DNA of 64,000 nt, taken from contig DATMAB010000027.1 of assembly GCA_035573675.1 (NCBI GenBank), forward strand, positions 62,001 through 126,000, read 5' to 3'. The first letter of the stretch is position 1; every line of letters starts with the position of its first letter. The DNA is from Terriglobales bacterium (GTDB taxonomy: Bacteria; Acidobacteriota; Terriglobia; Terriglobales; Acidobacteriaceae). The notes beneath the pieces were generated by a model that was not told the origin of the DNA, made no database searches, and worked only from the letters and a program-made list of their open reading frames with translations. Below are positions 1 through 64,000 of the stretch, piece after piece. Both the position numbers and the translations under genes were made by a program.

Positions 1-74
1 TCCTCACCGTTCTGACGGCTGATGAAGCCGTAGCCCTTGGCGTCATTGAACCACTTCACAATTCCTTGTTCCAT
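1..74 (-). CDS. Cold-shock protein, 5' part only (window edge)
   Basis: Reading the minus strand from the ATG at 72-74 gives [16 protein letters not shown] after a short MEQ start. This is the RNP1-type nucleic-acid-binding strand of the CspA family. These proteins are single OB folds of about 65-70 residues that bind single-stranded RNA or DNA and melt mRNA structure. Only the first 24 residues lie in the window and the rest is off the left edge. The long upstream gap (75-281) fits the long 5' leaders of csp genes, but no specific cold-box element could be recognised. Confidence 0.85.
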
Positions 75-281
75 GTTGCGGGTAATTCCTTTTGTTGTTG
101 GATTTGCGCTGGACTGAAGCGGAAAACTGCAGAGGCAGGTACTAGCTCAAAAGCCGAACCGCTCTGAAACCCCTTCCATCTAACGCGCTTTGAGCATACC
201 GCAGATAGCCCGGAAAGGCAAAAGGGAGATGGCCGGGCGGCCTGGGGCGGCTGTGGTACTTTAGACCGCCACGAGGCCCGG

Positions 282-662
282 ATGATCGTCGGCACAGGCG
301 TGGACATTGTAGAAGTGCCGCGGGTGGCGGCGGCGATCGAGCGCTTCGGCCGGCGGTTCCTGGAGCGCGTGTTCACCCCGGACGAGATCCGCTACTGCGA
401 GTCTCGGCGCAACCGTGCCGAGCGTTACGCGGCCCGTTTTGCCGCCAAGGAAGCCGCGCTCAAGGCGCTGGGCACGGGCTGGAAGCGCGGCATCGCCTGG
501 CGCGAGGTGGAAGTGCGGCGCGAGCCCAGCGGACGCCCCACTCTTCACTTCTCGGGCAAGGCGGCCGAGTTTGCGGCCCGCCTGGGAGCGAAGCGCGCTG
601 CGCTTTCGCTCTCACACACGGTCGAACAGGCCATCGCGCATGTCATCCTCGAAGGTGATTAG
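282..662 (+). CDS. acpS: Holo-[acyl-carrier-protein] synthase
   Basis: Transfers 4'-phosphopantetheine from CoA to the serine of apo-ACP, making the carrier usable for fatty-acid synthesis. The 126-residue length is normal for the AcpS family. The N-terminal GVDIVEVPR carries the Mg-binding Asp, and [14 protein letters not shown] near residues 53-66 is the second signature with its Glu and Lys. The ATG at 282 follows a GAGG at a usable distance. Its substrate gene acpP lies about 20 kb away at 20,169. The next gene starts 77 bp downstream on the same strand and the two may be cotranscribed. Confidence 0.95.
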
Positions 663-739
663 CCATCGAGGCAACGGAACTCGAAGATTGCCGAACTGCG
701 GAATTGCCGGATTGAGAGATTTCCCGCGAGCCATCTTGC

Positions 740-3115
740 ATGAGTGAAACCCAGGTCCTGCCGCTGGTGGAAGCGCCGGGTGTGCACGAAGTGCCGCCGC
801 GCCGCGTGCTGGCCGGCGTGGCGCTGGTGAGCTTCAGCATGCTGCTGCTGGAGCTGGCCTGCACACGCCTGTTCTCCGTGGTGTTGTTCTACCACTTCGC
901 CTTCCTGGCCATCGGAGTGGCCCTGCTGGGCCTGGGAGCAGGCGGCGTGTTCGCCTTCCTCAAGCGGCCCTGGCTGGCCCGGTGGGAGACCAGCGCCATC
1001 GTAGCGAGAATCTGCCTTATCAACGTGGTGGCTACGGTTTTCGCTCTGGCCATCATTCTGGTAGTGCCGGTCTCACCCGAACTGACCTGGCGCAATTTCG
1101 GCAAGCTTTCGGTGGTGTACCTGGCGACGGGCGTGCCGTTTTTCCTCTGTGGGCTGATTCTTTCGGTGGTATTCGCGCGTGAGACGAAGAAGGTCTCGCA
1201 CCTCTACGGTGCGGACCTGATGGGTGGCGCGCTGGCCTGCCTGCTCGTGGTCCCGGCGCTGAACGTCATCGGGGCGCCCAACGCGATTCTGGCGTCCGCC
1301 GCCGTCATGGCCGTAGCTTCGGCTGTATGGGCGGCAAACCGCGCGCAGCGCAACACCGGGCTGCGCATGGCGGTGGTGATGCTGGCGCTGATCGCCCTCC
1401 GCCTGGCCGGCGGTACGCCCGACGTACAGTACGTGCGGGCGATGAACCGGGAGCAGCCCAAGGTGCTGTTCGCCCGATGGAATGCCATCTCGCTGGTGCA
1501 GGTGCAGGAACTGCGGCGGGCGCTATACATGGTGATTGACTCGGATGCGCAAACCGCCATCATGAACATCCCGCCGGAGAGCGCGCGCCAACCCGAGACG
1601 CGCCGGCGCATCCTTTCCGGTGTTCCGGCGGTGGTCAACGCGCTGCGGCCCCAGGGCGATTACGCCATCATCGGCCCGGGCGGTGGTGTGGACGTGCTCC
1701 GCGCTCTGGCTGGCGGCAGCGCGAACATCACCGGTATCGAGATCAATCCCCTCATCGTCAACACCATCATGCTCGACAAGTTCCGGGACTACTCCCATCG
1801 GCTGTACGAGCAGCCGGAAGTGCGCATCCACGTCGGTGACGGCCGCAGCTTCCTGCGCCAGAGCCCCGATCGTTACGACGTGGTGCAAATGACCCTGGTG
1901 GACACCTGGGCCGCCACCTCGGCGGGCGCCTTCGCGCTCAGTGAGAACAACCTGTACACGGTGGAGGCCTTCCGCGAGTACTTCGAGCACTTGAAGCCGG
2001 ACGGCATGCTGGCCGTGACCCGCTGGGAATTCCGCCGGCCGCGGGAAGCCCTGCGTGTGGTTTCGCAGGGAATGGCGGCGCTGAAAACGCTCGGCGTGGA
2101 GCGTACCGAGGCCCACTTCCTGGTGGTCGCCGACGCAGCCCTCGACGAAGACGGCGTGCCCGTGACGGTCCTCATCAAGCGCTCCCCCTTCACGGCTGAA
2201 GAGGAATCTGCGCTCCGGGCGCACCTCCGCGAACACACTCATCTGCGGGTTCTTTACAGTCCGGCCACGCAGGAAGAGGGCCCGTTCGCTTCGCTCATCC
2301 GTAGCGGAGATCCCTGGCGGTTTGCGCAGGACTATCCCTACAACGTGGCGCCGGTGACCGACAACAATCCCTTCTTCTTCTTCACTGTGAAGACCGAGGA
2401 CGTGATGGCCAGCGTGCTGGGCGGCGGAGGCCGGGGCATGGACTGGCGCGTGAATCTGGGCGTGGCCGTGCTGGTGATGCTGCTGGGCATTTCGCTGGGC
2501 GCGGTGGTGCTGTTTCTCATCGTCCCGCTGGCTGTGCGCACCGGAGTCCGCGGCCACAACCTTGTGCGCCTGCTGTATTTCGTGGCCGTCGGCCTGGGCT
2601 ACATCCTGGTGGAAATAGCCCTCATTCAGCGCTTCGTCCTCTTTCTAGGACACCCGACGTACGCTCTGACGGTGGTCGTGTTCCTCATGCTTCTGGCCAG
2701 TGGCGCGGGCAGCGTCACGGCGCGCCGCTGGCTGGCGCAATCGGTGCGCGTGCGATTGGTGCTGGGGGCGATCGTCGTTATGGTCGTCGCGTACGTGTAC
2801 GTGCTGCCCTCGCTGCTGGCGCGGCTGGTCGGCCTGCCCTTCCCCGCGAAGTTGCTCTTGAGCGCGGTTTTCCTTCTGCCCCTCGGATTCATTATGGGAA
2901 TGCCGTTCCCCACCGGCTTGCGCGCGCTCGCCAGCCGCGGCGAAGAGACCATCGAGTGGGCCTTCGCCCTGAACGCGGCGGCCAGCGTGCTGGGCTCCAC
3001 CCTGGCGATTGTGATCGCCATCCAGTGGGGGCTGGGCGCGACGCTCGGCGCCGGCGCCGCCGCCTACGCACTGGCCGCCTCTGCGACCTCCCTGTGGCGG
3101 CGCGCGGAAGGCTGA
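740..3115 (+). CDS. Membrane-embedded spermidine-synthase-like protein
   Basis: A 791-residue protein. An N-terminal block of about six hydrophobic helices is followed by a soluble Rossmann methyltransferase-like domain, and then a C-terminal block of about six to seven helices. The central domain has IIGPGGGVDVLRAL (around residue 308), the glycine-rich nucleotide loop, followed by ITGIEINPLI, the acidic residue that normally binds the ribose of decarboxylated SAM or SAM. Such fusions resemble polyamine aminopropyltransferases, but their substrate is generally unproven. The start is the ATG at 740, with no strong Shine-Dalgarno. The function as a true spermidine synthase is inference from the fold only. 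Confidence 0.8.
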   Translation: MSETQVLPLVEAPGVHEVPPRRVLAGVALVSFSMLLLELACTRLFSVVLFYHFAFLAIGVALLGLGAGGVFAFLKRPWLARWETSAIVARICLINVVATVFALAIILVVPVSPELTWRNFGKLSVVYLATGVPFFLCGLILSVVFARETKKVSHLYGADLMGGALACLLVVPALNVIGAPNAILASAAVMAVASAVWAANRAQRNTGLRMAVVMLALIALRLAGGTPDVQYVRAMNREQPKVLFARWNAISLVQVQELRRALYMVIDSDAQTAIMNIPPESARQPETRRRILSGVPAVVNALRPQGDYAIIGPGGGVDVLRALAGGSANITGIEINPLIVNTIMLDKFRDYSHRLYEQPEVRIHVGDGRSFLRQSPDRYDVVQMTLVDTWAATSAGAFALSENNLYTVEAFREYFEHLKPDGMLAVTRWEFRRPREALRVVSQGMAALKTLGVERTEAHFLVVADAALDEDGVPVTVLIKRSPFTAEEESALRAHLREHTHLRVLYSPATQEEGPFASLIRSGDPWRFAQDYPYNVAPVTDNNPFFFFTVKTEDVMASVLGGGGRGMDWRVNLGVAVLVMLLGISLGAVVLFLIVPLAVRTGVRGHNLVRLLYFVAVGLGYILVEIALIQRFVLFLGHPTYALTVVVFLMLLASGAGSVTARRWLAQSVRVRLVLGAIVVMVVAYVYVLPSLLARLVGLPFPAKLLLSAVFLLPLGFIMGMPFPTGLRALASRGEETIEWAFALNAAASVLGSTLAIVIAIQWGLGATLGAGAAAYALAASATSLWRRAEG

Positions 3116-3201
3116 CTCCTGCAAAGCCCATCTGATATGATGCGACGCTCTGTCGGCGCGCGCGGTTTCGTCCTCAGGCGCGCCGGCTCCGGAGGAGCAG
3201 G

Positions 3202-4275
3202 TTGCCCAGCCGCAGGCAGGTCACGTGGGCCGAACTCCGTGTTGGCGTCACCGTGCTGGTTTCCAGCGCGGTGCTGGCGGTGGCCATCTTCCTGGTCACC
3301 GGCACCACCGGCCTGTTCGGCGGCACCATCCGCGTGAAGACCTATTTCGACAATGCCGAGGGCCTGCGCCCGGGCGCTCCGGTCAGCCTGCAGGGCGTGG
3401 ACATCGGCAACGTCACCGACATCCGCATCGTGGAGGGCCGCCCGCAGCAGCCGGTCGAGGTCACCTTGAAGCTCTCCACCCGCTACCGGGAACGTTTGCG
3501 CAAGGACTCCGTGGCTTCCCTCAACACGCGCGGCGCTTTGGGCGAAACCTACATCGACATCTTCAGCGGTGAAGCCAAGGGAGCCGAAGCCGCCGATGGC
3601 GACGTGCTGCCTTCGGAAGAGCGCCCCGGCTTGCAGGACGTGGTGCGCGCCAGCCAGACCACGCTGGAGAACATGAACGTCCTGCTGAAGCGCCTGGACC
3701 GGATTGTGGCTGCCGTCGAGCGCGGCGAGGGCTCGGTGGGCAAGTTCATCTACGATCCCACCCTGTTCAACAAGGCCAACGAGACGCTGAACGAAGTCCG
3801 CAATCTCGTGCGCGGCATCAGTCGCGGCGAGGGTACCGTGGGCAAGCTGCTGAAGGACGAGGAGCTCTACCGCCGCGCCAACGCCTCGGTGGAAAAGCTG
3901 AACAGGATCGTCGACAAGATCGAGCGCGGCGAAGGCTCGGCCGGCAAGTTCATCAACGATCCCAGGCTTTACGAGCAGGCCGAGCAGACCATGGCCAAGG
4001 CCAGCCGCGTCATGTCCGACGTCGAAGCGGGCAAGGGGACCATGGGCAAGATCTTGCGCGACGAAGAGTTCGCGAAAAAGGTGGATAACACCATGACCCG
4101 CCTGTCGCAGATCGCCGACCGTCTGGAGGCCGGTGAGGGCACGGCCGGCAAGCTCCTGCGCGATCCCTCGATCTACACCAACGCCGACCAGATGCTGGTG
4201 GAAACGCGCAACCTGATCAAGGCGGTCCGCGAGAACCCGAAAAAGTATCTGACCATTCGCTTCAAACTGTTCTGA
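3202..4275 (+). CDS. MlaD/MCE-family protein with five 34-residue repeats
   Basis: Starts at a TTG with GGAGGAG at 3191-3197. No ATG fits in frame. One N-terminal transmembrane helix (about residues 12-35) anchors a single MCE domain (about residues 40-120, with YFDNAEGLRPGAPVSLQGV). MCE proteins form rings that carry lipids between membranes. Residues 175-345 hold five copies of G(E/K)G(S/T)xGK(F/L/I) starting at residues 175, 209, 243, 277 and 311, an exact 34-residue period. The copies are separated by helical stretches that probably form the periplasmic tube. The usual partners MlaE and MlaF are not in the window, so this gene is an orphan here. Confidence 0.88.
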   Translation: MPSRRQVTWAELRVGVTVLVSSAVLAVAIFLVTGTTGLFGGTIRVKTYFDNAEGLRPGAPVSLQGVDIGNVTDIRIVEGRPQQPVEVTLKLSTRYRERLRKDSVASLNTRGALGETYIDIFSGEAKGAEAADGDVLPSEERPGLQDVVRASQTTLENMNVLLKRLDRIVAAVERGEGSVGKFIYDPTLFNKANETLNEVRNLVRGISRGEGTVGKLLKDEELYRRANASVEKLNRIVDKIERGEGSAGKFINDPRLYEQAEQTMAKASRVMSDVEAGKGTMGKILRDEEFAKKVDNTMTRLSQIADRLEAGEGTAGKLLRDPSIYTNADQMLVETRNLIKAVRENPKKYLTIRFKLF

Positions 4276-4309
4276 GGTTTCACGGAGCACACTCTTGCAA
4301 GGAGCCCGA

Positions 4310-6337
4310 ATGCAAACCAAGCTCGCACTTTCGTTGATGATCGTCCTGGCCGCGCTCGCCGCCGCCGGCCAGTCGGCCGACAGAACGCCGGCGCGCGGTT
4401 TCAGCCTGGACGCGATGGACCGCAGCGTCGACCCCTGCGTGGATTTCTACCAGTACTCCTGCGGCGGCTGGCGGGCGAAGAACCCCATCCCCGCGGATCG
4501 CTCGGCTTGGGGCCGGGGCAGCGAACTGCAGGAGCGGAACTACGAAGTCTTGCGTGACATCCTGGAAAAAGCCGCGGCCAGGAAGACCGGGGCCAGCAAG
4601 GTTGAGCAGGAGGTCGGGACTTTCTGGGCTGCCTGCATGGATGAGAAAGTCTCCGAAGCCCGGGGCTTTGAACCCATCGCTCCGGAGTTGAAGCGGATCG
4701 CCGACCTGAAGAGCAAGGCGGAGATCCCCGGCCTGCTGGCGCACCTTCACCAGACGGGCGTGAATGCGCTGTTCCGCACCGACTCCGAGCAGGATTTCAA
4801 GGACGCCACCGAAGTCATCGCCGTGACCGACCAGCGCGGCTTGAGCCTTCCCGACCGGGACTACTACCTCAAGGATGATCCCAAGTTTGTTGAGAATCGC
4901 AAACAATACCTGGCCCATCTGGAGAAGATGTTCGGCATGTTGGGCGAGCCCGCAGAAAAGGCAGCGGCGGATGCCAAGGTGGTGATGGAGATTGAGACCA
5001 AGCTGGCGGAAGCGTCCATGGATCGGGTGAGGCGTCGCGAGCCCGCCAATATCTATCACCGGATGAAGGTGGCGGAGTTGGCCGCGCTCAGTCCCTCGTT
5101 CGACTGGAATGCCTACCTGAAAGCGGCCGGCGTACCGCCCATCGAGAGCCTGAACGTACGTGTGCCCGACTTCGTCAAGGGCATGGAGGGCGTTCTTGCC
5201 TCCCGCAGCCTCGACGACCTGAAAACCTACCTGCGCTGGCAGGTGACGCGCGCCAACGCGCCGCTGCTTTCCTCCGCCTTCGTGGAGGAGAATTTCGACT
5301 TTTTCGGGCGCAAGCTCACCGGCGCCAAGGAGAACCGGCCGCGCTGGAAACGCTGCGTGGAGCGCACGGACGACGCCCTGGGCGAGGCCTTGGGTCAGCT
5401 CTACGTCGATGCCACCTTCGGCGCCGAAGGCAAAGAGCGCATGCTCAAGATGGTGCGGGCGCTGGAGGCCGCCCTGGAGCGCGACATCCGCGAGCTGCCC
5501 TGGATGACGGAAGCCACCAAGGAAAAAGCGCTGGAGAAGCTGCACGCCATCGCCAACAAGATCGGCTATCCGGAGAAGTATCGCGATTACTCCAGCATCC
5601 GCCTGGTCTCCGACGACCTGGTGGGCAACGTTGCTCGCAGCAACCGGTTCGAATTCGCGCGGCAACTGAACAAGATCGGTAAGCCGGTGGACCCGAAGGA
5701 GTGGTTCATGACGCCGCCCACCGTCAATGCCTACTACGACCCGCAACAGAACAACATCAACTTCCCCGCCGGCATCTTGCAGCCGCCGTTCTTCGACCGC
5801 AGCATGGATGACGCGGTGAATTTTGGCGGGATCGGCGCGGTGATCGGCCACGAGCTTACTCACGGCTTCGACGATGAAGGCCGCAAATTCGACCCCAAAG
5901 GCAATCTCAAGGACTGGTGGACGGAAGACGACGCCCGGGAGTTCGAACAGCGCGCCAGTTGCGTCGCCGACCAGTACAGCGAGTACTCGCCGATTGCGGA
6001 TGTGAAGCTGAACGGCAAGCTCACCCTGGGCGAGAACACCGCCGACAACGGCGGGCTGCGCATTGCCTACATGGCTCTGATGGATACAATCGCCGGCAAG
6101 AGCGCCCCCTCTATTGAGGGCTTCACGCCCGAGCAGCGGTTTTTCCTGGGTTGGGGACAGGTATGGTGCCAGAACATCACCGATCAGCGGACCAAGATGC
6201 TGGCCACCATTGACCCGCATTCTCCCGGGCGCTTCCGTGTGATTGGCGTGGTCTCCAACATGCCGGAATTCCAGAAGGCCTTCTCATGCAAAAAGGGACA
6301 ACCCATGGTGCGCGAGAACGCCTGCCGCGTGTGGTGA
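4310..6337 (+). CDS. Secreted M13-family zinc metallopeptidase (first of a tandem pair)
   Basis: Neprilysin/PepO-type endopeptidase. The ATG at 4310 follows AAGGAG and opens a signal peptide (MQTKLALSLMIVL...AGQS). An in-frame TTG at 4295 lacks such a site. The catalytic HELTH lies near residue 514, with the third zinc ligand in ENTADNGG about 60 residues later. NAYYDPQQNNINFPAGILQPPFF is the family's substrate-binding NAY region. The protein ends in CRVW, the C-terminal motif typical of M13. The 675-residue length is full. The second copy at 6498 shares the same architecture, pointing to a tandem duplication. Confidence 0.95.
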   Translation: MQTKLALSLMIVLAALAAAGQSADRTPARGFSLDAMDRSVDPCVDFYQYSCGGWRAKNPIPADRSAWGRGSELQERNYEVLRDILEKAAARKTGASKVEQEVGTFWAACMDEKVSEARGFEPIAPELKRIADLKSKAEIPGLLAHLHQTGVNALFRTDSEQDFKDATEVIAVTDQRGLSLPDRDYYLKDDPKFVENRKQYLAHLEKMFGMLGEPAEKAAADAKVVMEIETKLAEASMDRVRRREPANIYHRMKVAELAALSPSFDWNAYLKAAGVPPIESLNVRVPDFVKGMEGVLASRSLDDLKTYLRWQVTRANAPLLSSAFVEENFDFFGRKLTGAKENRPRWKRCVERTDDALGEALGQLYVDATFGAEGKERMLKMVRALEAALERDIRELPWMTEATKEKALEKLHAIANKIGYPEKYRDYSSIRLVSDDLVGNVARSNRFEFARQLNKIGKPVDPKEWFMTPPTVNAYYDPQQNNINFPAGILQPPFFDRSMDDAVNFGGIGAVIGHELTHGFDDEGRKFDPKGNLKDWWTEDDAREFEQRASCVADQYSEYSPIADVKLNGKLTLGENTADNGGLRIAYMALMDTIAGKSAPSIEGFTPEQRFFLGWGQVWCQNITDQRTKMLATIDPHSPGRFRVIGVVSNMPEFQKAFSCKKGQPMVRENACRVW

Positions 6338-6400
6338 GCCGGACATGCCTGCTTCCGCTCCGCAGGCTGGTCCGTCTAATCGAGGAATCAGTCCGGCTGA

Positions 6401-6423
6401 TCCCAATCCGCTACGGATTGGGA
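6401..6423. terminator. Strong hairpin between the two M13 peptidase genes
   Basis: A perfect 10-bp inverted repeat (TCCCAATCCG / CGGATTGGGA) with a 3-nt loop sits 64 bp after the first peptidase stop. No T-run follows, so it may stabilise mRNA or attenuate rather than terminate. Confidence 0.45.
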
Positions 6424-6497
6424 GCCGCCGGCTGGCAGGTTTTACTAACCGGGCCCCGGCCTGGGGCCGAATCAGTTTCTAGCGGGAGGAACAACGG

Positions 6498-8519
6498 ATG
6501 CGAGTACTTCGACTGATTGGGCTGCTGCTGGCGGCGGCGATGGCATGGGCGCAGGCGGAAGGGCCCAAGCCCATGAAGAGCCTGGATCTGGACGCCATGG
6601 ATACGTCCGCCGACCCCTGCGAGGACTTCTTTCAATACGCCTGCGGGAAGTGGAACGCCAACAATCCCATTCCACCGGACCAGACGCGCTGGGGGCGCTT
6701 CGACGAGTTGCGCGAGCGCAACCGCTACGTTCTGCGCGACATCCTGGAGAAGTATCGCGCCAAGAACGCCGGGCGCACCGCGGTGGAGCAGAAGATCGGC
6801 GACTACTACGACGCCTGCATGGACCAGGCGGCGCTGGAGAAGAAAGGCCTGAAGCCGCTCCAGCCCTACCTGAAAAAAATCGACAAGATGAAAAGCAAGG
6901 CCGACCTGACCCGGGTGCTCATCACGCTGCACGACGCCGGATCGAATGCGTTGTTCGGGTTCGGGGCCGTCCCGCAACTGAAGAACTCCACCACCACCGG
7001 CGCCTGGGCGGACCAGGGCGGTCTCGGCCTGCCCAACAAGGATTTCTACTTCAAGGACGACGCCAAATCGGACGAAATCCGTACCAAGTACGTCGAGCAC
7101 GTGGGCAACATGCTGGCGCTGCTGGGCGAATCACCGGCCAGCGCCAAGACCACCGCCGCCGCCATCATGAAGCTGGAGACGACATTGGCCAGGAACGCCC
7201 AGGACCCGGTGACGCGCCGCAATCCCAACAACCTCGACCACTGGATGAAACGCAGCGAGTTTGAATCGCTGGCGCCTTCCATCCAATGGACGCTGTATTA
7301 TGAGGGCATCGGCGCTCCATCCTTCACCGAGCTCAACGTGGCCAACCCCGAGTTCTTCAAGGGACTGGAAGCCGCGGTGAACCAAACCGATCTGCCCACC
7401 ATCAAGGCCTATCTCAAGTGGCGCCTGGTCACGCTGGCCGCGCAATTCCTGCCGGAGCGCTTCCAGCAGGAAAACTTCAACTTCTTCCAGAAGACTTTGC
7501 AGGGCGCCAAAGAGATCCAGCCGCGCTGGAAGCGTTGTGCCAACGCCGTCGACGCCGACCTGGGTCAGGCTTTAGGGCAGAAGTACGTCGAGCTGACCTT
7601 CGGGGCCGAAGGCAAGGAGCGCACCCTGAAGATGGTACATGCACTGGAGAAGGCCCTGGAGCGCGACATCGAGCAACTGGACTGGATGGGCCCGGAAACC
7701 AAGAAGCGCGCCAAGGAAAAGCTCGCCGCCATCTTCAACATGATCGGTTACCCGGACCAGTGGCGCGATTACTCCGCGCTCGCCATCAAGCGCGGCGACG
7801 CGCTCGGCAACTCGCTGCGCTCCAACGCCTTCGAGAACCGGCGTCAGCTGCGCAAGATCGGCAATCCCGTGGACCGCAAGGAGTGGCCCTTCACTCCGCC
7901 CACCGTGAATGCCGGCTATTCGCCGTTGCAGAACCGCATCTCGTTCCCAGCCGGTATCCTGCAACCGCCGTTCTACAGCAACGACATTGATGACGCGGTG
8001 AATTTCGGCGCCATCGGCATGGTCATCGGGCACGAGCTCACCCACGGCTTCGACGACTCGGGCCGCCGCTACGACGCCCAGGGCAACCTGCGCGACTGGT
8101 GGACTCCCGAGGATGCCAAGGAGTTTGAGCGCCGCGCCGCCTGTATCGCCGACCAGTACAGCGCCTATTCGCCCATCGAGGGCGTCAAGCTGAACGGCAA
8201 GCTCACGCTCGGGGAGAACGTGGCCGATAACGGCGGCAGCCGCATCGCCCTGATGGCCCTGCTGGATACCTTCGGTGGCAAGGAGCCGGAGAAGATCGAC
8301 GGCTTCACCGCCGAGCAGCGCTTCTTCCTCGGCTACGGGCAGATCTGGTGTCAGAACGTCACGCCGGAGCGCGAGCGCACTTCCGCGCTCACCGACCCGC
8401 ACTCGCCGGGTCGCTTCCGGGTGAACGGCGTGGTCTCCAATTCGCCCGAGTTCCAGAAGGCTTTCGGCTGCAAGAAGGGCCAGGCCATGGTGCGGGAGAA
8501 CGCCTGCCGGGTGTGGTAG
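6498..8519 (+). CDS. Secreted M13-family zinc metallopeptidase (second of a tandem pair)
   Basis: A 673-residue paralogue of the gene upstream. The start ATG has GGGAGGA at 6483-6489 and begins a signal peptide (MRVLRLIGLLLAAAMAWAQ). The zinc site is HELTH near residue 512 followed by ENVADNGG, so catalytic residues are intact. The NAGYSPLQNRISFPAG segment replaces the NAYYDPQQNN of its neighbour. That is a difference at the substrate-contact strand and suggests different peptide preferences. It ends in CRVW like its paralogue. Periplasmic location is inferred from the signal peptide. Confidence 0.95.
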   Translation: MRVLRLIGLLLAAAMAWAQAEGPKPMKSLDLDAMDTSADPCEDFFQYACGKWNANNPIPPDQTRWGRFDELRERNRYVLRDILEKYRAKNAGRTAVEQKIGDYYDACMDQAALEKKGLKPLQPYLKKIDKMKSKADLTRVLITLHDAGSNALFGFGAVPQLKNSTTTGAWADQGGLGLPNKDFYFKDDAKSDEIRTKYVEHVGNMLALLGESPASAKTTAAAIMKLETTLARNAQDPVTRRNPNNLDHWMKRSEFESLAPSIQWTLYYEGIGAPSFTELNVANPEFFKGLEAAVNQTDLPTIKAYLKWRLVTLAAQFLPERFQQENFNFFQKTLQGAKEIQPRWKRCANAVDADLGQALGQKYVELTFGAEGKERTLKMVHALEKALERDIEQLDWMGPETKKRAKEKLAAIFNMIGYPDQWRDYSALAIKRGDALGNSLRSNAFENRRQLRKIGNPVDRKEWPFTPPTVNAGYSPLQNRISFPAGILQPPFYSNDIDDAVNFGAIGMVIGHELTHGFDDSGRRYDAQGNLRDWWTPEDAKEFERRAACIADQYSAYSPIEGVKLNGKLTLGENVADNGGSRIALMALLDTFGGKEPEKIDGFTAEQRFFLGYGQIWCQNVTPERERTSALTDPHSPGRFRVNGVVSNSPEFQKAFGCKKGQAMVRENACRVW

Positions 8520-8520
8520 A

Positions 8521-8656
8521 GAGGCAGCTCCTGGCTACGAGCTTCTAGCTGGGAGGTGCTGGTTTCCGCAATCCGAACTCGAAACGGCCCGGGTACTGCG
8601 GGGTCCGCTCCCACTTCGTCTTCAAGCTGGCAGCTGGAGGCTGGCAGCTAGTCGCT
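8521..8656. repeat. Stuttering GGCAGCT/TAGCTGG-type repeat between convergent genes
   Basis: Degenerate repeats of GCAGCT, CTAGCTGG and GGAGGCTGGCAGCTAG fill the gap between the convergent peptidase and MBL genes. No gene was found here. Confidence 0.5.
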
Positions 8657-8658
8657 CG

Positions 8659-10068
8659 TCAGGCCGCGCACGCCGCTTGTTCCGTCACTACCGGCAATCC
8701 GGCATTCTTCCATGCCGTCATGCCGCCGATCACGTTGTGGACGGCTTGGTACCCGGCTCGCCGCAGGATGCTCGAGGCGATGCTGGAGCGGTATCCGGAA
8801 CCGCAGATCAGGTAAACGTCGCGGTCGCGCGGCACCTGGCTAAGTCTCTGCGGCAGGTCGCCGGCCATGATGTGCGTAGCGCCCCGCACGTGGCCGGAGT
8901 TCCATTCCCCGAGGGTGCGCACATCGAGCACACAGGACGCGTCGCCGCGCTGCCTCTCCGCCAGTTCGTACACGGAGATCTGCGGCACATGTTCCTGCGG
9001 GTATCCATCCAGGATCCAGGAGCGCATGCCGCCCTTCAGGTAACCTCGGATCTCATCCAGGCCCACGCGGATGAGCGAGCGCCTCGCCGCTTCGCAATCC
9101 GAGCCCTCTTCTCCCACCAGCAGAATGGGCGTGTCGTAGGGGACGACCCACGCCGCCCACATGGAAAGATTGTGGTCGTCGCCGATGGAGAACGCGCCGG
9201 GAACATGCGCGCCTCCGAACGCTTCCGGCCGCCGCAGATCGATGACCACCGCGTTCTTCTTTTCGATCAGCGCTTCGAAATCCTCCGGGGCGAGCGCGCC
9301 GCCATCGGGGATGCCGCCCAGCGGCTGCGCTCCTTCGGAGTTCACCCGCTTCATGCGCTTGTAATACTCCGGAAACGGAGGAACCGTTCCCAGGATGCGG
9401 TCGACGAACTCCTCGCGCGAGCGCAGACCGAAGAACAGGTTCGCGGCACGTTCGTAGCCCAGGGTGGTGAACGGACGCTCGCCCATCCCGGCTCCACAAA
9501 GCGAGCCCGCGCCGTGCGCGGGCAGGACCTGTACGCCGTCCGGCAGATGTTTCAGGCGTTCGTGCACGCTCTGGTAGAGTTCGCCCGCCAAGCGGTGTTT
9601 CGCCGCCTCGCCCAACAGATCCGGCCGCCCCAACGAACCCACGAAAACGAAATCCCCGGAAAGCATGGCCAGCGGATGCGTCCGCCCCCGCTCGTACACC
9701 AGGAAAGCCAGATGCTCCGGGGTGTGGCCGGGCGTGTGCATGGCTACGACGCGCGCCTCGCCCAGATCCAGTTCCTCGCCGTCGCGGAAGTCGCGGTGCG
9801 GGAACCGATACTGGAAGTCTTCGCCTTCGTCGTGGCCGCTTAGCCAGGCCTCGGCGCCGGTATCTTCCACCAGCTCACGTGCGCCCGAGGCGTAATCGGC
9901 GTGGATGTGGGTCTCCAGCACATGGGTGATTTTCAGGCCGCGGGCGGCAGCGTATTCCAGGTAGACGTCGATGTCGCGCCGGGGATCGACCACGGCGGCG
10001 CAACCCGACGACACGATCACGTACGAATAGTGGGACAGCCCGGGCACTTCAAAGCGCTCGATACGCAT
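8659..10068 (-). CDS. Persulfide dioxygenase-like MBL-fold hydrolase with two rhodanese domains
   Basis: Residues 1-235 are a metallo-beta-lactamase fold resembling ETHE1/Blh persulfide dioxygenases. THIHADY stands where the family usually has THxHADH, then MHTPGHTPEH and LSGDFVF supply the remaining ligands. The final His of HxHxDH is Tyr, consistent with a mononuclear iron site (inference). Rhodanese 1 (about 260-350) lacks a cysteine in its active loop (LLVGEEGSD) and is probably structural. Rhodanese 2 (about 365-460) has CGSGYRS and should carry sulfur. The likely role is oxidation or transfer of persulfide sulfur. A TATTAT -10 element lies 11 nt before the start, with no Shine-Dalgarno. 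Confidence 0.9.
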   Translation of the reverse strand: MRIERFEVPGLSHYSYVIVSSGCAAVVDPRRDIDVYLEYAAARGLKITHVLETHIHADYASGARELVEDTGAEAWLSGHDEGEDFQYRFPHRDFRDGEELDLGEARVVAMHTPGHTPEHLAFLVYERGRTHPLAMLSGDFVFVGSLGRPDLLGEAAKHRLAGELYQSVHERLKHLPDGVQVLPAHGAGSLCGAGMGERPFTTLGYERAANLFFGLRSREEFVDRILGTVPPFPEYYKRMKRVNSEGAQPLGGIPDGGALAPEDFEALIEKKNAVVIDLRRPEAFGGAHVPGAFSIGDDHNLSMWAAWVVPYDTPILLVGEEGSDCEAARRSLIRVGLDEIRGYLKGGMRSWILDGYPQEHVPQISVYELAERQRGDASCVLDVRTLGEWNSGHVRGATHIMAGDLPQRLSQVPRDRDVYLICGSGYRSSIASSILRRAGYQAVHNVIGGMTAWKNAGLPVVTEQAACAA

Positions 10069-10143
10069 GGCGGAAAACGATAATACACGCCCGCTGGGCC
10101 GGTGTCAGTGATGGCATGAGCGAAAAAACCCGTGCCCGCCGGG

Positions 10144-10494
10144 TCAGCGGCGCCGCTCGGTCTCGCGCAGGATGTTGGTGAAGCTGCGCCCGCTGAAGGT
10201 CACCGTCGGCGTGATGCGCCCCGCCACCTGCACCCGCGCGCCTTCGGTCGGCACAGCGTACTTCTCCGAGAAGACCCACAAACGGCCGGTTCCGTCATCG
10301 AGCTGATAGACGCCCTTGTTCAGGACGCCGAACGACTCCGTCACCGTCCCCGACACTGCAACTTCCTTGTTCTGGTAGCGCCCGGGGTCGGCGTTAATCT
10401 GCCCGATGGTGGTCTGCTCCGGGCAACCGAGAAGCGCCAGCGTGAGCAGTGTCAGTCCGGCGATAAGGAAAAGTCTTTGGGCTAGCGCGTGCAT
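10144..10494 (-). CDS. Small OB-fold lipoprotein
   Basis: The ATG at 10494 lies 10 nt after AAGGAG. Residues 1-20 are a lipoprotein signal with lipobox LALLGC, so the mature protein starts at that Cys. The rest (about 95 residues) reads IGQINADPGRYQNKEVAVSGTV and VQVAGRITP. These are the strands of a tOB/bOB-type OB fold seen in small periplasmic nucleic-acid- or ligand-binding lipoproteins. The specific function is unknown. It is divergent from nothing nearby and lies between the MBL enzyme and lipA on the same strand. Confidence 0.75.
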   Translation of the reverse strand: MHALAQRLFLIAGLTLLTLALLGCPEQTTIGQINADPGRYQNKEVAVSGTVTESFGVLNKGVYQLDDGTGRLWVFSEKYAVPTEGARVQVAGRITPTVTFSGRSFTNILRETERRR

Positions 10495-10548
10495 GATGCC
10501 ATTCTCCTTCTTCCTTAGATGGGACCCGGAGGGCCGCGAGATGTCGCG

Positions 10549-10567
10549 GCGCGGCGTCGAGCCGCGC
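10549..10567 (-). terminator. GC hairpin downstream of lipA
   Basis: GCGCGGC / GCCGCGC with a 5-nt loop lies downstream of lipA on the minus strand. There is no T-run, so terminator activity is doubtful. Confidence 0.3.
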
Positions 10568-10638
10568 TGCGGGGGAAGCAACCCGAGACACACGCTCGGC
10601 ATCGTCGTCTGCGCTGTGGAAACCGCGGGAACGCCGGG

Positions 10639-11547
10639 CTACGCCCGCAGTGCGGCGTCGGTGTGCTCGTGGGCGTGGTAGCTGGAGCGGACCAGCGGGC
10701 CCGATTCGACGTGGCGGAATCCCATCCGCAACGCTTCTTCTCTCATGATGCGGAACTCGTCAGGCGTGTAGTACCGGGCCACCGGCAGGTGGTCGAGCGT
10801 GGGGCGCAGGTACTGCCCGACCGTGAGAATATCGACGCCGCGTGCGGCCAGGTCGCGGAAGACTGCGAGCAGTTCGTCCATGCTCTCGCCCAGGCCGGCC
10901 ATCAAACCGGATTTCGTCACCATGCCGGGCGCGAATCGCTTGGCGCGCTGCAGGAGGTCGAGTGAGCGCTGGTAGCGCGCGCCCGAGCGCACCGTGCGAT
11001 AAAGGCGCGGCACCGTCTCCGTATTGTGGTTGAGGACGTCGGGGCGGGCATCAAGCACCGCGCGCAGGGATGCCTCGTCGCCCTGGAAGTCCGGGATCAG
11101 CACCTCGACGCGGCAGGCCGGGGCCCTGCGGCGGATCTCGCGAATGGTCTCGGCGAAGATGCGCGCCCCACCCAGGTTGTCATCGTCGCGATTCACGCTG
11201 GTCACCACGGCATGACGCAGGTTCAACGCGGCCACCGCTTCCGCCACGCGGCGCGGTTCGTCCTGGTCGATGGGTCCGGGATGTCCCTTGGGCACGGCGC
11301 AGAAGCCGCAGCGGCGTGTGCACACGTCGCCCAGCAGCATGAAGGTCGCCGTGCGGTGGTTCCAGCACTCGCCGATGTTGGGACAGCGCGCCGATTCGCA
11401 CACCGTGTGCAACCCCAGTGAGCGCGCTAGCACCTTCAGCTCGTGATAGTTCTCGCCCATCGGGGGGCGCGCCTTCAGCCACTCAGGCTTCGCCTGCGGA
11501 CGCACCGGTACGGGCGCGATTTGCACGAGCTGGAAGGAAGCGGCCAT
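10639..11547 (-). CDS. lipA: Lipoyl synthase
   Basis: Radical SAM enzyme that inserts two sulfurs into octanoyl groups on lipoyl domains. Both iron-sulfur signatures are present. [12 protein letters not shown] (auxiliary cluster, CX4CX5C) is followed by CTRRCGFC (CX3CX2C, the SAM cluster). The C-terminal [12 protein letters not shown] carries the conserved RSSY that ligates the auxiliary cluster. The start is taken at MAASFQLVQ (11547). Upstream in-frame codons run into intergenic repeat sequence and are not protein-like. A TACAAT -10 candidate (11558-11563) lies 10 nt before this ATG. The length is 302 residues, normal for the family. Confidence 0.95.
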
Positions 11548-11607
11548 ACGCTTTTCTATTGTAAACGGCAGCTCCCGCGGAAACTGCGACTTGCTGCTGG
11601 GGGAGGA

Positions 11608-11666
11608 GTACTGGGTACTGGGTACTGGGTACTTCTGACAACTGACCACTGGCCACTGACCACTGG
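11608..11666. repeat. Stuttering GTACTGGGTACT and CACTGGCCACTGACC repeats
   Basis: Three tandem copies of GTACTGG are followed by four degenerate copies of (G/A)CCACTG, filling the lipA upstream gap. Confidence 0.7.
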
Positions 11667-11668
11667 TC

Positions 11669-12052
11669 TTACAGCGTGTGCATATACGCGATCAGGTCAT
11701 CCACCTGCTGCGGTGTCAGCAGATTTCCGTAGCCCGGCATTTTGGCGCGACCCATGACGATGGCGTCGCGCACGCGCTCGTCGTTGGCGGGAGCGCCGCT
11801 CGCCAGTTGGCGCTTCTTGTACATGCCCATCAGCGTCGGTCCGCGTTGCTCGTCCTTGCTGTACGCTTCGTGGCACACCAGGCAGTGAGCGTCATAGATG
11901 CGGCGGCCGCGCGCCTGTTGCGGCGTCAGCCCGAGTTCGGCGTCGCTCTTCCGCCGTGTGTCCTTCTGGCATCCCGCCAGGGACCAGAGAAGCAGCGCCA
12001 ACAGCGGAAGTGCGGCCAGAAACCCAATGGAAAACGTGCGCGGCGTTCGCAT
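11669..12052 (-). CDS. Class I cytochrome c lipoprotein
   Basis: A 127-residue protein. The N-terminal hydrophobic segment ends in LAGC, a lipobox. The heme-binding CLVCH lies near residue 57, and the distal Met ligand is probably in [22 protein letters not shown], the standard C-terminal helix of small c-type cytochromes. It should sit on the outer face of the cytoplasmic or inner face of the outer membrane and shuttle electrons. No oxidase or dehydrogenase gene is adjacent, so the partner is unknown. It diverges from the DUF488 gene, with a 91-bp shared upstream region. Confidence 0.88.
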
Positions 12053-12143
12053 GCGGGCGAATTCGGATGCTATCCTCGGCGCACTTCGGCGTCAACGCAC
12101 ACTTCCACCTGCCGTGCGGCGCGGCTATCATGAGTATTCCCCT

Positions 12144-12569
12144 ATGCAAGTCCTGCTGAAGCGTGCCTACGAAAGGCCGTCGGCCGCGGACGGCACCCGC
12201 GTCCTGGTGGACCGCCTTTGGCCTCGTGGCGTGAACAAGCAGGCGGCGCGGCTCGACGCCTGGCTGAAGGACCTGGCGCCCTCGAACGACCTGCGCCGCT
12301 GGTTCCACGCCCGTCCGTCGTACTGGCAGCGCTTTCGTGCGCTGTATCTCAAGGAGCTGGCGGGTCCGGCGGCCGCGCGGGCCCTCGAGGAGCTGTACCG
12401 TCTGGCGGCCAAGCCACGCCCTCTGACGCTGGTCTACGCCTCGCGCAACACCGAGTACAACAACGCCACCGTCCTCAAGGAGCTGTTGGAGGGCATGCGC
12501 AAGCCGCCCTCGACCGCAGGGCCGGCTGCCGCCGCGCGCATGCGGGCGCGGGCCGTGCGCCGCCGGTGA
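12144..12569 (+). CDS. DUF488 family protein (YeaO-like)
   Basis: A 141-residue protein. The diagnostic block GTRVLVDRLWPRGVNKQAARLDAW lies at about residues 14-37, followed by DLAPSNDLRRWF and LTLVYASRNTEYNNA. This is the YeaO/DUF488 signature, a family of unknown biochemical function. The ATG at 12144 was chosen because the conserved MQVLLKRAY start matches the family. The extra in-frame codons upstream overlap the cytochrome promoter. The C-terminus is an unusual Ala/Arg-rich tail. The next gene begins 3 nt after the stop, so the two are translationally coupled or at least cotranscribed. Confidence 0.88.
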   Translation: MQVLLKRAYERPSAADGTRVLVDRLWPRGVNKQAARLDAWLKDLAPSNDLRRWFHARPSYWQRFRALYLKELAGPAAARALEELYRLAAKPRPLTLVYASRNTEYNNATVLKELLEGMRKPPSTAGPAAAARMRARAVRRR

Positions 12570-12572
12570 CGC

Positions 12573-13331
12573 TTGATCCTCTGTCCCATTCCGGCTGCGG
12601 CGCCGTCTCCTGATGCCGCCACCGCCTGGGACGTCATCCTCGAAACGCAGCAGCGTCCAGCCCAGGCTTGGTGGCTCATCCCGCAAGCGGATCATGCCCG
12701 GCTGGCGGGCGATCTCGCGGCCCGCTTCCATCCCGCGCAAGCGCCCGCGCTCGATCCCGACACCGTGCGCGCCATCGCTCTGCATGACGCCGGCTGGACT
12801 CCGGTGGACGAAGCGCTGCTCGCCGGCTCATCGCGCCCGCGTCCGCTCTCTTTCCTCGATGTCCCCGTGTCGTCAATGCTCGCCGCCTGGACTGGCTCCA
12901 TTGAAGCTGCGCTCACGGTAGGACCCGTGGGCGGCCTGATGGTCGCCGGTCACTTTCTCCGCCTGGCGCGCACGTTCGCGGAATCGCGTCCCGCCGCTGA
13001 AGCCGCCCTGGTGGAAGCCTTCATCCGCGAGCAGGAACAGCAGCGCGCCCGCCTGCTCCGGCGCCAGTCGCGAACTCCGCAGGAGATCGAGCAACTCGTG
13101 GACGTACTGCAGTTATGCGATCTCATCTCGCTCTATCTGTGCTGCGGCGCGCGCCAGCCGGTGGAGTTCGCCCGCTCCCCGCGTCCCCTGCGGCTCACCT
13201 GGAAAGGCGATACGGCCGTGCTCGATCCTTCGCCGCTCGCGCGCCGCATCCCGCTCAGCGTCTCCGCCTTTCGCTTCCCTCGCCTCGCCGGAGAATCCAA
13301 TCAGGCGCGCATCCCGTACGAAGTCCAGTAG
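12573..13331 (+). CDS. DUF3891 family protein
   Basis: Begins at TTG 12573, 3 nt after the preceding stop. WWLIPQADHARLAGDLAARF and IALHDAGWTPVDEALL give the family's histidine-rich HD-like core, with QLCDLISLYLCCG further on. DUF3891 has no established activity. The conserved His/Asp set suggests a metal-dependent hydrolase (inference). An insertion of about 20 residues (around TAWDVILETQQ) separates the start from the core relative to typical members. It may be an older start region, so the true start could be further in. Confidence 0.8.
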   Translation: MILCPIPAAAPSPDAATAWDVILETQQRPAQAWWLIPQADHARLAGDLAARFHPAQAPALDPDTVRAIALHDAGWTPVDEALLAGSSRPRPLSFLDVPVSSMLAAWTGSIEAALTVGPVGGLMVAGHFLRLARTFAESRPAAEAALVEAFIREQEQQRARLLRRQSRTPQEIEQLVDVLQLCDLISLYLCCGARQPVEFARSPRPLRLTWKGDTAVLDPSPLARRIPLSVSAFRFPRLAGESNQARIPYEVQ

Positions 13332-13378
13332 CCGCGGGTTGCGGCCCGCAACAGGCTGGTGGTCAAATATTCCCCCGC

Positions 13379-13711
13379 ATGCCGCAAAAGAACAGGCCGA
13401 TCCCGCCCGAACTCTGGCAGGAGTACCTCAAGGTCATCGACGAGACCAGGGACGCTCCCCCGGAAAAGAAGCGCGAGCGCCTGCTCATTTCCTTCGCGGA
13501 GCTGCAGTACGGACTGAACGGAGGCGCGCTGTGTTCGGTGTGTCGCGCGCACGTGCGCCATGTGCTGCCCGTGCGCTCCGAGCGCGAGGACGGCACCGTC
13601 CTCGATTACGCCTGTCTCTGCACCCGTTGCCTGGAAGGCGAAAAAGCGCTGGCCACCCGCGTACGCGTCGGCATGGGCGATGCCTACATCGAGTACACCA
13701 GGAAAGACTGA
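13379..13711 (+). CDS. Small Cys-rich protein, possible zinc-binding
   Basis: A 110-residue protein starting at the ATG 13379. CSVC around residue 52 and CLCTRC around residue 83 make a spaced CxxC/CxxC pair that could bind zinc. The N-terminal half (PPELWQEYLKVIDETRDA) looks helical. I do not recognise a named family. It follows the DUF3891 gene by 47 bp on the same strand. Confidence 0.7.
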   Translation: MPQKNRPIPPELWQEYLKVIDETRDAPPEKKRERLLISFAELQYGLNGGALCSVCRAHVRHVLPVRSEREDGTVLDYACLCTRCLEGEKALATRVRVGMGDAYIEYTRKD

Positions 13712-13783
13712 TGAACCTCGTCGTAAAGACGCGGCTTGCTGCGTCTCAGGAGACGTTGCCAGCAATGTCTCTACTGGGAGGGC

Positions 13784-15376
13784 TTACCGCTTCCCCTGCT
13801 TCGCTGCCCCGTCTTCTACCACCGCCCTTACGATGCGGTCGATCACGGCGTCCGCCTCTTCGTACGTCAGGGTGTGGTTATTGGACAAGATGACGAACGC
13901 GATGGGCTCGCCCCGTTCGGTCGTCGCATACCCGGAGAGCGACTTCACGTGCTCCATCGATCCCGTCTTCGCCTGCACCCGTCCCCTGGCCGCCGTGCCC
14001 AGGAAGCGCTCCGCCAGCGACCCGTCCTCGCCCGCCACCGGCAGCGTTTCGCGGTAAGCTTCGCCCCACGGCTGGCCCGCCGCGTAGCGCAGCAGCCCAG
14101 CCAGTGCCCGCGGCGAAACCAGGTTCTTCCGTGAAAGTCCGGAGCCGTCATAAAGCACCACTTCGGCCGGATCCAGGCCGGCCTGCGTGACGAACGATTG
14201 CAGCACTTTCAGGCCGGCCTCGATTGAGCCCGCCGTCCCCTTCTCCCTTCCCAGCAGCCGCAGCGCCATCTCCGCATGCAGGTTCTGGCTGACCTTGTTG
14301 ATGACGCGCAGGTCTTCCACCAGCGGCAGGGATTCATGCGCCGCCAGCACCACCGGCTGCGGCGTTGCCGAACCGGTTTCCACCTGCCCGCCTCCCGCGC
14401 TGGCCCGCGCCGTGACGTGGAAGGTCGGCAGACCCATGGGTTCCTGGTGACGCGCGCGCGCGCTCCCGTACACGTTGATGCCGCGCCGCTCCAGCAGCCG
14501 TCGGAAGATGCGCGCGGAAAAATCCGCCGGATCCTCGAGCGCAATGGCTTCGCTGGTGCCGGCGTCGTCCGCCGGAATCGAGCCCCACAGCGTCAGCGTC
14601 GCCGAGCCCGGCCTTCGGTCCACCACGATGTTGCGCGGCCCGCTGCCCGCCGCCGTGGTCACCAGCCGGTTGTCGATCTGGAACGATTCCGGGAACGGGT
14701 CAAGCGTGACGAACGCCTTCTCGCCCGCCCGTTCCCCCGGCAGGATGCGGATGAACAGCACGTTGTCATTGATGGCCAGCGCGGAGACCGGCGCTCCCCA
14801 CGCCCGCACCACATCGTCGTACGACCAGCCTTCCGCGTAGCGCTCGAAGACGAAGTAGGTGTCGTCCGCGACCACGTCGCCTTCGATCACACGCACGCCG
14901 CGCGCCGCGATCTGGTCCGCCAGTTGCTCCAGCACGAATACCGGCGGCTGCGCGCGCTCGGTGCGCTTCTTGTAGGGCAGCGTCCGGCCGGAGAGATTGG
15001 GATCGCCGCGTCCCACCAGCACCAAATCGCCGGCGATCCGCCCGTAACGGTCGGGCGCCGCAGCCGCCTCCACCGTGGTGCGGAACTTGTGTTCCGGCCC
15101 GATCAGTGCCAGTGCCGCCGCCGTGACGAAGAGCTTCGTGTTCGACGCCGGCGTGAACAGCTTTTCCGCGTTGCGCTCGTAGAGCGTAGTGCCGCTGCGC
15201 AGCGACACTACGCGGATGCCCCAGAAGCCGCGCGCCGCAGCCGGCTCGGCCAGAATGGCGTCGATCTTCGCCGCCAGCGCCTTCTGCCTGGCTCTCTCCG
15301 CCTTCGTAGTCGTAAACGCCGGTATCGAGACCAGAATCAGCGCCAAAACCACCGCAACTCGGCGTCGCATAGACAT
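13784..15376 (-). CDS. dacB: D-alanyl-D-alanine carboxypeptidase/endopeptidase, PBP4 type
   Basis: A peptidase S13 protein of 530 residues acting on peptidoglycan in the periplasm. A signal peptide (MSMRRRVAVVLALILVSIPAF) leads it. The three penicillin-binding motifs are present: SNTK (SxxK) early, SQN (SxN) in NKVSQNLHAEM, and KTG in QAKTGSMEHVKSLSGY. DGSGLSRKN just after is also family-typical. The ATG at 15376 is preferred to 15370. Anything further upstream reads into the dihydropteroate synthase gene on the other strand. It lies head-to-head with folP across a 180-bp repeat-bearing gap. Confidence 0.92.
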   Translation of the reverse strand: MSMRRRVAVVLALILVSIPAFTTTKAERARQKALAAKIDAILAEPAAARGFWGIRVVSLRSGTTLYERNAEKLFTPASNTKLFVTAAALALIGPEHKFRTTVEAAAAPDRYGRIAGDLVLVGRGDPNLSGRTLPYKKRTERAQPPVFVLEQLADQIAARGVRVIEGDVVADDTYFVFERYAEGWSYDDVVRAWGAPVSALAINDNVLFIRILPGERAGEKAFVTLDPFPESFQIDNRLVTTAAGSGPRNIVVDRRPGSATLTLWGSIPADDAGTSEAIALEDPADFSARIFRRLLERRGINVYGSARARHQEPMGLPTFHVTARASAGGGQVETGSATPQPVVLAAHESLPLVEDLRVINKVSQNLHAEMALRLLGREKGTAGSIEAGLKVLQSFVTQAGLDPAEVVLYDGSGLSRKNLVSPRALAGLLRYAAGQPWGEAYRETLPVAGEDGSLAERFLGTAARGRVQAKTGSMEHVKSLSGYATTERGEPIAFVILSNNHTLTYEEADAVIDRIVRAVVEDGAAKQGKR

Positions 15377-15520
15377 CACAAGGATTCTAGCGGAGTTTCC
15401 CCTCCTCACCTTTGGTTTCCTCCGGCGAGAGGTTGGCAAGCTGGAACCTCCTGCGTGTTGCCGGAGCCGGCCCTGAGCCTGTCGAAGGCTGTCCTTTGTG
15501 GTTGGCTTTTCACCACGGGA

Positions 15521-15550
15521 CTTGCAACTGGAAACTGGAAACTCGAAACT
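15521..15550. repeat. Stuttering AACTGGAAACTGGAAACT repeat upstream of folP
   Basis: Three to four degenerate copies of AAACTGG lie between the dacB and folP starts, just after a CTGAGCCTGTCGAAGG element at 15466-15490. Confidence 0.6.
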
Positions 15551-15556
15551 GCCGTT

Positions 15557-16429
15557 ATGCGTCCCCACTTCACCTGGCGGCTCAAGACCCGTTCGCTGGT
15601 CCTCGGCCCACGCACCCTGGTCATGGGCGTGGTCAACGTCACGCCCGACTCCTTCTCGGACGGCGGCCTCTATCTCGCCCCCGACCGTGCCCTCACCCAC
15701 GCCCTGCGTCTCCTCGACGAAGGCGCTGACATCGTGGATATCGGCGGCGAGTCCACTCGTCCAGGCTCCGCCCAACGCGTTCCGGAGGAAGAAGAACTGC
15801 GGCGCGTCCTGCCGGTCGTCGAAGGTGTGCTGCGGGAGCGTCCCCAGGCGGTCATTTCCGTGGATACCTACAAGTCCGGCACGGCGCGCCGCGTGGTCGA
15901 AGCCGGCGCCGAGATCATCAATGACATCAGTGCCTTCCGTTGGGACCCAGCCATGGCGCAGACGGTTGCCGGACTCGCCTGCGGCTGCGTTCTGATGCAC
16001 ATGCGCGGTCGCCCGGAAGAATGGCGCACGCTCGCGCCCATCGACAATCTTCCCGGCCGCGTCCTGCGCGACCTGGCCCACTGGGCGCAGCAAGCGCTCG
16101 ACTCGGGCGTCGCCCGCGACCGCATCGTCCTCGACCCCGGCTTCGGCTTCGGCAAGAACTTTGAGGAGAACTATCCCTTGCTGGCGCGCTTCCGGGAATT
16201 GCGCCGGCTCGACTTTCCGCTGCTCGCCGGCGCCTCCCGCAAATCCTTTCTCGGCCGCACCCTGGCGCGCAACGGCCACGACGCCCCTCCTGCCGGGCGC
16301 CCCTCCGCCAGCCTGGCCGCGATGACTGCCGCCATCCTCCAGGGCGCGCACATCGTGCGCGTGCACGACGTCAGGGAATCGGTCGAAGCCGCCCGCATCG
16401 CCGACGCCATCCTGGCCGCAAAGAGCTGA
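15557..16429 (+). CDS. folP: Dihydropteroate synthase
   Basis: Condenses p-aminobenzoate with dihydropterin pyrophosphate in folate synthesis. The TIM-barrel signatures run in order: GVVNVTPDSFSDGG, DIVDIGGESTRPG, SVDTYKSGTARR with EIINDIS, VLDPGFGFGKNFEEN, LLAGASRKSFLG and the C-terminal VRVHDV. The start ATG 15557 gives 290 residues. Further upstream in-frame codons lie inside the dacB gene and intergenic repeats. No other folate genes are in the window. Confidence 0.95.
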   Translation: MRPHFTWRLKTRSLVLGPRTLVMGVVNVTPDSFSDGGLYLAPDRALTHALRLLDEGADIVDIGGESTRPGSAQRVPEEEELRRVLPVVEGVLRERPQAVISVDTYKSGTARRVVEAGAEIINDISAFRWDPAMAQTVAGLACGCVLMHMRGRPEEWRTLAPIDNLPGRVLRDLAHWAQQALDSGVARDRIVLDPGFGFGKNFEENYPLLARFRELRRLDFPLLAGASRKSFLGRTLARNGHDAPPAGRPSASLAAMTAAILQGAHIVRVHDVRESVEAARIADAILAAKS

Positions 16430-16470
16430 TCCAGAAAGCACCGAGGAAGCCCTTAGCCCCTTGGCGCTTT

Positions 16471-16496
16471 ATCTTCCTTCGTGTCCTTCGTGGTTA
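16471..16496. repeat. Copy of the CACGAAGGACACGAAGG dispersed repeat (family D)
   Basis: TTCGTGTCCTTCGTGGTTAG on the plus strand. The dtd stop codon lies within it, so the repeat abuts or has replaced the original 3' end of dtd. Confidence 0.7.
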
Positions 16497-16943
16497 GATG
16501 GTTTTCTCGGAATCCAGCAGGATGGTCACCGGCCCGTCGTTCACCAGCGTCACGTCCATCATTTCCTGGAACCGACCCGTTTCGCAGCGCAGCCCGGCCG
16601 CGCGCAGCCGCTCCACGAAATATTCGTAGAGGCGCCGTGCCTCCGCTGGCGGAGCGGCCCGGTCGAACGAAGGCCGTTTGCCGCGGCGCACGTCCCCGTA
16701 TAGCGTGAACTGCGAGACCACCAGCACCGCTCCGCCCGCCTCTGCCGCCGCGCGGTTCATCTTCCCTTCCGCGTCCTCGAACACGCGCAGGCCCGCGACC
16801 TTCTCGGCCAGATAGTCGGCAGCGGCTTCCGAGTCCTCCCGCGCCACGCCCAGAAACACCAGCAGCCCCGCGCCGATCGCGCCTACGACTTCTCCGTTTA
16901 CCGCAACCGAGGCCTGCTTCACGCGCTGCACCACGGCCCGCAT
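16494..16943 (-). CDS. dtd: D-aminoacyl-tRNA deacylase
   Basis: Hydrolyses D-amino acids mischarged on tRNA. The start [15 protein letters not shown] is the family's canonical beginning, and the 149-residue length is usual. The two signature strands are present: [12 protein letters not shown] (SQxT motif, containing the catalytic Thr region) and [12 protein letters not shown] near the C-terminus (the GP cis-proline motif, here NDGPVT). The stop codon falls in a dispersed repeat, and the final residues SEKTI may have been altered by it. Confidence 0.94.
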
Positions 16944-16992
16944 GAATCCCAGTTTCAAGTTTCCGGTCTCAAGTTTCAAGTAAAGCGGCGCT

Positions 16993-17027
16993 CCCGTTCG
17001 CGCCGCTCCTTTCGGCGCTAACGTGGG
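16993..17027. repeat. Palindromic repeat, family A (CGTTCGCGCC...GGCGCTAACGTGGG)
   Basis: Matches the third unit of the tandem array at 31.69 kb almost base for base (CCTTTCGGCGCTAACGTGGGC). It lies between divergent dtd and the amidohydrolase gene, after a stuttering TTTCAAGTTTC run at 16945-16981. Confidence 0.75.
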
Positions 17028-17119
17028 CGACGCTCCACCGCTTCTTGTTCCCCATCTCTGTTATTGACGCCGCCCCCGCCACTTCCTAGAATCCCTTTTC
17101 CCTTTTCGGAGGTTCCTCG

Positions 17120-18409
17120 ATGAGAAGACCTCTTCTCGCACTGATCCCGCTCCTGGGTTTCGCCGCCCTCGCTCCCGCCCAGGACGTTACGCGTCCCACC
17201 GGCAAGAACGAGATTGTCATTCGCAACGCCACCCTGCTCACCGTGACGCACGGCCGCATCGAGAACGGTTCCGTCTACATCAAGGATGGCAAGATCGTCG
17301 CCTTCGGCGCCCGAGTGGACGTGCCTGCCTCCGCCACCGTGATCGAGGCCGCCGGAAAGTTCGTCACTCCCGGCATCATCGACGCGCACTCCCACTCCGC
17401 GCTCGACGACGACGTCAACGAGGCCACCAGCCCGGTGACACCCCACATGCGCATGCAGGACGCCTTCGACTACACCGACAAGGCCGTCTACCGCTCGCTC
17501 GCCGGAGGGGTTACCACGTCGCTCTCCCTGCACGGTTCGGCCAACATGATCGGCGGGCAGGCCATCGTCTTCAAGCACAAGTACGGACTCGGCCGCGACC
17601 AGATGCTGTTCGCCGGCGCGCCACGCTCCATCAAGTTCGCCTCCGGCGAGAATCCCAAGCGCGTTTACGGCGCGCTGAAGCAGATGCCTTCCACGCGCAT
17701 GGGTAACTTCGCCGTGCAGCGCCAGGCGCTCGCCGAGGCCCGCGACTACATGCACGAATGGGACCAGTACGAAGCCAAAGTTGCCAAGGGCGACGCGGAT
17801 GCCAAGCGTCCCAAGCGCGACCTCAAGCTCGAAGCCCTGGCCGAAGTCCTGCGCGGCCACTTCCTGGTGCAGATCCACTGCTATCGCGCCGACGAGTTCC
17901 TCACCGAGATCGCCATCGCGCGTGAGTTCGGCTACAAGATCCGCGCTTTCCATCACGCGCTCGAGGCCTACAAGGTGCCGGAAGAGATCGCGCAGGAAGG
18001 CATCGCCATCGCCACCTTCGCCGACTGGTGGGGCTACAAGCACGAAGCCTGGGACGCCATCCCCTGGAACGCGGTCATGGCCATGCGCAAGGGCGTTCGC
18101 GTCGCCATCAAGAGCGATTCCAACGACTTTGCCCGCCGCCTGAACCAGGAAGCCGGCAAGATCATGCGCTACGGCGGCGCCACCGAGGACGAAGCTCTCC
18201 GCATGATCACCCTCAACCCCGCCTGGATCATCGGCGTCGAAGACCGTGTAGGCTCCATCGACGTCGGCAAGGACGCCGACCTGGTCATCTGGGATGGCTA
18301 CCCGCTCTCCAGCTACGGCCGCCCCGACAAGGTCTTCATCGACGGCGACCTCTACTTCGACCGTTCGCTTCCCGGCTACGGCATGCCGCAGTACAAGGAG
18401 GGGAACTGA
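17120..18409 (+). CDS. Secreted metal-dependent amidohydrolase (catalytically intact member of a pair)
   Basis: A 429-residue protein with signal peptide (MRRPLLALIPLLGFAALAPAQ). It has an imidazolonepropionase-like TIM barrel. Metal-ligand candidates are intact: DAHSHS (HxH) near residue 90, QIHCYRADE, AFHHALEAY and the late Asp in IKSDSNDFARR. The substrate is unknown, as family members cleave amide or ester bonds in small cyclic or dipeptide-like molecules. GGAGG lies 9 nt before the ATG at 17109-17113. The stop TGA overlaps the ATG of the next gene (ATGA), so the two are translationally coupled. Confidence 0.9.
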   Translation: MRRPLLALIPLLGFAALAPAQDVTRPTGKNEIVIRNATLLTVTHGRIENGSVYIKDGKIVAFGARVDVPASATVIEAAGKFVTPGIIDAHSHSALDDDVNEATSPVTPHMRMQDAFDYTDKAVYRSLAGGVTTSLSLHGSANMIGGQAIVFKHKYGLGRDQMLFAGAPRSIKFASGENPKRVYGALKQMPSTRMGNFAVQRQALAEARDYMHEWDQYEAKVAKGDADAKRPKRDLKLEALAEVLRGHFLVQIHCYRADEFLTEIAIAREFGYKIRAFHHALEAYKVPEEIAQEGIAIATFADWWGYKHEAWDAIPWNAVMAMRKGVRVAIKSDSNDFARRLNQEAGKIMRYGGATEDEALRMITLNPAWIIGVEDRVGSIDVGKDADLVIWDGYPLSSYGRPDKVFIDGDLYFDRSLPGYGMPQYKEGN

Positions 18410-19899
18410 TGGAAGCCACCGCGAAAGGCTCTCTTGCTCTGCTGACCTCTTCGACGGAGCGCTCGTGCACCGCTGGCCTCGGGTCGTTCAGGTCCTCCTC
18501 CAGCCGTCATCCCGAGCGAGGGAGCGCTCCCGCGCGTTCTCTCCAGCGCGGGAAACCCGAGTCGAGGGATCTCGGGGTTGCGTTTGCTGGCGTGGGCCGC
18601 GTCTTGCTGCTTCACGGCCTCATCGTTCTCTGCGCCGCGGTCGCCCACGCTCAATCGCCCTCCGCTCCCATCGCCCTGCGCGGCGGCAAGCTGCTCACCG
18701 TTTCGCACGGCGTCATCGACAACGGCGTGCTGGTCATCGACAACGGCAAGATCGCCGCCGTCGGCCGGAGCGGAGAAGTCGCCATCCCCAAAGCTGCGCG
18801 TGTGATTGATGTCAAGGGCATGACCGTCTACCCGGGGCTCATCGACTCGCACACCAACCTCGGCCTCACCGAGATCACGCAGGTCGCCATGACCAACGAC
18901 CTGGTCGAGCCCAGCGACGAGATCACCCCCCACATGCACGTCTACGACGCCTTCCACGCCGAGTCCGAACTCATCCCCGTGACGCGGATGAACGGAATCA
19001 CCAATGCCATCGTCGCGCCTGCGGAGACCAACACGCTCCCCGGCCAGTCCTCACTCGTTCAGCTCGACGGCCGCTCCCGCGACCAGATGCTTCTCGTCCG
19101 CGACCTCGCCCTCATGATGAACTTCACCGGCGCCCAGCGCCGCAACGAGACCTGGGATTCGCGCAAGTTCCCCCAGACCCGTATGGGGCTGGCCGCACAA
19201 CTGCGCCAGGCTTTCCTCGACGCCCAGGATTACGCCCATCGCTGGGAGGAGTATGAAAAGCGCAAGGCCGCCAAAGAGAAAGACCCGTCGCTCAAGGACA
19301 AGGAACGTCCCAAGCGTGACCTCAAGCTCGAAGCCTTGCTCCCCTACCTGGAAGGCAAGAAGCCCGTGGTGCTGGCCGCCGAGGAGGCCAGCGACGTCGA
19401 AGTCGCGCTCAGCTTGGCGCGCGAATTCAACCTGCGCGTCGTGCTCAACCACATTACCCATTCGCAGACTTTGCTGGACAAGATCGCCGAGGCCAAACTT
19501 CCGGTCATCGTCGGCCCCATTTATCGCACGCCCAAGGACAACGAACGCTACGATGTGGTCTATCGCCTCCCCGCGGAACTGGCGCGCCGCGGCATCAAGT
19601 TCGCCTTCGCCTCCTACGACGCCCACGACGTGCGCAACCTGCCCTACGCTGCCGGCTACGCTGTCGCCTGGGGTGTCCCGTACGACGAAGCCTTGAAGGC
19701 CCTGACGCTCAATCCCGCAGAGATCTGGGGAGTGGCAGCTCAGTTGGGCTCGCTCGACGTCGGCAAGACCGCCAACGTCGTCGTGGCCGATGGCGACCCC
19801 CTCGATGTCCGCACCGACGTCAAGCGCGTCTTCATCGCCGGCCGCGAAGTCCCCCTCACCAGCCGCCAGACCGCGCTTCGGGACGCGTATATGAAGTGA
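18409..19899 (+). CDS. Secreted amidohydrolase-fold protein lacking metal ligands (partner of the upstream gene)
   Basis: A 496-residue protein. It aligns along its whole length with the protein upstream but has lost metal ligands: DSHTNL instead of HxH, VLAAEEASD instead of the IHCYRADE segment, and SYDAHD instead of SDSND. It is probably an inactive partner or scaffold in a hetero-oligomer (inference). The N-terminal 60 codons are dominated by a dispersed repeat (18507-18577). The recognisable signal peptide (LLLHGLIVLCAAVAHAQ) starts only after it. A GTG near 18590 could be the original start, while the ATG at 18409 overlaps the upstream stop. Confidence 0.85.
   Translation: MEATAKGSLALLTSSTERSCTAGLGSFRSSSSRHPERGSAPARSLQRGKPESRDLGVAFAGVGRVLLLHGLIVLCAAVAHAQSPSAPIALRGGKLLTVSHGVIDNGVLVIDNGKIAAVGRSGEVAIPKAARVIDVKGMTVYPGLIDSHTNLGLTEITQVAMTNDLVEPSDEITPHMHVYDAFHAESELIPVTRMNGITNAIVAPAETNTLPGQSSLVQLDGRSRDQMLLVRDLALMMNFTGAQRRNETWDSRKFPQTRMGLAAQLRQAFLDAQDYAHRWEEYEKRKAAKEKDPSLKDKERPKRDLKLEALLPYLEGKKPVVLAAEEASDVEVALSLAREFNLRVVLNHITHSQTLLDKIAEAKLPVIVGPIYRTPKDNERYDVVYRLPAELARRGIKFAFASYDAHDVRNLPYAAGYAVAWGVPYDEALKALTLNPAEIWGVAAQLGSLDVGKTANVVVADGDPLDVRTDVKRVFIAGREVPLTSRQTALRDAYMK
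18507..18577. repeat. TCATCCCGAGCGAGG...CGAGGGATCTCGGG repeat (family B) inside a coding region
   Basis: Two half-sites, CATCCCGAGCGAGG and CGAGGGATCTCGGGG, flank a short inner palindrome (CGCTCCCGCGCG...CAGCGCGGG). Related copies occur at 19,937, 47,640 and 60,923. Confidence 0.75.
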
Positions 19900-19936
19900 C
19901 CGGCAGCGGTCATTTCCTCCCGCTGGGAAGAATTCT

Positions 19937-19964
19937 CGTCCCGAGCGCAACGAGGGATCCCTAG
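19937..19964. repeat. Short copy of family B (CGTCCCGAGCG...CGAGGGATCC)
   Basis: Lies just after the second amidohydrolase and has both half-sites with a minimal centre. Confidence 0.6.
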
Positions 19965-20015
19965 GGCCGGCAGCCATCCATGCCGCAGCATGAACTTAGG
20001 CGTGATTCTGATTGA

Positions 20016-20081
20016 CCTTCCCTTTGTGTTCCTTCGTGTCCTTTGTGGTTAAAGCCTTTCCCTGCGTCCTCTGTGGTTAGC
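20016..20081. repeat. Family D repeat, two copies in tandem
   Basis: CCTTCGTGTCCTTTGTGGTT followed by CCTGCGTCCTCTGTGGTTAG, upstream of acpP. Confidence 0.7.
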
Positions 20082-20105
20082 TTTGGCGGTAAGCCTCCGC
20101 CTCTC

Positions 20106-20135
20106 TTTACACCCTTTGCGCCCGCCCGTTACACT
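20106..20135 (+). promoter_or_regulatory. Candidate promoter of acpP-fabF
   Basis: TTTACA (20106-20111), an 18-bp spacer, then TACACT (20130-20135). The predicted start lies about 27 nt before the acpP ATG, leaving room for the GAGGAGG ribosome site at 20157-20163. Confidence 0.5.
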
Positions 20136-20168
20136 ACTGGTTTTGCGGATTCCTGCGAGGAGGCCCTG

Positions 20169-20411
20169 ATGGCGGGCGTAGACGAAAAGGTCAAGCAGAT
20201 CATCGTGGAGCAGTTGGGTGTGGACGAAGGCGAGGTGACTCCCAACGCGTCCTTCGTGGACGACCTGGGCGCCGACTCGCTGGACACCGTCGAGCTGGTC
20301 ATGGCGTTCGAGGAAGCCTTTGACATCGAGATCCCCGACGAGGACGCGGAGAAGATCCGCACCGTCAAAGACGCCATCGACTATATCGGCAAAAGCGCCA
20401 AAGCCAAGTAA
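20169..20411 (+). CDS. acpP: Acyl carrier protein
   Basis: An 80-residue acidic protein. [19 protein letters not shown] contains the DSL serine (about residue 38) that receives 4'-phosphopantetheine from AcpS. The ATG at 20169 follows GAGGAGG. fabF starts about 97 bp downstream, the classic acpP-fabF pair of fatty-acid elongation. The C-terminus (SAKAK) is slightly longer than in E. coli. Confidence 0.96.
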
Positions 20412-20507
20412 CGCCGCGTGGGGCGGGGCGCCGGAGCCTCGCCGAACCCTTCCCGTCCTTTCTTCGGACCGGAAGCCAAGCCAGGGTGAGCGGAGGATCT
20501 TCCTACT

Positions 20508-21749
<1,242 letters not shown>

Positions 21750-21776
21750 GCGGGAAGCTGGCAATCGACCGTTCCC

Positions 21777-21947
21777 TTACGCTCGCGTCGCCTTTGGCGT
21801 TGAACGCCGACGAGTCGCCGACTGCTCCAACTCTCCAGGCGGACGCGTTTGCTCGATCTCAAGCAGCGTCTTCCGTACTCGCAACTCCCGCAGCAGTTCT
21901 TCGCAGATTCGGACCTTGGCGGCCCGTTCTGGATCGAACGAGATCAT
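21777..21947 (-). CDS. Possible 56-residue protein, unknown
   Basis: The minus strand opens at the ATG 21945-21947 after AGGAG with a 6-nt gap. It encodes a charged, probably helical peptide (FDPERAAKVRICEELLRELR...) ending at TAA 21777. It has no recognised family. The C-terminal third is Arg/Thr-rich and may be read-through of repeat-like sequence. It could also be chance. The ribosome site and acidic/basic helix pattern are the only support. Confidence 0.35.
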   Translation of the reverse strand: MISFDPERAAKVRICEELLRELRVRKTLLEIEQTRPPGELEQSATRRRSTPKATRA

Positions 21948-21995
21948 AGAGACTCCTGGATCCCTGGATTCCGTTTCCGTTCTTATTCCCTGGCT

Positions 21996-22709
21996 TCACT
22001 TCCGCACCGAAATGTGGAATCTCAGGTAAAACCGCCCCCTGTCTTCAGTTCCCTGCTTCGTCGGGTGGTACAGGCGCGCGACGTTGCGGGCGCCAGTGGA
22101 ATCGGTGATGCTGGGATCGATGGTCCAGCCGATGCAGGGCGCGTTGGGATCGGCAGGGTCGCCACTGACCTCGGTGCAGGTCACCAGGGCATCGTTCGTT
22201 GTCGGGTCATTGGCCCGGTTCATGGACAGCACGTAGCTGTCCCGGCTGCTTACGTAGAACCTGACATTCAGCAGACAAAGCAGCGTGGTGTTCAAGCCGC
22301 GCATGCCGCCAATGCTGGCCGGGCTCACCAGATGGCACTTGGCGATGAACCGCCCCGGCAGCGTCGCGTACGGGAAGGGTGGGTTGGCCGCACCGTCCAC
22401 GGGCTCACGTAGGTCGATAGTGATCTTGCGCACGGAATCGCCGGTGACCACCTCCCAGTCGCCTGCGCCCTTGCCCACGGTTCCGCCTTGCAGGATGGAG
22501 ACCACGCCATCCACGCCGTTGAAGTAGTCGCCCAGACCGTCGCTCTGCACACGGTAGTTGGGAATGGTCGGATCGGCCAGCACCTGGCCGTCTCCCGCTA
22601 CACTCGAAACCACCGGCACGTCCGGCAATGGCTTGCCGGCGATTGCGGCAATCGACAGAGCTAGCACGAATGCCGCGAGAAGTATCGGATGCAACTTGCT
22701 GCTTTTCAT
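21996..22709 (-). CDS. Secreted protein of unknown function
   Basis: A 237-residue protein with a signal peptide (residues 1-24, LLAAFVLALSIAAIAG). GGAGG lies 6 nt before the ATG. The rest is beta-rich with many Asp/Asn/Thr. It has DYFNGVDGVVSILQGG and GRFYLRFHISVRK at its end. Cys pairs around TTLLCLLNV and VTCTEVSGDPADPNAPCIGW could form disulfides. I do not recognise a family. It diverges from the winged-helix regulator, sharing a 198-bp upstream region, so that regulator may control it (speculative). Confidence 0.7.
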   Translation of the reverse strand: MKSSKLHPILLAAFVLALSIAAIAGKPLPDVPVVSSVAGDGQVLADPTIPNYRVQSDGLGDYFNGVDGVVSILQGGTVGKGAGDWEVVTGDSVRKITIDLREPVDGAANPPFPYATLPGRFIAKCHLVSPASIGGMRGLNTTLLCLLNVRFYVSSRDSYVLSMNRANDPTTNDALVTCTEVSGDPADPNAPCIGWTIDPSITDSTGARNVARLYHPTKQGTEDRGRFYLRFHISVRK

Positions 22710-22877
22710 GGTTGGCCTCCACGCCAGACGATTCCACACGGGTAAGGAGCCTCAGGCTCACCTGGTGCGCTTCCATACTGTTCTCCGCTCGCGGGCGCAA
22801 TGGACGGCGGGTCCCATTTCTATCCCCTTGCAAGCCACTGAGAAGAAAGAGGCGTCTGAGCCTGCCGGAGCGCGCGG

Positions 22878-22883
22878 TATAAT
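22878..22883 (+). promoter_or_regulatory. -10 hexamer TATAAT of the winged-helix/TPR gene
   Basis: A perfect TATAAT 24 nt before the ATG, followed by GAGG near 22899. No clear -35 was found. Confidence 0.5.
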
Positions 22884-22907
22884 CGTGCGCCCCCGAAGAG
22901 GTCTCCC

Positions 22908-25211
22908 ATGGCGGGTTCGGTAGGCCCACCGCGCGTCGCGGTGGGCGATGTTCAGCTCGATTTGGAGGCGGGCGTTGCCCGGCGCAAGGGCACCCGCCTG
23001 AAGCTCGGCGCCCAGCCCTTCCAGGTCTTGCGCATCCTGCTGAGCCGTCCCAACGAAGTCGTCACCCGGGGCGAGCTGCACACCGCCCTCTGGCCGGAAG
23101 ACGTCTTCGTAGATTTCGACCACGGCCTGAACAAGGCCATCAATCGCCTGCGCATCGTGCTGGGCGACTCAGCGGAAAGTCCCAAATACATTGAGACCCT
23201 CCCCAAGGTGGGTTATCGCTGGATTGGTGGCGCACCTGTTGAATGGCAGCCTGTCGCGGCCGAAGGCGCAGAACCCGCCGCTGAGCGCTCGCATCGGCCC
23301 TGGGTATTGGCTGCGGCGGCGCTGGTCCTGCTGGCGGCCGCGGGATTGGTATGGAGGCCACCCCGTGCGGCGCCACGATCCACGCAACCGCCGGGCTGGG
23401 TTCTTATCACTGCCATCGAAAACCGCTCCGGCGAGCCGGTGCTGGACGGGACGCTGGAGTACGCGCTGGAGCGCGAGCTGAGCAATTCACGTTTCGTCAA
23501 AGTCGTGCCCCGGCAGCGCATTCAGGACGGCCTCCGCCTGATGCGCAGGCCGCTGGATACGAAACTCGACGCCGCTCTGGGCCGCGAGGTCAGCCTGCGC
23601 GATGGCGATATCCAGGCCCTGCTCACCGGCCGCGTCGAGAAACTGGGTTCCAGCTACGTGCTGAGCGTGCAGGTAGTGGATCCGGCGCGGGACGTGGTCC
23701 TGGCGGGCTTCAGCGAGGAGGACCGGGCCGATACGGAGCTGGCCTCTGCGGTCCGCCGTCTCTCCAGCCGCGTTCGCGAGGCCCTCGGCGAAACGCCGCA
23801 GCAGGTTCGAGAAAGCGTGGCCCGGCTGGAGAGGGTCACTACGCCGTCGCTCGCCGCCCTGCAGCTCTACTCCCGGGCGAACAACCTGATGGTCCGGAGC
23901 GATGGACAGTGGAGCGGCAAGGAGAGTGCAGCCCTGGAGGATCAAGCCGCGGCCTTGTTGAAACAGGCTCTGGCCGCCGAGCCGGACTTCGCCTCTGCGC
24001 ATCTCCTGCTGGCATGGGCGCTGGTCGACCTCAAGCGGCAACGGGAATCGGTCCCGCATTTCCGACGCGCTCTCGAACTGGCCGGCACCGTGAGCGAACG
24101 GGAACAGCTCTTCATCCAGGGCAGCTACTACCACATTACGGACGACTGGGAGCGGGCCAGCCAGGCCTACGAGTCGCTGCTGGCTTTGTATCCGGACGAT
24201 TTCTGGACGGTGAACAATCTGGTCTGGATCTGTGTGCGGCAGCAGAACATTCGGCGCGCCTCCGAACTGATGGTGCGTCGCGCCGAGCTCCGGCCCAGGG
24301 ACTTCCATTCCAACTTCGGTGCCTGGCAGTGGCTTTCGAACCACAAGCAACGCCCGCGCGCTCGCACCTACTACCAGCGCGCCCTGGCGCTCGTGAATCC
24401 CGAAGTTGAGCAGGAACAACCGGGGGCGATATCCGAACTTGAGTCGGCTCCGTTCTACGAAGCGTGGATCCACGGGGATTACAAGGCTGCGGCGGCCGTG
24501 GCAGAGAAGCTGCGGAACACGGCCAGGCTCCGCAGCGGTGAACTGCGGCAAGGCACGATTGGCGCCCTCTGTGCAGAATTCTTCCTGTTGGGCCAGTTGC
24601 GAGAAGCGGAACAATGGGCAGAAATGATCTCCGACCCGAAAGAGCGGGCGCTTCTCAAGGTAGCCTTCCCGGAAGCGCGCGGAGATCTACCGGCCATGCG
24701 TGCCGCACTGCTGGAGCAGGTTAAACTGAAGGCTAACGTCGGACCGAATACAGTGGCCCGGCTGGCGCGCGTGGGCCTGGTTCAACAGGCCCGAAATACC
24801 CTTCCGGAAATCGTGAACTACCAGATCCCTGCCGACCATGACTTCCCGCTCGGCGAAATCGCCCTGGCGGAAGGCCATCTGGCGGTGGCGGCAACGAAAT
24901 TGAGCGCAGCCGCGCGGGGATACCGGGAGCATCACGTGCAGTATGAAGTGCTGGTCCGGATGGCCCTGGCCAAGACCCTCGTCCGCCAGGGCAAGACCGA
25001 CGAGGCTATCCGCACGCTCACCACCGCACTCGAAGCGGAGGATGAGAATTACAAGAGGGACGCGCGCTTGCAGCTCGCTAGGCTTTATCGCATGCAGAAC
25101 CAACCCGCCGAAGCGGAAAGGCTGGAGCAGCAGGTACTGCAATCCCTCGCCTATGCCGACCCCGACCATCCGCTTCTGCTGGAGCTCCAGCGTCGCGCCA
25201 ACCCGCGTTGA
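22908..25211 (+). CDS. Winged-helix (OmpR/CadC-type) transmembrane regulator with TPR tail
   Basis: Residues 1-100 form an OmpR-type winged helix (VGDVQLDLEAGVARRKGTRLKLGAQPF, ALWPEDVFVDFDHGLNKAINRLR, LPKVGYRWIG). A single transmembrane helix (about 125-142, WVLAAAALVLLAAAGLVW) follows. The periplasmic part has an FlgO-like/LOPAL segment (about 160-310) and then TPR-like helices to the end. This CadC-like arrangement, with a cytoplasmic DNA reader and a periplasmic sensor, is common in Acidobacteria. No receiver domain is present, so regulation is probably by direct sensing. A hairpin at 25218-25249 ends the gene. Confidence 0.88.
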   Translation: MAGSVGPPRVAVGDVQLDLEAGVARRKGTRLKLGAQPFQVLRILLSRPNEVVTRGELHTALWPEDVFVDFDHGLNKAINRLRIVLGDSAESPKYIETLPKVGYRWIGGAPVEWQPVAAEGAEPAAERSHRPWVLAAAALVLLAAAGLVWRPPRAAPRSTQPPGWVLITAIENRSGEPVLDGTLEYALERELSNSRFVKVVPRQRIQDGLRLMRRPLDTKLDAALGREVSLRDGDIQALLTGRVEKLGSSYVLSVQVVDPARDVVLAGFSEEDRADTELASAVRRLSSRVREALGETPQQVRESVARLERVTTPSLAALQLYSRANNLMVRSDGQWSGKESAALEDQAAALLKQALAAEPDFASAHLLLAWALVDLKRQRESVPHFRRALELAGTVSEREQLFIQGSYYHITDDWERASQAYESLLALYPDDFWTVNNLVWICVRQQNIRRASELMVRRAELRPRDFHSNFGAWQWLSNHKQRPRARTYYQRALALVNPEVEQEQPGAISELESAPFYEAWIHGDYKAAAAVAEKLRNTARLRSGELRQGTIGALCAEFFLLGQLREAEQWAEMISDPKERALLKVAFPEARGDLPAMRAALLEQVKLKANVGPNTVARLARVGLVQQARNTLPEIVNYQIPADHDFPLGEIALAEGHLAVAATKLSAAARGYREHHVQYEVLVRMALAKTLVRQGKTDEAIRTLTTALEAEDENYKRDARLQLARLYRMQNQPAEAERLEQQVLQSLAYADPDHPLLLELQRRANPR

Positions 25212-25217
25212 CTCATG

Positions 25218-25249
25218 AAAACGGCGCAGCCCGAAGGCTGCGCCCGTTT
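25218..25249. terminator. Bidirectional terminator between convergent genes
   Basis: A 9-bp stem (GGCGCAGCC / GGCTGCGCC) with CGAA loop at 25223-25244. It is flanked by AAAA on the left and TTT on the right, so either strand reads a stem followed by Ts. Confidence 0.75.
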
Positions 25250-25266
25250 GTGGTAGGTGAACGACC

Positions 25267-25671
25267 TTACTTCTTCTGGCTCTTTTCGGTCGGGCAGGTC
25301 GCCGACATCATCTCGACCTTGTCCGCCTTCCACTTCTTTTCCGCCTTGCCTCCGGCCGCGGCCGCTTCCTCCCACTGGCCGGATACCTTTACCTGGTGCC
25401 CGACGTGGGCCTTGAGGTCCTCGGTGGAGACGAGTTGGACTGGTTTGTTGCCTGCAGGATTGGTCAGGGTGTACGCGCCGCTGGCATCCGGCCCGGTCAG
25501 GCAGCCCACCAGCGTCTTTTCCTCCGGCGCCGGGGACGTCGCCTTGGCTTGCGTCGGCTTGGCCGCCGGCTTGTCGGACGGCTGGTCCGCTTGCTGGGCC
25601 GCCAGCGTCACGGCGACCGAAAGGACCAGTGTGCATACGATGAATGCGTAGCGAAGATGATGCTTGCTCAC
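25267..25671 (-). CDS. Small secreted protein with OB-like C-terminal domain
   Basis: Starts at GTG 25671 with GGAGGAAAC directly before it. A 134-residue protein: signal peptide (to LAAQQ), a Pro/Ala/Lys linker, then LVGCLTGPDASGAYTLTNPAGNKPVQL and LKAHVGHQVKVSGQW. This pattern matches small DUF5818-like/OB-fold secreted proteins of Acidobacteria (family label uncertain). The function is unknown. It ends in a charged KKWKADKVEMMSATCPTEKSQKK tail; its last Cys could pair with the one in LVGC. Confidence 0.7.
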   Translation of the reverse strand: MSKHHLRYAFIVCTLVLSVAVTLAAQQADQPSDKPAAKPTQAKATSPAPEEKTLVGCLTGPDASGAYTLTNPAGNKPVQLVSTEDLKAHVGHQVKVSGQWEEAAAAGGKAEKKWKADKVEMMSATCPTEKSQKK

Positions 25672-26004
25672 GTTTCCTCCTTCTGCGATGAAATGATCTG
25701 GTAATGCGAGCTTTGATGCTGACTGCATGAAACATCCGTCAATCCTGGTTCGGGGTGCGAACCAGATCCTGCTCCGGGTGCCGCGGGCGGCAGACTGTCC
25801 GACAAGAATCGGCAATCCGCCACGCATCGTCCGTCCGACGGTACACAACGTCAGGGGTTATGTAGGTGCCGGCATGAGGGTGCGTACCCCCGGCGGTGCC
25901 CCTGCCCCAAGACTCGAGAGGGGAGTGCCCCGTGCGTTATATAGATGCAACCCCTCACGGGCCGCGTTGTGCGGCCGGATACGATAAACAGGCAGTGGGC
26001 GGCG
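25672..26004. other. 333-bp gap without a recognisable gene
   Basis: Upstream region of the small secreted protein gene. No protein-like frame, RNA gene or copy of the dispersed repeats was found. Confidence 0.5.
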
Positions 26005-26489
26005 TCAATCCAGTCGCGGCGGCGGGTCGTCCCAGATGTAGTGCGTGATCCGCCGTTCGCCATCTTGGTAGCGGCGGAAGATCATCATGTAGGTCCCGGC
26101 GTTGGAGTAGGTCTGTGCTCCCCGGCCGCTGCCCACGCTGAACTCGATAGCGAACTTCCCGCGGCTGTAAGCGAGCGCGCCGCAACCGCCCACTTCAGCG
26201 GGTTCCATGCGGTACCGGCCCACCGTCACCGGAGGCCCCCCGGCGGGCCAGAAGTGCTTGCGGATGGCCCCCGCGCCCACCACCGGTTCGCGCCGTGGTG
26301 CGGCATCAACACCGCATCCTCGGAGAACACGCGCATTACCGCTTCGCCGTCGTTCTTCTCCCAGGCTGCGGGATAGGCGAGATTCGCACTCCGCACCGCC
26401 GCCATGTCGGCCGCCGGAAGCTCGCACGGCGCATCGCTCGCCGCCATTCCAAGCGGGACCAGAAGCAGGATTGCCGCCATCGTTCTCAT
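26005..26489 (-). pseudogene. DUF4440/SnoaL-like secreted protein gene with a frameshift
   Basis: The N-terminal half (from ATG 26489) has a signal peptide and reads LAYPAAWEKNDGEAVMRVFSEDAVLMPHHG. The expected continuation of the fold, VVGAGAIRKHFWPAGGPPVTVG to GTYMMIFRRYQDGERRITHYIWDDP, is found only in another frame. The switch lies around 26264-26291, where CCCCC (26268-26272) is a likely slip site. Together the two halves make one complete NTF2-like ketosteroid-isomerase-type domain of about 150 residues. Either the gene is recently broken or one base is miscalled. Confidence 0.8.
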
Positions 26490-26520
26490 GGAAACTCTCC
26501 TTCGCCTTGTTCGCCGCAAC

Positions 26521-26548
26521 GAAAAACGCGGCCGGCGAACCGGCCGCG
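26521..26548 (-). terminator. Intrinsic terminator of the PDZ gene
   Basis: On the minus strand CGCGGCCGG, a TTCG loop and CCGGCCGCG are followed by GTTTTTC-type sequence. It is 17 bp beyond the PDZ gene stop and ends the sigma/anti-sigma cassette. Confidence 0.85.
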
Positions 26549-26565
26549 CCTGCGAAACGCCGCCA

Positions 26566-27711
26566 TCAGAGAATCTCGGACATCTGCCGTTTCAGCTCGC
26601 GCTTCTGCTGCTCGATCACGCGGCGCTGCTCGTCCATCTGCCGGCGCAGCTCGCGTCGGGTTTCCTCCATCGAACGCCGGAATTCCGCCTGGCGCATCTT
26701 CAACGCCTGGGCCGCCTGCAACTGCGCCGCGCGCGCGGCGCGTTCCACTTCCGGCTTCATCCGCTCCAGATCCAGCTTCATCCGCTCCATGTCCTGGCGG
26801 AAATCCTGCATGTCGAAATCGAAGTCGAAGTCCAACTCCGGCAGGTCGAATTGCAGAAAGGACGAGTCCTCGCTGCTCTTGCGTTCCGGCAGGTTCAGGG
26901 TCAGGGTCTGCGTCTTCTTTTCCCGGATGATGCCCACGCTCACTGCGCCGCCCTTCTGCCGGCGCATGGCCGCTCGCCAGTCGCCGGTATCGGCGATCTT
27001 CTCATTGCCCACGCTGACGATCACGTCCCCCGCCTTGAACCCCGAGGCCTCGGCCGGGCTGCCCTTCTCCACCGAGCGCACCAGTACGCCCGCGCCGTCC
27101 TTCACTCCGAAGAACTCGCCCAGTTGGTTGGTCAGGTTCTCCACCACCAGGCCGTTGCGCGCTACCGAGGTGCGCACCACCACGTCGACGGCCGGCACCT
27201 CCGGGATCCTGGGCAGCTTCGGCATGATGACCTTGTACTTCCCGGCGTACATCTTGCTGCGGTCGCCCAGCGTCGCGGTCAGCGTCATGGGCTGGCCGTC
27301 GCGGCTGATGCCCAGCTTCACGCTCCGTCCCGGAGGCGTCTCATGGATCATGCGGCGCAGCGCCTCGGCGCTCTCCACCCGCTGCCCGTTGAAGTCCAGG
27401 ATGACGTCGCCGACTTTCAGTCCCGCCTTGCCCGCGGGCGCGTCCTGGTCCACCAGGCGCACTTCCACGCCCCGCTCTTCTTTCAGCTTGAGCGCCGCCA
27501 TGCGCTCCGCGGTGACGTCGGCGACATCCACTCCCAGGTAGGCCTTGCGCCCGCCCAGTTGCACCAGACCTTCCTCGTCGCCTCCGACGGCCCACACCGC
27601 CGGCTGCGACGAGTCGCCCTCGCCGTAGATCATGACTCCCGCCTGCCTCGCCATCGCCATCGGCGCCATCAGCAGCGCCACCGTCATCGCTCTCACAATC
27701 CCGCTACGCAT
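26566..27711 (-). CDS. Secreted two-PDZ protein with C-terminal coiled coil, no protease domain
   Basis: A 381-residue protein. A signal-like N-terminus leads into PDZ 1 (about 55-150, AYLGVDVADVTAERM...GLKVGDVILDFNGQRV) and PDZ 2 (about 180-275, GVLVRSVEKGSPAEASGFKAGDVIVSVG). After an acidic DFDFDFDMQDF stretch the last 90 residues are a long Glu/Arg/Gln-rich coiled coil. HtrA proteins have this type of PDZ pair, but there is no trypsin-like domain and no catalytic triad, so this is an adaptor-like protein. It has GGAG 6 nt before the ATG. It is the last gene of the sigma-factor cassette. Confidence 0.85.
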   Translation of the reverse strand: MRSGIVRAMTVALLMAPMAMARQAGVMIYGEGDSSQPAVWAVGGDEEGLVQLGGRKAYLGVDVADVTAERMAALKLKEERGVEVRLVDQDAPAGKAGLKVGDVILDFNGQRVESAEALRRMIHETPPGRSVKLGISRDGQPMTLTATLGDRSKMYAGKYKVIMPKLPRIPEVPAVDVVVRTSVARNGLVVENLTNQLGEFFGVKDGAGVLVRSVEKGSPAEASGFKAGDVIVSVGNEKIADTGDWRAAMRRQKGGAVSVGIIREKKTQTLTLNLPERKSSEDSSFLQFDLPELDFDFDFDMQDFRQDMERMKLDLERMKPEVERAARAAQLQAAQALKMRQAEFRRSMEETRRELRRQMDEQRRVIEQQKRELKRQMSEIL

Positions 27712-27736
27712 GATGATCTCCTTCGTTTCTTTCCGC

Positions 27737-28963
27737 CTACTTCTTGCCGCGGCGGATCTCGATATTCCCGTTGGTGGTGTGCAGTTTCAGCACCGGCCCG
27801 CCTCCGTTGATGCTGCCTTCCACGTAGATCTGCTTCGGCCCCCAGCTCCCGCCTTCGGTCGTGACCTTGATCTCGGGAAAGTCGGACTTCACCCAGTGGC
27901 CGTCGCCCAGGTCGATCAGCCCGTGCACCGTCACGCCCATCGACGGCGCCAGGTAGACGATGATGTCCCCGGCCTGCGTCTCCAGGTGCGACTCCGTGAA
28001 CCTGCCTTTGCCCAGAAACTCGGCGTAGATGGGCCCGCCCGCGGTCTCCGCGCGCGCGCCCTGCGTCAGGTTGAGCAGCTTCAGCCCGCCGCCCGCGGTC
28101 TCCGCCCGCACCGGCCCGGTGGCCGACTCCAGGTGGATCCCGCCGCCCGCCGTCACCAGCACCACCCCGCCGTTCACCCGGCCCACGTGAATGGAACCTC
28201 CGGCGGTCTCCGCGTGCAGGTCCTGGTCGCAGCTCGACACCTGGATGCTCCCGCCGGCGGTATTCAGCACCGCGCCGTTGGCTACCGTGCCCACTTCGAT
28301 CGAGCCTCCGGCGGTCTCCGCCACCAGCCGGCCCTTGATGTTGCGCGCCGCGATGCTGCCCCCGCTGGTCGTCAGGCTGGCGTTGCCGCCCACCGAACCG
28401 GCGTCAATCGAGCCTCCGGAAGTCTCCGCCTGCACGGGCCCGCCGATCTCGTCCAGCGTGATGGAACCCCCCGCCGTCTCCGCGTACACCTGGCCGGCGA
28501 TGTTCCGCACGCTCACGCTCCCGCCTGAGGTCTCGATCTTGGCCAGCGCCAGCTCGCGCGGCACGGTCACCGTGAACTCGGCCGAGAGGTACCGCTTCTT
28601 CTGCGGACCCGCCCACTGCCCTTCCAGGTACACCAGGTCTCCCTTGCGCAGCACGTTGATGGTGAATCCCTGGAAGAGCTTGCGCGCCGCTTCCTCATCG
28701 CCCTTGTGGCTGCGCTTCTTGATGGTGTAGGTCACGTTGGGCTGGCTGGCGCCCGCCACCGTCACCGACCCGATCTCGGTGATGACCTTCAGGTTGCGCG
28801 CCCCGGCCAGCGTGCCCGTGGTCTCCTCCACCCACTTGTCTCCCTCGCGGTAGATGCGGGTGTCCTGCGTCCCGGTGGTGTCGGTGCGGAACGTCTGTGC
28901 CCAGGCGCTCCCCGCCAGCGTGGTTGTCAAAGCGACGATTGCGACTTGGATGAACTTCCTCAA
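27737..28963 (-). CDS. DUF4097 beta-repeat surface or periplasmic protein
   Basis: A 408-residue protein with a signal peptide (to SAWAQ), starting at TTG 28963. The body contains about eleven consecutive copies of an 18-residue unit with the pattern xGGSIxxxxxxGxxxxET (for example AGGSITLDEIGGPVQAET). This predicts a right-handed beta-helix or stacked beta-strands, the DUF4097 putative-adhesin fold. The periodicity is nearly free of indels until the last units (LGKGRF). It sits between the anti-sigma factor and the PDZ gene, so it is probably a target or sensor of envelope stress (inference). Confidence 0.85.
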   Translation of the reverse strand: MRKFIQVAIVALTTTLAGSAWAQTFRTDTTGTQDTRIYREGDKWVEETTGTLAGARNLKVITEIGSVTVAGASQPNVTYTIKKRSHKGDEEAARKLFQGFTINVLRKGDLVYLEGQWAGPQKKRYLSAEFTVTVPRELALAKIETSGGSVSVRNIAGQVYAETAGGSITLDEIGGPVQAETSGGSIDAGSVGGNASLTTSGGSIAARNIKGRLVAETAGGSIEVGTVANGAVLNTAGGSIQVSSCDQDLHAETAGGSIHVGRVNGGVVLVTAGGGIHLESATGPVRAETAGGGLKLLNLTQGARAETAGGPIYAEFLGKGRFTESHLETQAGDIIVYLAPSMGVTVHGLIDLGDGHWVKSDFPEIKVTTEGGSWGPKQIYVEGSINGGGPVLKLHTTNGNIEIRRGKK

Positions 28964-29008
28964 TATGCCGTTCCCTTTCTACCCATGCCCCTCGACTGTC
29001 CTGGCCTG

Positions 29009-29935
29009 CTAATCGATCTCCGGCAGAGTCGCCAGGACCCTCCGCGACTCATTACGGATGAACTTGTTCTCGTCCTTCTGCGCCAGTTGCTCCAGCGCCA
29101 GGCGCACGCTGCCGTCGCCCTTCACCGGCTGCAGCATCTTGATGGCTTCCGTGCGCACCCCGGGGTTGGGATCGTTCAGCAGCGCTTCCAGGATGGCGTC
29201 GCGCACCCTCAGGTCTTCCGCCACGTAGGGCCGCAGGCCCTCCAGCGCCTTCAGCCGCACGCCCGGGTTCTTGTCATAGCGCAGTGAGTACATCAGCGCT
29301 TCGCGCACGCGGTTGTCCTGCGGATTCTCCGTCAGCAGGTCCACCGAATCCAGGCGCACGCCGGAATTGGTCTGGCTGCGGGCCGCGAACAGCAGCAGTT
29401 CCTGGATGCGGGGGTCGTCCAGCGACCCCTGCGCCGACTCCCGCTGCAACTGGTCGTACTGGATCTCCACCAGGTTGGAGCGCGGATCGCGATTGATGGA
29501 GCGGATGCCGGCGATGGCCGCCTCGGCGGGCTGCGGCGTGGCCGCGACCTGCGGATGGCCGTTCTGGTTGAGCATGCCGTAGGTGGTCATGATGCCGGCC
29601 GCGAAGCCCACCATCAGGATGCCGGCCGCCAGCGCCGGCGAGTAGCGGATCTGCCGCAGCCACGCTCCCGGATCCAGCACCCAGCGCCAGGCCGCGGCCT
29701 GGGTCGTGGACTCCAGCTGCTCCTGCAGCCGCATCCGCGATGCCGTCAGCAGGTTGGGCGTGGGCTCCAGGCGCGGCCGCGCCGCCAGGGCGCTCCGGAA
29801 CTCGCGCACCGTCTTCAGTTCGGCGGCGCAGCCGGCGCAGCGCTCCACGTGCTGTTCCAGCTCGTGCCGCGCGTCGTCGGCCATCTCGTCGTAGACGTAG
29901 TCGATGAGTCCCTTCTTCACGTATTCGCAGTTCAT
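29009..29935 (-). CDS. Anti-sigma factor with zinc finger, TM helix and HEAT repeats
   Basis: Residues 1-40 are a zf-HC2 type anti-sigma zinc finger: MNCEYV...HELEQHVERCAGC with the His-x3-Cys-x2-Cys pattern. A transmembrane helix follows (about residues 110-130, LAAGILMVGFAAGIM). The C-terminal 130 residues form HEAT-like repeats (NPGVRLKALEGLRPYVAEDLRVRDAIL, DPNPGVRTEAIKMLQPV) that could bind a partner. The start ATG at 29935 has AGGAG just before it and is 10 nt after the sigma factor stop. It holds the sigma factor at the membrane until an envelope signal arrives (known logic for this family). Confidence 0.9.
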   Translation of the reverse strand: MNCEYVKKGLIDYVYDEMADDARHELEQHVERCAGCAAELKTVREFRSALAARPRLEPTPNLLTASRMRLQEQLESTTQAAAWRWVLDPGAWLRQIRYSPALAAGILMVGFAAGIMTTYGMLNQNGHPQVAATPQPAEAAIAGIRSINRDPRSNLVEIQYDQLQRESAQGSLDDPRIQELLLFAARSQTNSGVRLDSVDLLTENPQDNRVREALMYSLRYDKNPGVRLKALEGLRPYVAEDLRVRDAILEALLNDPNPGVRTEAIKMLQPVKGDGSVRLALEQLAQKDENKFIRNESRRVLATLPEID

Positions 29936-29945
29936 GGCAACACTC

Positions 29946-30614
29946 CTAACGCATCTCCGCCAGCGAGGCCCGCAGCTTCTGCGTGGCCCGGAACAGCGTG
30001 TTCTTGGCCGTGTCCTCGGTGGTCTCCAGCATCTCGCCGATGGTCCGGAGCTTCAGCCCGTGGTAGTGCTTCAGCTCGAACACCATGCGCTCCCGCGGCG
30101 TCAGTTTCTCCAGCGCGCCCGCGATCTTCTTGCCCAGCTCGCGCCTCATCAGATCGCGCTCCGGGTTCGCTCCGGCCCGCTCGTCCGCCACCTGGTCCAC
30201 CAGGCTGTACTCTTCGCCCTCGTGGTCCACCGCCACGTTCGCGCTCTCTTTGCGCACGTTGCGCTTGCGCAGGTGGTCCAGGCACAGGTTCACCACAATG
30301 CGGTAGATCCAGGTGTAGAACGAGCACTCGAACCGGAAGCTGCCCACGTTGCGGTACGCCTTCAGGAACGCCTCCTGGTAGATGTCCTGGGCGTCCTGCT
30401 CCGAGCGCGTCAGGTTCAGCGCCAGGCGCAACACCGCCTGGTCGTACTGGCGGACTAGTTCCTCGAAGGCGGCGCGGTTCCCGCGCTGAGCCTCGCGAAT
30501 CAGGACGCTGTCGTCCACGCGACTCAGACTTTGGGTGACCATCTGTCCCTGAAGAGGTCTGCTTCCGGGACCACCGCCCACCGCCGGGATCAAGCTAGCG
30601 GCTTCGGCCGGCAT
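29946..30614 (-). CDS. ECF-family RNA polymerase sigma factor
   Basis: A 222-residue protein. Region 2 is VDDSVLIREAQRGNRAAFEELVRQYDQAV through DAQDIYQEAFLKAYRNVGSFR with the -10-reading FECSFYTWIYRIVVNLCLDHLRKR. Region 4 is KLTPRERMVFELKHYHGLKLRTIGEMLETTEDTAKNTLFRATQKLRASL, the helix-turn-helix that reads the -35. The start at 30614 is chosen because AGGAG lies 7 nt upstream. MVTQ at 30542 is an alternative and would still keep region 2. It is followed by its anti-sigma factor. Confidence 0.93.
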   Translation of the reverse strand: MPAEAASLIPAVGGGPGSRPLQGQMVTQSLSRVDDSVLIREAQRGNRAAFEELVRQYDQAVLRLALNLTRSEQDAQDIYQEAFLKAYRNVGSFRFECSFYTWIYRIVVNLCLDHLRKRNVRKESANVAVDHEGEEYSLVDQVADERAGANPERDLMRRELGKKIAGALEKLTPRERMVFELKHYHGLKLRTIGEMLETTEDTAKNTLFRATQKLRASLAEMR

Positions 30615-30781
30615 CGGCTGCTCCTGCAGGGTCCTGGGGCGACTCCAGTATGCCCTACAAATCTGACTCCGTGTCATTGGACGCGCCCGTGCAAGGATTG
30701 TGAGCAAGCCCCAAAGCTCGCAGACCCGCAGGAATCAAGGGCTTGCTGGAACGAACAGGCCAAGTAACCAAAGCACCCGAA

Positions 30782-30828
30782 GGTGGCCCATGTCTGTGCC
30801 CCGCTTTTTCGGGCGCAGACGTGGGATT
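30782..30828. repeat. Family A palindrome in sigma-nuclease gap
   Basis: CCCATGTCTGTGCCCC...GGGCGCAGACGTGGG, an imperfect palindrome related to the 31.4-kb array. It is part of the 397-bp gap 30615-31011, which otherwise turns abruptly AT-rich after 30890 and holds only the promoter listed next. Confidence 0.65.
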
Positions 30829-30969
30829 CTCGTGCGATGGCGTCGCCCGAATGCGGACCCTGGAGTCCCGGGCAACGGCCCTTGTCAAGCTTTTTCTTTT
30901 CTTCCCTTTAACTCGTTGAAAACAGGTAGGAATCCGTCACAACTCAACACAGATGATATTCTAATTTCT

Positions 30970-30986
30970 GCTATAATACATTATAG
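30970..30986 (+). promoter_or_regulatory. Extended -10 promoter overlapped by a palindrome, nuclease gene
   Basis: TGCTATAAT is a perfect extended -10 (TGn-TATAAT, 30969-30977). The same bases form half of CTATAAT-AC-ATTATAG, a 7-bp-arm palindrome (30971-30986), so a bound repressor would block the promoter. No -35 is present, as expected for the extended type. Confidence 0.65.
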
Positions 30987-31011
30987 AATATGTAAGAAAG
31001 AAATACAACCT

Positions 31012-31485
31012 ATGCCCCTCTCCTCCTCCCCCGCCAAAGCTCAGGGAGAGGAGGTCGAAGTCCGGTTCCTGCTGAAGGCCCTCACTCTGGGCCTGGCCGT
31101 GTCCCAACCTTACGGGGACAACGTCCCCTACGACTTCCTGGTGGACAACGGCCGTCGCATCTTCCGCGTGCAGGTGAAGAGTGCCACCCGCTTCGACCTC
31201 GGCTCCTACCGTCTTTCCACCGCCCGCGGCGGTCGCCAGAAGTCGCCTTACTCGGCTCACGAGATCGATTTTCTCGCCGCCTACATCATCCCCGAAGAAG
31301 CCTGGTACCTGCTTCCCGTCCGCGCCTTCGCCCCGCGCAAGTCCCTGCGCCTCTGCCCGCGCAACGGCCGCCCGGGCTCCCGCCCGCTTCGCCTCGAACG
31401 TTACCGCGAAGCCTGGCGCCTGCTGACCGGAACCGCTGACGGTGCCCCACGTTCGCGCCTGCCGTTGGCGCGTACGTGGGGTTAG
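31012..31485 (+). CDS. PDDEXK_5-type endonuclease (group I intron-associated type)
   Basis: A 157-residue protein. GEEVEVRFLLKALTLGLAVSQPYGDNVPYDFLVDNGRRIFRVQVKSATRF gives the nuclease order: Glu in helix 1, Asp in YDFLV, and the Q-x-K of VQVK. IDFLAAYIIPEEAWYLLPVRAF and KSLRLCPRNG continue the family pattern known from I-SspI-like enzymes. No group I intron is near, so it is freestanding. The final 15 residues (from DGAPRSRLPLARTWG) are encoded by the first unit of the tandem repeat array, so the native C-terminus has been replaced or extended. Confidence 0.8.
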   Translation: MPLSSSPAKAQGEEVEVRFLLKALTLGLAVSQPYGDNVPYDFLVDNGRRIFRVQVKSATRFDLGSYRLSTARGGRQKSPYSAHEIDFLAAYIIPEEAWYLLPVRAFAPRKSLRLCPRNGRPGSRPLRLERYREAWRLLTGTADGAPRSRLPLARTWG

Positions 31486-31733
31486 TTCGGGTCGCCGCAC
31501 CGTGTCCGACACCATCGTCTCTGTTGTTGGAACGACAGGCGGGAAAAACCAGCACGTTGCGACGATGCCCCACGTTCGCGCCTGCCGTTGGCGCGTACGT
31601 GGGTTAGTTCGGGTCGCCGCACCGTGTCCGACATCATCGTCTCTGTTGTTGGAACGACAGGTGGGAAAAACCAGGACGTTGCGACGGTGCCCCACGTTCG
31701 CGCCGCGCCTTTCGGCGCTAACGTGGGCCCGGC
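31443..31733. repeat. Tandem array of a 122/123-bp palindrome-bearing unit (2.3 copies, family A)
   Basis: Units start at 31443, 31566 and 31688 (TGCCCCACG). Each begins with a palindrome of about 37 bp (CCCACGTTCGCGCC...GGCGCGTACGTGGG), followed by about 85 bp (with CTCTGTTGTTGGAACGACAGG and GGGAAAAACCAG). Units 1 and 2 differ at only a few bases. The third ends after its palindrome and carries the CCTTTCGGCGCTAACGTGGGC version also found at 16,993. The gap 31486-31924 holds no gene. Confidence 0.9.
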
Positions 31734-31924
31734 TGTCCCGCCCTTGTCGCTCCCGTTGTTGCAGCGACCGCATGAGAGCACGAGCACGTGAATTTGACGC
31801 GAACTACAAAACCGGCAGCAACCAGTCGCGAAGCGACGGCAAAAAGCCTCGCGGCGTTTTGCAGCGCAGGAGTTATAGACACCACGGCCGGCGGTTTTGC
31901 AGACCCGCCGGCCGCAGGGAACTC

Positions 31925-32377
31925 TTACTCCGCCGCTTCCTTCTCCACCACCACCTGGATGGTGGCGGCGACGTCGCGGTGCAGCTTCACTTTGACCGCG
32001 AACTCGCCCAGCGCCTTGATAGGCTGGTCCAGCTCGATCTTGCGGCGGTCGACCTCGAAGCCCTGCGCGGCCAGCGCTTCGGCGATATCCACCGAGGTCA
32101 CCGAGCCGAACAGGTGGTCCTGTTCCCCCGCCTTGCGCTGGAAGGTGAGGCGCGCGCCCTCCAGCTGTCCGGCCAGCGTGGCCGCACCCGCCTTCTCCTG
32201 CGCCGCGCGGCGCTCCGCCGCCTGCTTCATCTGCGCAATCACGGCCCGGTTGGCTTCGGTGGCCTCGATGGCCAGCTTGCGTGGGATCAGATAATTGCGG
32301 CCATAGCCTTCGGCCACCTTCACGATCTCGCCCCGGTGGCCCAGCTTGGCCACATCTTCTTTCAGAATGACGTCCAT
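31925..32377 (-). CDS. rplI: 50S ribosomal protein L9
   Basis: A 150-residue protein. The N-terminal MDVILKEDVAKLGHRGEIVKVAEGYGRNYLIPRKLA is the RNA-binding L9 domain, followed by the long connecting helix and the C-terminal domain ending in a short Glu/Ala tail. It is last in the rpsF-rpsR-rplI run. The stop lies 192 bp beyond the tandem repeat array. A stuttering repeat fills the gap to rpsR. Confidence 0.96.
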   Translation of the reverse strand: MDVILKEDVAKLGHRGEIVKVAEGYGRNYLIPRKLAIEATEANRAVIAQMKQAAERRAAQEKAGAATLAGQLEGARLTFQRKAGEQDHLFGSVTSVDIAEALAAQGFEVDRRKIELDQPIKALGEFAVKVKLHRDVAATIQVVVEKEAAE

Positions 32378-32384
32378 GAAATCA

Positions 32385-32456
32385 GCTCCTAGCTGCTAGC
32401 TACTAGCTTCTAGCCAAAAGCGCCTGGCTCCTAGCTAGCCGCTAGTAGCCAGTGGC
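32385..32456. repeat. Stuttering CTAGCTxCTAGCTxCTAG repeat between rpsR and rplI
   Basis: About eight degenerate copies of CTAGC(T/C). A similar element follows rpsR at 32850-32893. Confidence 0.7.
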
Positions 32457-32460
32457 TTCC

Positions 32461-32832
32461 TTACCGCACCGCAAACGGCAGGAACGCGATGTTGCGCGCC
32501 TGCTTGATGGCGTTGGTCAGCCGCCGCTGGTGGGGCGAGCACACGCCCGTCACCCGGCGCGGCACGATCTTGCCGCTCTCGCCCACGAATTGTTGCAGCA
32601 GGCGCACGTCCTTATAGTCGATCGAATCGATCTTCTCCACGCAGAACTTGCACACCTTCTTGCGCCGGAAGAATTTGCGCCCTTCGCGCCCCCCCGGCCC
32701 GCCCGGCCGCGGACCGCCCGGTCCGCGCCTTGGCCCCGGCCCTGCAGCCGGTGCCGTCGCTGGCGCCGGCGTTTCGACCGTCCCCTCCGGCGCCGCCGGG
32801 GTTCCGCCGTTTTGAATCTCTTCGTCTGCCAT
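32461..32832 (-). CDS. rpsR: 30S ribosomal protein S18 with N-terminal extension
   Basis: A 123-residue protein. The last 70 residues are S18 proper ([39 protein letters not shown]... to ARNIAFLPF). The first 50 residues are an acidic then Pro/Gly/Arg-rich extension ([20 protein letters not shown]) that is not present in E. coli. CKFC and the later Cys suggest a zinc site (the zinc-retaining S18 form). It belongs to the rpsF-rpsR-rplI cluster, but ssb, which often lies between rpsF and rpsR, is absent. Confidence 0.95.
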
Positions 32833-32894
32833 GTTTCTCCTTAGAGTGAGCTTCTAGCGGCTGGCCTCTGGCTAGAAGCCAGAAGCTGGCATGG

Positions 32895-33290
32895 TTAGAC
32901 TCCCACCGCGGCTTGCGCGCCCGGCGTTTCCGTTTCCGGCTGCGGGCCGCGCCGCACCTTGGTGGCGCGGATGGCCTTGACCTTGGCCAGCCGCTTCTGT
33001 TCCTGGTCGATGCGCACGGTCAGGAACTTGAGCACCTGCTCGGTCACCCGCAGGCGGCGCTCCAGCTCGTGGATGGTCTCGCCCGACCCTCCCACCGTGA
33101 ACAGCACGTAGTTGCCCTCACGCGTTCCCCGCACCGTGTACGCCAGCCGGCGCCGTCCCAAACGTTCGATGCTCTTGATGGTCCCGCCGGCGGCCGAGAC
33201 GTTCGACTCCAGTCCCTGGATGAGCTTCTCCACTTCTTCGTCGGCCACATCCGGCCGCACGATGAACATCACTTCATACAAACGTTGCAT
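32895..33290 (-). CDS. rpsF: 30S ribosomal protein S6
   Basis: A 131-residue protein. The start MQRLYEVMFIVRPDVADEEV matches the family. The SIERLGRRRLAYTVRGTREGNYVLF segment is the second signature. The ATG at 33290 is chosen because codons further upstream read into a family A repeat. The C-terminus has an Arg/Pro/Glu-rich tail of about 25 residues. It is first of the rpsF-rpsR-rplI set. Confidence 0.95.
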   Translation of the reverse strand: MQRLYEVMFIVRPDVADEEVEKLIQGLESNVSAAGGTIKSIERLGRRRLAYTVRGTREGNYVLFTVGGSGETIHELERRLRVTEQVLKFLTVRIDQEQKRLAKVKAIRATKVRRGPQPETETPGAQAAVGV

Positions 33291-33320
33291 TGCGTCCTCA
33301 TTTCTATTGTTTCCACTCTC

Positions 33321-33365
33321 GGTGCCCCATGTCTGCGCCACGCCTCTCACCGCAGACGCGGGCAT
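33321..33365. repeat. Family A palindrome upstream of rpsF
   Basis: GGTGCCCCATGTCTGCGCC...CGCAGACGCGGGCATC, the same family as the array at 31.4 kb. A short stuttering GAAACTTGAAACTCGAAACT follows at 33367-33387. Confidence 0.65.
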
Positions 33366-33384
33366 CGAAACTTGAAACTCGAAA

Positions 33385-33966
33385 CTAGCCTTCCGTCTTC
33401 ACCTTCTGATTGAACCGGTTCATCGCCTTCTCCGGGCCTTCTTCCACGATCACCCGCACGGCCTCGGCGGCGCGGTCCAGCATCTCGTCCACCGCCGGGA
33501 GCTGCGCCTTCTTCCACGGCGAGGTCACGTACCGGGCGCCGTCGCCGACCGCGTGGCCCGGGTGGATGCCCATGCGCACCCGCACGAACTCGCTGGTGCC
33601 CAGTGCCCCGATGATCGACTCCACCCCGTTGTGCCCCGCCGACCTTCCGCGCCTCCGGATGCGCAGCGTCCCCAGCGGCAGGTCCAGTTCGTCGTACAGC
33701 ACGATCAGGTCCCGCGCCGGGTCGGCTTCCAATTCCCGCACCAGCTCGCCCACCGCCATGCCGCTCAGGTTCATGTACGTCTCCGGCTTGGCCAGCAGGA
33801 CATCCTCGCCGCCCAGCACCGCTTTCCCGGTAAGCGACCGGCAGCGCCGGTTCGCCACCCGCACCCCGCACTGCTCGGCGATGCGGTCCACCGCCAGGAA
33901 CCCGCTGTTGTGCGGCGTGAACTGGTACTCGATGCCCGGGTTGCCCAGCCCCACGATCAGCTTCAC
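33385..33966 (-). CDS. pth: Peptidyl-tRNA hydrolase
   Basis: Recycles tRNA from peptidyl-tRNA that dropped off ribosomes. The catalytic residues are in place: Asn of GLGNPG, His of TPHNSGFLAVD, and Asp of YDELDLP. GHNGVESIIGALGTSEFVRVRMGIHPG is the family's second signature. It starts at GTG 33966, since VKLIVGLGNPG is the family beginning, and the codons upstream are repeat-rich. A 193-residue protein, cotranscribed with rplY and prs in the order common in many bacteria (prs-rplY-pth). Confidence 0.94.
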   Translation of the reverse strand: MKLIVGLGNPGIEYQFTPHNSGFLAVDRIAEQCGVRVANRRCRSLTGKAVLGGEDVLLAKPETYMNLSGMAVGELVRELEADPARDLIVLYDELDLPLGTLRIRRRGRSAGHNGVESIIGALGTSEFVRVRMGIHPGHAVGDGARYVTSPWKKAQLPAVDEMLDRAAEAVRVIVEEGPEKAMNRFNQKVKTEG

Positions 33967-34043
33967 GCGGCCGCGTCTCGTTTCCAAAACCGAACTCGTG
34001 CTGCACCCTGGAGACGCCGCCCGTTCAACGGTGGCCTTCGGAG

Positions 34044-34110
34044 GGGTACGGCTTGAGCCGTGCCGTACCAGCCGCATGACCACAGGGCTCTAGCCCCTGA
34101 GGGCACAGCC
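34044..34110. repeat. GGC-TNNA-GCC hairpins between pth and rplY (family F, variant loops)
   Basis: Two hairpins with GGC-TTGA-GCC and GGC-TCTA-GCC centres (near 34047 and 34087). The stems continue with GGTACGGC/GCCGTGCC and AGGGC/GCCCC. They lie in the intergenic part of a ribosomal operon. Confidence 0.6.
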
Positions 34111-34833
34111 CTACTTCTCCTTCTTCTCCTTCTTTTCGGCCTTGGGAGCCTCGCCTTCCGCCGCGGCCTCTTCCTCGACCTCCTGCTTGCCCTTCTTGAT
34201 GACCTCGGGCTCGGCCGGCGCTGCCGCCGCCGCTTCCGCCGCCGCCTCCGGCGTGGCCGCCACTTCCTCCTTCACGTGCACGATGTGCGCCACCGGGTAG
34301 CTGGCGTCAGTCAGAAACTTCAGCTTGGCATCGTGCGGCAGGTCGCTCACCCGCAGCACCTTGCCGTGGATCAGGTGGGTGACGTCCACGTCGATGTGGC
34401 TGGGGATGTCCGCGGGCAGGCACTCGACCTCCACCTCCCGCAGCACCTGCTCCAGAATGCCGCCTTCCGTCTTCACCCCTTCGGGCACGCCTTGCAGCAG
34501 GATGGGCACCTTCACCTTCAGGCGCTCGTCCATGGCGATGCGCTTCAGGTCCACGTGCAGCAGCGCCCCTTTCACGGGCTCATACTGCCAGTCCACAATC
34601 ATGGCCTGGGTGCGCTCGTTGTCCACCTGCAGCTCGAAGATCGTGTTGTGCCCGGACTCCGAGTGCAGGATGTGCGTGATCTCCTTGGGATTCACGCTCA
34701 CCGCTACACTCTCCTTGCGCGCTCCGTAGAGCACCGCCGGGATGCGCCCCTGCCGCCGCAGCCGCCGGGCTTCGTTGGTTCCGCGGGCTTTCTCCCCCCG
34801 CCGCTCTGCTACCACCAGTTCTGCGTTCGCCAT
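34111..34833 (-). CDS. rplY: 50S ribosomal protein L25 (Ctc type)
   Basis: A 240-residue long-form L25. The L25 domain at the start (ELVVAERRGEKARGTNEARRLRRQGRIPAVLYG) binds 5S rRNA. A TL5-like C-terminal domain (KVPILLQGVPEGVKTEGGILEQVLREVEVECLPADIPSHIDVDVTHL) follows, with a long Ala/Glu/Lys tail. It sits between prs and pth as is usual. Confidence 0.95.
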   Translation of the reverse strand: MANAELVVAERRGEKARGTNEARRLRRQGRIPAVLYGARKESVAVSVNPKEITHILHSESGHNTIFELQVDNERTQAMIVDWQYEPVKGALLHVDLKRIAMDERLKVKVPILLQGVPEGVKTEGGILEQVLREVEVECLPADIPSHIDVDVTHLIHGKVLRVSDLPHDAKLKFLTDASYPVAHIVHVKEEVAATPEAAAEAAAAAPAEPEVIKKGKQEVEEEAAAEGEAPKAEKKEKKEK

Positions 34834-34863
34834 ATCCCCTCTACCAAACTCGCTTTGTATCAG

Positions 34864-34883
34864 GGCACGGCTTCAGCCGTGCC
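34864..34883. repeat. TTCA-loop hairpin (family F), stem GGCACGGC
   Basis: GGCACGGC-TTCA-GCCGTGCC is a perfect 8-bp stem between rplY and prs. Confidence 0.75.
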
Positions 34884-34907
34884 GAACCGCTGCTTTCCAT
34901 TTCTTCC

Positions 34908-34925
34908 AGGGGCCTTAGCCCCTGC
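34908..34925. repeat. CTTA-loop hairpin (family F), stem CAGGGGC
   Basis: CAGGGGC-CTTA-GCCCCTG is a perfect 7-bp stem just after prs and could act as a terminator-like or stabilising hairpin. Confidence 0.65.
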
Positions 34926-34931
34926 ACGATC

Positions 34932-35960
34932 TCAACTCGACAACGTGCTGACCGACGTCTCCTCATGAATGGACTGGATGGCGCGCGCCGTCAGTCCGGC
35001 GATGGACAGCACCTTGATCTTGGAACACTTCTGCGCCTCGCCCTTGAGCGGAATCGTGTTCGTCACTACCACCTGCTCCAGGCGGGAGGCGGCAATGCGC
35101 TCGATGGCCGGCCCGGAAAGCACCGGGTGCGTGGCGCAGGCGTAGACCGTCTTCGCTCCCGCGCGGTAGAGCGCTTCCGAGGCGTTCACCAGCGTGCCCG
35201 CCGTGTCGATGATGTCGTCCAGGATGACGCAACTGCGGCCCTCCACGTCGCCGATCACGTGCAGCACCTCGGCCACGTTCATCTCCGTTCGCCGCTTGTC
35301 GATGATGGCCAGCATCGAATCCATCTTCTTGGCGAAGAAGCGCGCCCGCTCCACCCCGCCCGCATCCGGCGAGACCACCGTCAGGTCGGGCAGGTTCAGC
35401 TCCCGGAAGTAGCTCACCAGCACCGGCGATGCGAACAGGTGGTCCACCGGGATGTTGAAGAAGCCCTGGATCTGCGGCGCGTGCAGGTCCACGATCAGCG
35501 CTCGGTCCGCCCCCGCCGTGGTCAGCAGGTCGGCCACCAGCTTGGCCGAGATGGGCGCCCGCGGCTTGTCCTTGCGGTCCTGCCGCGCGTACCCGAAGTA
35601 CGGAATCACCGGCGTGATGCGCCCCGCCGAGGCCCGCCGCAACGCGTCCATCATCAGCAGCAGCTCCATCAGGTTGTGGTTCACCGGGTCGCAGGTGGGC
35701 TGCAGCACGAACACGTCCGCCCCGCGCACGTTCTCCAGGATCTGCACATACACTTCGCCATCCGAGAAGCGCGTCAGGTTGGCCTGCCCGCGCCGCATCC
35801 CCAGATGGGTGCAGATCTCGTCGGCCAGCGCCGGATTCGCCGTCCCCGAAAACACCTTGAACTTGTCCTCGCGCCGGACCCGCGGCTTGCGCTCGGGCCG
35901 CGGCTGCGTCCCCGGCCGCTGCTCCTTCTTCCCCGTCGCCGTCGTTACCGTCGTCGCCAT
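34932..35960 (-). CDS. prs: Ribose-phosphate pyrophosphokinase
   Basis: Makes PRPP from ribose-5-phosphate and ATP for nucleotide, His and Trp synthesis. A 342-residue protein from ATG 35960. Recognised blocks are [62 protein letters not shown] and the PRPP loop [13 protein letters not shown]. The first 30 residues are an Arg/Thr/Lys-rich extension not found in E. coli Prs. A tRNA-Gln gene lies 97 bp upstream and ispE beyond it. Confidence 0.95.
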
Positions 35961-36056
35961 GGCAGTTCCCGTCTCAGTCTTCTCGGTCGTGACTCGAGCT
36001 TGCAATCCCTGCTCTCGCCTGTTGCCCCTAGCCCCTAGCCCCGAACCACTGCTCCT

Positions 36057-36130
36057 TGGCTGGGCGGCTTGGATTCGAACCAAGACTAGGTGCTCCAAAG
36101 GCACCTGACCTACCATTAGTCGACCGCCCA
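36057..36130 (-). tRNA. tRNA-Gln (anticodon UUG)
   Basis: The minus-strand gene TGGGCGG...CCGCCCA gives a 7-bp acceptor stem. D arm, anticodon stem GGTGC/GCACC with loop CTTTGGA (anticodon TTG) and T arm CTTGG-TTCGAAT-CCAAG fold normally. CCA is encoded (36057-36059). It lies between ispE and prs. Confidence 0.95.
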
Positions 36131-36135
36131 GAAAA

Positions 36136-36163
36136 CCAGTTGTCAGTTGCCGGTTGTCAGTCG
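36136..36163. repeat. Stuttering TTGTCAGTTGCCGGTTGTCAGT repeat upstream of tRNA-Gln
   Basis: Degenerate copies of TTGTCAG between the tRNA gene and ispE. Confidence 0.55.
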
Positions 36164-36185
36164 AACATCCAAACCCTAACGCGAA

Positions 36186-37205
36186 TCAAGCCCACAGCCG
36201 CTGCCAGTAAGCGCGGCGCGAGAGCGTGGAGGTCGCGACCGCGGGCACGCCCAGCTTGCGCAGGCGTGCGGCGGCGCGCTCGGCCCTGGCGCGACGCGCG
36301 AACAGGCCATAGAGCGCCGCACCGGAGCCGGAAAGCGCGGAATAGCCCGCGCCCAGGCGCTCGAGGAGCCGCTTCAACTCACCCAGTTCAGGATGCTCGG
36401 AAAAGACGACACGTTCGAAGTCGTTAGCGATCCCGGCACGGACAAGGTCGAGAAGCAGTGGCTCGGCCCGGTCCCGGCCACGTACACGGCCCGGGACACC
36501 GGTTGCGGTACCTGCCAGCCACGCGCTCAGCGCGTAACCAGACAGATTGATTTTATCGGAGGCGGCGGGGGGCGTCAATTTGGCATTTTCAGGGCGTCTT
36601 CCGGACCTCGCCGCGAGCGGATCGGCGGCCGGAAAGCGGTCTTCGAGCCGGTCCCAGGCGGCAAAGGCGGCGGGAGTGGAGACGGCGATCTGCGGAGTGA
36701 CGAGCACACAAGGGAGCGGCGGAAAGTCGGGGAGCGGATAGACCTCCTCGCCGCGGCCCACGCCGAGGATGGTTCCGCCGACCAGGAACAGCGGGAGGTC
36801 AGAGCCGACTTCGGCGGCGATGCGCTGGCGCTGGGCGGGCGAGAGGCGTTTCTTGAGCGCGCGCTCGAGCGCGAACATGGTCGCGACGGCGTTCGAAGAC
36901 GCGGCGCCCAGGCCTCCTTGTACGGGGAGCCGCTTCTCGATGTGGATGCGGACGCGGGCACGTGCTTTCAATGCGGCGAGCACCAGCTCAGCGACGCGGT
37001 AACAGGTGTTGGCTGGGCCGGAAGGGACGCGAGGGTCGGGGCAATCGATCTCGATGCCGGAGCCGCGGCCCACTTCGACGCGCAGCCGGTCATGGAGCGC
37101 GATGGTCTGGTAGACGGTGCGCAGGTCGTGGAATCCGTCCGGCCGCCGCGAGCCGATAAAGAGCCCGAGGTTGATTTTCGCGAAGGAACGGACGGAGACC
37201 GGCAT
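36186..37205 (-). CDS. ispE: 4-diphosphocytidyl-2-C-methyl-D-erythritol kinase
   Basis: GHMP-family kinase of the MEP isoprenoid pathway. SFAKINLGLFIGSRRPDGFHDLRTVYQTI is the family start with its conserved Lys and the substrate-binding His. PVQGGLGAASSNAVATMFALE is the ATP-binding PxxxGLGxxS loop, here with A in GLGAASS. The C-terminal SALSGSGAALYGLF is the third GHMP motif. A 339-residue protein. A TAGAAT -10 candidate (37215-37220) lies 9 nt before the ATG. Confidence 0.93.
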   Translation of the reverse strand: MPVSVRSFAKINLGLFIGSRRPDGFHDLRTVYQTIALHDRLRVEVGRGSGIEIDCPDPRVPSGPANTCYRVAELVLAALKARARVRIHIEKRLPVQGGLGAASSNAVATMFALERALKKRLSPAQRQRIAAEVGSDLPLFLVGGTILGVGRGEEVYPLPDFPPLPCVLVTPQIAVSTPAAFAAWDRLEDRFPAADPLAARSGRRPENAKLTPPAASDKINLSGYALSAWLAGTATGVPGRVRGRDRAEPLLLDLVRAGIANDFERVVFSEHPELGELKRLLERLGAGYSALSGSGAALYGLFARRARAERAAARLRKLGVPAVATSTLSRRAYWQRLWA

Positions 37206-37824
37206 GGGGACGGAATTCTAAATCAGCACTTAGCACTCAGCATTCAGCAATCAGCAAGAACAAAGGACAAACGCGGATTGAAGCGGATGAACGCGGATGG
37301 GTTCAGGTATCAGGTCGCAGGGGTCCGGTGCTGGAAACCCATTCCCCCACGACTGCGCCGAACACCATGGCGCAGACATGGGGCACCGTCGCAGGAAAAA
37401 CAGACCCTCAGTCACGGATTAACACGGATGGACACGGATGAAGTCATCTGGTCATGGGGTGAAACCACCCCCGCGAAGTGGGGTCATCGTAATGGCGCGC
37501 AGCGCTCAGGTCAATTGGGGGGTCGGGTAGGACGGACCGGGAAAAATCTAGCCACGGATGACACGGATAAACACGGATTGTGTGACCCTAGAAAACCGAA
37601 AGCTCAACCACAAAGGACACAAAGGGAGCACGAAGAAACGTGAAGGCTGCGAAATTTTCCCACCTTGTCCCTTCAAAGGCGGGAGGGACAAGGGTGGGGC
37701 AACCGACGTTAGTTCCGGTCTTAGGTGTCAGGTCTCAGGTCTCAGGGATGGACCAGTTCCTCTGTGCCTCCGTGTCTCGGTGGTTAAATCTGCGGTAATC
37801 CGCGTGGATCCGCGGCGGAAAGTT
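37206..37824. repeat. 619-bp repeat-filled gap between ispE and ruvB
   Basis: No gene. It holds stuttering CAGCACTTAGCACTCAGCATTCAGC (37222-37258). CGCGGATxxACGCGGAT runs (family C) are at 37268-37300, 37412-37441, 37552-37580 and 37791-37817. There is a half copy of family A (37366-37390), a TCAGGTCTCAGGT stutter (37721-37747) and family D copies at 37605-37640 and 37758-37787. Confidence 0.85.
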
Positions 37825-38892
<1,068 letters not shown>

Positions 38893-38944
38893 GCTAGGGC
38901 GATAGTAAGGCGAAACGGGCGATGCGTCCAGACAGGAAAATCTC

Positions 38945-38970
38945 ACACAGAGACATGGAGGCACGGAAGG
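38945..38970. repeat. Family D repeat upstream of ruvB
   Basis: CACAGAGACATGGAGGCACGG then AAGG. It matches the copy inside the helicase gene at 46499 in orientation and almost all bases. Confidence 0.7.
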
Positions 38971-39073
38971 GGCAGGAGGAACTGATCCTGTTCCTTCAGA
39001 AGACGGGAGCCGTTGTGGACTCGCGGCTGGCTTGGTGATTGTTTCCTGACCCTAATCGTCGATCTTCAATTCA

Positions 39074-39991
39074 TCAACCCTTCAATACCGCTTCCAGCGC
39101 TCCCTTCAATTCCGGATGCGTGAAGGAAAACCCGGCCGCGATGAGGCGAGCCGGTTCCACGCGCTGGCTGGCGAGCAGGAGTTCCTCGCCCATCTGGCCG
39201 AAGAGCGTCTTCACGACAAAGGCCGGCACCGGAAAAATGGTGGGACGATGCAGGACCTGACCCAATGTCTTGGTGAACTCGCGGTTGGTGACCGGGTTGG
39301 GTGCGACGGCATTGACCGGGCCGCGGAGGGAATCCTGGGTCAACGCGAACTGAATCGCGCCCAGCAGGTCGTCGAGGGCGATCCAGCTCATGTACTGGCG
39401 GCCGCTGCCCAGGCGTCCGCCCAGGCCGAGCTTGAAGGGCGGAAGCATCTGCTGGAGCGCGCCGCCGCGCGGGCTGAGCACGACGCCGATGCGCAGGTTC
39501 ACGACGCGGATGCCGGCTACGGCCGCCGGGCGCGTGGCTTCCTCCCAAGCGCGCGCCACTTCCGGCAGGAAGCCGCTGGAGCCGGAGGAGCTTTGTTCGC
39601 GCAGCACCTCATCACCGCGGTCGCCATAGAAGCCGATGGCAGAGGCGCTGACGAAAACCCTGGGCTTGCGCTGGCGATGCGCAACCAAAGTTGCAAGGGT
39701 TTGCGTGCCCTGGGCGCGGCTCTGGAGGATGCGCTGCTTTTTGGCAGCGGTCCAGCGGCCGGTGATGGTCTCCCCGGCCAGATGCACGACCGCGTCGAAA
39801 CCTTCAAGGCGGTCGCCGGCAATCGCCGCGGCAGGGTCCCACTGAATCTCGGAGTCATCACGCGGCCGCGTACGCACCAGGCGCGTGACCCGAGCGCCGG
39901 CCCCCGTGAGGAGCGGGCAAAGAGCGGAGCCGATGAACCCCGAAGCTCCGCTTACCAGAATCTTCCAGCCGGTAATTGCGGTCGCGCTCAC
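39074..39991 (-). CDS. TIGR01777-type NAD(P)-dependent epimerase (SDR39U1-like)
   Basis: A 305-residue protein. Rossmann start KILVSGASGFIGSALCPLLTGAGARVTRLVR, then FDAVVHLAGETITGRWTAAKKQRILQSR, SASAIGFYGDRGDEVL (the catalytic-Tyr region), MLPPFKLGLGGRLGSGRQYMSWIALDDL and the C-terminal PELKGALEAVLKG. The family is well conserved with an unknown substrate. It starts at GTG 39991. The AT-rich operator of the next operon lies 130 bp away on the other strand. Confidence 0.9.
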   Translation of the reverse strand: MSATAITGWKILVSGASGFIGSALCPLLTGAGARVTRLVRTRPRDDSEIQWDPAAAIAGDRLEGFDAVVHLAGETITGRWTAAKKQRILQSRAQGTQTLATLVAHRQRKPRVFVSASAIGFYGDRGDEVLREQSSSGSSGFLPEVARAWEEATRPAAVAGIRVVNLRIGVVLSPRGGALQQMLPPFKLGLGGRLGSGRQYMSWIALDDLLGAIQFALTQDSLRGPVNAVAPNPVTNREFTKTLGQVLHRPTIFPVPAFVVKTLFGQMGEELLLASQRVEPARLIAAGFSFTHPELKGALEAVLKG

Positions 39992-40120
39992 TGGTCTTGC
40001 CCCAGCCAGGCAGGGAATGTTAGCGCGAAATGGGGGTGCTCCGTGGGTAGGAAGTCGGCCTGAACCGCTGGATTTTCTGCAAGTTACAGCCCCGTACGGA
40101 AGGTTATGTAACCAACGCTT

Positions 40121-40165
40121 GTCATAGTGTAAATTATTCTTGACATTATGACTTGAATAATTTAC
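40121..40165. promoter_or_regulatory. AT-rich operator/promoter of the HTH micro-operon
   Basis: GTAAATTATTC (40129-40139) and GAATAATTTAC (40155-40165) are exact inverted arms. The 15-bp centre begins with TTGACA (40140-40145), a consensus -35. A second, interleaved inverted repeat GTCATA (40121-40126)/TATGAC (40147-40152) crosses it. A weak TACTCT (40163-40168) is 17 bp from TTGACA. A protein bound here would cover the -35. Confidence 0.75.
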
Positions 40166-40207
40166 TCTTTCCTTAGTCCTAGAGGGTAAGGCAGGAGGAG
40201 AGGAGAT

Positions 40208-40366
40208 ATGAACCGGCCAATCTGTTTCGAGCGATCCAAGGAGGTGGGCGAGTTGATGGTATGGGCAGCGCTGGTGGGCGCGGGTTATGCGGCCGCCGCG
40301 ACGGCCACACTGGTCTTGCTCGCGTTGACGATGTGGATGGGAGGAAGCTATGGAAAAGTTTGCTGA
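40208..40366 (+). CDS. Small single-span membrane protein, 52 residues
   Basis: ATG 40208 directly follows AGGAGAGGAGAT, a strong ribosome site. The protein starts MNRPICFERSKEVGELMVW, then a long hydrophobic helix (AALVGAGYAAAATATLVLLALTMW, about residues 20-43) and a GGSYGKVC end. Its 3' end overlaps the next start codon (ATG 40350). I do not recognise a family. It is first of a three-gene set regulated by the palindromic operator. Confidence 0.75.
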   Translation: MNRPICFERSKEVGELMVWAALVGAGYAAAATATLVLLALTMWMGGSYGKVC

Positions 40367-40763
40367 GGCGTGTGGGGGTGTTTGGCGTCGCGACCTGGCG
40401 TGGAGCGTTGTTTGGGCCGTGTTGTTCGTAAGCGTCTACGCCGGAGCTGCGTTCATTACGCGCAACTTCGATCTCTCGGTTGGCGGCAAGGTGGCGGTCA
40501 TCCTGGCCCCGGCGCCGTTCTTCGCACTGTTGATCCTGGCCGAAGTGCGTATGCTCCGGAGGCTCGATGAGCTGCAGCAGCGCATCCAGTTGGAAGCCCT
40601 GGCTATCGCGTTTCCGCTGACCATCCTGCTGCTGATGACGCTGGGCCTTTTGCAGCGGGTGGTTACTCTGTCTTTGGCCGACTGGAGCTTCCGTCACGTG
40701 GTCCCGATGGTGGTGATGTTGTATTTCATCGGCTTGGGGATAGCCCGGAGGCGCTACCAATGA
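40350..40763 (+). CDS. Four-helix membrane protein, unknown function
   Basis: A 137-residue protein with about four transmembrane helices (WSVVWAVLFVSVYAGAAF, VAVILAPAPFFALLILAEV, EALAIAFPLTILLLMTLGLL, FRHVVPMVVMLYFIGLGIA) and the charged RRLDELQQRIQLE loop between 2 and 3. It overlaps the upstream peptide gene by 17 bp and its own stop overlaps the HTH gene start (ATGA). It is probably the gene that the HTH protein regulates or responds to. I do not recognise a named family. Confidence 0.85.
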   Translation: MEKFAEACGGVWRRDLAWSVVWAVLFVSVYAGAAFITRNFDLSVGGKVAVILAPAPFFALLILAEVRMLRRLDELQQRIQLEALAIAFPLTILLLMTLGLLQRVVTLSLADWSFRHVVPMVVMLYFIGLGIARRRYQ

Positions 40764-40990
40764 AGAACCGGTTGCGGGTCTTGCGGGCGGAGCGCGACTG
40801 GTCGCAGGCGGAGTTGGCGCAACGGCTGGGCGTTTCCCGGCAAACGGTCAACGCCATCGAAGTGGGGAAGTACGACCCCAGCCTGCCCCTGGCCTTCGCC
40901 ATTGCGCGTCTGTTCGGTCAGGCGATCGAGCAGATTTTCGAGCCCGATGGCAGTTGGCCGGGGGGACCAACGGTTCCCGGTTCGACATAG
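40760..40990 (+). CDS. Small helix-turn-helix (XRE/Cro-type) regulator
   Basis: A 76-residue protein. LRVLRAERDWSQAELAQRLGVSRQTVNAIEVGKYDPSLPLAFAIARLFG is a full XRE-type HTH, close to the YozG-like small regulators. It starts at ATG 40760, overlapping the previous stop. It probably represses its own operon through the inverted repeat at 40129-40165 (inference). The C-terminus after residue 60 is a short Gly/Pro tail. Confidence 0.92.
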   Translation: MKNRLRVLRAERDWSQAELAQRLGVSRQTVNAIEVGKYDPSLPLAFAIARLFGQAIEQIFEPDGSWPGGPTVPGST

Positions 40991-41032
40991 GACAGGAAGG
41001 GGCGGTGGGACTCTCCCCGGCGTCGCCCCCGC

Positions 41033-41038
41033 TATAAT
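41033..41038 (+). promoter_or_regulatory. -10 TATAAT adjoining the relA/spoT start
   Basis: A perfect TATAAT with only 5 nt between it and the ATG at 41044. Transcription should begin at or within the start codon, so the mRNA is leaderless. Confidence 0.6.
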
Positions 41039-41043
41039 CAGGC

Positions 41044-43242
41044 ATGGCGACGCTGCGGCACCAGATCGCCACCAACGTCCTGACGGTCACCAAGTTCCGT
41101 GACCTGCTGAAGAAGGTCCGCGCCTACCGGCCCAACGACGACCTGGAGATCATCCGCAAGGCTTACGATTTCTCGCTCAAGCTGCACACCGGGCAGTCGC
41201 GCGCATCGGGGGAGCCCTACCTGGTGCATCCGCTGTCTGTGGCCACGGTGCTGGCCGACCTGAAGCTCGATCCCACGTCCATTGCCGCGGGGCTGCTGCA
41301 CGACGCCATCGAGGACACGCCGGTCACCGCCGAGCAGATCCGCCGGGAGTTCGGCGAACAGGTGGCGCACATCGTGGAAGGGGTCACCAAAATCAGCCAG
41401 ATCGACTTCGCCAACCGCGAGGAGCGCCAGGCGGAGAACCTGCGCAAGATGATGCTGGCCATGGTGGACGACATCCGCGTGGTGCTGATCAAGCTGGCCG
41501 ACCGGCTGCACAACATGCGCACCCTCGAACACCTGCCGGCGGAGCGGCGGGAGAAGATCGCGCGGGAGACGCTGGAGATCTACGCGCCCATCGCGCACCG
41601 GCTGGGCATGGGCAAGCTGCGCGGCGAGCTGGAGGACCTGGCCTTCCAGTACGTCGATCCCATCGCCCACGAGCAGTTGAAGAAAGCGGTGGAGCAGCGC
41701 CGCAAGCAGGGCGACCAGTTCCTGGAGCAGGTGGTGGAGGTCATCCGCGAGAAGCTGAAGGAGAACGGCATCCAGGCCAGGGTGGAGAGCCGCATCAAGC
41801 GTCTGTACAGCGTCTACCAGAAGCTGCAGCGGCAGCGCATCCCGGTGGATCAGGTGTACGACCTGCTGGCGGTGCGCATCATCACCCAGAGCGTGAAGGA
41901 CTGCTACGCGGCGCTGGGGATGATCCACAACCTGTGGCGGCCGGTGCAGGGACGGATCAAGGACTTCATCGCCATGCCGCGGCCCAACCTGTACCAGTCG
42001 CTGCACACCAGCGTGATCGCGGAGAACGGCACGCCCTTCGAGGTGCAGATCCGCACCGAAGACATGCACAAGATGGCGGAAGAGGGCATCTCCGCTCATT
42101 GGAAGTACAAGGACGGGGCGGTGCCGGCGCGCGACGAGGAACGGCTGGCGTGGCTGCGGCAACTGGTGGAGTGGCAAAAGGAAGCGCAGGACCCGGCCGA
42201 GTTCCTCTCCACGCTGAAGCTCGATCTCTACCCGGAAGACGTCTACACCTTCACGCCCAAGGGCAAGGTGGTGATCCTGCCGCGGGAGGCGACGCCGGTG
42301 GACTTCGCCTACGCCATCCACACCGAGGTGGGCCACACCTGCGTGGGGGCGCGGGTGAACGGACGCATGGTGCCGCTGCGGACGCGGCTGCGCTCGGGCG
42401 ACATCGTGGAGATCGTGACGCAGGCAGGGCACAAGCCCAGCCGCGACTGGCTGACGTTCGTGAAGTCGTCGCGGGCGCGGCAGAAGATCCGCCACTGGCT
42501 GAACGTGCACCAGCGGGAGCGGGCCATCGAGATCGGGCGCAAGCTGATCGAGAAGGAAGCGCGCAAATACCGGGTGGCGCTGAAGGACGTGGACGAGAAG
42601 CAGTACGAACAGGTGGCCTCGGATTACGGGCTGGGGCGGCCGGAGGACCTGCTGGCGGGGATCGGGTACGGCAAGTTCCCGGCGCGGCAGGTGCTGGCAC
42701 GGCTGGTGCCGGCCACGGCCGAGCCCGCGGAAGCTCCGGCGGAAGAGAAGCCCGGGGCCTTCACCAGCGTGATGCGCCGGGTATTCGGCGGCGACTCGGG
42801 CGCCATCAAGGTCAAGGGACAGGGCGACCTGCTGGTGTACCGCGCGCGCTGCTGCAATCCCATCCGCGGGGAGGAGATTGTGGGCTACGTCACCCGCGGC
42901 AAAGGAGTGGCCGTGCACGCGCGGAGCTGCCCCAACGTCACCAACCTGCTGTATGAGCCGGAGCGGAGAATCGATGTGGAGTGGGCGCGCGAGGGCGCTG
43001 CCGCCTATCCGGTGAAGCTCACCGTGTTCTGCGATGACCGCACCGGGATGCTGAAGCAGATCACGGCCATCATCAGCGACGAGAACACCAACATCCGCAA
43101 CATCGAAGCGCGCGCCGCCAACAGCCAGGCCACCATCGACATCGTGCTCGACATCGACGACCTGAAACACCTGGAGCGGCTGATTGCGGCGCTGCGCCAG
43201 GTGGCCGGCATAAGAGACGTGCAGCGGGTGCAGAAGGTCTGA
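41044..43242 (+). CDS. relA: Bifunctional (p)ppGpp synthetase/hydrolase
   Basis: A 732-residue Rel/SpoT homologue. It has an N-terminal HD hydrolase with HPLSVATVL and LLHDAIEDT (HDxxED). The synthetase domain includes YDLLAVRIITQSVKDCYAALG and GRIKDFIAMPRPNLYQSLHT (RxKD-type, typical of bifunctional enzymes). It also has TGS (YTFTPKGKVVILPREATPVDFAYAIH), a zinc-finger-like CCNPIRGEEIVGYVTRGKG segment and a C-terminal ACT domain. It sets the stringent-response alarmone level. No Shine-Dalgarno is present, and a TATAAT immediately upstream implies leaderless expression. Confidence 0.96.
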   Translation: MATLRHQIATNVLTVTKFRDLLKKVRAYRPNDDLEIIRKAYDFSLKLHTGQSRASGEPYLVHPLSVATVLADLKLDPTSIAAGLLHDAIEDTPVTAEQIRREFGEQVAHIVEGVTKISQIDFANREERQAENLRKMMLAMVDDIRVVLIKLADRLHNMRTLEHLPAERREKIARETLEIYAPIAHRLGMGKLRGELEDLAFQYVDPIAHEQLKKAVEQRRKQGDQFLEQVVEVIREKLKENGIQARVESRIKRLYSVYQKLQRQRIPVDQVYDLLAVRIITQSVKDCYAALGMIHNLWRPVQGRIKDFIAMPRPNLYQSLHTSVIAENGTPFEVQIRTEDMHKMAEEGISAHWKYKDGAVPARDEERLAWLRQLVEWQKEAQDPAEFLSTLKLDLYPEDVYTFTPKGKVVILPREATPVDFAYAIHTEVGHTCVGARVNGRMVPLRTRLRSGDIVEIVTQAGHKPSRDWLTFVKSSRARQKIRHWLNVHQRERAIEIGRKLIEKEARKYRVALKDVDEKQYEQVASDYGLGRPEDLLAGIGYGKFPARQVLARLVPATAEPAEAPAEEKPGAFTSVMRRVFGGDSGAIKVKGQGDLLVYRARCCNPIRGEEIVGYVTRGKGVAVHARSCPNVTNLLYEPERRIDVEWAREGAAAYPVKLTVFCDDRTGMLKQITAIISDENTNIRNIEARAANSQATIDIVLDIDDLKHLERLIAALRQVAGIRDVQRVQKV

Positions 43243-43246
43243 TTGG

Positions 43247-43440
43247 CCGCGGATGAACGCGGATCAACGCGGATTGATTGCCAAGTTGTCTAACTTACCA
43301 ATTGCCGAATTGATGCGTGGGCCATGGCCTATTGGAGCTTTGCAGGGGTCAGCGCTGGCGCGTCAATCCTCTATCAGCAATAATCCTGGCTCTCGATGAA
43401 GACATTCTCTTGATCAGCGTTCATCCGCGTCCATCCGCGG
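43247..43440. repeat. Family C CGCGGAT repeats in the relA-ridA gap
   Basis: CCGCGGATGAACGCGGATCAACGCGGATT at 43247-43276 and the inverted TTCATCCGCGTCCATCCGCGG at 43420-43440. The middle has an AATTGCCGAATTG stutter. Confidence 0.75.
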
Positions 43441-43453
43441 CGAAAGGAGCTTC

Positions 43454-43831
43454 ATGAAAGTCACGGTTTCCACCAGCGATGCACCGCGGGCCATCGGGCC
43501 CTACTCGCAGGGCATCAAGGCAGGCGGGTTCGTGTTTGTCTCCGGGCAGATCGCCATCGATCCGGCGACCGGCAACGTGATCGCCGGCGACATACGGGCG
43601 CAGACCGAGCGCGTGCTCAAGAATCTGGCGGCCATCCTGGAAGCTGCGGGCAGCAGCATGGAGCAGGTGGTGAAGACCACCGTGTTCATCAAGAACATGG
43701 AGGACTTCGTTCCCATGAACGAGGTCTATGCGCGGGCGTTCGACCTGGAGCCGCCGGCGCGGGCGACGGTGGAGTGCTCCAAACTGCCCAAGGATGTGCT
43801 GGTGGAGATCGACGCGATTGCGGAAGCGTAG
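43454..43831 (+). CDS. RidA family enamine/imine deaminase
   Basis: A 125-residue protein. The N-terminal [36 protein letters not shown] and the C-terminal [16 protein letters not shown] and [24 protein letters not shown] make a complete RidA trimer-forming protein. The conserved Arg in PARATVE binds the carboxylate of 2-aminoacrylate-type substrates. It acts in the cytosol. AAAGGAG is 7 nt before the ATG. Confidence 0.94.
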
Positions 43832-43920
43832 GCCGCCGGGTTGCGCGAACCGACGCCTTTCACGACAAGGGACACCTTCGCCAGGCTCAGGGCAGGCTCC
43901 GGATGCACGAAGGAATGATC

Positions 43921-43949
43921 TGCGTGTATCCGCCTTGATCCGCGGCGGG
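43921..43949. repeat. Family C copy between ridA and rpmB
   Basis: TGCGTGTATCCGCCTTGATCCGCGGCGG. A family B-like CAGGCTCAGGGCAGGCTC sits at 43880-43897. Confidence 0.55.
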
Positions 43950-43961
43950 ATTCCTAAAGCC

Positions 43962-44150
43962 TTAGGCCTTCGCGACCTTGCCGCTGCGCAGGCAGGAGGT
44001 GCAGACGCGCAGGCGGCGGGTAGCGCCCTTCACGCGCGCGTGCACCGGGCGCAGGTTGATGTTCCAGCGCCGCCTGGTGAGGTTGTGGGCGTGGCTGATG
44101 TTGTTGCCGAAGCGCGGCCCTTTGCCGCAGAGGTCGCAAACCCTTGCCAT
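43962..44150 (-). CDS. rpmB: 50S ribosomal protein L28, zinc-binding form
   Basis: A 62-residue protein. [29 protein letters not shown] is the family start and [11 protein letters not shown] the second half. The two CxxC pairs (CDLC, CTSC) form the zinc ribbon of the C+ L28 type. The ATG is at 44150, since ML before it is not family sequence. It diverges from a small membrane protein gene. Confidence 0.95.
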
Positions 44151-44189
44151 GAGCACTCCAGAAGGAAACAGGACTGACCGAACAAAGCA

Positions 44190-44217
44190 TTGATTTTAGC
44201 AGATTCCGCGCTATCTT
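44190..44217 (+). promoter_or_regulatory. Candidate promoter adjoining the small membrane protein start
   Basis: TTGATT (44190-44195), a 16-bp spacer and TATCTT (44212-44217). The start codon is 7 nt further at 44225, another leaderless candidate. Confidence 0.4.
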
Positions 44218-44224
44218 CCCAGAC

Positions 44225-44467
44225 ATGGAACCGGCGCGAGAGAGCCTGGTCAAGACCATCGGCTGGAGCATGGCGGCGGGATTGATCGCCGTCATCTTGT
44301 ATGCCGTCGGACTGATCTTTCTGTCAATCACCGATACCGAGCAGGCGAAGGAAGTGGGCGCCAGCCCGCAGCTTTACTTCTACGTCGGCTCGGCGATGGT
44401 GTTCGCGCTGGTCACCGGGCTGGTGTGCCTCGGGATGATGTTGCTGCGGTGGCGGAAACGGCGTTGA
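44225..44467 (+). CDS. Small two-span membrane protein, 80 residues
   Basis: Two hydrophobic helices (MAAGLIAVILYAVGLIFLSI and LYFYVGSAMVFALVTGLVCLGMML) with the charged TDTEQAKEVGASP loop between and a basic RWRKRR end that should face the cytoplasm. I do not recognise a family. No Shine-Dalgarno is visible, and the promoter-like TATCTT is just before the ATG. Confidence 0.75.
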   Translation: MEPARESLVKTIGWSMAAGLIAVILYAVGLIFLSITDTEQAKEVGASPQLYFYVGSAMVFALVTGLVCLGMMLLRWRKRR

Positions 44468-44474
44468 TTTTTCC

Positions 44475-44500
44475 CCACTGAGGCACCGAGACGCAGGAAG
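44475..44500. repeat. Family D copy (CACTGAGGCACCGAGACGCAGG)
   Basis: A degenerate copy in the 143-bp gap before the DUF971 gene. Confidence 0.6.
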
Positions 44501-44609
44501 AATTGACGGTTGGCGTCTTGATTGATTGACGATTTCAGGGCTGCGGCCCCGGGTAAACTTCAATGAAGAAAATGAATCAATCGTCAATGTTCCGGGCCGC
44601 CGTGCATTC

Positions 44610-45053
44610 ATGCCGCTATGCGATACTGAGGTCGTGCCCGCCCTCATCCAGCCGAAGAAAGTCCAGGTCAACCTGACCGCGGGCACCGGCATGGAGATCG
44701 AGTGGCAGGACGGCCACCGCTCCAGCTATACGTTCCCGTACCTGCGCGACGCCTGCCCCTGCGCCACCTGCGACGATGAGCGTTCGCGCGACGGCCGCGA
44801 ACCGGGCGAGGCACCCAAGCCCGCTCCCGGCTCGCTGCCCATGTTCCGCGAAGCGCCGCGCGCCACGCACGCCGAGGCCGTGGGGAAGTACGCCATCCGT
44901 TTCACCTTCCATGACGGGCATCAGCACGGCATCTATTCCTGGGAGTACCTGCGGGACGTGTGCCCGTGTGCGGAATGCAAGGCGAGGCAAAAGGGCGCCG
45001 GCTCGGAAACGGGGCCGATGATCTCCACGCGGCGGGCAGGAGGAACGCAGTAG
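44610..45053 (+). CDS. DUF971 family protein (gamma-butyrobetaine-hydroxylase-like N-terminal domain)
   Basis: A 147-residue protein. MEIEWQDGHRSSYTFPYLRDACPCATCDDE and the second half YAIRFTFHDGHQHGIYSWEYLRDVCPCAEC are the DUF971 pattern, with CPCxxC at both ends that can hold zinc. The start is uncertain: the ATG at 44610 is used, GTG 44634 is possible, and a TTG at 44526 would add repeat-derived residues. It is 1 nt from the helicase gene, and GGAGGAAC for that gene lies inside this one. Confidence 0.82.
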   Translation: MPLCDTEVVPALIQPKKVQVNLTAGTGMEIEWQDGHRSSYTFPYLRDACPCATCDDERSRDGREPGEAPKPAPGSLPMFREAPRATHAEAVGKYAIRFTFHDGHQHGIYSWEYLRDVCPCAECKARQKGAGSETGPMISTRRAGGTQ

Positions 45054-45054
45054 C

Positions 45055-47439
45055 GTGGCGCTCCTCGACGACCTGAACCCGCGCCAGCGCGAGGCAGTGG
45101 AAGCCACTGAGGGGCCGCTTTTGATCCTGGCGGGGGCGGGCAGCGGCAAGACGCGGGTGATCACCTACCGTATTGCGCACCTGATCGAGAACCTGGGCGT
45201 CGCGGCCGATTCCATCCTGGCGGTCACCTTCACCAACAAGGCGGCGGCGGAGATGGCGGCGCGGGTGGAGCAACTGGCGGGCGGGCACACCCTGGCGCGG
45301 CCGCTGATCTCGACCTTCCATTCCTTTTGCGTGCGCGTGTTGCGGCGCGATATCGAGGCGCTGGGCGAAGGCTATCGGAAGGACTTCGTCATCTACGACG
45401 AGGACGACCAGGAATCGGTGCTCAAGGCGGCGATGAAGCGCATGGGCCTGGACGCCAAGCAGATGCCGCCGCGCGGCGTGCTGGCGCGCATCTCCTGGGC
45501 GAAGAACCACATGCGCGATCCGCAGGACGTGTTTCTGAGCTCGTCGGACCCGCGCGCCGAGCGCACCGCGCAACTCTACGACGCCTATCAGAAAGAATTG
45601 AAGAAGGCCAACGCGCTCGATTTCGACGACCTGCTGCTGGTGGCGGAGCGGCTGCTGCGCGAGCGACCGGAAGTGCTGGCGCAGTACCACCGGCGCTTCC
45701 GCTATCTGCTGATCGACGAATACCAGGACACCAACCGCCCGCAGTACCTGCTGATGCGACTGCTGGCCGCGGCAAGCCACAATGTCTGCGCGGTGGGCGA
45801 CGAAGACCAGTCCATCTATTCGTGGCGCGGCGCCGACATCCGCAACATCCTGGAGTTCGAGGACGACTTCCCGGATGCGCGCGTCATCCGTCTGGAACAG
45901 AACTATCGCTCGACGGAGAACATTCTGGACGCGGCCTCGGCGGTAGTGGCCAACAACGTGAAGCGCAAGGGCAAGACGCTGTGGACGGCGCGGCAGGGCG
46001 GGGCGCGCCTGGGCTTCTACGAAGCTCCCGACGGCGAGAACGAAGCGCTGTTCGTCGCTGACTGGATGGCGCGCTACCTTGAGGAAGCGGCCTCTGGCGG
46101 GGATGGCGAGCCGCGGGCCGCCGTCCTGTACCGCACCAACTCGCAGTCGCGGCTGCTGGAAGAAGCCATGCGGCGCTACCAGATCGCTTACCAGGTGGTG
46201 GGCGGCTTCTCCTTCTATGAGCGCGCCGAGGTCAAAGACCTGATCGCGTATCTCAAGCTCATCCACAACCTCAGCGACTCGGTGGCGCTGCTGCGGGTGA
46301 TCAACACGCCGCCGCGCGGCATCGGCAAGACCACGGTCGAAACACTGGAGCGGTTGGCGCTCGAGACCGGCATGGCGCTGTGGGACGCCATCGGCGAAGC
46401 CATCGAACAGCGCCTGGTGCCGCCGCGCGCGGTGAGCGCGCTGGCCGCGTTCCGCACGCTCATCGAGCAGGCGAGGGCGATGCTGGAAGGCAAAGGAAAC
46501 CACGGAGACACGGAGGCACGGAAGGAGGGGGAAGCGGCCTCGGTGGCGGAACTCCTGAAGTTCCTGATTGACCAGACGGGCTACATCAAGCAACTGGAAG
46601 AAGAGGGCACGCCGGAGGCGTTCTCGCGGGTGGAGAACCTGCGCGAACTGGTGAACGCCGCGATGGATTCCCGCGACCGCGGCGAGACCCTGGGCGAATT
46701 TCTGGACCACGCCGCGCTGGTCAGCGACACCGATACTTACGATCCCCGGGGCCGCGTGACGCTGATGACCCTGCACTCGGCGAAGGGCCTGGAGTTTTCG
46801 CTGGTTTTCCTGATCGGCATGGAGGAAGGATTGTTCCCGCACTCGCGGACGCTGCTCGATCCCGACCAGCTCGAAGAAGAGCGCCGCCTGTGTTACGTGG
46901 GCATGACGCGCGCCATGGACCGGCTCATCCTGACGCGGGCGCTGTATCGCCGGCGCTACGGCACGGAATTGCCCGAGGCCAGCCTGCCTTCGCGCTTCCT
47001 GAATGAAGTGCCGCACAAGCTGCTGGAAGACCTGGGCTCGCCGGCCCGCAGCCGGGAACAGCGGCGCCCATCCGAAGCGCAGTACGACTACGCCTACTCG
47101 CAGGAGGTCACAGACGATTGGGATTCGCCGCGGCGCGGCCGGCGTGCACGGCCGCCGGCGTACTCCGGGCCTACCTACAACTCCATCGAGAACATCGCCG
47201 AGTTCTTCGCTTCGCGCGGGCGGAAGTTCACGCTTCCGAAGGAGAAGACGAAGTTCGCTACCGAGCCCACGGGCAAGCGCGGCTTCCGTCCCGGCCAGCG
47301 CGTGCGTCATCCCAAGTACGGCGAGGGCACCGTGTACAAACGCGAAGGAGAGGGCGACGACGCGAAGATTACGGTACAATTTCCCGGCTTCGGGCTGAAG
47401 AAGCTGGTGGAGAGATTCGCCCAGCTTGAGAAGGCCTGA
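45055..47439 (+). CDS. pcrA: UvrD/PcrA-type superfamily 1 DNA helicase
   Basis: A 794-residue 3'-5' helicase, starting at GTG with GGAGGAAC upstream. The motifs are complete: Q-motif LNPRQREAVE, Walker A AGAGSGKT, motif II LLIDEYQDTN, VGDEDQSIYSWRGAD, TTVETLERL and LCYVGMTRAMDRL, plus the C-terminal Tudor-like RPGQRVRHPKYGEGTV. A 10-12-residue insertion (GNHGDTEARKEG, about residues 481-492) is encoded by a family D repeat. The insertion falls in a loop between helices of domain 2B and should be tolerated (inference). Confidence 0.95.
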   Translation: MALLDDLNPRQREAVEATEGPLLILAGAGSGKTRVITYRIAHLIENLGVAADSILAVTFTNKAAAEMAARVEQLAGGHTLARPLISTFHSFCVRVLRRDIEALGEGYRKDFVIYDEDDQESVLKAAMKRMGLDAKQMPPRGVLARISWAKNHMRDPQDVFLSSSDPRAERTAQLYDAYQKELKKANALDFDDLLLVAERLLRERPEVLAQYHRRFRYLLIDEYQDTNRPQYLLMRLLAAASHNVCAVGDEDQSIYSWRGADIRNILEFEDDFPDARVIRLEQNYRSTENILDAASAVVANNVKRKGKTLWTARQGGARLGFYEAPDGENEALFVADWMARYLEEAASGGDGEPRAAVLYRTNSQSRLLEEAMRRYQIAYQVVGGFSFYERAEVKDLIAYLKLIHNLSDSVALLRVINTPPRGIGKTTVETLERLALETGMALWDAIGEAIEQRLVPPRAVSALAAFRTLIEQARAMLEGKGNHGDTEARKEGEAASVAELLKFLIDQTGYIKQLEEEGTPEAFSRVENLRELVNAAMDSRDRGETLGEFLDHAALVSDTDTYDPRGRVTLMTLHSAKGLEFSLVFLIGMEEGLFPHSRTLLDPDQLEEERRLCYVGMTRAMDRLILTRALYRRRYGTELPEASLPSRFLNEVPHKLLEDLGSPARSREQRRPSEAQYDYAYSQEVTDDWDSPRRGRRARPPAYSGPTYNSIENIAEFFASRGRKFTLPKEKTKFATEPTGKRGFRPGQRVRHPKYGEGTVYKREGEGDDAKITVQFPGFGLKKLVERFAQLEKA
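46499..46524. repeat. Family D repeat inside the helicase coding region
   Basis: CCACGGAGACACGGAGGCACGG then AAGG is read in frame as NHGDTEARKE and keeps the reading frame open. Confidence 0.8.
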
Positions 47440-47465
47440 AGCCCGCTCACCCACACAAAGGACTC

Positions 47466-47624
47466 ATGAATACCAAGGCACTGTCGAGGGAAGAACGCAA
47501 GCAGAAGAAGCGGGAGGCGCGCAAGAAGCGCAAGCTGGAGCATCCCAAGCCCAAGCGCGATTACGACCGGGGCTCGAAGAAGCGCAAGGTCAAGAAGATG
47601 GCGCGCGGGCAGGCGAAGCGATAA
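47466..47624 (+). CDS. Very basic 52-residue protein, unknown
   Basis: ATG 47466 is preceded by AAAGGA at a normal distance and follows the helicase stop by 26 nt. The protein is more than half Lys/Arg/Glu (EERKQKKREARKKRKLEHPKP, with RGSKKRKVKKMARGQ). It is probably a nucleic-acid-binding peptide, but the sequence is low-complexity, so homology cannot be judged. It may be cotranscribed with pcrA. Confidence 0.65.
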   Translation: MNTKALSREERKQKKREARKKRKLEHPKPKRDYDRGSKKRKVKKMARGQAKR

Positions 47625-47635
47625 GGATGCGGCCC

Positions 47636-47735
47636 TTTCGCGCACTCCCTCGACTTCGCTCGGGACAGGCTGCGCGAATCGGGCCGCCCAGATCCTTCGC
47701 TCGGCAAGAACAAGAGCCGCCTCGCTCAGGATGAC
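47636..47735. repeat. Family B repeat, inverted orientation, 100 bp
   Basis: CCCTCGACTTCGCTCGGGACAGG...CAGATCCTTCGCTCGG...CCTCGCTCAGGATGAC. It lies directly before the permease ribosome site and supplies an in-frame TGA at 47732-47734. Confidence 0.75.
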
Positions 47736-47758
47736 AATCCTCTAGGGAGCCGATAACC

Positions 47759-49267
47759 CTGGCCAGCCAATACTTCGCCAAGAAGTCCATTGACAAGCTG
47801 CTGGCGGACGCCGACCGTCCCGAGACCCGGCTGAAGCGCACGCTGGGCCCGGTGGCCCTGGCCTCGCTGGGCATCGGGGCGGTGATCGGGACGGGCATCT
47901 TCACCGTCATCGGCACGGCCATCGCGGGGCAGAAGTTCGAGGCGCAGTCGGTGCTGCACGCGCCGCTGCTCGAGTACCTGATCTACGGCTCGCCGACCTT
48001 CGGCCGTCCCGGCGCCGGGCCGGCCATCGCGCTCTCCTTTCTGCTGGTGGGCGTGGTGTGCGCGTTCGCGGCGCTGTGCTACGCCGAACTGGCTTCCATG
48101 ATTCCCATCGCCGGCAGCGCCTATACCTACACCTACGCCACCATGGGCGAGCTGGTGGCCTGGATCATCGGTTGGGACTTGATCCTGGAATACGCGGTCA
48201 GCAACATGGCCGTGGGGGTGGGCTTCTCCGAACATCTGGTGAACCTCGGGGATCTGGTGGGCATTCACTTCTCACCGCGCTGGACGTACCCGGCCTACCT
48301 GCCTTCGGGCAGCGAGCACTTTGCGCCGGGCTGGCACTTCGGCTTCAACATCCCGGTGTTCCTCACGCTGATGGTGCTGACCATGGTGCTGGTGCGCGGC
48401 ATCCGCGAGTCGTCGGAGACCAACAACGTGATGGTGGCGCTGAAGATCATGGCCATCCTGGTGTTCGTGGGCTTTACGGCGCGCTACGTCAACCCGGAGA
48501 ATTACACGCCGTTCGCGCCCAACGGATGGCCGGGCGTGCTCACCGGCGGCGCCATCATCTTTTTCACCTACATCGGCTTCGATTCGGTCTCGACGGCGGC
48601 CGAGGAAACGCGCAATCCCAAGCGCGACCTGCCGATCGGCATCATCGCCACGCTGGTGATCTGCACGGTGCTGTACCTGGGGGTGGCGGTGGTGCTCACC
48701 GGGATCGCGCACTGGGAGACGCTGGGCAACGCCGCGCCGGTGGTGAACGAGCTGAAGCGGCTGAACCTGCCCTGGGTGCGCACGGCCGTGCTGTTCGGCG
48801 CCATGATGGGCATGCTCTCGTCGCTGCTGGTCTTCCAACTGGGCCAGGCGCGGGTGTGGTTCGCGATGTCGCGCGACGGCCTGTTGCCCAGAGCGTTCGG
48901 AAAAGTGCACGCCCGGTACCGGACGCCGCACGTCTCCACCTGGGTGGCCGGACTGGTGGTCGGCATCCCCGGCGGCTTGCTGGACATCGGCACTCTGGCC
49001 GACCTTTCGAACATCGGCACGCTGTTCGCGTTCGTTCTGGTAGCCATCGGAGTGCTGGTGCTGCGCTACCGTGAGCCCGACCGTCCGCGCGGCTTCCGCG
49101 CTCCCGGAGGTCCGATGGCTCCCATCATGACCATCGTCTGCTGCCTGCTGCTGATGGCCGGGTTGCCCATCATGAACTGGATACGCTTCTTCGTGTGGCT
49201 GGCTATCGGCCTGGTGATCTACCTGGTTTACAGCCGCCGGCACAGCGAGTTCGCCAACGTGAAATAG
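47759..49267 (+). CDS. APC-superfamily amino-acid permease (CAT-like), likely CTG start
   Basis: A 502-residue protein with about 12 transmembrane helices. SIDKLLADADRPETRLKRTLGPVALASLGIGAVIGTGIF is the typical CAT-family start, and it begins before the first ATG/GTG/TTG. CTG 47759 lies 9 nt after AGGGAG, and an in-frame TGA is at 47732, so CTG is the only plausible start. GFDSVSTAAEETRNPKRDLPIGI (helix 6 loop), LLVFQLGQARVWFAMSRDGLLPRAF and WIRFFVWLAIGLVIYLVYSRRHSE at the end are family-typical. It imports cationic or neutral amino acids (subfamily inference). Confidence 0.88.
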   Translation: MASQYFAKKSIDKLLADADRPETRLKRTLGPVALASLGIGAVIGTGIFTVIGTAIAGQKFEAQSVLHAPLLEYLIYGSPTFGRPGAGPAIALSFLLVGVVCAFAALCYAELASMIPIAGSAYTYTYATMGELVAWIIGWDLILEYAVSNMAVGVGFSEHLVNLGDLVGIHFSPRWTYPAYLPSGSEHFAPGWHFGFNIPVFLTLMVLTMVLVRGIRESSETNNVMVALKIMAILVFVGFTARYVNPENYTPFAPNGWPGVLTGGAIIFFTYIGFDSVSTAAEETRNPKRDLPIGIIATLVICTVLYLGVAVVLTGIAHWETLGNAAPVVNELKRLNLPWVRTAVLFGAMMGMLSSLLVFQLGQARVWFAMSRDGLLPRAFGKVHARYRTPHVSTWVAGLVVGIPGGLLDIGTLADLSNIGTLFAFVLVAIGVLVLRYREPDRPRGFRAPGGPMAPIMTIVCCLLLMAGLPIMNWIRFFVWLAIGLVIYLVYSRRHSEFANVK

Positions 49268-49333
49268 GCCCAACGGCCGGCTCGCCGGTCGGCTCCGGGC
49301 CTGGACGCATCGCGTCTCTACATTGGCGTCGGG

Positions 49334-49339
49334 TAAAAT
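49334..49339 (+). promoter_or_regulatory. -10 TAAAAT near the adenosine deaminase start
   Basis: TAAAAT ends 9 nt before the GTG start at 49349. No Shine-Dalgarno was found. Confidence 0.4.
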
Positions 49340-49348
49340 CTTGCGCTC

Positions 49349-50353
49349 GTGCCGACGACCGCCTCGCAACCCTCAGAACACATACTCGCGCTGCCCAAGG
49401 CGGAGTTGCACCTCCATCTGGAGGGCGCGGTCGAGCCGGAGACGCTGATCGAGCTCAGCCGCCGGCACGACGCCCTGCCACTCGACTCGGCGGCCGTCCA
49501 CCGGCTCTACGATTACCCGGACTTCTACGGCTTCCTGATGGCGTTCAAGGCGGTTACCGACCTTCTGCGTGAGCCGGCAGACTTCGAACTCATCACCTAT
49601 CGCCTGATGGAGCGGCTGCGTGCGGAGAACGTCGTGCACGCCGAGGTTTACGTAAGCGCGGGCGTGTACCTGCGCCGGGGAACGGACTTCGATGCCATCT
49701 TCGACGGCCTGGAGCGCGGACGGGAACGCGGCACGCGCGAGTTCGGAGTCTCGCTCTATTGGATCCTTGACTTCGTGCGCCAGTGGGGGCCGGAAGCGGC
49801 CATGAAGGTAGCGGAAAAGGCGCTCGAACTGCAGGGCCGGAACGTCATCGGCATCGGCATGGGCGGGGACGAGCGCCAGGCGGCGCCGGAGATTTTCCGC
49901 GAAGTCTACCAGTACGCCGGCGCACACGGCCTGCGGCGTACCGCCCATGCGGGCGAAGCGGCAGGGCCGGAGTCTGTGCTGGGGGCGCTGGATTGCCTGG
50001 GCGCGGAACGCATCGGCCACGGCCTGAACGCCTGGCACGACCCGGAGCTGGTCGCGCGCCTGGCCCGTGACCAGGCGCCGGTCGAGGTGTGCCTGACCAG
50101 CAACCTGCGCACCGGGTGCGTGAAGTCGCTGGAGATGCACCCGGTGCGCCAGTACGTCGCGCGGGGCCTGCTGGTCACACTGAACTCCGACGATCCCGCC
50201 ATGTTCCGCACCTCGCTGGCGCGCGAGTACCAGCTCGCGCAGGAGGCGTTCGGCTTTACCGACGACGAGCTGCGCCAACTGGCGGCCAATTCCTTTCGAG
50301 CGTCGTTCCTGCCGGAGGAAACGAAACAGGCGTGGCTCAGTAAGCTCGATTGA
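49349..50353 (+). CDS. add: Adenosine deaminase family protein
   Basis: A 334-residue protein starting at GTG. Zinc ligands are AELHLHLEG, the His of RTAHAGEAAGPESV, HGLNAWHDPELVARL and the Asp pair in LNSDDPAMFRTSL. It has the amidohydrolase TIM barrel. It deaminates adenosine to inosine or 6-aminodeoxyfutalosine, as the family includes both. The window does not allow a choice, because no menaquinone genes are near. It is followed by an independent amidohydrolase gene. Confidence 0.9.
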   Translation: MPTTASQPSEHILALPKAELHLHLEGAVEPETLIELSRRHDALPLDSAAVHRLYDYPDFYGFLMAFKAVTDLLREPADFELITYRLMERLRAENVVHAEVYVSAGVYLRRGTDFDAIFDGLERGRERGTREFGVSLYWILDFVRQWGPEAAMKVAEKALELQGRNVIGIGMGGDERQAAPEIFREVYQYAGAHGLRRTAHAGEAAGPESVLGALDCLGAERIGHGLNAWHDPELVARLARDQAPVEVCLTSNLRTGCVKSLEMHPVRQYVARGLLVTLNSDDPAMFRTSLAREYQLAQEAFGFTDDELRQLAANSFRASFLPEETKQAWLSKLD

Positions 50354-50377
50354 CACGCGCGCTGGGCGAACGATAGC

Positions 50378-51865
50378 GTGACTGTCTGCATGCGGCGGCC
50401 TCTTCTCATCCTGCTGGTCCTCCTGCTGCCGCTGGCGTTGGCGGCACAGAAGAGTCGCAAGAAACCGCCACAGCAACTGCTGGTTCTGACCAACGTCAAC
50501 GTGGTGAATGTAACCGAAGGGTCCGTCGAGCCGCGCATGAATGTGCTCATCCGCGATGGCCGTATCGAAGCCATCGCCAAGCGGGCCCTGATCCAGGCCG
50601 GCCGCCACGTGCAAGTGGTCAACGCGGACGGCAAGTACCTCATCCCCGGCCTCTGGGACATGCACGTGCACACCGCCCTCCGTCCGGAAGCGGAGGGGAT
50701 GTTGCCGCTGTATGTCGCCTATGGCGTGATGGGAGTGCGCGACATGGGCGGCGACTTCGAGCGCATCCGGCACATGCGCGAGGAGATCGCCGCCGGGCGC
50801 ATGCCGGGCCCGACCATCGTTGCGCCAGGACCTTTTGTCGACGGGCCTCAGCCGGAGCCCGATCCCAGCTTTCTGCCCGTGGCCAACGCAGCGGAGGCGC
50901 GCGCGGCGGTGCGCAGCTTGAAGGCCCGCGGCGTGGACTTCATCAAGGTGCAGGCCGGACTGAGTCCGGAGGCCTACCGGGCGATTGCCGAGGAGGCCAA
51001 GCGCAGCGGCATCGCATTTGCCGGTCACGTTCCGGAATCGATGAACGCCGTGGAAGCCAGCGATGCCGGCCAGAAGAGCATCGAACACATGTCACCGGCG
51101 CTGCCCGGCGACGCCGCCATCCTGCTGGCGTGCTCCGGTCGTGAAGAACCACTGCGCCGCGAGCTGCTAGCCCTGCGCGCGCCGGAGGTGAAGCCGGAAG
51201 AGGCTCGAGCCCGCACGCGGGCGCTGCAGGCCGACCTGGTCTCCAGCTACAGTGAGGCCAAGTGCGACCGTGTGGTCGCGCGCCTGGCTCGCAACCGCAC
51301 CGTGGTGGTGCCCACGCTCATCTGGTCGGTTTCCATTCGTCCGGCGGCGCGCGAGGATCCCATCGGCCAGCTTCCCATGCAGTATGTGCCGGCGAAGTTG
51401 CGCGAGCGCTGGACCACCGCCCGCCGCAGCTTCCTGGAGAGCGCGCCGGAGGAGACGCTGGCGCTGAACCGGCAGATGGCGGAGATGGCGCAAAGACTTA
51501 CCGGCAAGCTGCATCGCGGCGGGGTTACGCTGCTGGCGGGCACGGACAATTTTGACGCCTTTGTGATTCCCGGCTTCAGCCTGCACCAGGAGCTGGAGCT
51601 ACTGGTGCGCTCCGGTCTTACGCCCGCCGAGGCCTTGCGCGCGGCAACCGTCAGCGCCGCGCGTTTCCTGGGCCGTCACAACGACACCGGAACCGTGGCC
51701 GCGGGAAAACGGGCCGACCTGGTCTTGCTGGACGCCAACCCGCTCGAGGACATCCGTCAAACCAGGCGAATCGCGGGAGTCGTGTTTGCCGGCAAGTATC
51801 TTTCGCGCAGCGAGTTGGACAAGCTGCTGGCCGAGCAAGAGAGGGCTGCGGCGGGCACGCCCTAG
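50378..51865 (+). CDS. Secreted metal-dependent amidohydrolase
   Basis: A 495-residue protein. The signal peptide (RRPLLILLVLLLPLALAAQ) begins from GTG 50378 or ATG 50390; neither has a clear ribosome site. All metal ligands are present: MHVHTA (HxH), the Lys in DFIKVQAGL, GHVPES and KSIEHM, and the Asp of LAGTDNFDAF. The substrate is unknown and the protein is not closely similar to the paired enzymes at 17-20 kb. It ends 38 bp before the vapBC operator. Confidence 0.88.
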   Translation: MTVCMRRPLLILLVLLLPLALAAQKSRKKPPQQLLVLTNVNVVNVTEGSVEPRMNVLIRDGRIEAIAKRALIQAGRHVQVVNADGKYLIPGLWDMHVHTALRPEAEGMLPLYVAYGVMGVRDMGGDFERIRHMREEIAAGRMPGPTIVAPGPFVDGPQPEPDPSFLPVANAAEARAAVRSLKARGVDFIKVQAGLSPEAYRAIAEEAKRSGIAFAGHVPESMNAVEASDAGQKSIEHMSPALPGDAAILLACSGREEPLRRELLALRAPEVKPEEARARTRALQADLVSSYSEAKCDRVVARLARNRTVVVPTLIWSVSIRPAAREDPIGQLPMQYVPAKLRERWTTARRSFLESAPEETLALNRQMAEMAQRLTGKLHRGGVTLLAGTDNFDAFVIPGFSLHQELELLVRSGLTPAEALRAATVSAARFLGRHNDTGTVAAGKRADLVLLDANPLEDIRQTRRIAGVVFAGKYLSRSELDKLLAEQERAAAGTP

Positions 51866-51868
51866 GGC

Positions 51869-51904
51869 TTGACATCATGATGTCTCTGATATAGCATCAT
51901 GATG
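51869..51904 (+). promoter_or_regulatory. vapBC promoter with twin CATCATGATG operators
   Basis: TTGACA (51869-51874) overlaps the first CATCATGATG (51873-51882), which is extended to a perfect 14-bp palindrome GACATCATGATGTC (51871-51884). A second CATCATGATG (51895-51904) lies 22 bp further, two helical turns away, and covers the start codon. Likely -10 sequences are TAGCAT (51892-51897) or TATAGC. Confidence 0.85.
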
Positions 51905-52155
51905 TGCGAACCACTCTTACCCTCGAACCGGACGTAGCCGCCAAGCTGAAGGCGGAAGTGCGGCGCACCGGGCACTCGTTCAAGCAGGTGGTGAATGACA
52001 TGCTGCGAAAAGCCCTTTGCGCACCATCGCCAGGTTCGGCCAGGCCTCCGAAGCCTTTTCCGATCCTGGCGCGGCCCCTCGGCCTCAAGCCCGGTCTGAG
52101 CTATGACAACATTGGGAAATTGCTGGAGGAAATCGAGGGGCCGTTTCACAAGTGA
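51904..52155 (+). CDS. Ribbon-helix-helix antitoxin
   Basis: An 83-residue protein starting at GTG inside the second operator. RTTLTLEPDVAAKLKAEVRRTGHSFKQVVNDMLRKAL is a complete ribbon-helix-helix (strand, helix, helix) that binds DNA as a dimer. PKPFPILARPLGLKPGLSYDNIGKLLEEIEGP is the toxin-neutralising tail. Its stop overlaps the toxin start by 4 bp. It pairs with the PIN toxin and probably represses its own promoter. Confidence 0.92.
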   Translation: MRTTLTLEPDVAAKLKAEVRRTGHSFKQVVNDMLRKALCAPSPGSARPPKPFPILARPLGLKPGLSYDNIGKLLEEIEGPFHK

Positions 52156-52586
52156 TTCTGATCGACGCGAATCTGCTCATCTACGCGCACGATACGCGCT
52201 CCCCGCTCCACGATGCTACGTGTTCGTGGTTCAACCGGGTCCTGGCCGAGTCCCGACCCGTAGGCCTGGCATGGGCCACCTTGCTCGCATTCTTGCGAAT
52301 CACCACGAGCAGCCGGGCGCTAAGCAGTCCGCTTTTGCCCGCGGAAGCTGTTGCAGTGATCGATGATCTGCTGCAAAGGCCGCCCGTGGTTCTTCTCCAA
52401 CCCAGTGAGCGCCATTGGCCGATTCTGCAACGTTGCCTGACCGATGGCCAGGCCGCAGGAGACCTGATAACGGACGCCCATCTGGCCGCCCTGGCCATCG
52501 AGCACGGCGCAGTCCTCTGCACGACAGACCGCGACTTCGCCCGCTTTCCCGGTCTGCGTTGGGAGAATCCGCTGGAGCAACGGTAG
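52152..52586 (+). CDS. vapC: PIN-domain ribonuclease toxin
   Basis: A 144-residue protein starting at GTG 52152. ILIDANLLIYAHD carries the first Asp of the PIN active site, followed by an acidic residue in the PAEAVAVIDDLL segment. DLITDAHLAALAIEHGAVLCTTDRDFARFPGL has the remaining Asp residues. As for VapC proteins, it should cleave tRNA or rRNA when the antitoxin is degraded. It forms an operon with the upstream antitoxin and lies convergent to the radical SAM gene. Confidence 0.93.
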   Translation: MILIDANLLIYAHDTRSPLHDATCSWFNRVLAESRPVGLAWATLLAFLRITTSSRALSSPLLPAEAVAVIDDLLQRPPVVLLQPSERHWPILQRCLTDGQAAGDLITDAHLAALAIEHGAVLCTTDRDFARFPGLRWENPLEQR

Positions 52587-52593
52587 GCGAGGC

Positions 52594-53622
52594 TTACTCG
52601 ATCTGCACCAGTTGCGGCGCGCCTGCGCCGGCGGGCGGCGGGAAGGTCTTGCGTTGCGGGGCGCGGAAGAAATCCAGATACGACACCTGGTGGACACAAG
52701 CCACGGTGCAGTGCGGCGCGCAGGACTTCTCCGTCAGGTATTCGCGGCGGATGTCCTCCAGCGAGTACTCCTCCAGCGGCTTGGCGGGATAGCCGCGCTG
52801 CTGCGAGCAGTAGTGCACCAGCCCGTCCTCGGCGACATAGAGATAGCGCGCTCCGGCGCGGCAGCGCCAGTCGTTGGGCCGTCCCAGCGCCAGGTTGCGC
52901 TGGAACTGGTTGAAGCGCGCGTAGCTGGCCTTGCCCCAGCTCATAATCGTGGAGTAGACCTTGCCCTCTTCTTCGGTGAGCGGCTGCAACTGCCCATCGT
53001 GATCGTGGATGATGCCCACGGTCGAGGTGAATCCCAGTTCCAGGGCGCGCCGGGCGATGACTAAAGCATCCTGCGGATTGCGGATGCCGCCGCCCACCAC
53101 CGAGTTGATGTTCACATGGAACTCGGCATACTCGGCCAGGAGTTGCAGTTTCTTGTCCAGGACCTTCAGGCTCTTCTTGGAAACGTCGTCGGGACTGACG
53201 TTGTCGATGGAGATCTGCAGATGCTCGAGGCCGGCGCGGTTCAGCCGCTCGATGCGCTCCTGCGTCAGCAGATACCCGTTGGTGATCAGTCCGGCGATCA
53301 TGCCGTGCCGGCGGATGCGGCGCAGGATGTCATCCAGCTCGGGGTGCAGGAGCGGCTCGCCGCCCGAGATGCAGGTGATGGAGGTACCCAGTTCGGCCAG
53401 CTTGTCGATACGCCGGCAGATCACCTCCAAGGGCACGGGCTTGGAGACTGCATCGTACTCGTTGCAGTAGCGGCAGGAGAGGTTGCAGCGCCGCATGGGG
53501 ATGAGGTGGGCGAGTACGGGATGGTCGGTCGAGACCAGTCCCTTGAGGATCATCCCCACTTCTCGAGAGAGGCGGTGCGCGCGCAGCGCCTGGCGCTTGA
53601 TTTTGAGAGCCGTAGTCGGCAT
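52594..53622 (-). CDS. Radical SAM protein with C-terminal cysteine cluster
   Basis: A 342-residue protein. CNLSCRYC (CxxxCxxC) near residue 46 is the SAM cluster. [15 protein letters not shown] is the following GGE motif. The C-terminal part has [19 protein letters not shown] and CAPHCTVAC, a SPASM-like arrangement that may bind a second cluster. HpnH and hopanoid-type proteins are similar in outline, but I cannot name the substrate. No peptide or hopanoid gene is next to it. Confidence 0.85.
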
Positions 53623-53727
53623 TCGCGAATGCGTTATTAGAACATAACTCCCCGTCCGGACCGAACCTAACAGCTTTGTTCGGCTGGATTTAGGGGCTAA
53701 ACGGCGGCCTGCGGCGTTCCAACGGCC

Positions 53728-54492
53728 CTACCGGAACACGGCCGCGAAACCGGCTCCTACCAGCGTCACCAGGATGTACCAGCCGAAGACCACGCCCATG
53801 GTCGTCCCCTTGTTCATCTTGCTGACGCAGGAGAAACCGAGGGCGGTCAAAACCAGCATCCAGAGGATCACCACGTCCAGCGAGCTGGCCAGGGAATACA
53901 GCACCGGCGAGTCGGCCGGGTTCATGAAATACGCCGGATTGGTGGCCACCGGGTTCTGGACGATGAAGCCCTCCGGATCCACGCCCGCCAGCATGGAGAT
54001 GATTCCCAGCAGGCTGCGCACGATTCCCGGCAGCCCGGCATAAAACACGACGGCCAACGCTACCTTGAAGGGCACTTCCGCCCCCACGCCGAAGTTGAAG
54101 GTCGCCATCAACACCGCGGCCACAATCACAAAGAAGATCAGACCGAAGAAGGGCACCGCGAACGAGATCACCTTGGTGATGGTGACCGAGAGCGCCATCT
54201 GGCGGGCGCGCTGCTCCGGGGGCAACTTTTCCAGTTGCTCGGCACGCTTGCCCGCCATCTTGATCTGGTTCTCCGACACCTGCTCGAAGCCGATCTTCTG
54301 CGCCATGACGGCCACGAACATCCAGGAGAAGATGGCAGTGACCAGCCACGGCGCGATCCACGTAGTCCACGTCGTGTAGTGCTTCAGGTCGGTGAAGGTC
54401 TGGCTGGGCGCGATGAAGGTGTTGACCATCCGGCTGATGGTCGAAAGCCTCGGTGGCTGTGGAGCCTCCGAAGCCGCAACGGCCGTGCTCAT
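53728..54492 (-). CDS. Yip1-domain-like membrane protein
   Basis: A 254-residue protein. A cytoplasmic start (RMVNTFIAPSQTFTDLKHYTTWTTWIAPWLV) leads to about five transmembrane helices. The pattern TFTDLK followed by WLVTAIFSWMFVAVMA and FGLIFFVIVAAVLMATFNFGVG fits the Yip1 family. The function is unknown in bacteria. The start ATG is at 54492. A divergent kinase gene follows at 54679. Confidence 0.8.
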   Translation of the reverse strand: MSTAVAASEAPQPPRLSTISRMVNTFIAPSQTFTDLKHYTTWTTWIAPWLVTAIFSWMFVAVMAQKIGFEQVSENQIKMAGKRAEQLEKLPPEQRARQMALSVTITKVISFAVPFFGLIFFVIVAAVLMATFNFGVGAEVPFKVALAVVFYAGLPGIVRSLLGIISMLAGVDPEGFIVQNPVATNPAYFMNPADSPVLYSLASSLDVVILWMLVLTALGFSCVSKMNKGTTMGVVFGWYILVTLVGAGFAAVFR

Positions 54493-54678
54493 AGAGCGCC
54501 TCCCTGAACGCTTCAGGATATGCGCGCGGGATTCTAAACCTAGCGACGCGACCGCGACAATCCGCACCATGGGATCGGCTGGGGGGGCAAGCGCCGCTGC
54601 GCGCAATTGACTCCCTTCGGCGGCCGCACCTAAGATGGCGGCAACCGAGGTGAGTGCCCGCCCGGGGGATATCGGGCC

Positions 54679-55875
54679 ATGATCGGGCAGAGCGTTTCCC
54701 ACTACCGCGTTCTTGAGACCCTGGGCAGCGGCGGCATGGGTGTGGTGTATCGCGCCACCGACCTCAACCTGGGCCGCGACGTGGCGCTCAAGTTTCTTCC
54801 CGAGTCGTTCATCGGCGACCCCGCGGCGCTGGAGCGCTTCGAGCGCGAAGCTCGCGCCGCCGCGTCGCTCAATCATCCTCACATCGCGACCATCCATGCC
54901 ATCGGCGAGTTCGAAGGCCGGCCCTTCATCGCCATGGAGTTGCTGCGCGGTCAGACCTTGCGGGAGAAAATCCAGCATCGCCCGGTGCCTCTTCCGGACC
55001 TGCTTCGCTGGGGCATCCAGGTGGCCGACGCGCTGGAAGCAGCCCACAGCCACGGCATCGTCCATCGCGACATCAAGCCCGCCAACATCTTCATCACCGA
55101 GCGTGGCGATGCCGTAATCCTGGATTTTGGCCTGGCCAAGGTGACGGACCGGGGCCAGGCTGCGGCGGCCCCTGATGCTACGGTGAGCGCGGGCCACCTG
55201 ACTGATCCCGGCGCGACCCTGGGCACGGCTTCCTACATGTCGCCCGAACAGGCGTTGGGCAAGGAACTGGACGCCCGCACCGACCTGTTCTCGTTCGGCG
55301 TGGTGCTGTACGAAATGGCGACGGGCACGCTGCCCTTTCGCGGCACCACGTCGGCCGCTCTCTTCGACGCCATCCTGCATGGCGCGCCCTCGGCGCCCGT
55401 GCAACTGAATCCTTCCCTGCCCCTGAAGCTGGAGGAGATCATCAATAAGGCTCTGGAAAAAGATCGCGACCTGCGCTACCAGAGCGCCGCCGAGCTGCGC
55501 GCCGACCTGAAACGCCTGCGGCGCGACAGCGAGAGTTCGCAGACGGCGGTGACGGTGGCAAGCGGAGCGGTCACTGTGGCTCGCGAGAAACCGTGGTGGC
55601 GGCGCCCGCGGGCGGCTGTAGTCGCCGCCGTGGCGGCCGTGGCCCTGATTGCGCTGGTGGCCGTGCGCCGGCCGCTCTGGGAGAAGCCGCGCGGCGCCGA
55701 GCTGATGCAGCGCCAGCTCACCTCCAACGCTCTGGAAAAGCCGGTGATCGCCGCTGCCATCTCACCCGACGGCCGGTACCTCGCCTACTCCGACCCCACT
55801 GGCGTCTACCTTCGCCTGCTGGAAACCGGGGAAACACACGCGCTCCGATTGCCCCCGGGCTTCTGTTTTCTTTGA
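54679..55875 (+). CDS. PknB-type Ser/Thr kinase, upstream part, ends at an in-frame TGA
   Basis: A 398-residue protein with [11 protein letters not shown] (glycine loop), ALKF (Lys), [10 protein letters not shown] (catalytic loop) and DFGLAK (Mg). It has a transmembrane helix ([17 protein letters not shown], about residue 312-330) and the first blade of a TolB/WD40-type propeller. The frame then meets TGA 55873-55875, but the same frame continues with ASLSWFRDGTKLIAS and the rest of the propeller (55876-57369). The intact protein would be about 896 residues. Either the gene is broken or the codon is read through. Confidence 0.85.
55873..55875 (+). other. In-frame TGA separating kinase and propeller
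   Basis: TGA in PPGFCFL-stop-ASLSWF. The frame downstream stays open for about 500 codons and codes family-typical propeller sequence. No Sec insertion hairpin is obvious, and no selenocysteine genes are in the window. Confidence 0.7.
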
Positions 55876-55983
55876 GCAAGCCTCTCCTGGTTCCGGGACG
55901 GAACCAAACTGATCGCCAGCGGCGAGGGTCCGGGGGAAGCCGGCGAGACCAAGGCGGTCTGGGTCATTCCGATTCTGACGGCG

Positions 55984-57369
55984 GTGCCGCGCCAGATCCG
56001 CGGCGACGCCGACTTCGCCGTGGTGTCGCCCGACGGCCAGCAGATCGCCTTCCGCACCACCCGGGAGGGTCATCAGCTTTGGGTCATGGGGGCCAACGGC
56101 GAAGACGCCCGCATGCTGCTGAAGGCGGAGCCCGGTGTGCGCTTCGGCCGCCTGCAATGGTCTCCCGACAGCCGCAGCCTGGCCTTTCTCCGCTATCACT
56201 CCGATGCGCAGAAGTACGATGTGGCCATCGTCGACCACAATCTTCAGACGGGGAGCAGCGAGGTCCTGGTTTCCGACTACGGCCTGGGCGCGTTCGGCTG
56301 GTTGGCGGACGGCCGCATCATCTTCTCGCGCGCCGAGGCCGGTTCCCGGCAGGCGGAAAGCAATCTGTGGGAGCTGCCGGTGGACGCCGGCACGGGGAAG
56401 GCCCAAGGCGAGCCCCGGCGTATCACGCGCTGGGCCGGTTTCAGTTTCCGCGACTTCAGCGCCACCGCCGACGGCAAGCGGCTGGTGTTTGTGCGTCAGC
56501 ATCAGCAGACCGACGTTCATGTAGCGGAATTCAACTCCAGGGGCGCCGAGCCCGTCACAGTGCGACGCCTCACTTTTGACGTGAGTCAGGATCAGCCCAC
56601 TGCGTGGACGCCGGATGGGCGCGCCGTGTTGTTCCACTCCGACCGCAACGGCACGTGGGACGTCTTCCGCCAGGATGTTGCGCAGGCCGCGCCGGACGAG
56701 CTTGTCGTCGGCCCCCAGGAGCAGCACGAAGCGCGCCTTACGCCGGACGGGACCGCGCTGCTCTATTGGGACCATCCCCGCCTGGAGGGCGTCTACCCGC
56801 CGTCCATCCGGCTCCTGCGTACTCCCCTCGGAGGCGGCTCGACGAGCACGGTGTTGGAGGCGCGCTGGGGTGCGCAGTTCCGTTGCGCGCAGGCGGCGAA
56901 GATGTGCGTGCTGAGCGAACCTTCCGCTGACGGCAAGCGGCTCGACTTCAGCGCGTTTGATCCCCTGCAGGGAAAACGAACCAACCTTTCTTCGGTCGAT
57001 CTCTATCCGGAAGGGAATCCGCGCTGGGATGTGTCGCCCGACGGCGCGACGGCGGCCATCGCCGACTCCGACCGCGAGAACCGCCGCGCTCGCCTCGTGG
57101 TCCTCTCCTCCGGCGAGCAACGGCATACGGAAGCGCTCCCGGCGCGCATCTCCGATGTCGCCTGGTTGCCGGATGGGCGCGGGCTGCTCGTCACCACGAC
57201 CCACGGTCGCGGCAGTTCCGTGTTCCGCCTTGGATTGAATGGCGAAGCTCACGAGATTTGGCAGGCGCCGACACAGATTTCGCGGCCTGTCCCTTCGCCG
57301 GACGGGAAGCGGTTCGCGTTCGCACTCTCCACCCTGGACAGCAACGCCTGGATGGTTGAGGGCTTTTGA
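55984..57369 (+). CDS. TolB/WD40-like propeller, downstream part of the interrupted kinase gene
   Basis: In the same reading frame as the kinase. It contains repeated SPDGQQIAF, SPDSRSLAF, WTPDGRAVLF and SPDGATAAI blades, the TolB-like propeller motif. GTG 55984 is used as the first canonical start after the TGA, though separate expression is uncertain because no ribosome site is seen. The first 36 codons between the TGA and this GTG are also propeller-like, so they belong to the original protein. Its original role is sensing outside the membrane (inference). Confidence 0.75.
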   Translation: MPRQIRGDADFAVVSPDGQQIAFRTTREGHQLWVMGANGEDARMLLKAEPGVRFGRLQWSPDSRSLAFLRYHSDAQKYDVAIVDHNLQTGSSEVLVSDYGLGAFGWLADGRIIFSRAEAGSRQAESNLWELPVDAGTGKAQGEPRRITRWAGFSFRDFSATADGKRLVFVRQHQQTDVHVAEFNSRGAEPVTVRRLTFDVSQDQPTAWTPDGRAVLFHSDRNGTWDVFRQDVAQAAPDELVVGPQEQHEARLTPDGTALLYWDHPRLEGVYPPSIRLLRTPLGGGSTSTVLEARWGAQFRCAQAAKMCVLSEPSADGKRLDFSAFDPLQGKRTNLSSVDLYPEGNPRWDVSPDGATAAIADSDRENRRARLVVLSSGEQRHTEALPARISDVAWLPDGRGLLVTTTHGRGSSVFRLGLNGEAHEIWQAPTQISRPVPSPDGKRFAFALSTLDSNAWMVEGF

Positions 57370-57391
57370 GAATGGTGTAATTCCGAGTGCC

Positions 57392-58225
57392 TCAAACGCT
57401 CCGCGGCAAGTCGACTTCCGGTGTAGCTCTCAGAAGCGTGCGCGTGTAGGGATGCTCCGGACTGGCGGTGACGTGGTCCGTCTCTCCCGTTTCCACGATC
57501 CGCCCCTTGTGCATCACGGCGATCCTGGTGGCGAGATAGCGCACTACCGGGATGGAATGCGAGATGAAAAGATAGGTCAGGCCGAACTCGCGTTGCAGCC
57601 GGGCCAGCAGGTTGACGATCTGAGCGCCCACGCTGACGTCGAGCGAGCTGACCGGCTCATCGGCCACCAGGAAGCGTGGGCGCAATGCCAGGGCCCGGGC
57701 GATGCCGATGCGCTGCCGCTGCCCGCCCGAGAACTCATGCGGATGGCGGTGCCCGGCGGAGTCGTCCAGGCCCACCGCGCGCAACAGCTCGGCCACCCGG
57801 CGCCGCCGCGCCTCGGCCGTCGAGCCGCTCAAGTCGCCGTCGCGCTCCAGCGCCCGCCGGTGGATGATGAGCGGCTCGGCCAGGATCGCTTCCACGGTCA
57901 TGCGCGGGTTGAGCGAGCCGAAGGGATCCTGAAAAACGATCTGCATGTCGCGCCGCAGGCGGCGCAACTTTTCCCCGCCCGCGGCGAGCACGTCATGGCC
58001 GTCGAAGCGCAGGCTTCCGGCGGTGGGCTCGATGAGCCGCAGGATCAGCCTCCCCAGCGTGCTCTTTCCGCATCCCGATTCGCCCACCAGCCCGAGCGTC
58101 TCGCCGCTTGCGATGGAAAGGGAGACGCCGTCCACGGCGCGCACCTGGCGCCGCGCCCCGCCTCCGAACGCCGATTCCTCCAGCGGGAAGACCTTCACGA
58201 GGTCATGGACTTCTACCAATGCCAT
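57392..58225 (-). CDS. Orphan OppF/DppF-type ABC transporter ATPase
   Basis: A 277-residue protein. Walker [11 protein letters not shown]-loop [15 protein letters not shown], signature [14 protein letters not shown], Walker [13 protein letters not shown] and the H-loop are complete. [15 protein letters not shown] is the Opp/Dpp-type tail that would bind a cytoplasmic oligopeptide-cluster partner. No permease, binding protein or OppD gene adjoins it, so it must pair with one elsewhere. It is convergent with the interrupted kinase. Confidence 0.92.
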
Positions 58226-58273
58226 GTGCGCTTCGCCCTCTTCCAGGAACCAGAAACGAGAAACCCGAAGCGG

Positions 58274-59149
58274 TTACTTCTTCGCTTTGGCGATGGCCTC
58301 CATGAGCTCATCCACTCCACCGGCTGAGCGCAGTGCCTGCTCCCGGTCCGGCGTCAGGGAGAACGTGACGCCGTGCTTTTGCACCAGTTGGGCGACGCGC
58401 CGGGGCGCAACGCCTCCTTCGAGCAGGTCCAGCACGTCCTGCAGGCTCAGTCCGGCGGCCATTTTTTCCGCCGCGGTGAGCGGCGCGTAGATTTCGCCGG
58501 TCTGCTCGTACTCATACCGATTGGACCATGACATGGGCTTGTATCCCCGGCGACGCAGCATGAACTCGCGGTTTCCGAATGGGATGCCGCGCAGCACGAT
58601 CTCGCCGCTGTCAAGATCCGTCGTCCCCCAGACAACGCCGTCGATTACGACCTCGACGCCGCCCGGGTCAGTGACGATCTTTTGCGTGGTGCCGTCCGTC
58701 TTCACTTCGCCGGGCTTGTCGCCCATGGCCATGACTTTCTCGAACTCCGCCGCCGCGAGGGCCATGCTCCGCACCGGAAGCACGTCTGCCGGCTGGTGCC
58801 GGCCCAGGTCCACCTTCGCCGCAGGCAGGGCGACGAATTCCTGCGGCTTGCCGTCTCGGACCAGCATCAGAGTTTCTGACTCCGACGCTTTGGCTTCCTT
58901 CAACTCCGCTCTCGGCCAGGCGAAGCTGTGCTTCACCGCCAGGGGCCGCACCGCCTGGTAGCGGATGCGGTCGCGCGAAAAGTACAGATAGCCATAGCAA
59001 CGGGTCGCTCCGTGCAGGTGCGCCACGGCAAAGCGGACGACGGGGTTGGGCCGCTTGGGGCTGGGTTCGTCGTCTTGGAACCGGGCCCGGGTCACCGGAA
59101 CCAGAACGGCCCCGGCCAGAACCAGGCTCGCCAGCTTGGCCGGACTCAT
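58274..59149 (-). CDS. Secreted/surface protein with PEGA-like domain
   Basis: A 291-residue protein. It has a signal peptide and then VAHLHGATRCYGYLYFSRDRIRYQAVRP. The centre DPGGVEVVIDGVVWGTTD...IVLRGIPFGNREFMLRRRGYKPM is a PEGA-like beta domain. The C-terminus has LSLQDVLDLLEGGVAPRRVAQLVQKHGVTFSLTPDREQALRSAGGVDELMEAI, a helical repeat found in Acidobacteria. Its start overlaps the kinase stop (ATGA), so it may be a target or partner of that kinase (inference). Confidence 0.78.
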   Translation of the reverse strand: MSPAKLASLVLAGAVLVPVTRARFQDDEPSPKRPNPVVRFAVAHLHGATRCYGYLYFSRDRIRYQAVRPLAVKHSFAWPRAELKEAKASESETLMLVRDGKPQEFVALPAAKVDLGRHQPADVLPVRSMALAAAEFEKVMAMGDKPGEVKTDGTTQKIVTDPGGVEVVIDGVVWGTTDLDSGEIVLRGIPFGNREFMLRRRGYKPMSWSNRYEYEQTGEIYAPLTAAEKMAAGLSLQDVLDLLEGGVAPRRVAQLVQKHGVTFSLTPDREQALRSAGGVDELMEAIAKAKK

Positions 59150-60768
59150 TTCCGCCTCCGCAGCACGTGCTGCTCGGTCTCCCAGGCGCGCCGCGCCCGT
59201 CGTATCGCTTCCTGCACGGCTGGAGCGTCGGGATCGATGCGCGCGGCGCGCTCCAGCGAGCGGATCGCGCCCTCGTAGTTGCCCTGCTGCACTTCGCGCT
59301 TTGCCCGCGCCATCAGCATGTGCACCAGCTTCTGCTTCCGCGCCTGCCGCTCGGGTTCGCTCAGGCCCGGCGCTTCCGGATCGCCTATCGCAGCCTCCTC
59401 GATCTCCTGTGCGGCGCTGCCGGTCGTTTGAGCTGCCGCGGTCGGATTTGAGGCAGACGGCAATGGCGCTGCCGGCATGCTCGGCGGTGGCGTCGCTGCC
59501 GTGGGCGCTGGTTCGCTCGCCGAGCGTCGAAAGGCAACCGCAGCCAAGCCAATGACCACAAGAACCACGGCGGCGCCGGCGGCCATCTTCCGGTTGCTCG
59601 ACGGCGCTGCCTTCGCCGCCGGTGCGGCGGGCGCAAGGGGCCCAACCGGAGCCGTCGGCGCTGCCGCCAGCGGAGTCGCCCGCGCAGGCGTGGACAGGTG
59701 CGCCGGGGTGATCGGCGGCGTGGTGTACATCTGCGTTCCGCCGCCGGCCGGTGCAGAGACGGGCGGCGGCGCGCTCAGCACATCCGAGCCCATCAGGGCC
59801 GTGCCCGCGTACATTTCCGGCTGCTCCAGCGCGCGCAGCATCTCAGCCGCCGTCTGGAAGCGCAGGTCGCGGTTCTTCTCCAGCGCCCGCATCAGTACGG
59901 CGGAAAGCCCCGGAGAAATGCCGAGGTCCGGACGCACTTCATGCGGCGCTCGCGGCACCGTCTGGATGTGGTGCAGCAGCAGACCCATGGGCGTGTCCGA
60001 CTCGAAGGGCAGCTTCCCGGTCAGCATCTCGTAGAGCACGATGCCCAGCGAGTACAAATCGGAGCGCCCGTCGATGGCGTCGCCGCTCTTCCCCAGGGCC
60101 TGTTCGGGCGAAAGATACTGCGGCGTGCCCACCACCATGCCGGTCTTGGTGGCGGTATATCCGGCGCCCACGTCCATCGCCCCTTCGCGCACCTTGGCGA
60201 TGCCGAAGTCCAACACCTTTACGGTTTCCGTACCGTCCGGCTGCTTCACCAGCAGGATGTTGTCCGGCTTGATGTCGCGGTGCGTGATGCCCAGGGCATG
60301 TGCGGCATCGAGCGCGGCGCACACCTGTCGGATGATGGCGAGCGCCCGTGATACCGGCATCGGCCCTTCCTGCTCGATCACCTTGCGCAGGTCGCGGCCT
60401 TGTACGAATTCCATCACGATGAACGGCCGCCCATCGTCGGTGGTGTCCAGGTCGTCCACGCGTACGGCGTTCGGGTGTTGCAGCTTGCGGGTGATGATGG
60501 CTTCGGTCTTGAAGCGCCGCAGCAGGCTCTCGTCCTCAAGCAACCGGCTCGATACGACTTTGATGGCGCGGATTTCGTTAAAGGCGAGATGCTTGGCGCG
60601 GTACACCGAGCCCATCCCGCCCGCCCCGATCTTCTCCACGATCTCGTACTTGCCGCGGATCACAGTGCCGGGCATCAGTTCCGAGGTCTGGCGCAGCGCT
60701 GTGCCGTCCTTGGGACAGGTGGTGAATTCGTTGGGATAGGTGCTGTGACAGGTGTCGCAGTATTTCAC
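59146..60768 (-). CDS. Ser/Thr kinase with N-terminal zinc ribbon and C-terminal TPR
   Basis: A 540-residue protein. It starts with MKYCDTCHSTYPNEFTTCPKDG (Cys-x2-Cys then Cys: a zinc-ribbon-like head). The PknB-type kinase has GAGGMGSVYRA, HRDIKPDNIL and DFGIAK. A Pro/Ala-rich linker and transmembrane helix (AAGAAVVLVVIGLAAVAF, about residue 397-414) follow. The TPR-like end reads AKREVQQGNYEGAIRSLERAARIDPDAP. It is directly coupled to the PEGA-like gene, with a 4-bp overlap. It may phosphorylate cytoplasmic targets in response to a periplasmic signal. Confidence 0.9.
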   Translation of the reverse strand: MKYCDTCHSTYPNEFTTCPKDGTALRQTSELMPGTVIRGKYEIVEKIGAGGMGSVYRAKHLAFNEIRAIKVVSSRLLEDESLLRRFKTEAIITRKLQHPNAVRVDDLDTTDDGRPFIVMEFVQGRDLRKVIEQEGPMPVSRALAIIRQVCAALDAAHALGITHRDIKPDNILLVKQPDGTETVKVLDFGIAKVREGAMDVGAGYTATKTGMVVGTPQYLSPEQALGKSGDAIDGRSDLYSLGIVLYEMLTGKLPFESDTPMGLLLHHIQTVPRAPHEVRPDLGISPGLSAVLMRALEKNRDLRFQTAAEMLRALEQPEMYAGTALMGSDVLSAPPPVSAPAGGGTQMYTTPPITPAHLSTPARATPLAAAPTAPVGPLAPAAPAAKAAPSSNRKMAAGAAVVLVVIGLAAVAFRRSASEPAPTAATPPPSMPAAPLPSASNPTAAAQTTGSAAQEIEEAAIGDPEAPGLSEPERQARKQKLVHMLMARAKREVQQGNYEGAIRSLERAARIDPDAPAVQEAIRRARRAWETEQHVLRRRK

Positions 60769-61144
60769 GCGTACGCCTCGCGCCCCCGTTTCCTGCTCGA
60801 GAGCCTGCCCTTGCCTGCGGAGGAGCAGACGGCTTCGCAGGTTGCGGAAAAAGTGCCGGCTCCGGTCTTGTTTTGAAAGGGCGCGCCTTCAGGCGCGCCG
60901 TAACGGCCTCATCTTATTGCATGTCATTCCGAGCGGGCTTCAGCCCGCGAGGAATCTGCTCCTGGAGAGCCAGTCTCTCCGCGCCCCCTTCAGTCGTGCC
61001 GGATGAGTCTCCGTCATGTCAGGGGCTTCAGCCCCTGAGGGGAAAGCGAACTTCCGCCGCATCATACCTCGCTGCGACGCCCTTGTCAGGCCTCGTTGAC
61101 TCGCCTGAGAACGCGACATAACATGCCGGATTCGGGGATTTCTC
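60769..61144. repeat. Gap with three TTCA-loop hairpins and a family B frame
   Basis: No gene in these 376 bp. GGCGCGCC-TTCA-GGCGCGCC is at 60880-60899. GCGGGC-TTCA-GCCCGC is at 60933-60948, itself nested inside CATTCCGA...GAGGAATCT (60925-60956). CAGGGGC-TTCA-GCCCCTG is at 61020-61037. The window between divergent kinase genes may also hold their promoters, but none is clear. Confidence 0.85.
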
Positions 61145-64000
61145 TTGCTAGGCGAGACCATCTCGCACTACCGCGTCCTGGAACGGCTGGGCGGCGGCGG
61201 CATGGGCGTGGTGTTCAAGGCGGAGGACACCAAGCTGGGCCGCAAGGTCGCGCTCAAGTTCCTTCCCGAGGAGCTTTCCCAGGACCCGCTGGCGCTCGAA
61301 CGCCTGCGCCGCGAGGCCCGCACCGCCTCCGCGCTGAACCATCCCCATATCTGCACCATCTACGATATTGACGAATACCAGGGCCGCCACTTCATCGCCA
61401 TGGAGTACCTGGAAGGCGAGACGCTGAAGTACCGCATCGTCGGCCGCCCGCTGAAGACCGAGCAGATCCTGGAGTACGGCATGCAGATCGCCGACGCGCT
61501 CGACGCCGCCCATTCCCAGGGCGTGATCCATCGCGACATCAAGCCCGCCAACATCTTCATCACCAGGCGCGGGCACGCCAAGGTGCTGGACTTCGGGTTG
61601 GCCAAGCAATCCTCGGCGTCACCCACGGCGCTCTCCGGCGACATCTCGAAGGACGTCACCGCCGCCGCGCCCGAGCACCTCACCAGCCCCGGTGTGGCCA
61701 TGGGGACGGTGGCCTACATGTCGCCCGAGCAGGCGCTGGGCGAGCCCCTGGACGGACGCAGCGACCTGTTCTCTTTCGGCGTGGTGCTCTACGAGATGGC
61801 CACCGGCATGATGCCCTTCCGCGGCGATACCACCGCCGCGCTGTTCGATGCCATCCTGCACAAGGCCCCGCCCGCCATCGCGCGCGTGAATCCCGACCTG
61901 CCGGTCGAGTTGGAACACGTGATCAACAAGGCGCTGGAGAAGGACCGCGAGGTGCGCTACCAGTCGGCCGCCGACCTGCGCGCCGACCTGAAGCGCGTGA
62001 AGCGCGACACCGACTCCGGCCGCGTGGCTTCGTTCAGCGGCGCCGTGCCGGTCACCGCCAGTGTGGCCGCGGCTTCGGCTACCGCCGGAACCACCGCAGC
62101 GGCCACGGCCCCGGCGGCGGAAGCGCCGCTCGCGGGCAGTTCCCGCGTGGTCGCCGCGGCAAAGAAGAACTGGAAGTGGCTGAGTGCAGGCGTGCTGGCG
62201 GTGGCGGCGGTGGCAACGGGCTGGATGCTTCTTTCGCCGCGCCGCTCTCCGGCGCTCACCGAGCGCGACACCATCCTGCTCGCCGACTTCGTCAACACCA
62301 CCGGCGACGCCGTCTTTGACGACACGCTCAAGCAGGCGCTCGCCGTGCAGCTCGGCCAGTCGCCCTATCTCAACATCCTTCCCGAACAGCGCATCCGTGA
62401 GACGCTCGGCCTCATGGGACGTCCCCCCGAAGAACGCGTCACCGCCAATCTAGCCCGGGATATCTGCCAGCGACAGAGCGGAAAAGCCATCCTCGCCGGC
62501 TCCATTGCCAGCCTGGGCTCCAACTACGCCATCGTGCTCGATGCGCAGAACTGCCAGACCGGCGAGTCGCTCGCCCGCGAGCAGGTCGAGGCCGCCGGCA
62601 AGGAACAGGTGTTGAGCGCGCTGGGCAAGGCGGCCTCCCGCATGCGCGAGAAGCTGGGCGAGTCCCTCAGCTCCATCCGCAAGCTCGATACGCCCATTGA
62701 GGAGGCGACCACGCCTTCGCTCGAAGCGCTCAAGGCCTTCAGCCTTGGCCAGCAGGCCCGCGCCAAGGACGAACTGCAAGCCATTCCGTTCTTCAAGCGG
62801 GCCATCGAACTCGATCCGAATTTCGCCCTCGCCTACGCCCGGCTCGGCACGGTCTACGGCAACATGGGGGAGAACGAGCTCGCCGGGGTCTATCGCAAGA
62901 AGGCTTTCGAGCTGCGCGATCGCGTCAGCGAACAGGAAAAGCTGTACATCACCGCGCACTACTACTCTTCCGTCACCGGGGAGGTGCAGAAGACCATCGA
63001 GACCTACCAGTTGTGGAAGCAGCTCTACCCTCGCGATTGGACGCCGTACAACAACTTGGCCATCGCCTACATGAACCTCGGCCAGTATGAGAAGGCCATC
63101 GAGGAGGCGCGCAAGTCCGCGGAGCTGAACCCCACCCATCCTTTTCCCGTGGTCCAGCTTGCCCAGGGCTACGCCAGCCTGGGGCGCTACGCCGAAGCCA
63201 AGTCCGTCACGCAACAAGCTATCGCCAACGGCATGGACGTCCCCTACTTGCACTTCGGACTCTACTTTGCTGCCTTCCTTGAGAATGATGCGGCCGGCCT
63301 GCAGCGCGAGTTGGACTGGGCGCGCGGCAAGCCGATGGAAACCGATATGCTCGGGATCGAGGCCGCCCGCGAAGCTTATTTCGGCCGCATGGCCCGTGCG
63401 CGCGATCTTGCGCGTCGCAACGTGGAGGGGCTCGAACGGCGCGGAACCAAAGGCGCTGGAGCTCAGAGCCTGCTGGGGCTCGCTGGCGCCGAAGCCGTGT
63501 ACGGCAACCACGACCAGGCGCGCCGGTTGGTGCAGCAAGCATTGGAGCTGGAGCGCGGCCGAAACACGTTCCCTGCAGAGATCCTGGCTTTCATCGGCGA
63601 CTCGGCGCGCGCCCAGGCTCTTGCCGAGGAACTCGCCCGGCGCTATCCGCAGGATACCTTCGTTAATCAGGTCGGGTTGCCGCAGGCACGCGCCTGGATG
63701 GAGCTGCGGCGTAACAACCCGGCCCGCGCACTGGAGCTTCTTGAGACTGCTCGTCCTTACGAAGGTGCGGTGCTCTCCGCGAACTACGTGCGCGGAACGG
63801 CCTACCTGAAGCTGGGCAAGGGCCGGGAGGCGGCGGCCGAATTTCAGCAGGTCCTGAAGAAGGTCGGTTATTTCCCCATCGACCCCCTGAAAGCGGTCGC
63901 CCACGTCCAACTCGCCCGCGCCTACGTCCTCTCGGGCGACCAGCCGGCGGCCCGCAAGTCTTACCAGGACTTCTTCGCCCTCTGGAAAGACGCCGATCCC
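61145..64000 (+). CDS. Ser/Thr kinase with TPR tail, 3' end beyond the window
   Basis: The frame stays open from TTG 61145 to the window end (952 codons, no stop). The kinase has [21 protein letters not shown] and DFGLAK. A transmembrane helix ([19 protein letters not shown]) follows. An FlgO-like stretch ([41 protein letters not shown]) leads to many TPR helices ([41 protein letters not shown]). GGGGA at 61134 may serve the TTG. The first 30 residues closely resemble those of the kinase at 54.7 kb. Confidence 0.9.

Follow-up and report, generated by a model that had tools for sequence, protein, structure and literature searches.

The locus raises the question of why a gene for an amidohydrolase should be followed at once by a homologous gene whose product has lost the metal site. 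The window, a stretch of 64,000 nucleotides from a Terriglobales bacterium, was originally predicted to carry a translationally coupled pair of this kind, the dead member serving as scaffold or regulator in one complex. Both open reading frames were recovered where expected. Gene A (17120 to 18409, + strand) encodes an intact amidohydrolase of 429 aa, and gene B (18409 to 19899, + strand) a pseudo-amidohydrolase of 496 aa when counted from the coupled ATG, with a conserved part that begins at 18592. Direct reading of the translations reveals a hydrophobic, signal-like N-terminal segment in each. As predicted, the proteins are homologous from end to end (412 residues aligned, 33.7% identity, E 6.6e-59), and both fall into the amidohydrolase superfamily by their Pfam Amidohydro_1 scores (75.1 bits for A, 48.6 for B, cutoff 25). 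PDB 3ooq, an amidohydrolase of Thermotoga maritima MSB8, is the solved structure nearest to each of them. The model of B, which like the alignments uses the part from GTG 18592 and not from ATG 18409, has a pLDDT of 90.7 and matches 3ooq with a Z score of 50.8 and 2.0 Å over 382 residues (next entries, Z at most 25.5), so that B is predicted to be a complete barrel and no fragment. A D-Tyr-tRNA deacylase gene lies upstream of A on the opposite strand, and genes read from their translations as acyl carrier protein and ketoacyl synthase lie downstream of B. A weak further relative of A is present elsewhere in the window (50390-51760, + strand, an open reading frame of about 503 aa, E 6e-11).

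The metal-site residues were located by alignment columns, all on the + strand. A has H90 and H92 of an HSH motif (codons 17387 to 17395), E177 (in GENPK), H253 of strand 5 (in IHCYRADE, 17876 to 17878), H279 of strand 6 (in FHH, 17954 to 17956) and D333 of strand 8 (in SD, 18116 to 18118). In the same six columns B has H87, N89, A181, A262, H287 and Y342, numbered from GTG 18592. The three losses originally reported are all real: H-T-N (18850 to 18858) replaces HxH, A262 (19375 to 19377) stands in the column of H253, and Y342 (19615 to 19617) in that of D333. The catalytic set of HxH, His, His and Asp is thus complete in A and reads H, N, A, H, Y in B, which retains the first His of HxH and the strand-6 His. 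An Asp does occur one residue past the lost one (SYD) in the window's B; it is not conserved in other B proteins. As for E177, it may not be a core ligand of A, because in paralogous proteins of the active type that position is taken by R, A, G or T while HxH, H, H and D are kept.

Relatives were collected from 94 loci, 14 from related genomes and the best 80 from a scan of a genome collection. They include a third paralogue, C, whose fragments scoring below 100 bits were excluded from the metal-site counts. All six positions are retained in 95 of 95 A proteins (one of them from the window), in 0 of 92 B proteins and in 0 of 71 C proteins. Most of the B proteins keep none of the positions (61), the others one (20), two (9) or three (2); for C the figures are 56 with none, 13 with one and 2 with two. 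The two B proteins that retain three of the six residues are those of loci L040 and L045, and the erosion is therefore traceable inside the window's own family. The possibility that B uses alternative ligands, on which the original prediction could have failed, found no support: four His columns are invariant in A, the best in B reaches 60%, and none in C reaches 50%. Nor did the columns of the B proteins contain any conserved set of His, Cys, Asp or Glu that could form a replacement metal site. The ligand loss that was first noted thus stands as an observation, but it is not special to this pair; it is ancient and general among B proteins.

Linkage of the two genes is very tight. In 91 of the 94 loci B follows A immediately on the 3′ side, and in the other three the contig ends 260, 119 and 1 bases past the A frame. 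Three separate genes in the order C, A, B are found in 51 loci and A, B in 20; in others C precedes an A-B fusion (7), a C-A fusion precedes B (6), or an A-B fusion precedes C (5). The rarer arrangements are C, A (2), a C-A-B fusion (1), A alone (1) and A, C, B (1), the last of these (L076) being read as a cut C, A, B locus. Natural fusions therefore number 13 for A-B and 7 for C-A, the single C-A-B protein being counted in both. The original prediction was of a pair, and the partnership of A and B is supported, but most lineages add to it C, which appears to be a third dead paralogue, in the order C-A-B, outside the window's lineage. In 18 loci of the A, B group of 20, the sequence upstream extends for 2.7 kb or more without a C (L089 and L118 are cut upstream), and those 18 belong to the window's family or have record titles of Acidobacteria/Terriglobia. 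No separate C gene was found in the window's genome, where the best match of the C query was B itself. C is missing in this lineage and should therefore be dispensable, at least there. The record titles of the loci include Acidobacteria, Bacteroidetes (Algoriphagus, Roseivirga, Cyclobacterium and others), Gemmatimonadetes, Planctomycetota, Eisenbacteria and Krumholzibacteriia; single MAGs titled Actinomycetota, Acidimicrobiia or proteobacterium may be misbinned.

Because the first scan had been queried with A and only its best 80 loci kept, the linkage was retested in 247 Acidobacteriota genomes drawn separately; a few of them, including the window's own, were common to the first set. The A query matched 121 of the 247 genomes, and so did the B model, a tally that is weak by itself since the two queries can cross-match at those thresholds. 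With A places defined by an E value of 1.3e-94 or better (116 places in 109 genomes), 111 of the 116 were followed by a B place no more than 700 nt away on the 3′ side. Among the five exceptions, one B is cut by a contig end, one A ends at a contig end, and the other three, judged from coordinates only, lie 4, 360 and 426 bases from the 3′-side contig end. The cassette is patchy, as about half of the 247 genomes are without it.

The coupling of translation that had been proposed is borne out at the junction. The stop codon of A overlaps an in-frame ATG of B in the sequence TGATG (18407 to 18411, + strand), with AAGGAGG just upstream, and the same arrangement is found in the congener L039. At unfused junctions, an in-frame start from −4 to +3 of the stop was found in 49 of 77 cases for A to B, 36 of 60 for C to A and 3 of 5 for B to C, compared with 17.3% for random 8-nt spans inside the downstream genes (L076 excluded from the counts). 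The candidate start GTG 18592 gave way to ATG 18409 as the start of B, given the Shine-Dalgarno sequence and TGATG, and the fact that the overlapping ATG is the only in-frame B start listed in L039; GTG 18592 is a possible second start. The leader of B is unusually long, because a dispersed repeat (18503 to 18581, + strand, 45 places in the genome, itself included) lies in frame after the coupled ATG and ahead of the signal-like segment. A similar but shorter stretch is found at the same place in L039, also in frame.

Is B then maintained for a function, and for which one? Loss of the ligands, taken alone, would fit a decaying pseudogene copy of A that has been retained by chance. Between the window and L039, dN/dS is 0.123 for B and 0.086 for A, so that B appears to be under purifying selection and not decaying; this low value, together with the state of the ligand columns across the B relatives, led us to reject a recent local decay. 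The B frames are open, and linkage and fusion recur across phyla; with dN/dS, these refute the pseudogene explanation, to which we attach practically no weight. B also has invariant or nearly invariant residues of its own: at the columns concerned, R132 is found in 100% of B and 0% of A proteins, and E94 in 98% of B and 0% of A. Such residues, and the purifying selection, could also be expected if B were an enzyme with a non-metal or alternatively liganded site, A and B being two enzymes of one pathway. B has, however, no conserved His or Cys set and few conserved polar columns (15 against 55 in A, at a level of at least 85%), and the fusions, like the strict adjacency, point rather to a structural partner. 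All this makes two separate enzymes very improbable.

Less easily put aside is a role of B as a ligand-sensing regulator, its former active-site pocket binding substrate or product and tuning A allosterically. The polar residues that B has of its own (E94, D103, R132, Y320, D321) speak for it, and several B-specific polar residues are predicted by the model of B to lie in loops after barrel strands 1 and 7. At the former ligand columns, nevertheless, B proteins differ freely in their residues, which is consistent with a loss of selection on the pocket as such, and we consider the regulator unlikely.

The explanation that we prefer is that A and B together form a single exported, hetero-oligomeric amidohydrolase in which only A is catalytic and B is a needed pseudoenzyme, C being added in other lineages; we regard it as probably correct. 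A would bear the sole metal-dependent active site. B would be an ancient pseudoenzyme occupying one protomer position of an ancestral homo-oligomer, and would be required to fold, assemble or activate A, while C would be a second pseudoenzyme in a further position, outside the window's lineage. Coupled translation, and in some lineages fusion, would hold the subunits stoichiometric. A natural A-B fusion (L079, 873 aa) was modelled as one chain, using an alignment with 12 other fusions. In this model, which concerns covalently joined barrels and not the window's own pair, the pTM was 0.78, compared with about 0.5 expected for two freely placed domains, and 118 residues were below a pLDDT of 50; the relative placement of the two barrels thus seems to be predicted with some confidence. 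The proposal of one complex with a dead partner is therefore supported by adjacency wherever the contig continues, by A-B fusions in 13 of the 94 loci, by start/stop overlaps and, only indirectly, by this pTM. We strongly infer a physical A-B complex; export, the dependence of A on B and the ancestral homo-oligomer we infer. Against an obligate partner, 3ooq, an active-type sequence with all six metal-site positions kept, may work without a dead one; no paper on 3ooq was found in the open-access literature. A bolder version, plausible but rather tentative, is that C-A-B is a secreted three-subunit hydrolase of several phyla, in which the active barrel is obligatorily flanked by two dead paralogues, its site being completed or gated by them, and which was reduced to A-B in the window's lineage.

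A tree built from 38 of the 94 loci recovered A as a clade (46 of 46, support 0.977) and C as another (31 of 31, support 1.0). The B grouping (44 of 46, support 0.35) and the deeper B+C grouping (0.037) are weakly supported, and for this reason we make no claim on the order of the duplications. Ten more pairs of paralogues, tandem or fused, were tabulated from loci picked by hand (6 ‘p’, 2 ‘q’, 2 ‘s’), and in all ten one member keeps HxH, H, H and D and the other does not; this branch seems to be given to pairing a barrel of the active type with a dead one. Several other loci deserve mention. In one small Acidobacteriota genome, five genes of this branch stand in tandem (L139, 2670-10367, + strand): two pairs of an active-type and a dead member, and a gene for an 835-aa fusion that likewise joins the two types. 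In Algoriphagus lacus the C protein (L111, 3230-4930, + strand) extends beyond the barrel by about 100 C-terminal residues, which may form a small beta domain. Dead-type paralogues at G241:C36, G234:C17, G277:C11 and G285:C31 each have one in-frame TAA inside the matched stretch.

A and B scored below cutoff in the 25 NCBIfam families listed for each (69 matched by A, 47 by B), and among these no named equivalog (HutI, Xaa-Pro dipeptidase, NagA, others) gave a score above cutoff. Among 75 flanking open reading frames, hand-chosen for length and variety out of 154 listed, no family had more than 5 members, peptidase M28 and NlpC/P60 being the commonest; this is a weak clue to substrate. Our guess is an exported, peptidase-like activity, because the structural neighbours include dipeptidases and carboxypeptidases and peptidases are among these commoner neighbour families. 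Since A, B and C all look like plain amidohydrolases in profile searches, testing a single gene for activity might yield a false negative; should A depend on B (and C), this would help explain why a widespread group has no assigned function. The cassette also lends itself to the study of how a homo-oligomeric enzyme turns into a hetero-oligomer with dead subunits, as separate genes, pairwise fusions and a triple fusion form a graded series in nature.

A gene for a presumably secreted, metal-dependent hydrolase consistently beside, or fused to, one or two dead copies in several phyla suggests an undescribed complex; neither the A-B pair nor the C-A-B trio was found described in the open-access literature, which lacks most subscription papers. 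By structure, the next neighbours of B after 3ooq share the superfamily fold and are isoaspartyl dipeptidases, Xaa-Pro dipeptidases and arginine/lysine carboxypeptidases (1onw, 3n2c, 3mtw), and on the NCBIfam Xaa-Pro dipeptidase model A (62.5 bits) and B (64.5 bits) are both far below the cutoff of 500. Inactive amidohydrolase relatives that form hetero-tetramers are found in vertebrates, the CRMP or dihydropyrimidinase-related proteins, which are eukaryotic and cytosolic; these are not known to have an obligate active partner gene. The closest precedent is the pseudo-dihydroorotase of Pseudomonas aspartate transcarbamoylase. In P. aeruginosa, this inactive member of the amidohydrolase superfamily is reported to be needed for the activity of its partner, by assembly (PMC7053772). 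B scores far below the family cutoff for dihydroorotase itself (NCBIfam pyrC_multi, 35.3 bits, cutoff 279.05). The likeness is that a dead amidohydrolase-type chain goes with an active partner, although here what is seen is linkage and fusion. The partner in Pseudomonas is a transcarbamoylase of another fold, whereas here it is an intact paralogue of the dead chain, and, unlike in the Pseudomonas complex, two different dead chains are possible.

Follow-up and report, generated by a model that had tools for sequence, protein, structure and literature searches.

The described systems closest to the present locus are the REP/BIME/REPIN repeats with their RAYT (TnpAREP) genes, whose repeats carry a GTAG or GTGG foot; the IS200/IS605 elements, in which TnpB serves TnpA by cutting so that the element is copied back; and the PDDEXK_5 homing endonucleases such as I-Ssp6803I (PDB 2ost). 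To our knowledge, PDDEXK_5 nucleases are unrelated to TnpB. In Acidobacteria, Y1 transposases with long flanking inverted repeats (TIRYT) form TIRtrons; one TIRtron repeat family is dispersed in Koribacter versatilis, and some of these repeats are self-complementary and occur in dimers or clusters (PMC3733652).

The locus lies in a stretch of 64,000 nucleotides from a Terriglobales genome, called the window here, where the 3' end of a PDDEXK_5 nuclease gene runs into a tandem array of palindromes. The palindrome, REP-A, resembles the REP/BIME/REPIN repeats in being a short imperfect hairpin with a conserved 5' foot, dispersed as about 95 covariance-model matches across the 3.16-Mb genome in singles, pairs and clusters, and in forming inverted pairs that flank a Y1/HUH gene in a REPtron-like manner. 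It departs from them in its foot, which is GGTG, in that several of its clusters are direct and not alternating, and in that an intact cognate transposase was not found in the window's genome. The likeness to TIRtrons, acidobacterial Y1 transposases flanked by inverted repeats, is one of description and not of sequence alignment. As for the nuclease, a YD..VQVKS stretch is common to it and I-Ssp6803I, from which it differs by being free-standing and multi-copy and by having no group I intron, according to Rfam scans of the window and 20 nuclease-holding loci. Y1 transposase genes occur near nuclease genes here as in IS200/IS605 TnpA-TnpB; however, the relation is a statistical neighbourhood in variable orientation and not a conserved unit. 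The features of the window are as follows.

16985..17029, plus strand: single REP-A, 30.0 bits.
30779..30827, plus strand: single REP-A upstream of the nuclease, 54.4 bits; absent from the orthologous site of a congener.
30880..31011, plus strand: AT-rich promoter stretch with TGCTATAAT, 33% GC, the 132 bp upstream of the nuclease.
31012..31485, plus strand: PDDEXK_5 nuclease (I-Ssp6803I-like), 157 aa, Pfam PF11645, E 2e-20.
31438..31482, plus strand: REP-A copy 1 (unit 1), covariance model 55.0 bits, hairpin z -4.6; overlaps the nuclease 3' end.
31514..31546, plus strand: degenerate hairpin-like motif of unit 1, REP-B-like, resembling GTCGCT..GTTGGAGCGACAGGGTGGG 3' of REP-A at C18:288-289 kb.
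31561..31605, plus strand: REP-A copy 2 (unit 2), 49.0 bits, hairpin z -5.1.
31636..31668, plus strand: REP-B-like motif of unit 2.
31683..31729, plus strand: REP-A copy 3 (diverged unit 3), 64.3 bits, hairpin z -3.9.
31745..31778, plus strand: REP-B-like motif of unit 3.
33319..33364, plus strand: single decayed REP-A, 38.4 bits; weak fold, z -1.65.
37344..37389, minus strand: single full-length REP-A, 58.6 bits.

The palindrome is a REP element dispersed genome-wide and not a local curiosity. REP-A is a 46-nt element composed of the GGTG foot, one C and the imperfect hairpin CCCAYGTYYGCGCC..GGCGCRNACGTGGG. Over 36 copies the GGT of the foot is invariant and its last G is present in at least 90%; the consensus stem has 14 bp, changes on both sides are seen in these copies at 5 of the 14 predicted pairs, and the two main stem variants, CCCATGTCTGCGCC..GGCGCAGACGTGGG and CCCACGTTCGCGCC..GGCGCTAACGTGGG, have compensatory pairs. 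A hairpin-forming imperfect palindrome, a conserved 5' foot tetranucleotide and many dispersed copies, the hallmarks of REPs, are all observed, and a mainly extragenic location is judged from a sample of copies, the one at the nuclease overlapping the gene end. The 91 listed positions make up 68 sites, of which 18 are clusters of two to four, and clusters are present elsewhere in the same genome, away from nucleases. Folded as DNA, six of the seven window copies beat their shuffles (z -3.2 to -5.2), the exception being the copy at 33319. The covariance model returned four matches up to E 0.3, two of which are both strands of one copy, in 400 kb of control stretches picked by hand from the genomes that supplied the RAYT loci described below. 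An earlier, sequence-only reading of this DNA had recorded single palindromes at 16,993, 30,782 and 33,321, and the model finds REP-A at each of them; what it took for half a palindrome at 37,366 is a full minus-strand copy (37344-37389, 58.6 bits).

The array itself is a REP cluster and, as such, ordinary in kind. Tandem Repeats Finder delimits it to 31438-31727, with a period of 122, 2.4 copies and 92% matches, which bears out the earlier description of a tandem 122-bp palindromic array made of two near-identical units and a partial third: units 1 and 2 are 96% identical across 104 nt, and unit 3 has the palindrome and part of the spacer in common with them. The hairpins of the three units, folded as DNA, reach -16.9 to -18.8 kcal/mol (z -3.9 to -5.1). 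It also holds that the unit supplies the last 15 residues and the stop of the nuclease, the TAG at 31483-31485 following directly on the palindrome at 31438-31482. Each unit is a composite, in which the REP-A hairpin precedes another, degenerate hairpin-like motif (near CCCACCCTTGTCGCTCC..GGAGCGACAAGGTGGG); the 49-nt stretch containing the unit 1 copy of this motif folds no better than its shuffles (z 0.42). The same pairing recurs at C18:288-289 kb and C27:388 kb of the same genome, where there is no nuclease match for several kilobases around.

The nuclease belongs to the PDDEXK_5 family, with a PF11645 score of 73.6 bits (curated cut-off 26.1) and a match to I-Ssp6803I at E 8e-14 over residues 8-139. 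The family has 10 matches in the window's genome, and the named relatives of the enzyme come from acidobacterial assemblies and one cyanobacterium. Its description as a freestanding PDDEXK_5 nuclease agrees with the Pfam match and the Rfam scans, in which a surrounding group I intron was sought and rejected. Two further candidates were set aside: a defence system, for which the sole match at the locus is the PADLOC 'HEase' model on the nuclease (E 7e-14), and a plasmid or phage origin, for which the search gave distant relatives only (32-39% identity among the matches listed). The gene had been placed in an AT-richer island, but its body has 67% GC against 65% for the window, and only 30880-31011 is AT-rich. 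The operator-overlapped promoter proposed for it survives in part, since TGCTATAAT is kept in the congener's orthologue whereas the dyad over the -10 box is not. Two nuclease paralogues with similar upstream sequence lie some 7 kb apart (L076 and L077, G000:C27:275-283 kb), which suggests a local duplication. Within the window, clusters of short GCTAGCTACTAGC-like repeats in both orientations, at 32385-32457 and 32850-32891, bracket a small ribosomal-protein ORF (32461-32832).

The orthologous nuclease of the congener (G001) is 92% identical and ends in '..YREAWRLLLG*', and the palindrome was observed on neither side of it: both the array and the upstream REP are absent. DNA similarity between the two genomes breaks off at 30763, short of the upstream REP, and at 31425, short of the array, and picks up again at 31933, past about 3.4 kb of different congener sequence. 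This 3.4 kb, with other predicted genes, stands opposite window positions 31433-31932 (reverse complement of L080, 3620-7030); between the nuclease and the ribosomal-protein genes the window has no more than the REP array plus about 0.2 kb, and the 578-aa protein encoded between nuclease and rplI in the congener has no match in the window's genome. Several nuclease paralogues stop close to the conserved YREAWxLL, a few residues away at most, and others have longer tails. Since a stop at the conserved C-terminus is common to the orthologue and several paralogues, the array and the tail appear dispensable for the nuclease lineage; judged by this comparison of sequences, array and nuclease are separable. 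The nucleases at G000:C4 and G001:C50 are orthologues as well. The order at G001:C50 is nuclease-REP-RAYT-REP, and at G000:C4 the nuclease is followed by a single REP, without a RAYT (L074 3003-3561 against L082 2998-4242), a difference consistent with loss of the RAYT between like-oriented REPs or with its gain in G001.

Many Y1_Tnp transposases (PF01797) occur in the family, and a covariance-model scan for REP-A was made over 20 RAYT loci from REP-bearing relatives. Inverted REP-A-like pairs were observed to flank Y1_Tnp genes in G030 (54.9 and 51.2 bits), G006 (two loci), G016 and G026, and further RAYT loci have a REP-A-like hairpin on one side only; several of the RAYT-flanking scores are low, at 16-25 bits. 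The single Y1_Tnp match of the congener (C50:23357-23695) sits between REP-A copies. None of the seven Y1_Tnp genes of the window's genome was seen to have REP-A on both sides, flanks being resolved for all but the one on C15; a different hairpin with a GGTGCCCC foot lies near those on C25 and C1. The cognate RAYT of REP-A may have been lost from this genome or may be unassembled. Across 37 genomes, REP-A copy number goes with that of all RAYTs at a Spearman coefficient of 0.38 (p 0.02). The anatomy of these loci points to RAYT-driven movement of REP-A, and Y1/HUH transposases with inverted REP pairs would be likelier movers of the palindrome than the nuclease. In G025, a REP lies inside a RAYT gene (L230 2619-2651), whose reading frame apparently continues through it.

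Another Y1_Tnp group is accompanied by the Rfam 'sRNA' Acido-Lenti-1 (RF01687), found beside it at 7 of 12 loci scanned and, at four of them (L012, L172, L173 and L175), on both sides of the transposase gene; an 80 kb control of the same scan had none. In the window's genome it lies around both C7 Y1_Tnp genes and near those on C26 and C21. The matches are these.

L078: 3365-3411, 3944-3990 and 5048-5094.
L012: 1378-1423 and 1966-2011.
L013 and L171-L175: further matches.

Acido-Lenti-1 was listed in its founding paper merely as a candidate structured RNA (PMC2864571); its position suggests a further RAYT-linked REP and not an RNA gene in its own right.

The sequence-only reading had proposed that nuclease and array form a mobility or maintenance module of the repeat, with palindrome copy number expected to track the nuclease. 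It does not: over 37 genomes the Spearman coefficient between REP-A and nuclease copy number is 0.29 (p 0.08), and at least 10 REP-A copies occur in 10 of 26 nuclease-free genomes against 3 of 11 with the nuclease. REP-A is abundant without any detected nuclease in six same-family genomes (41 copies in G022, 34 in G026, 29 in G019, 24 in G035, 21 in G032 and 20 in G030), a finding that, together with the orthologue that has neither array nor palindrome and the clusters found away from nucleases in the window's genome, speaks against such a module. For the palindrome, this is the outcome that the sequence-only reading had itself named as its refutation. What remains of the proposed link is that the two are neighbours more often than by chance.

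The nuclease family does tend to lie near REPs and RAYT genes, clearly more often than chance would have it. Among the matches listed, 7 of 66 nucleases lie less than 3 kb from a Y1_Tnp gene where 0.70 would be expected, against 1 of 140 PIN-domain genes with 1.46 expected (Fisher p 0.002), expected counts assuming uniform placement and ignoring gene density. Replication in 28 further genomes gave 15 of 106 nucleases within 3 kb of a RAYT (1.03 expected) and 11 of 106 within 1 kb (0.42 expected), again among the matches listed. A hand-made detector, built with these loci already in view, looks for a GTGCCC foot and a hairpin. It returned 69 REP-like matches in the 468 kb surrounding 78 nuclease matches (17 of these nuclease matches come from loci selected because a RAYT is close by), whereas control stretches totalling 400 kb, which like the detector were picked by hand during the analysis, gave 5. 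In the 60 loci that were not RAYT-selected, 13 of 61 nuclease matches, at 12 loci, have a REP-like element no farther than 650 bp away, compared with 0 of 40 PIN loci (p 0.001). Of 12 REPs lying less than 400 bp from the 3' end of a nuclease gene, 11 share its strand, three of the twelve coming from RAYT-selected loci; at other genes the split is 17:15 (Fisher p 0.03), a comparison that rests on crude gene calls. Nuclease, REP, RAYT and REP all run in one direction at G001:C50 and G025:C325. Where the RAYT lies with respect to the nuclease, and which way it points, differ from locus to locus, so the two do not form an operon. Since the expectation is uniform, some loci are orthologous and hence not independent (C4 and C50), PIN toxin genes are the sole control family, the controls were hand-picked and the gene calls are crude, the association is a replicated lead and not a mechanism. 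In the literature search, no paper joining RAYT with a homing endonuclease was found.

We lean, if only slightly, towards ascribing this association to a shared niche, in which nucleases, RAYTs and REPs gather in permissive parts of the chromosome that they share, with no functional link. Such a niche accounts for the association and is compatible with the REP reading of the array; it fits the mixed orientations and distances, the clustering of RAYTs with one another (G093:C16, G007:C29) and the conservation of a nuclease with differing REPs around it. However, PIN toxin genes, which are likewise multi-copy accessory genes, show no enrichment near RAYTs or REPs, and the niche does not predict the same-strand bias at nuclease 3' ends. 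These very points would favour a functional partnership, in which PDDEXK_5 nucleases might, for instance, cut REPs or the sites that RAYTs have vacated and thereby have the element copied back, much as TnpB does for TnpA, the 3'-end REP being part of the unit. The replicated proximity of nucleases to RAYTs, the REP-like elements near nuclease but not PIN loci, the same-strand REPs at the 3' end and the two unidirectional loci all speak for it. It is nevertheless unlikely, for the side and orientation of the RAYT vary, the majority of nucleases lie away from any REP or RAYT, RAYTs and REPs are also found without nucleases, and the orthologue of the window's nuclease has no REP. Equally doubtful is a loose module of nuclease, same-strand 3' REP and RAYT, in which the nuclease would promote retention or copying of REP and RAYT in a TnpB-like manner, nucleases of this type then being recurrent partners of RAYT/REP systems throughout the bacterial family.

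That the array was selected as a 3' element, its hairpins stabilising the mRNA or acting as a terminator, or that it encodes a functional tail, seems quite improbable. Stable hairpins do stand at the end of the nuclease gene and the open frame continues through the REP, but no array follows the conserved C-terminus at which the orthologue and several paralogues stop, and REPs adjoin gene starts as often as gene ends (by crude gene calls). Moreover, unit 1 has one extra G relative to unit 2, so the reading frame is not maintained between units.

Very probably, the array is a cluster of REP-A that arose by RAYT-type dispersal at the end of a pre-existing nuclease gene and subsequent tandem duplication. 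REP-A would be a DNA hairpin repeat that is not autonomous and owes its dispersal to a single-strand Y1/HUH transposase of the RAYT/TIRYT type; having arrived at the 3' end of a homing-type PDDEXK_5 nuclease gene already in place, it would have taken over the stop codon, the protein thereby gaining a short REP-encoded tail that is presumably neutral for its function. We infer that this was a gain in the window's genome rather than a loss in the congener, and that one composite unit was then duplicated in tandem. Against dispersal followed by duplication as the whole account stand the want, in the window's genome, of a Y1_Tnp gene seen with REP-A on both sides, and the co-localisation of the nuclease family with RAYTs and REPs, which the pure chance landing of REPs fails to explain.

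A nuclease that spreads its own palindromes gives way, then, to a likelier account, that of Y1-linked REPs of which one cluster replaced a gene end. Should the neighbourhood of nuclease and RAYT prove functional, it would bear on how REPs and domesticated transposases persist without moving as a unit.
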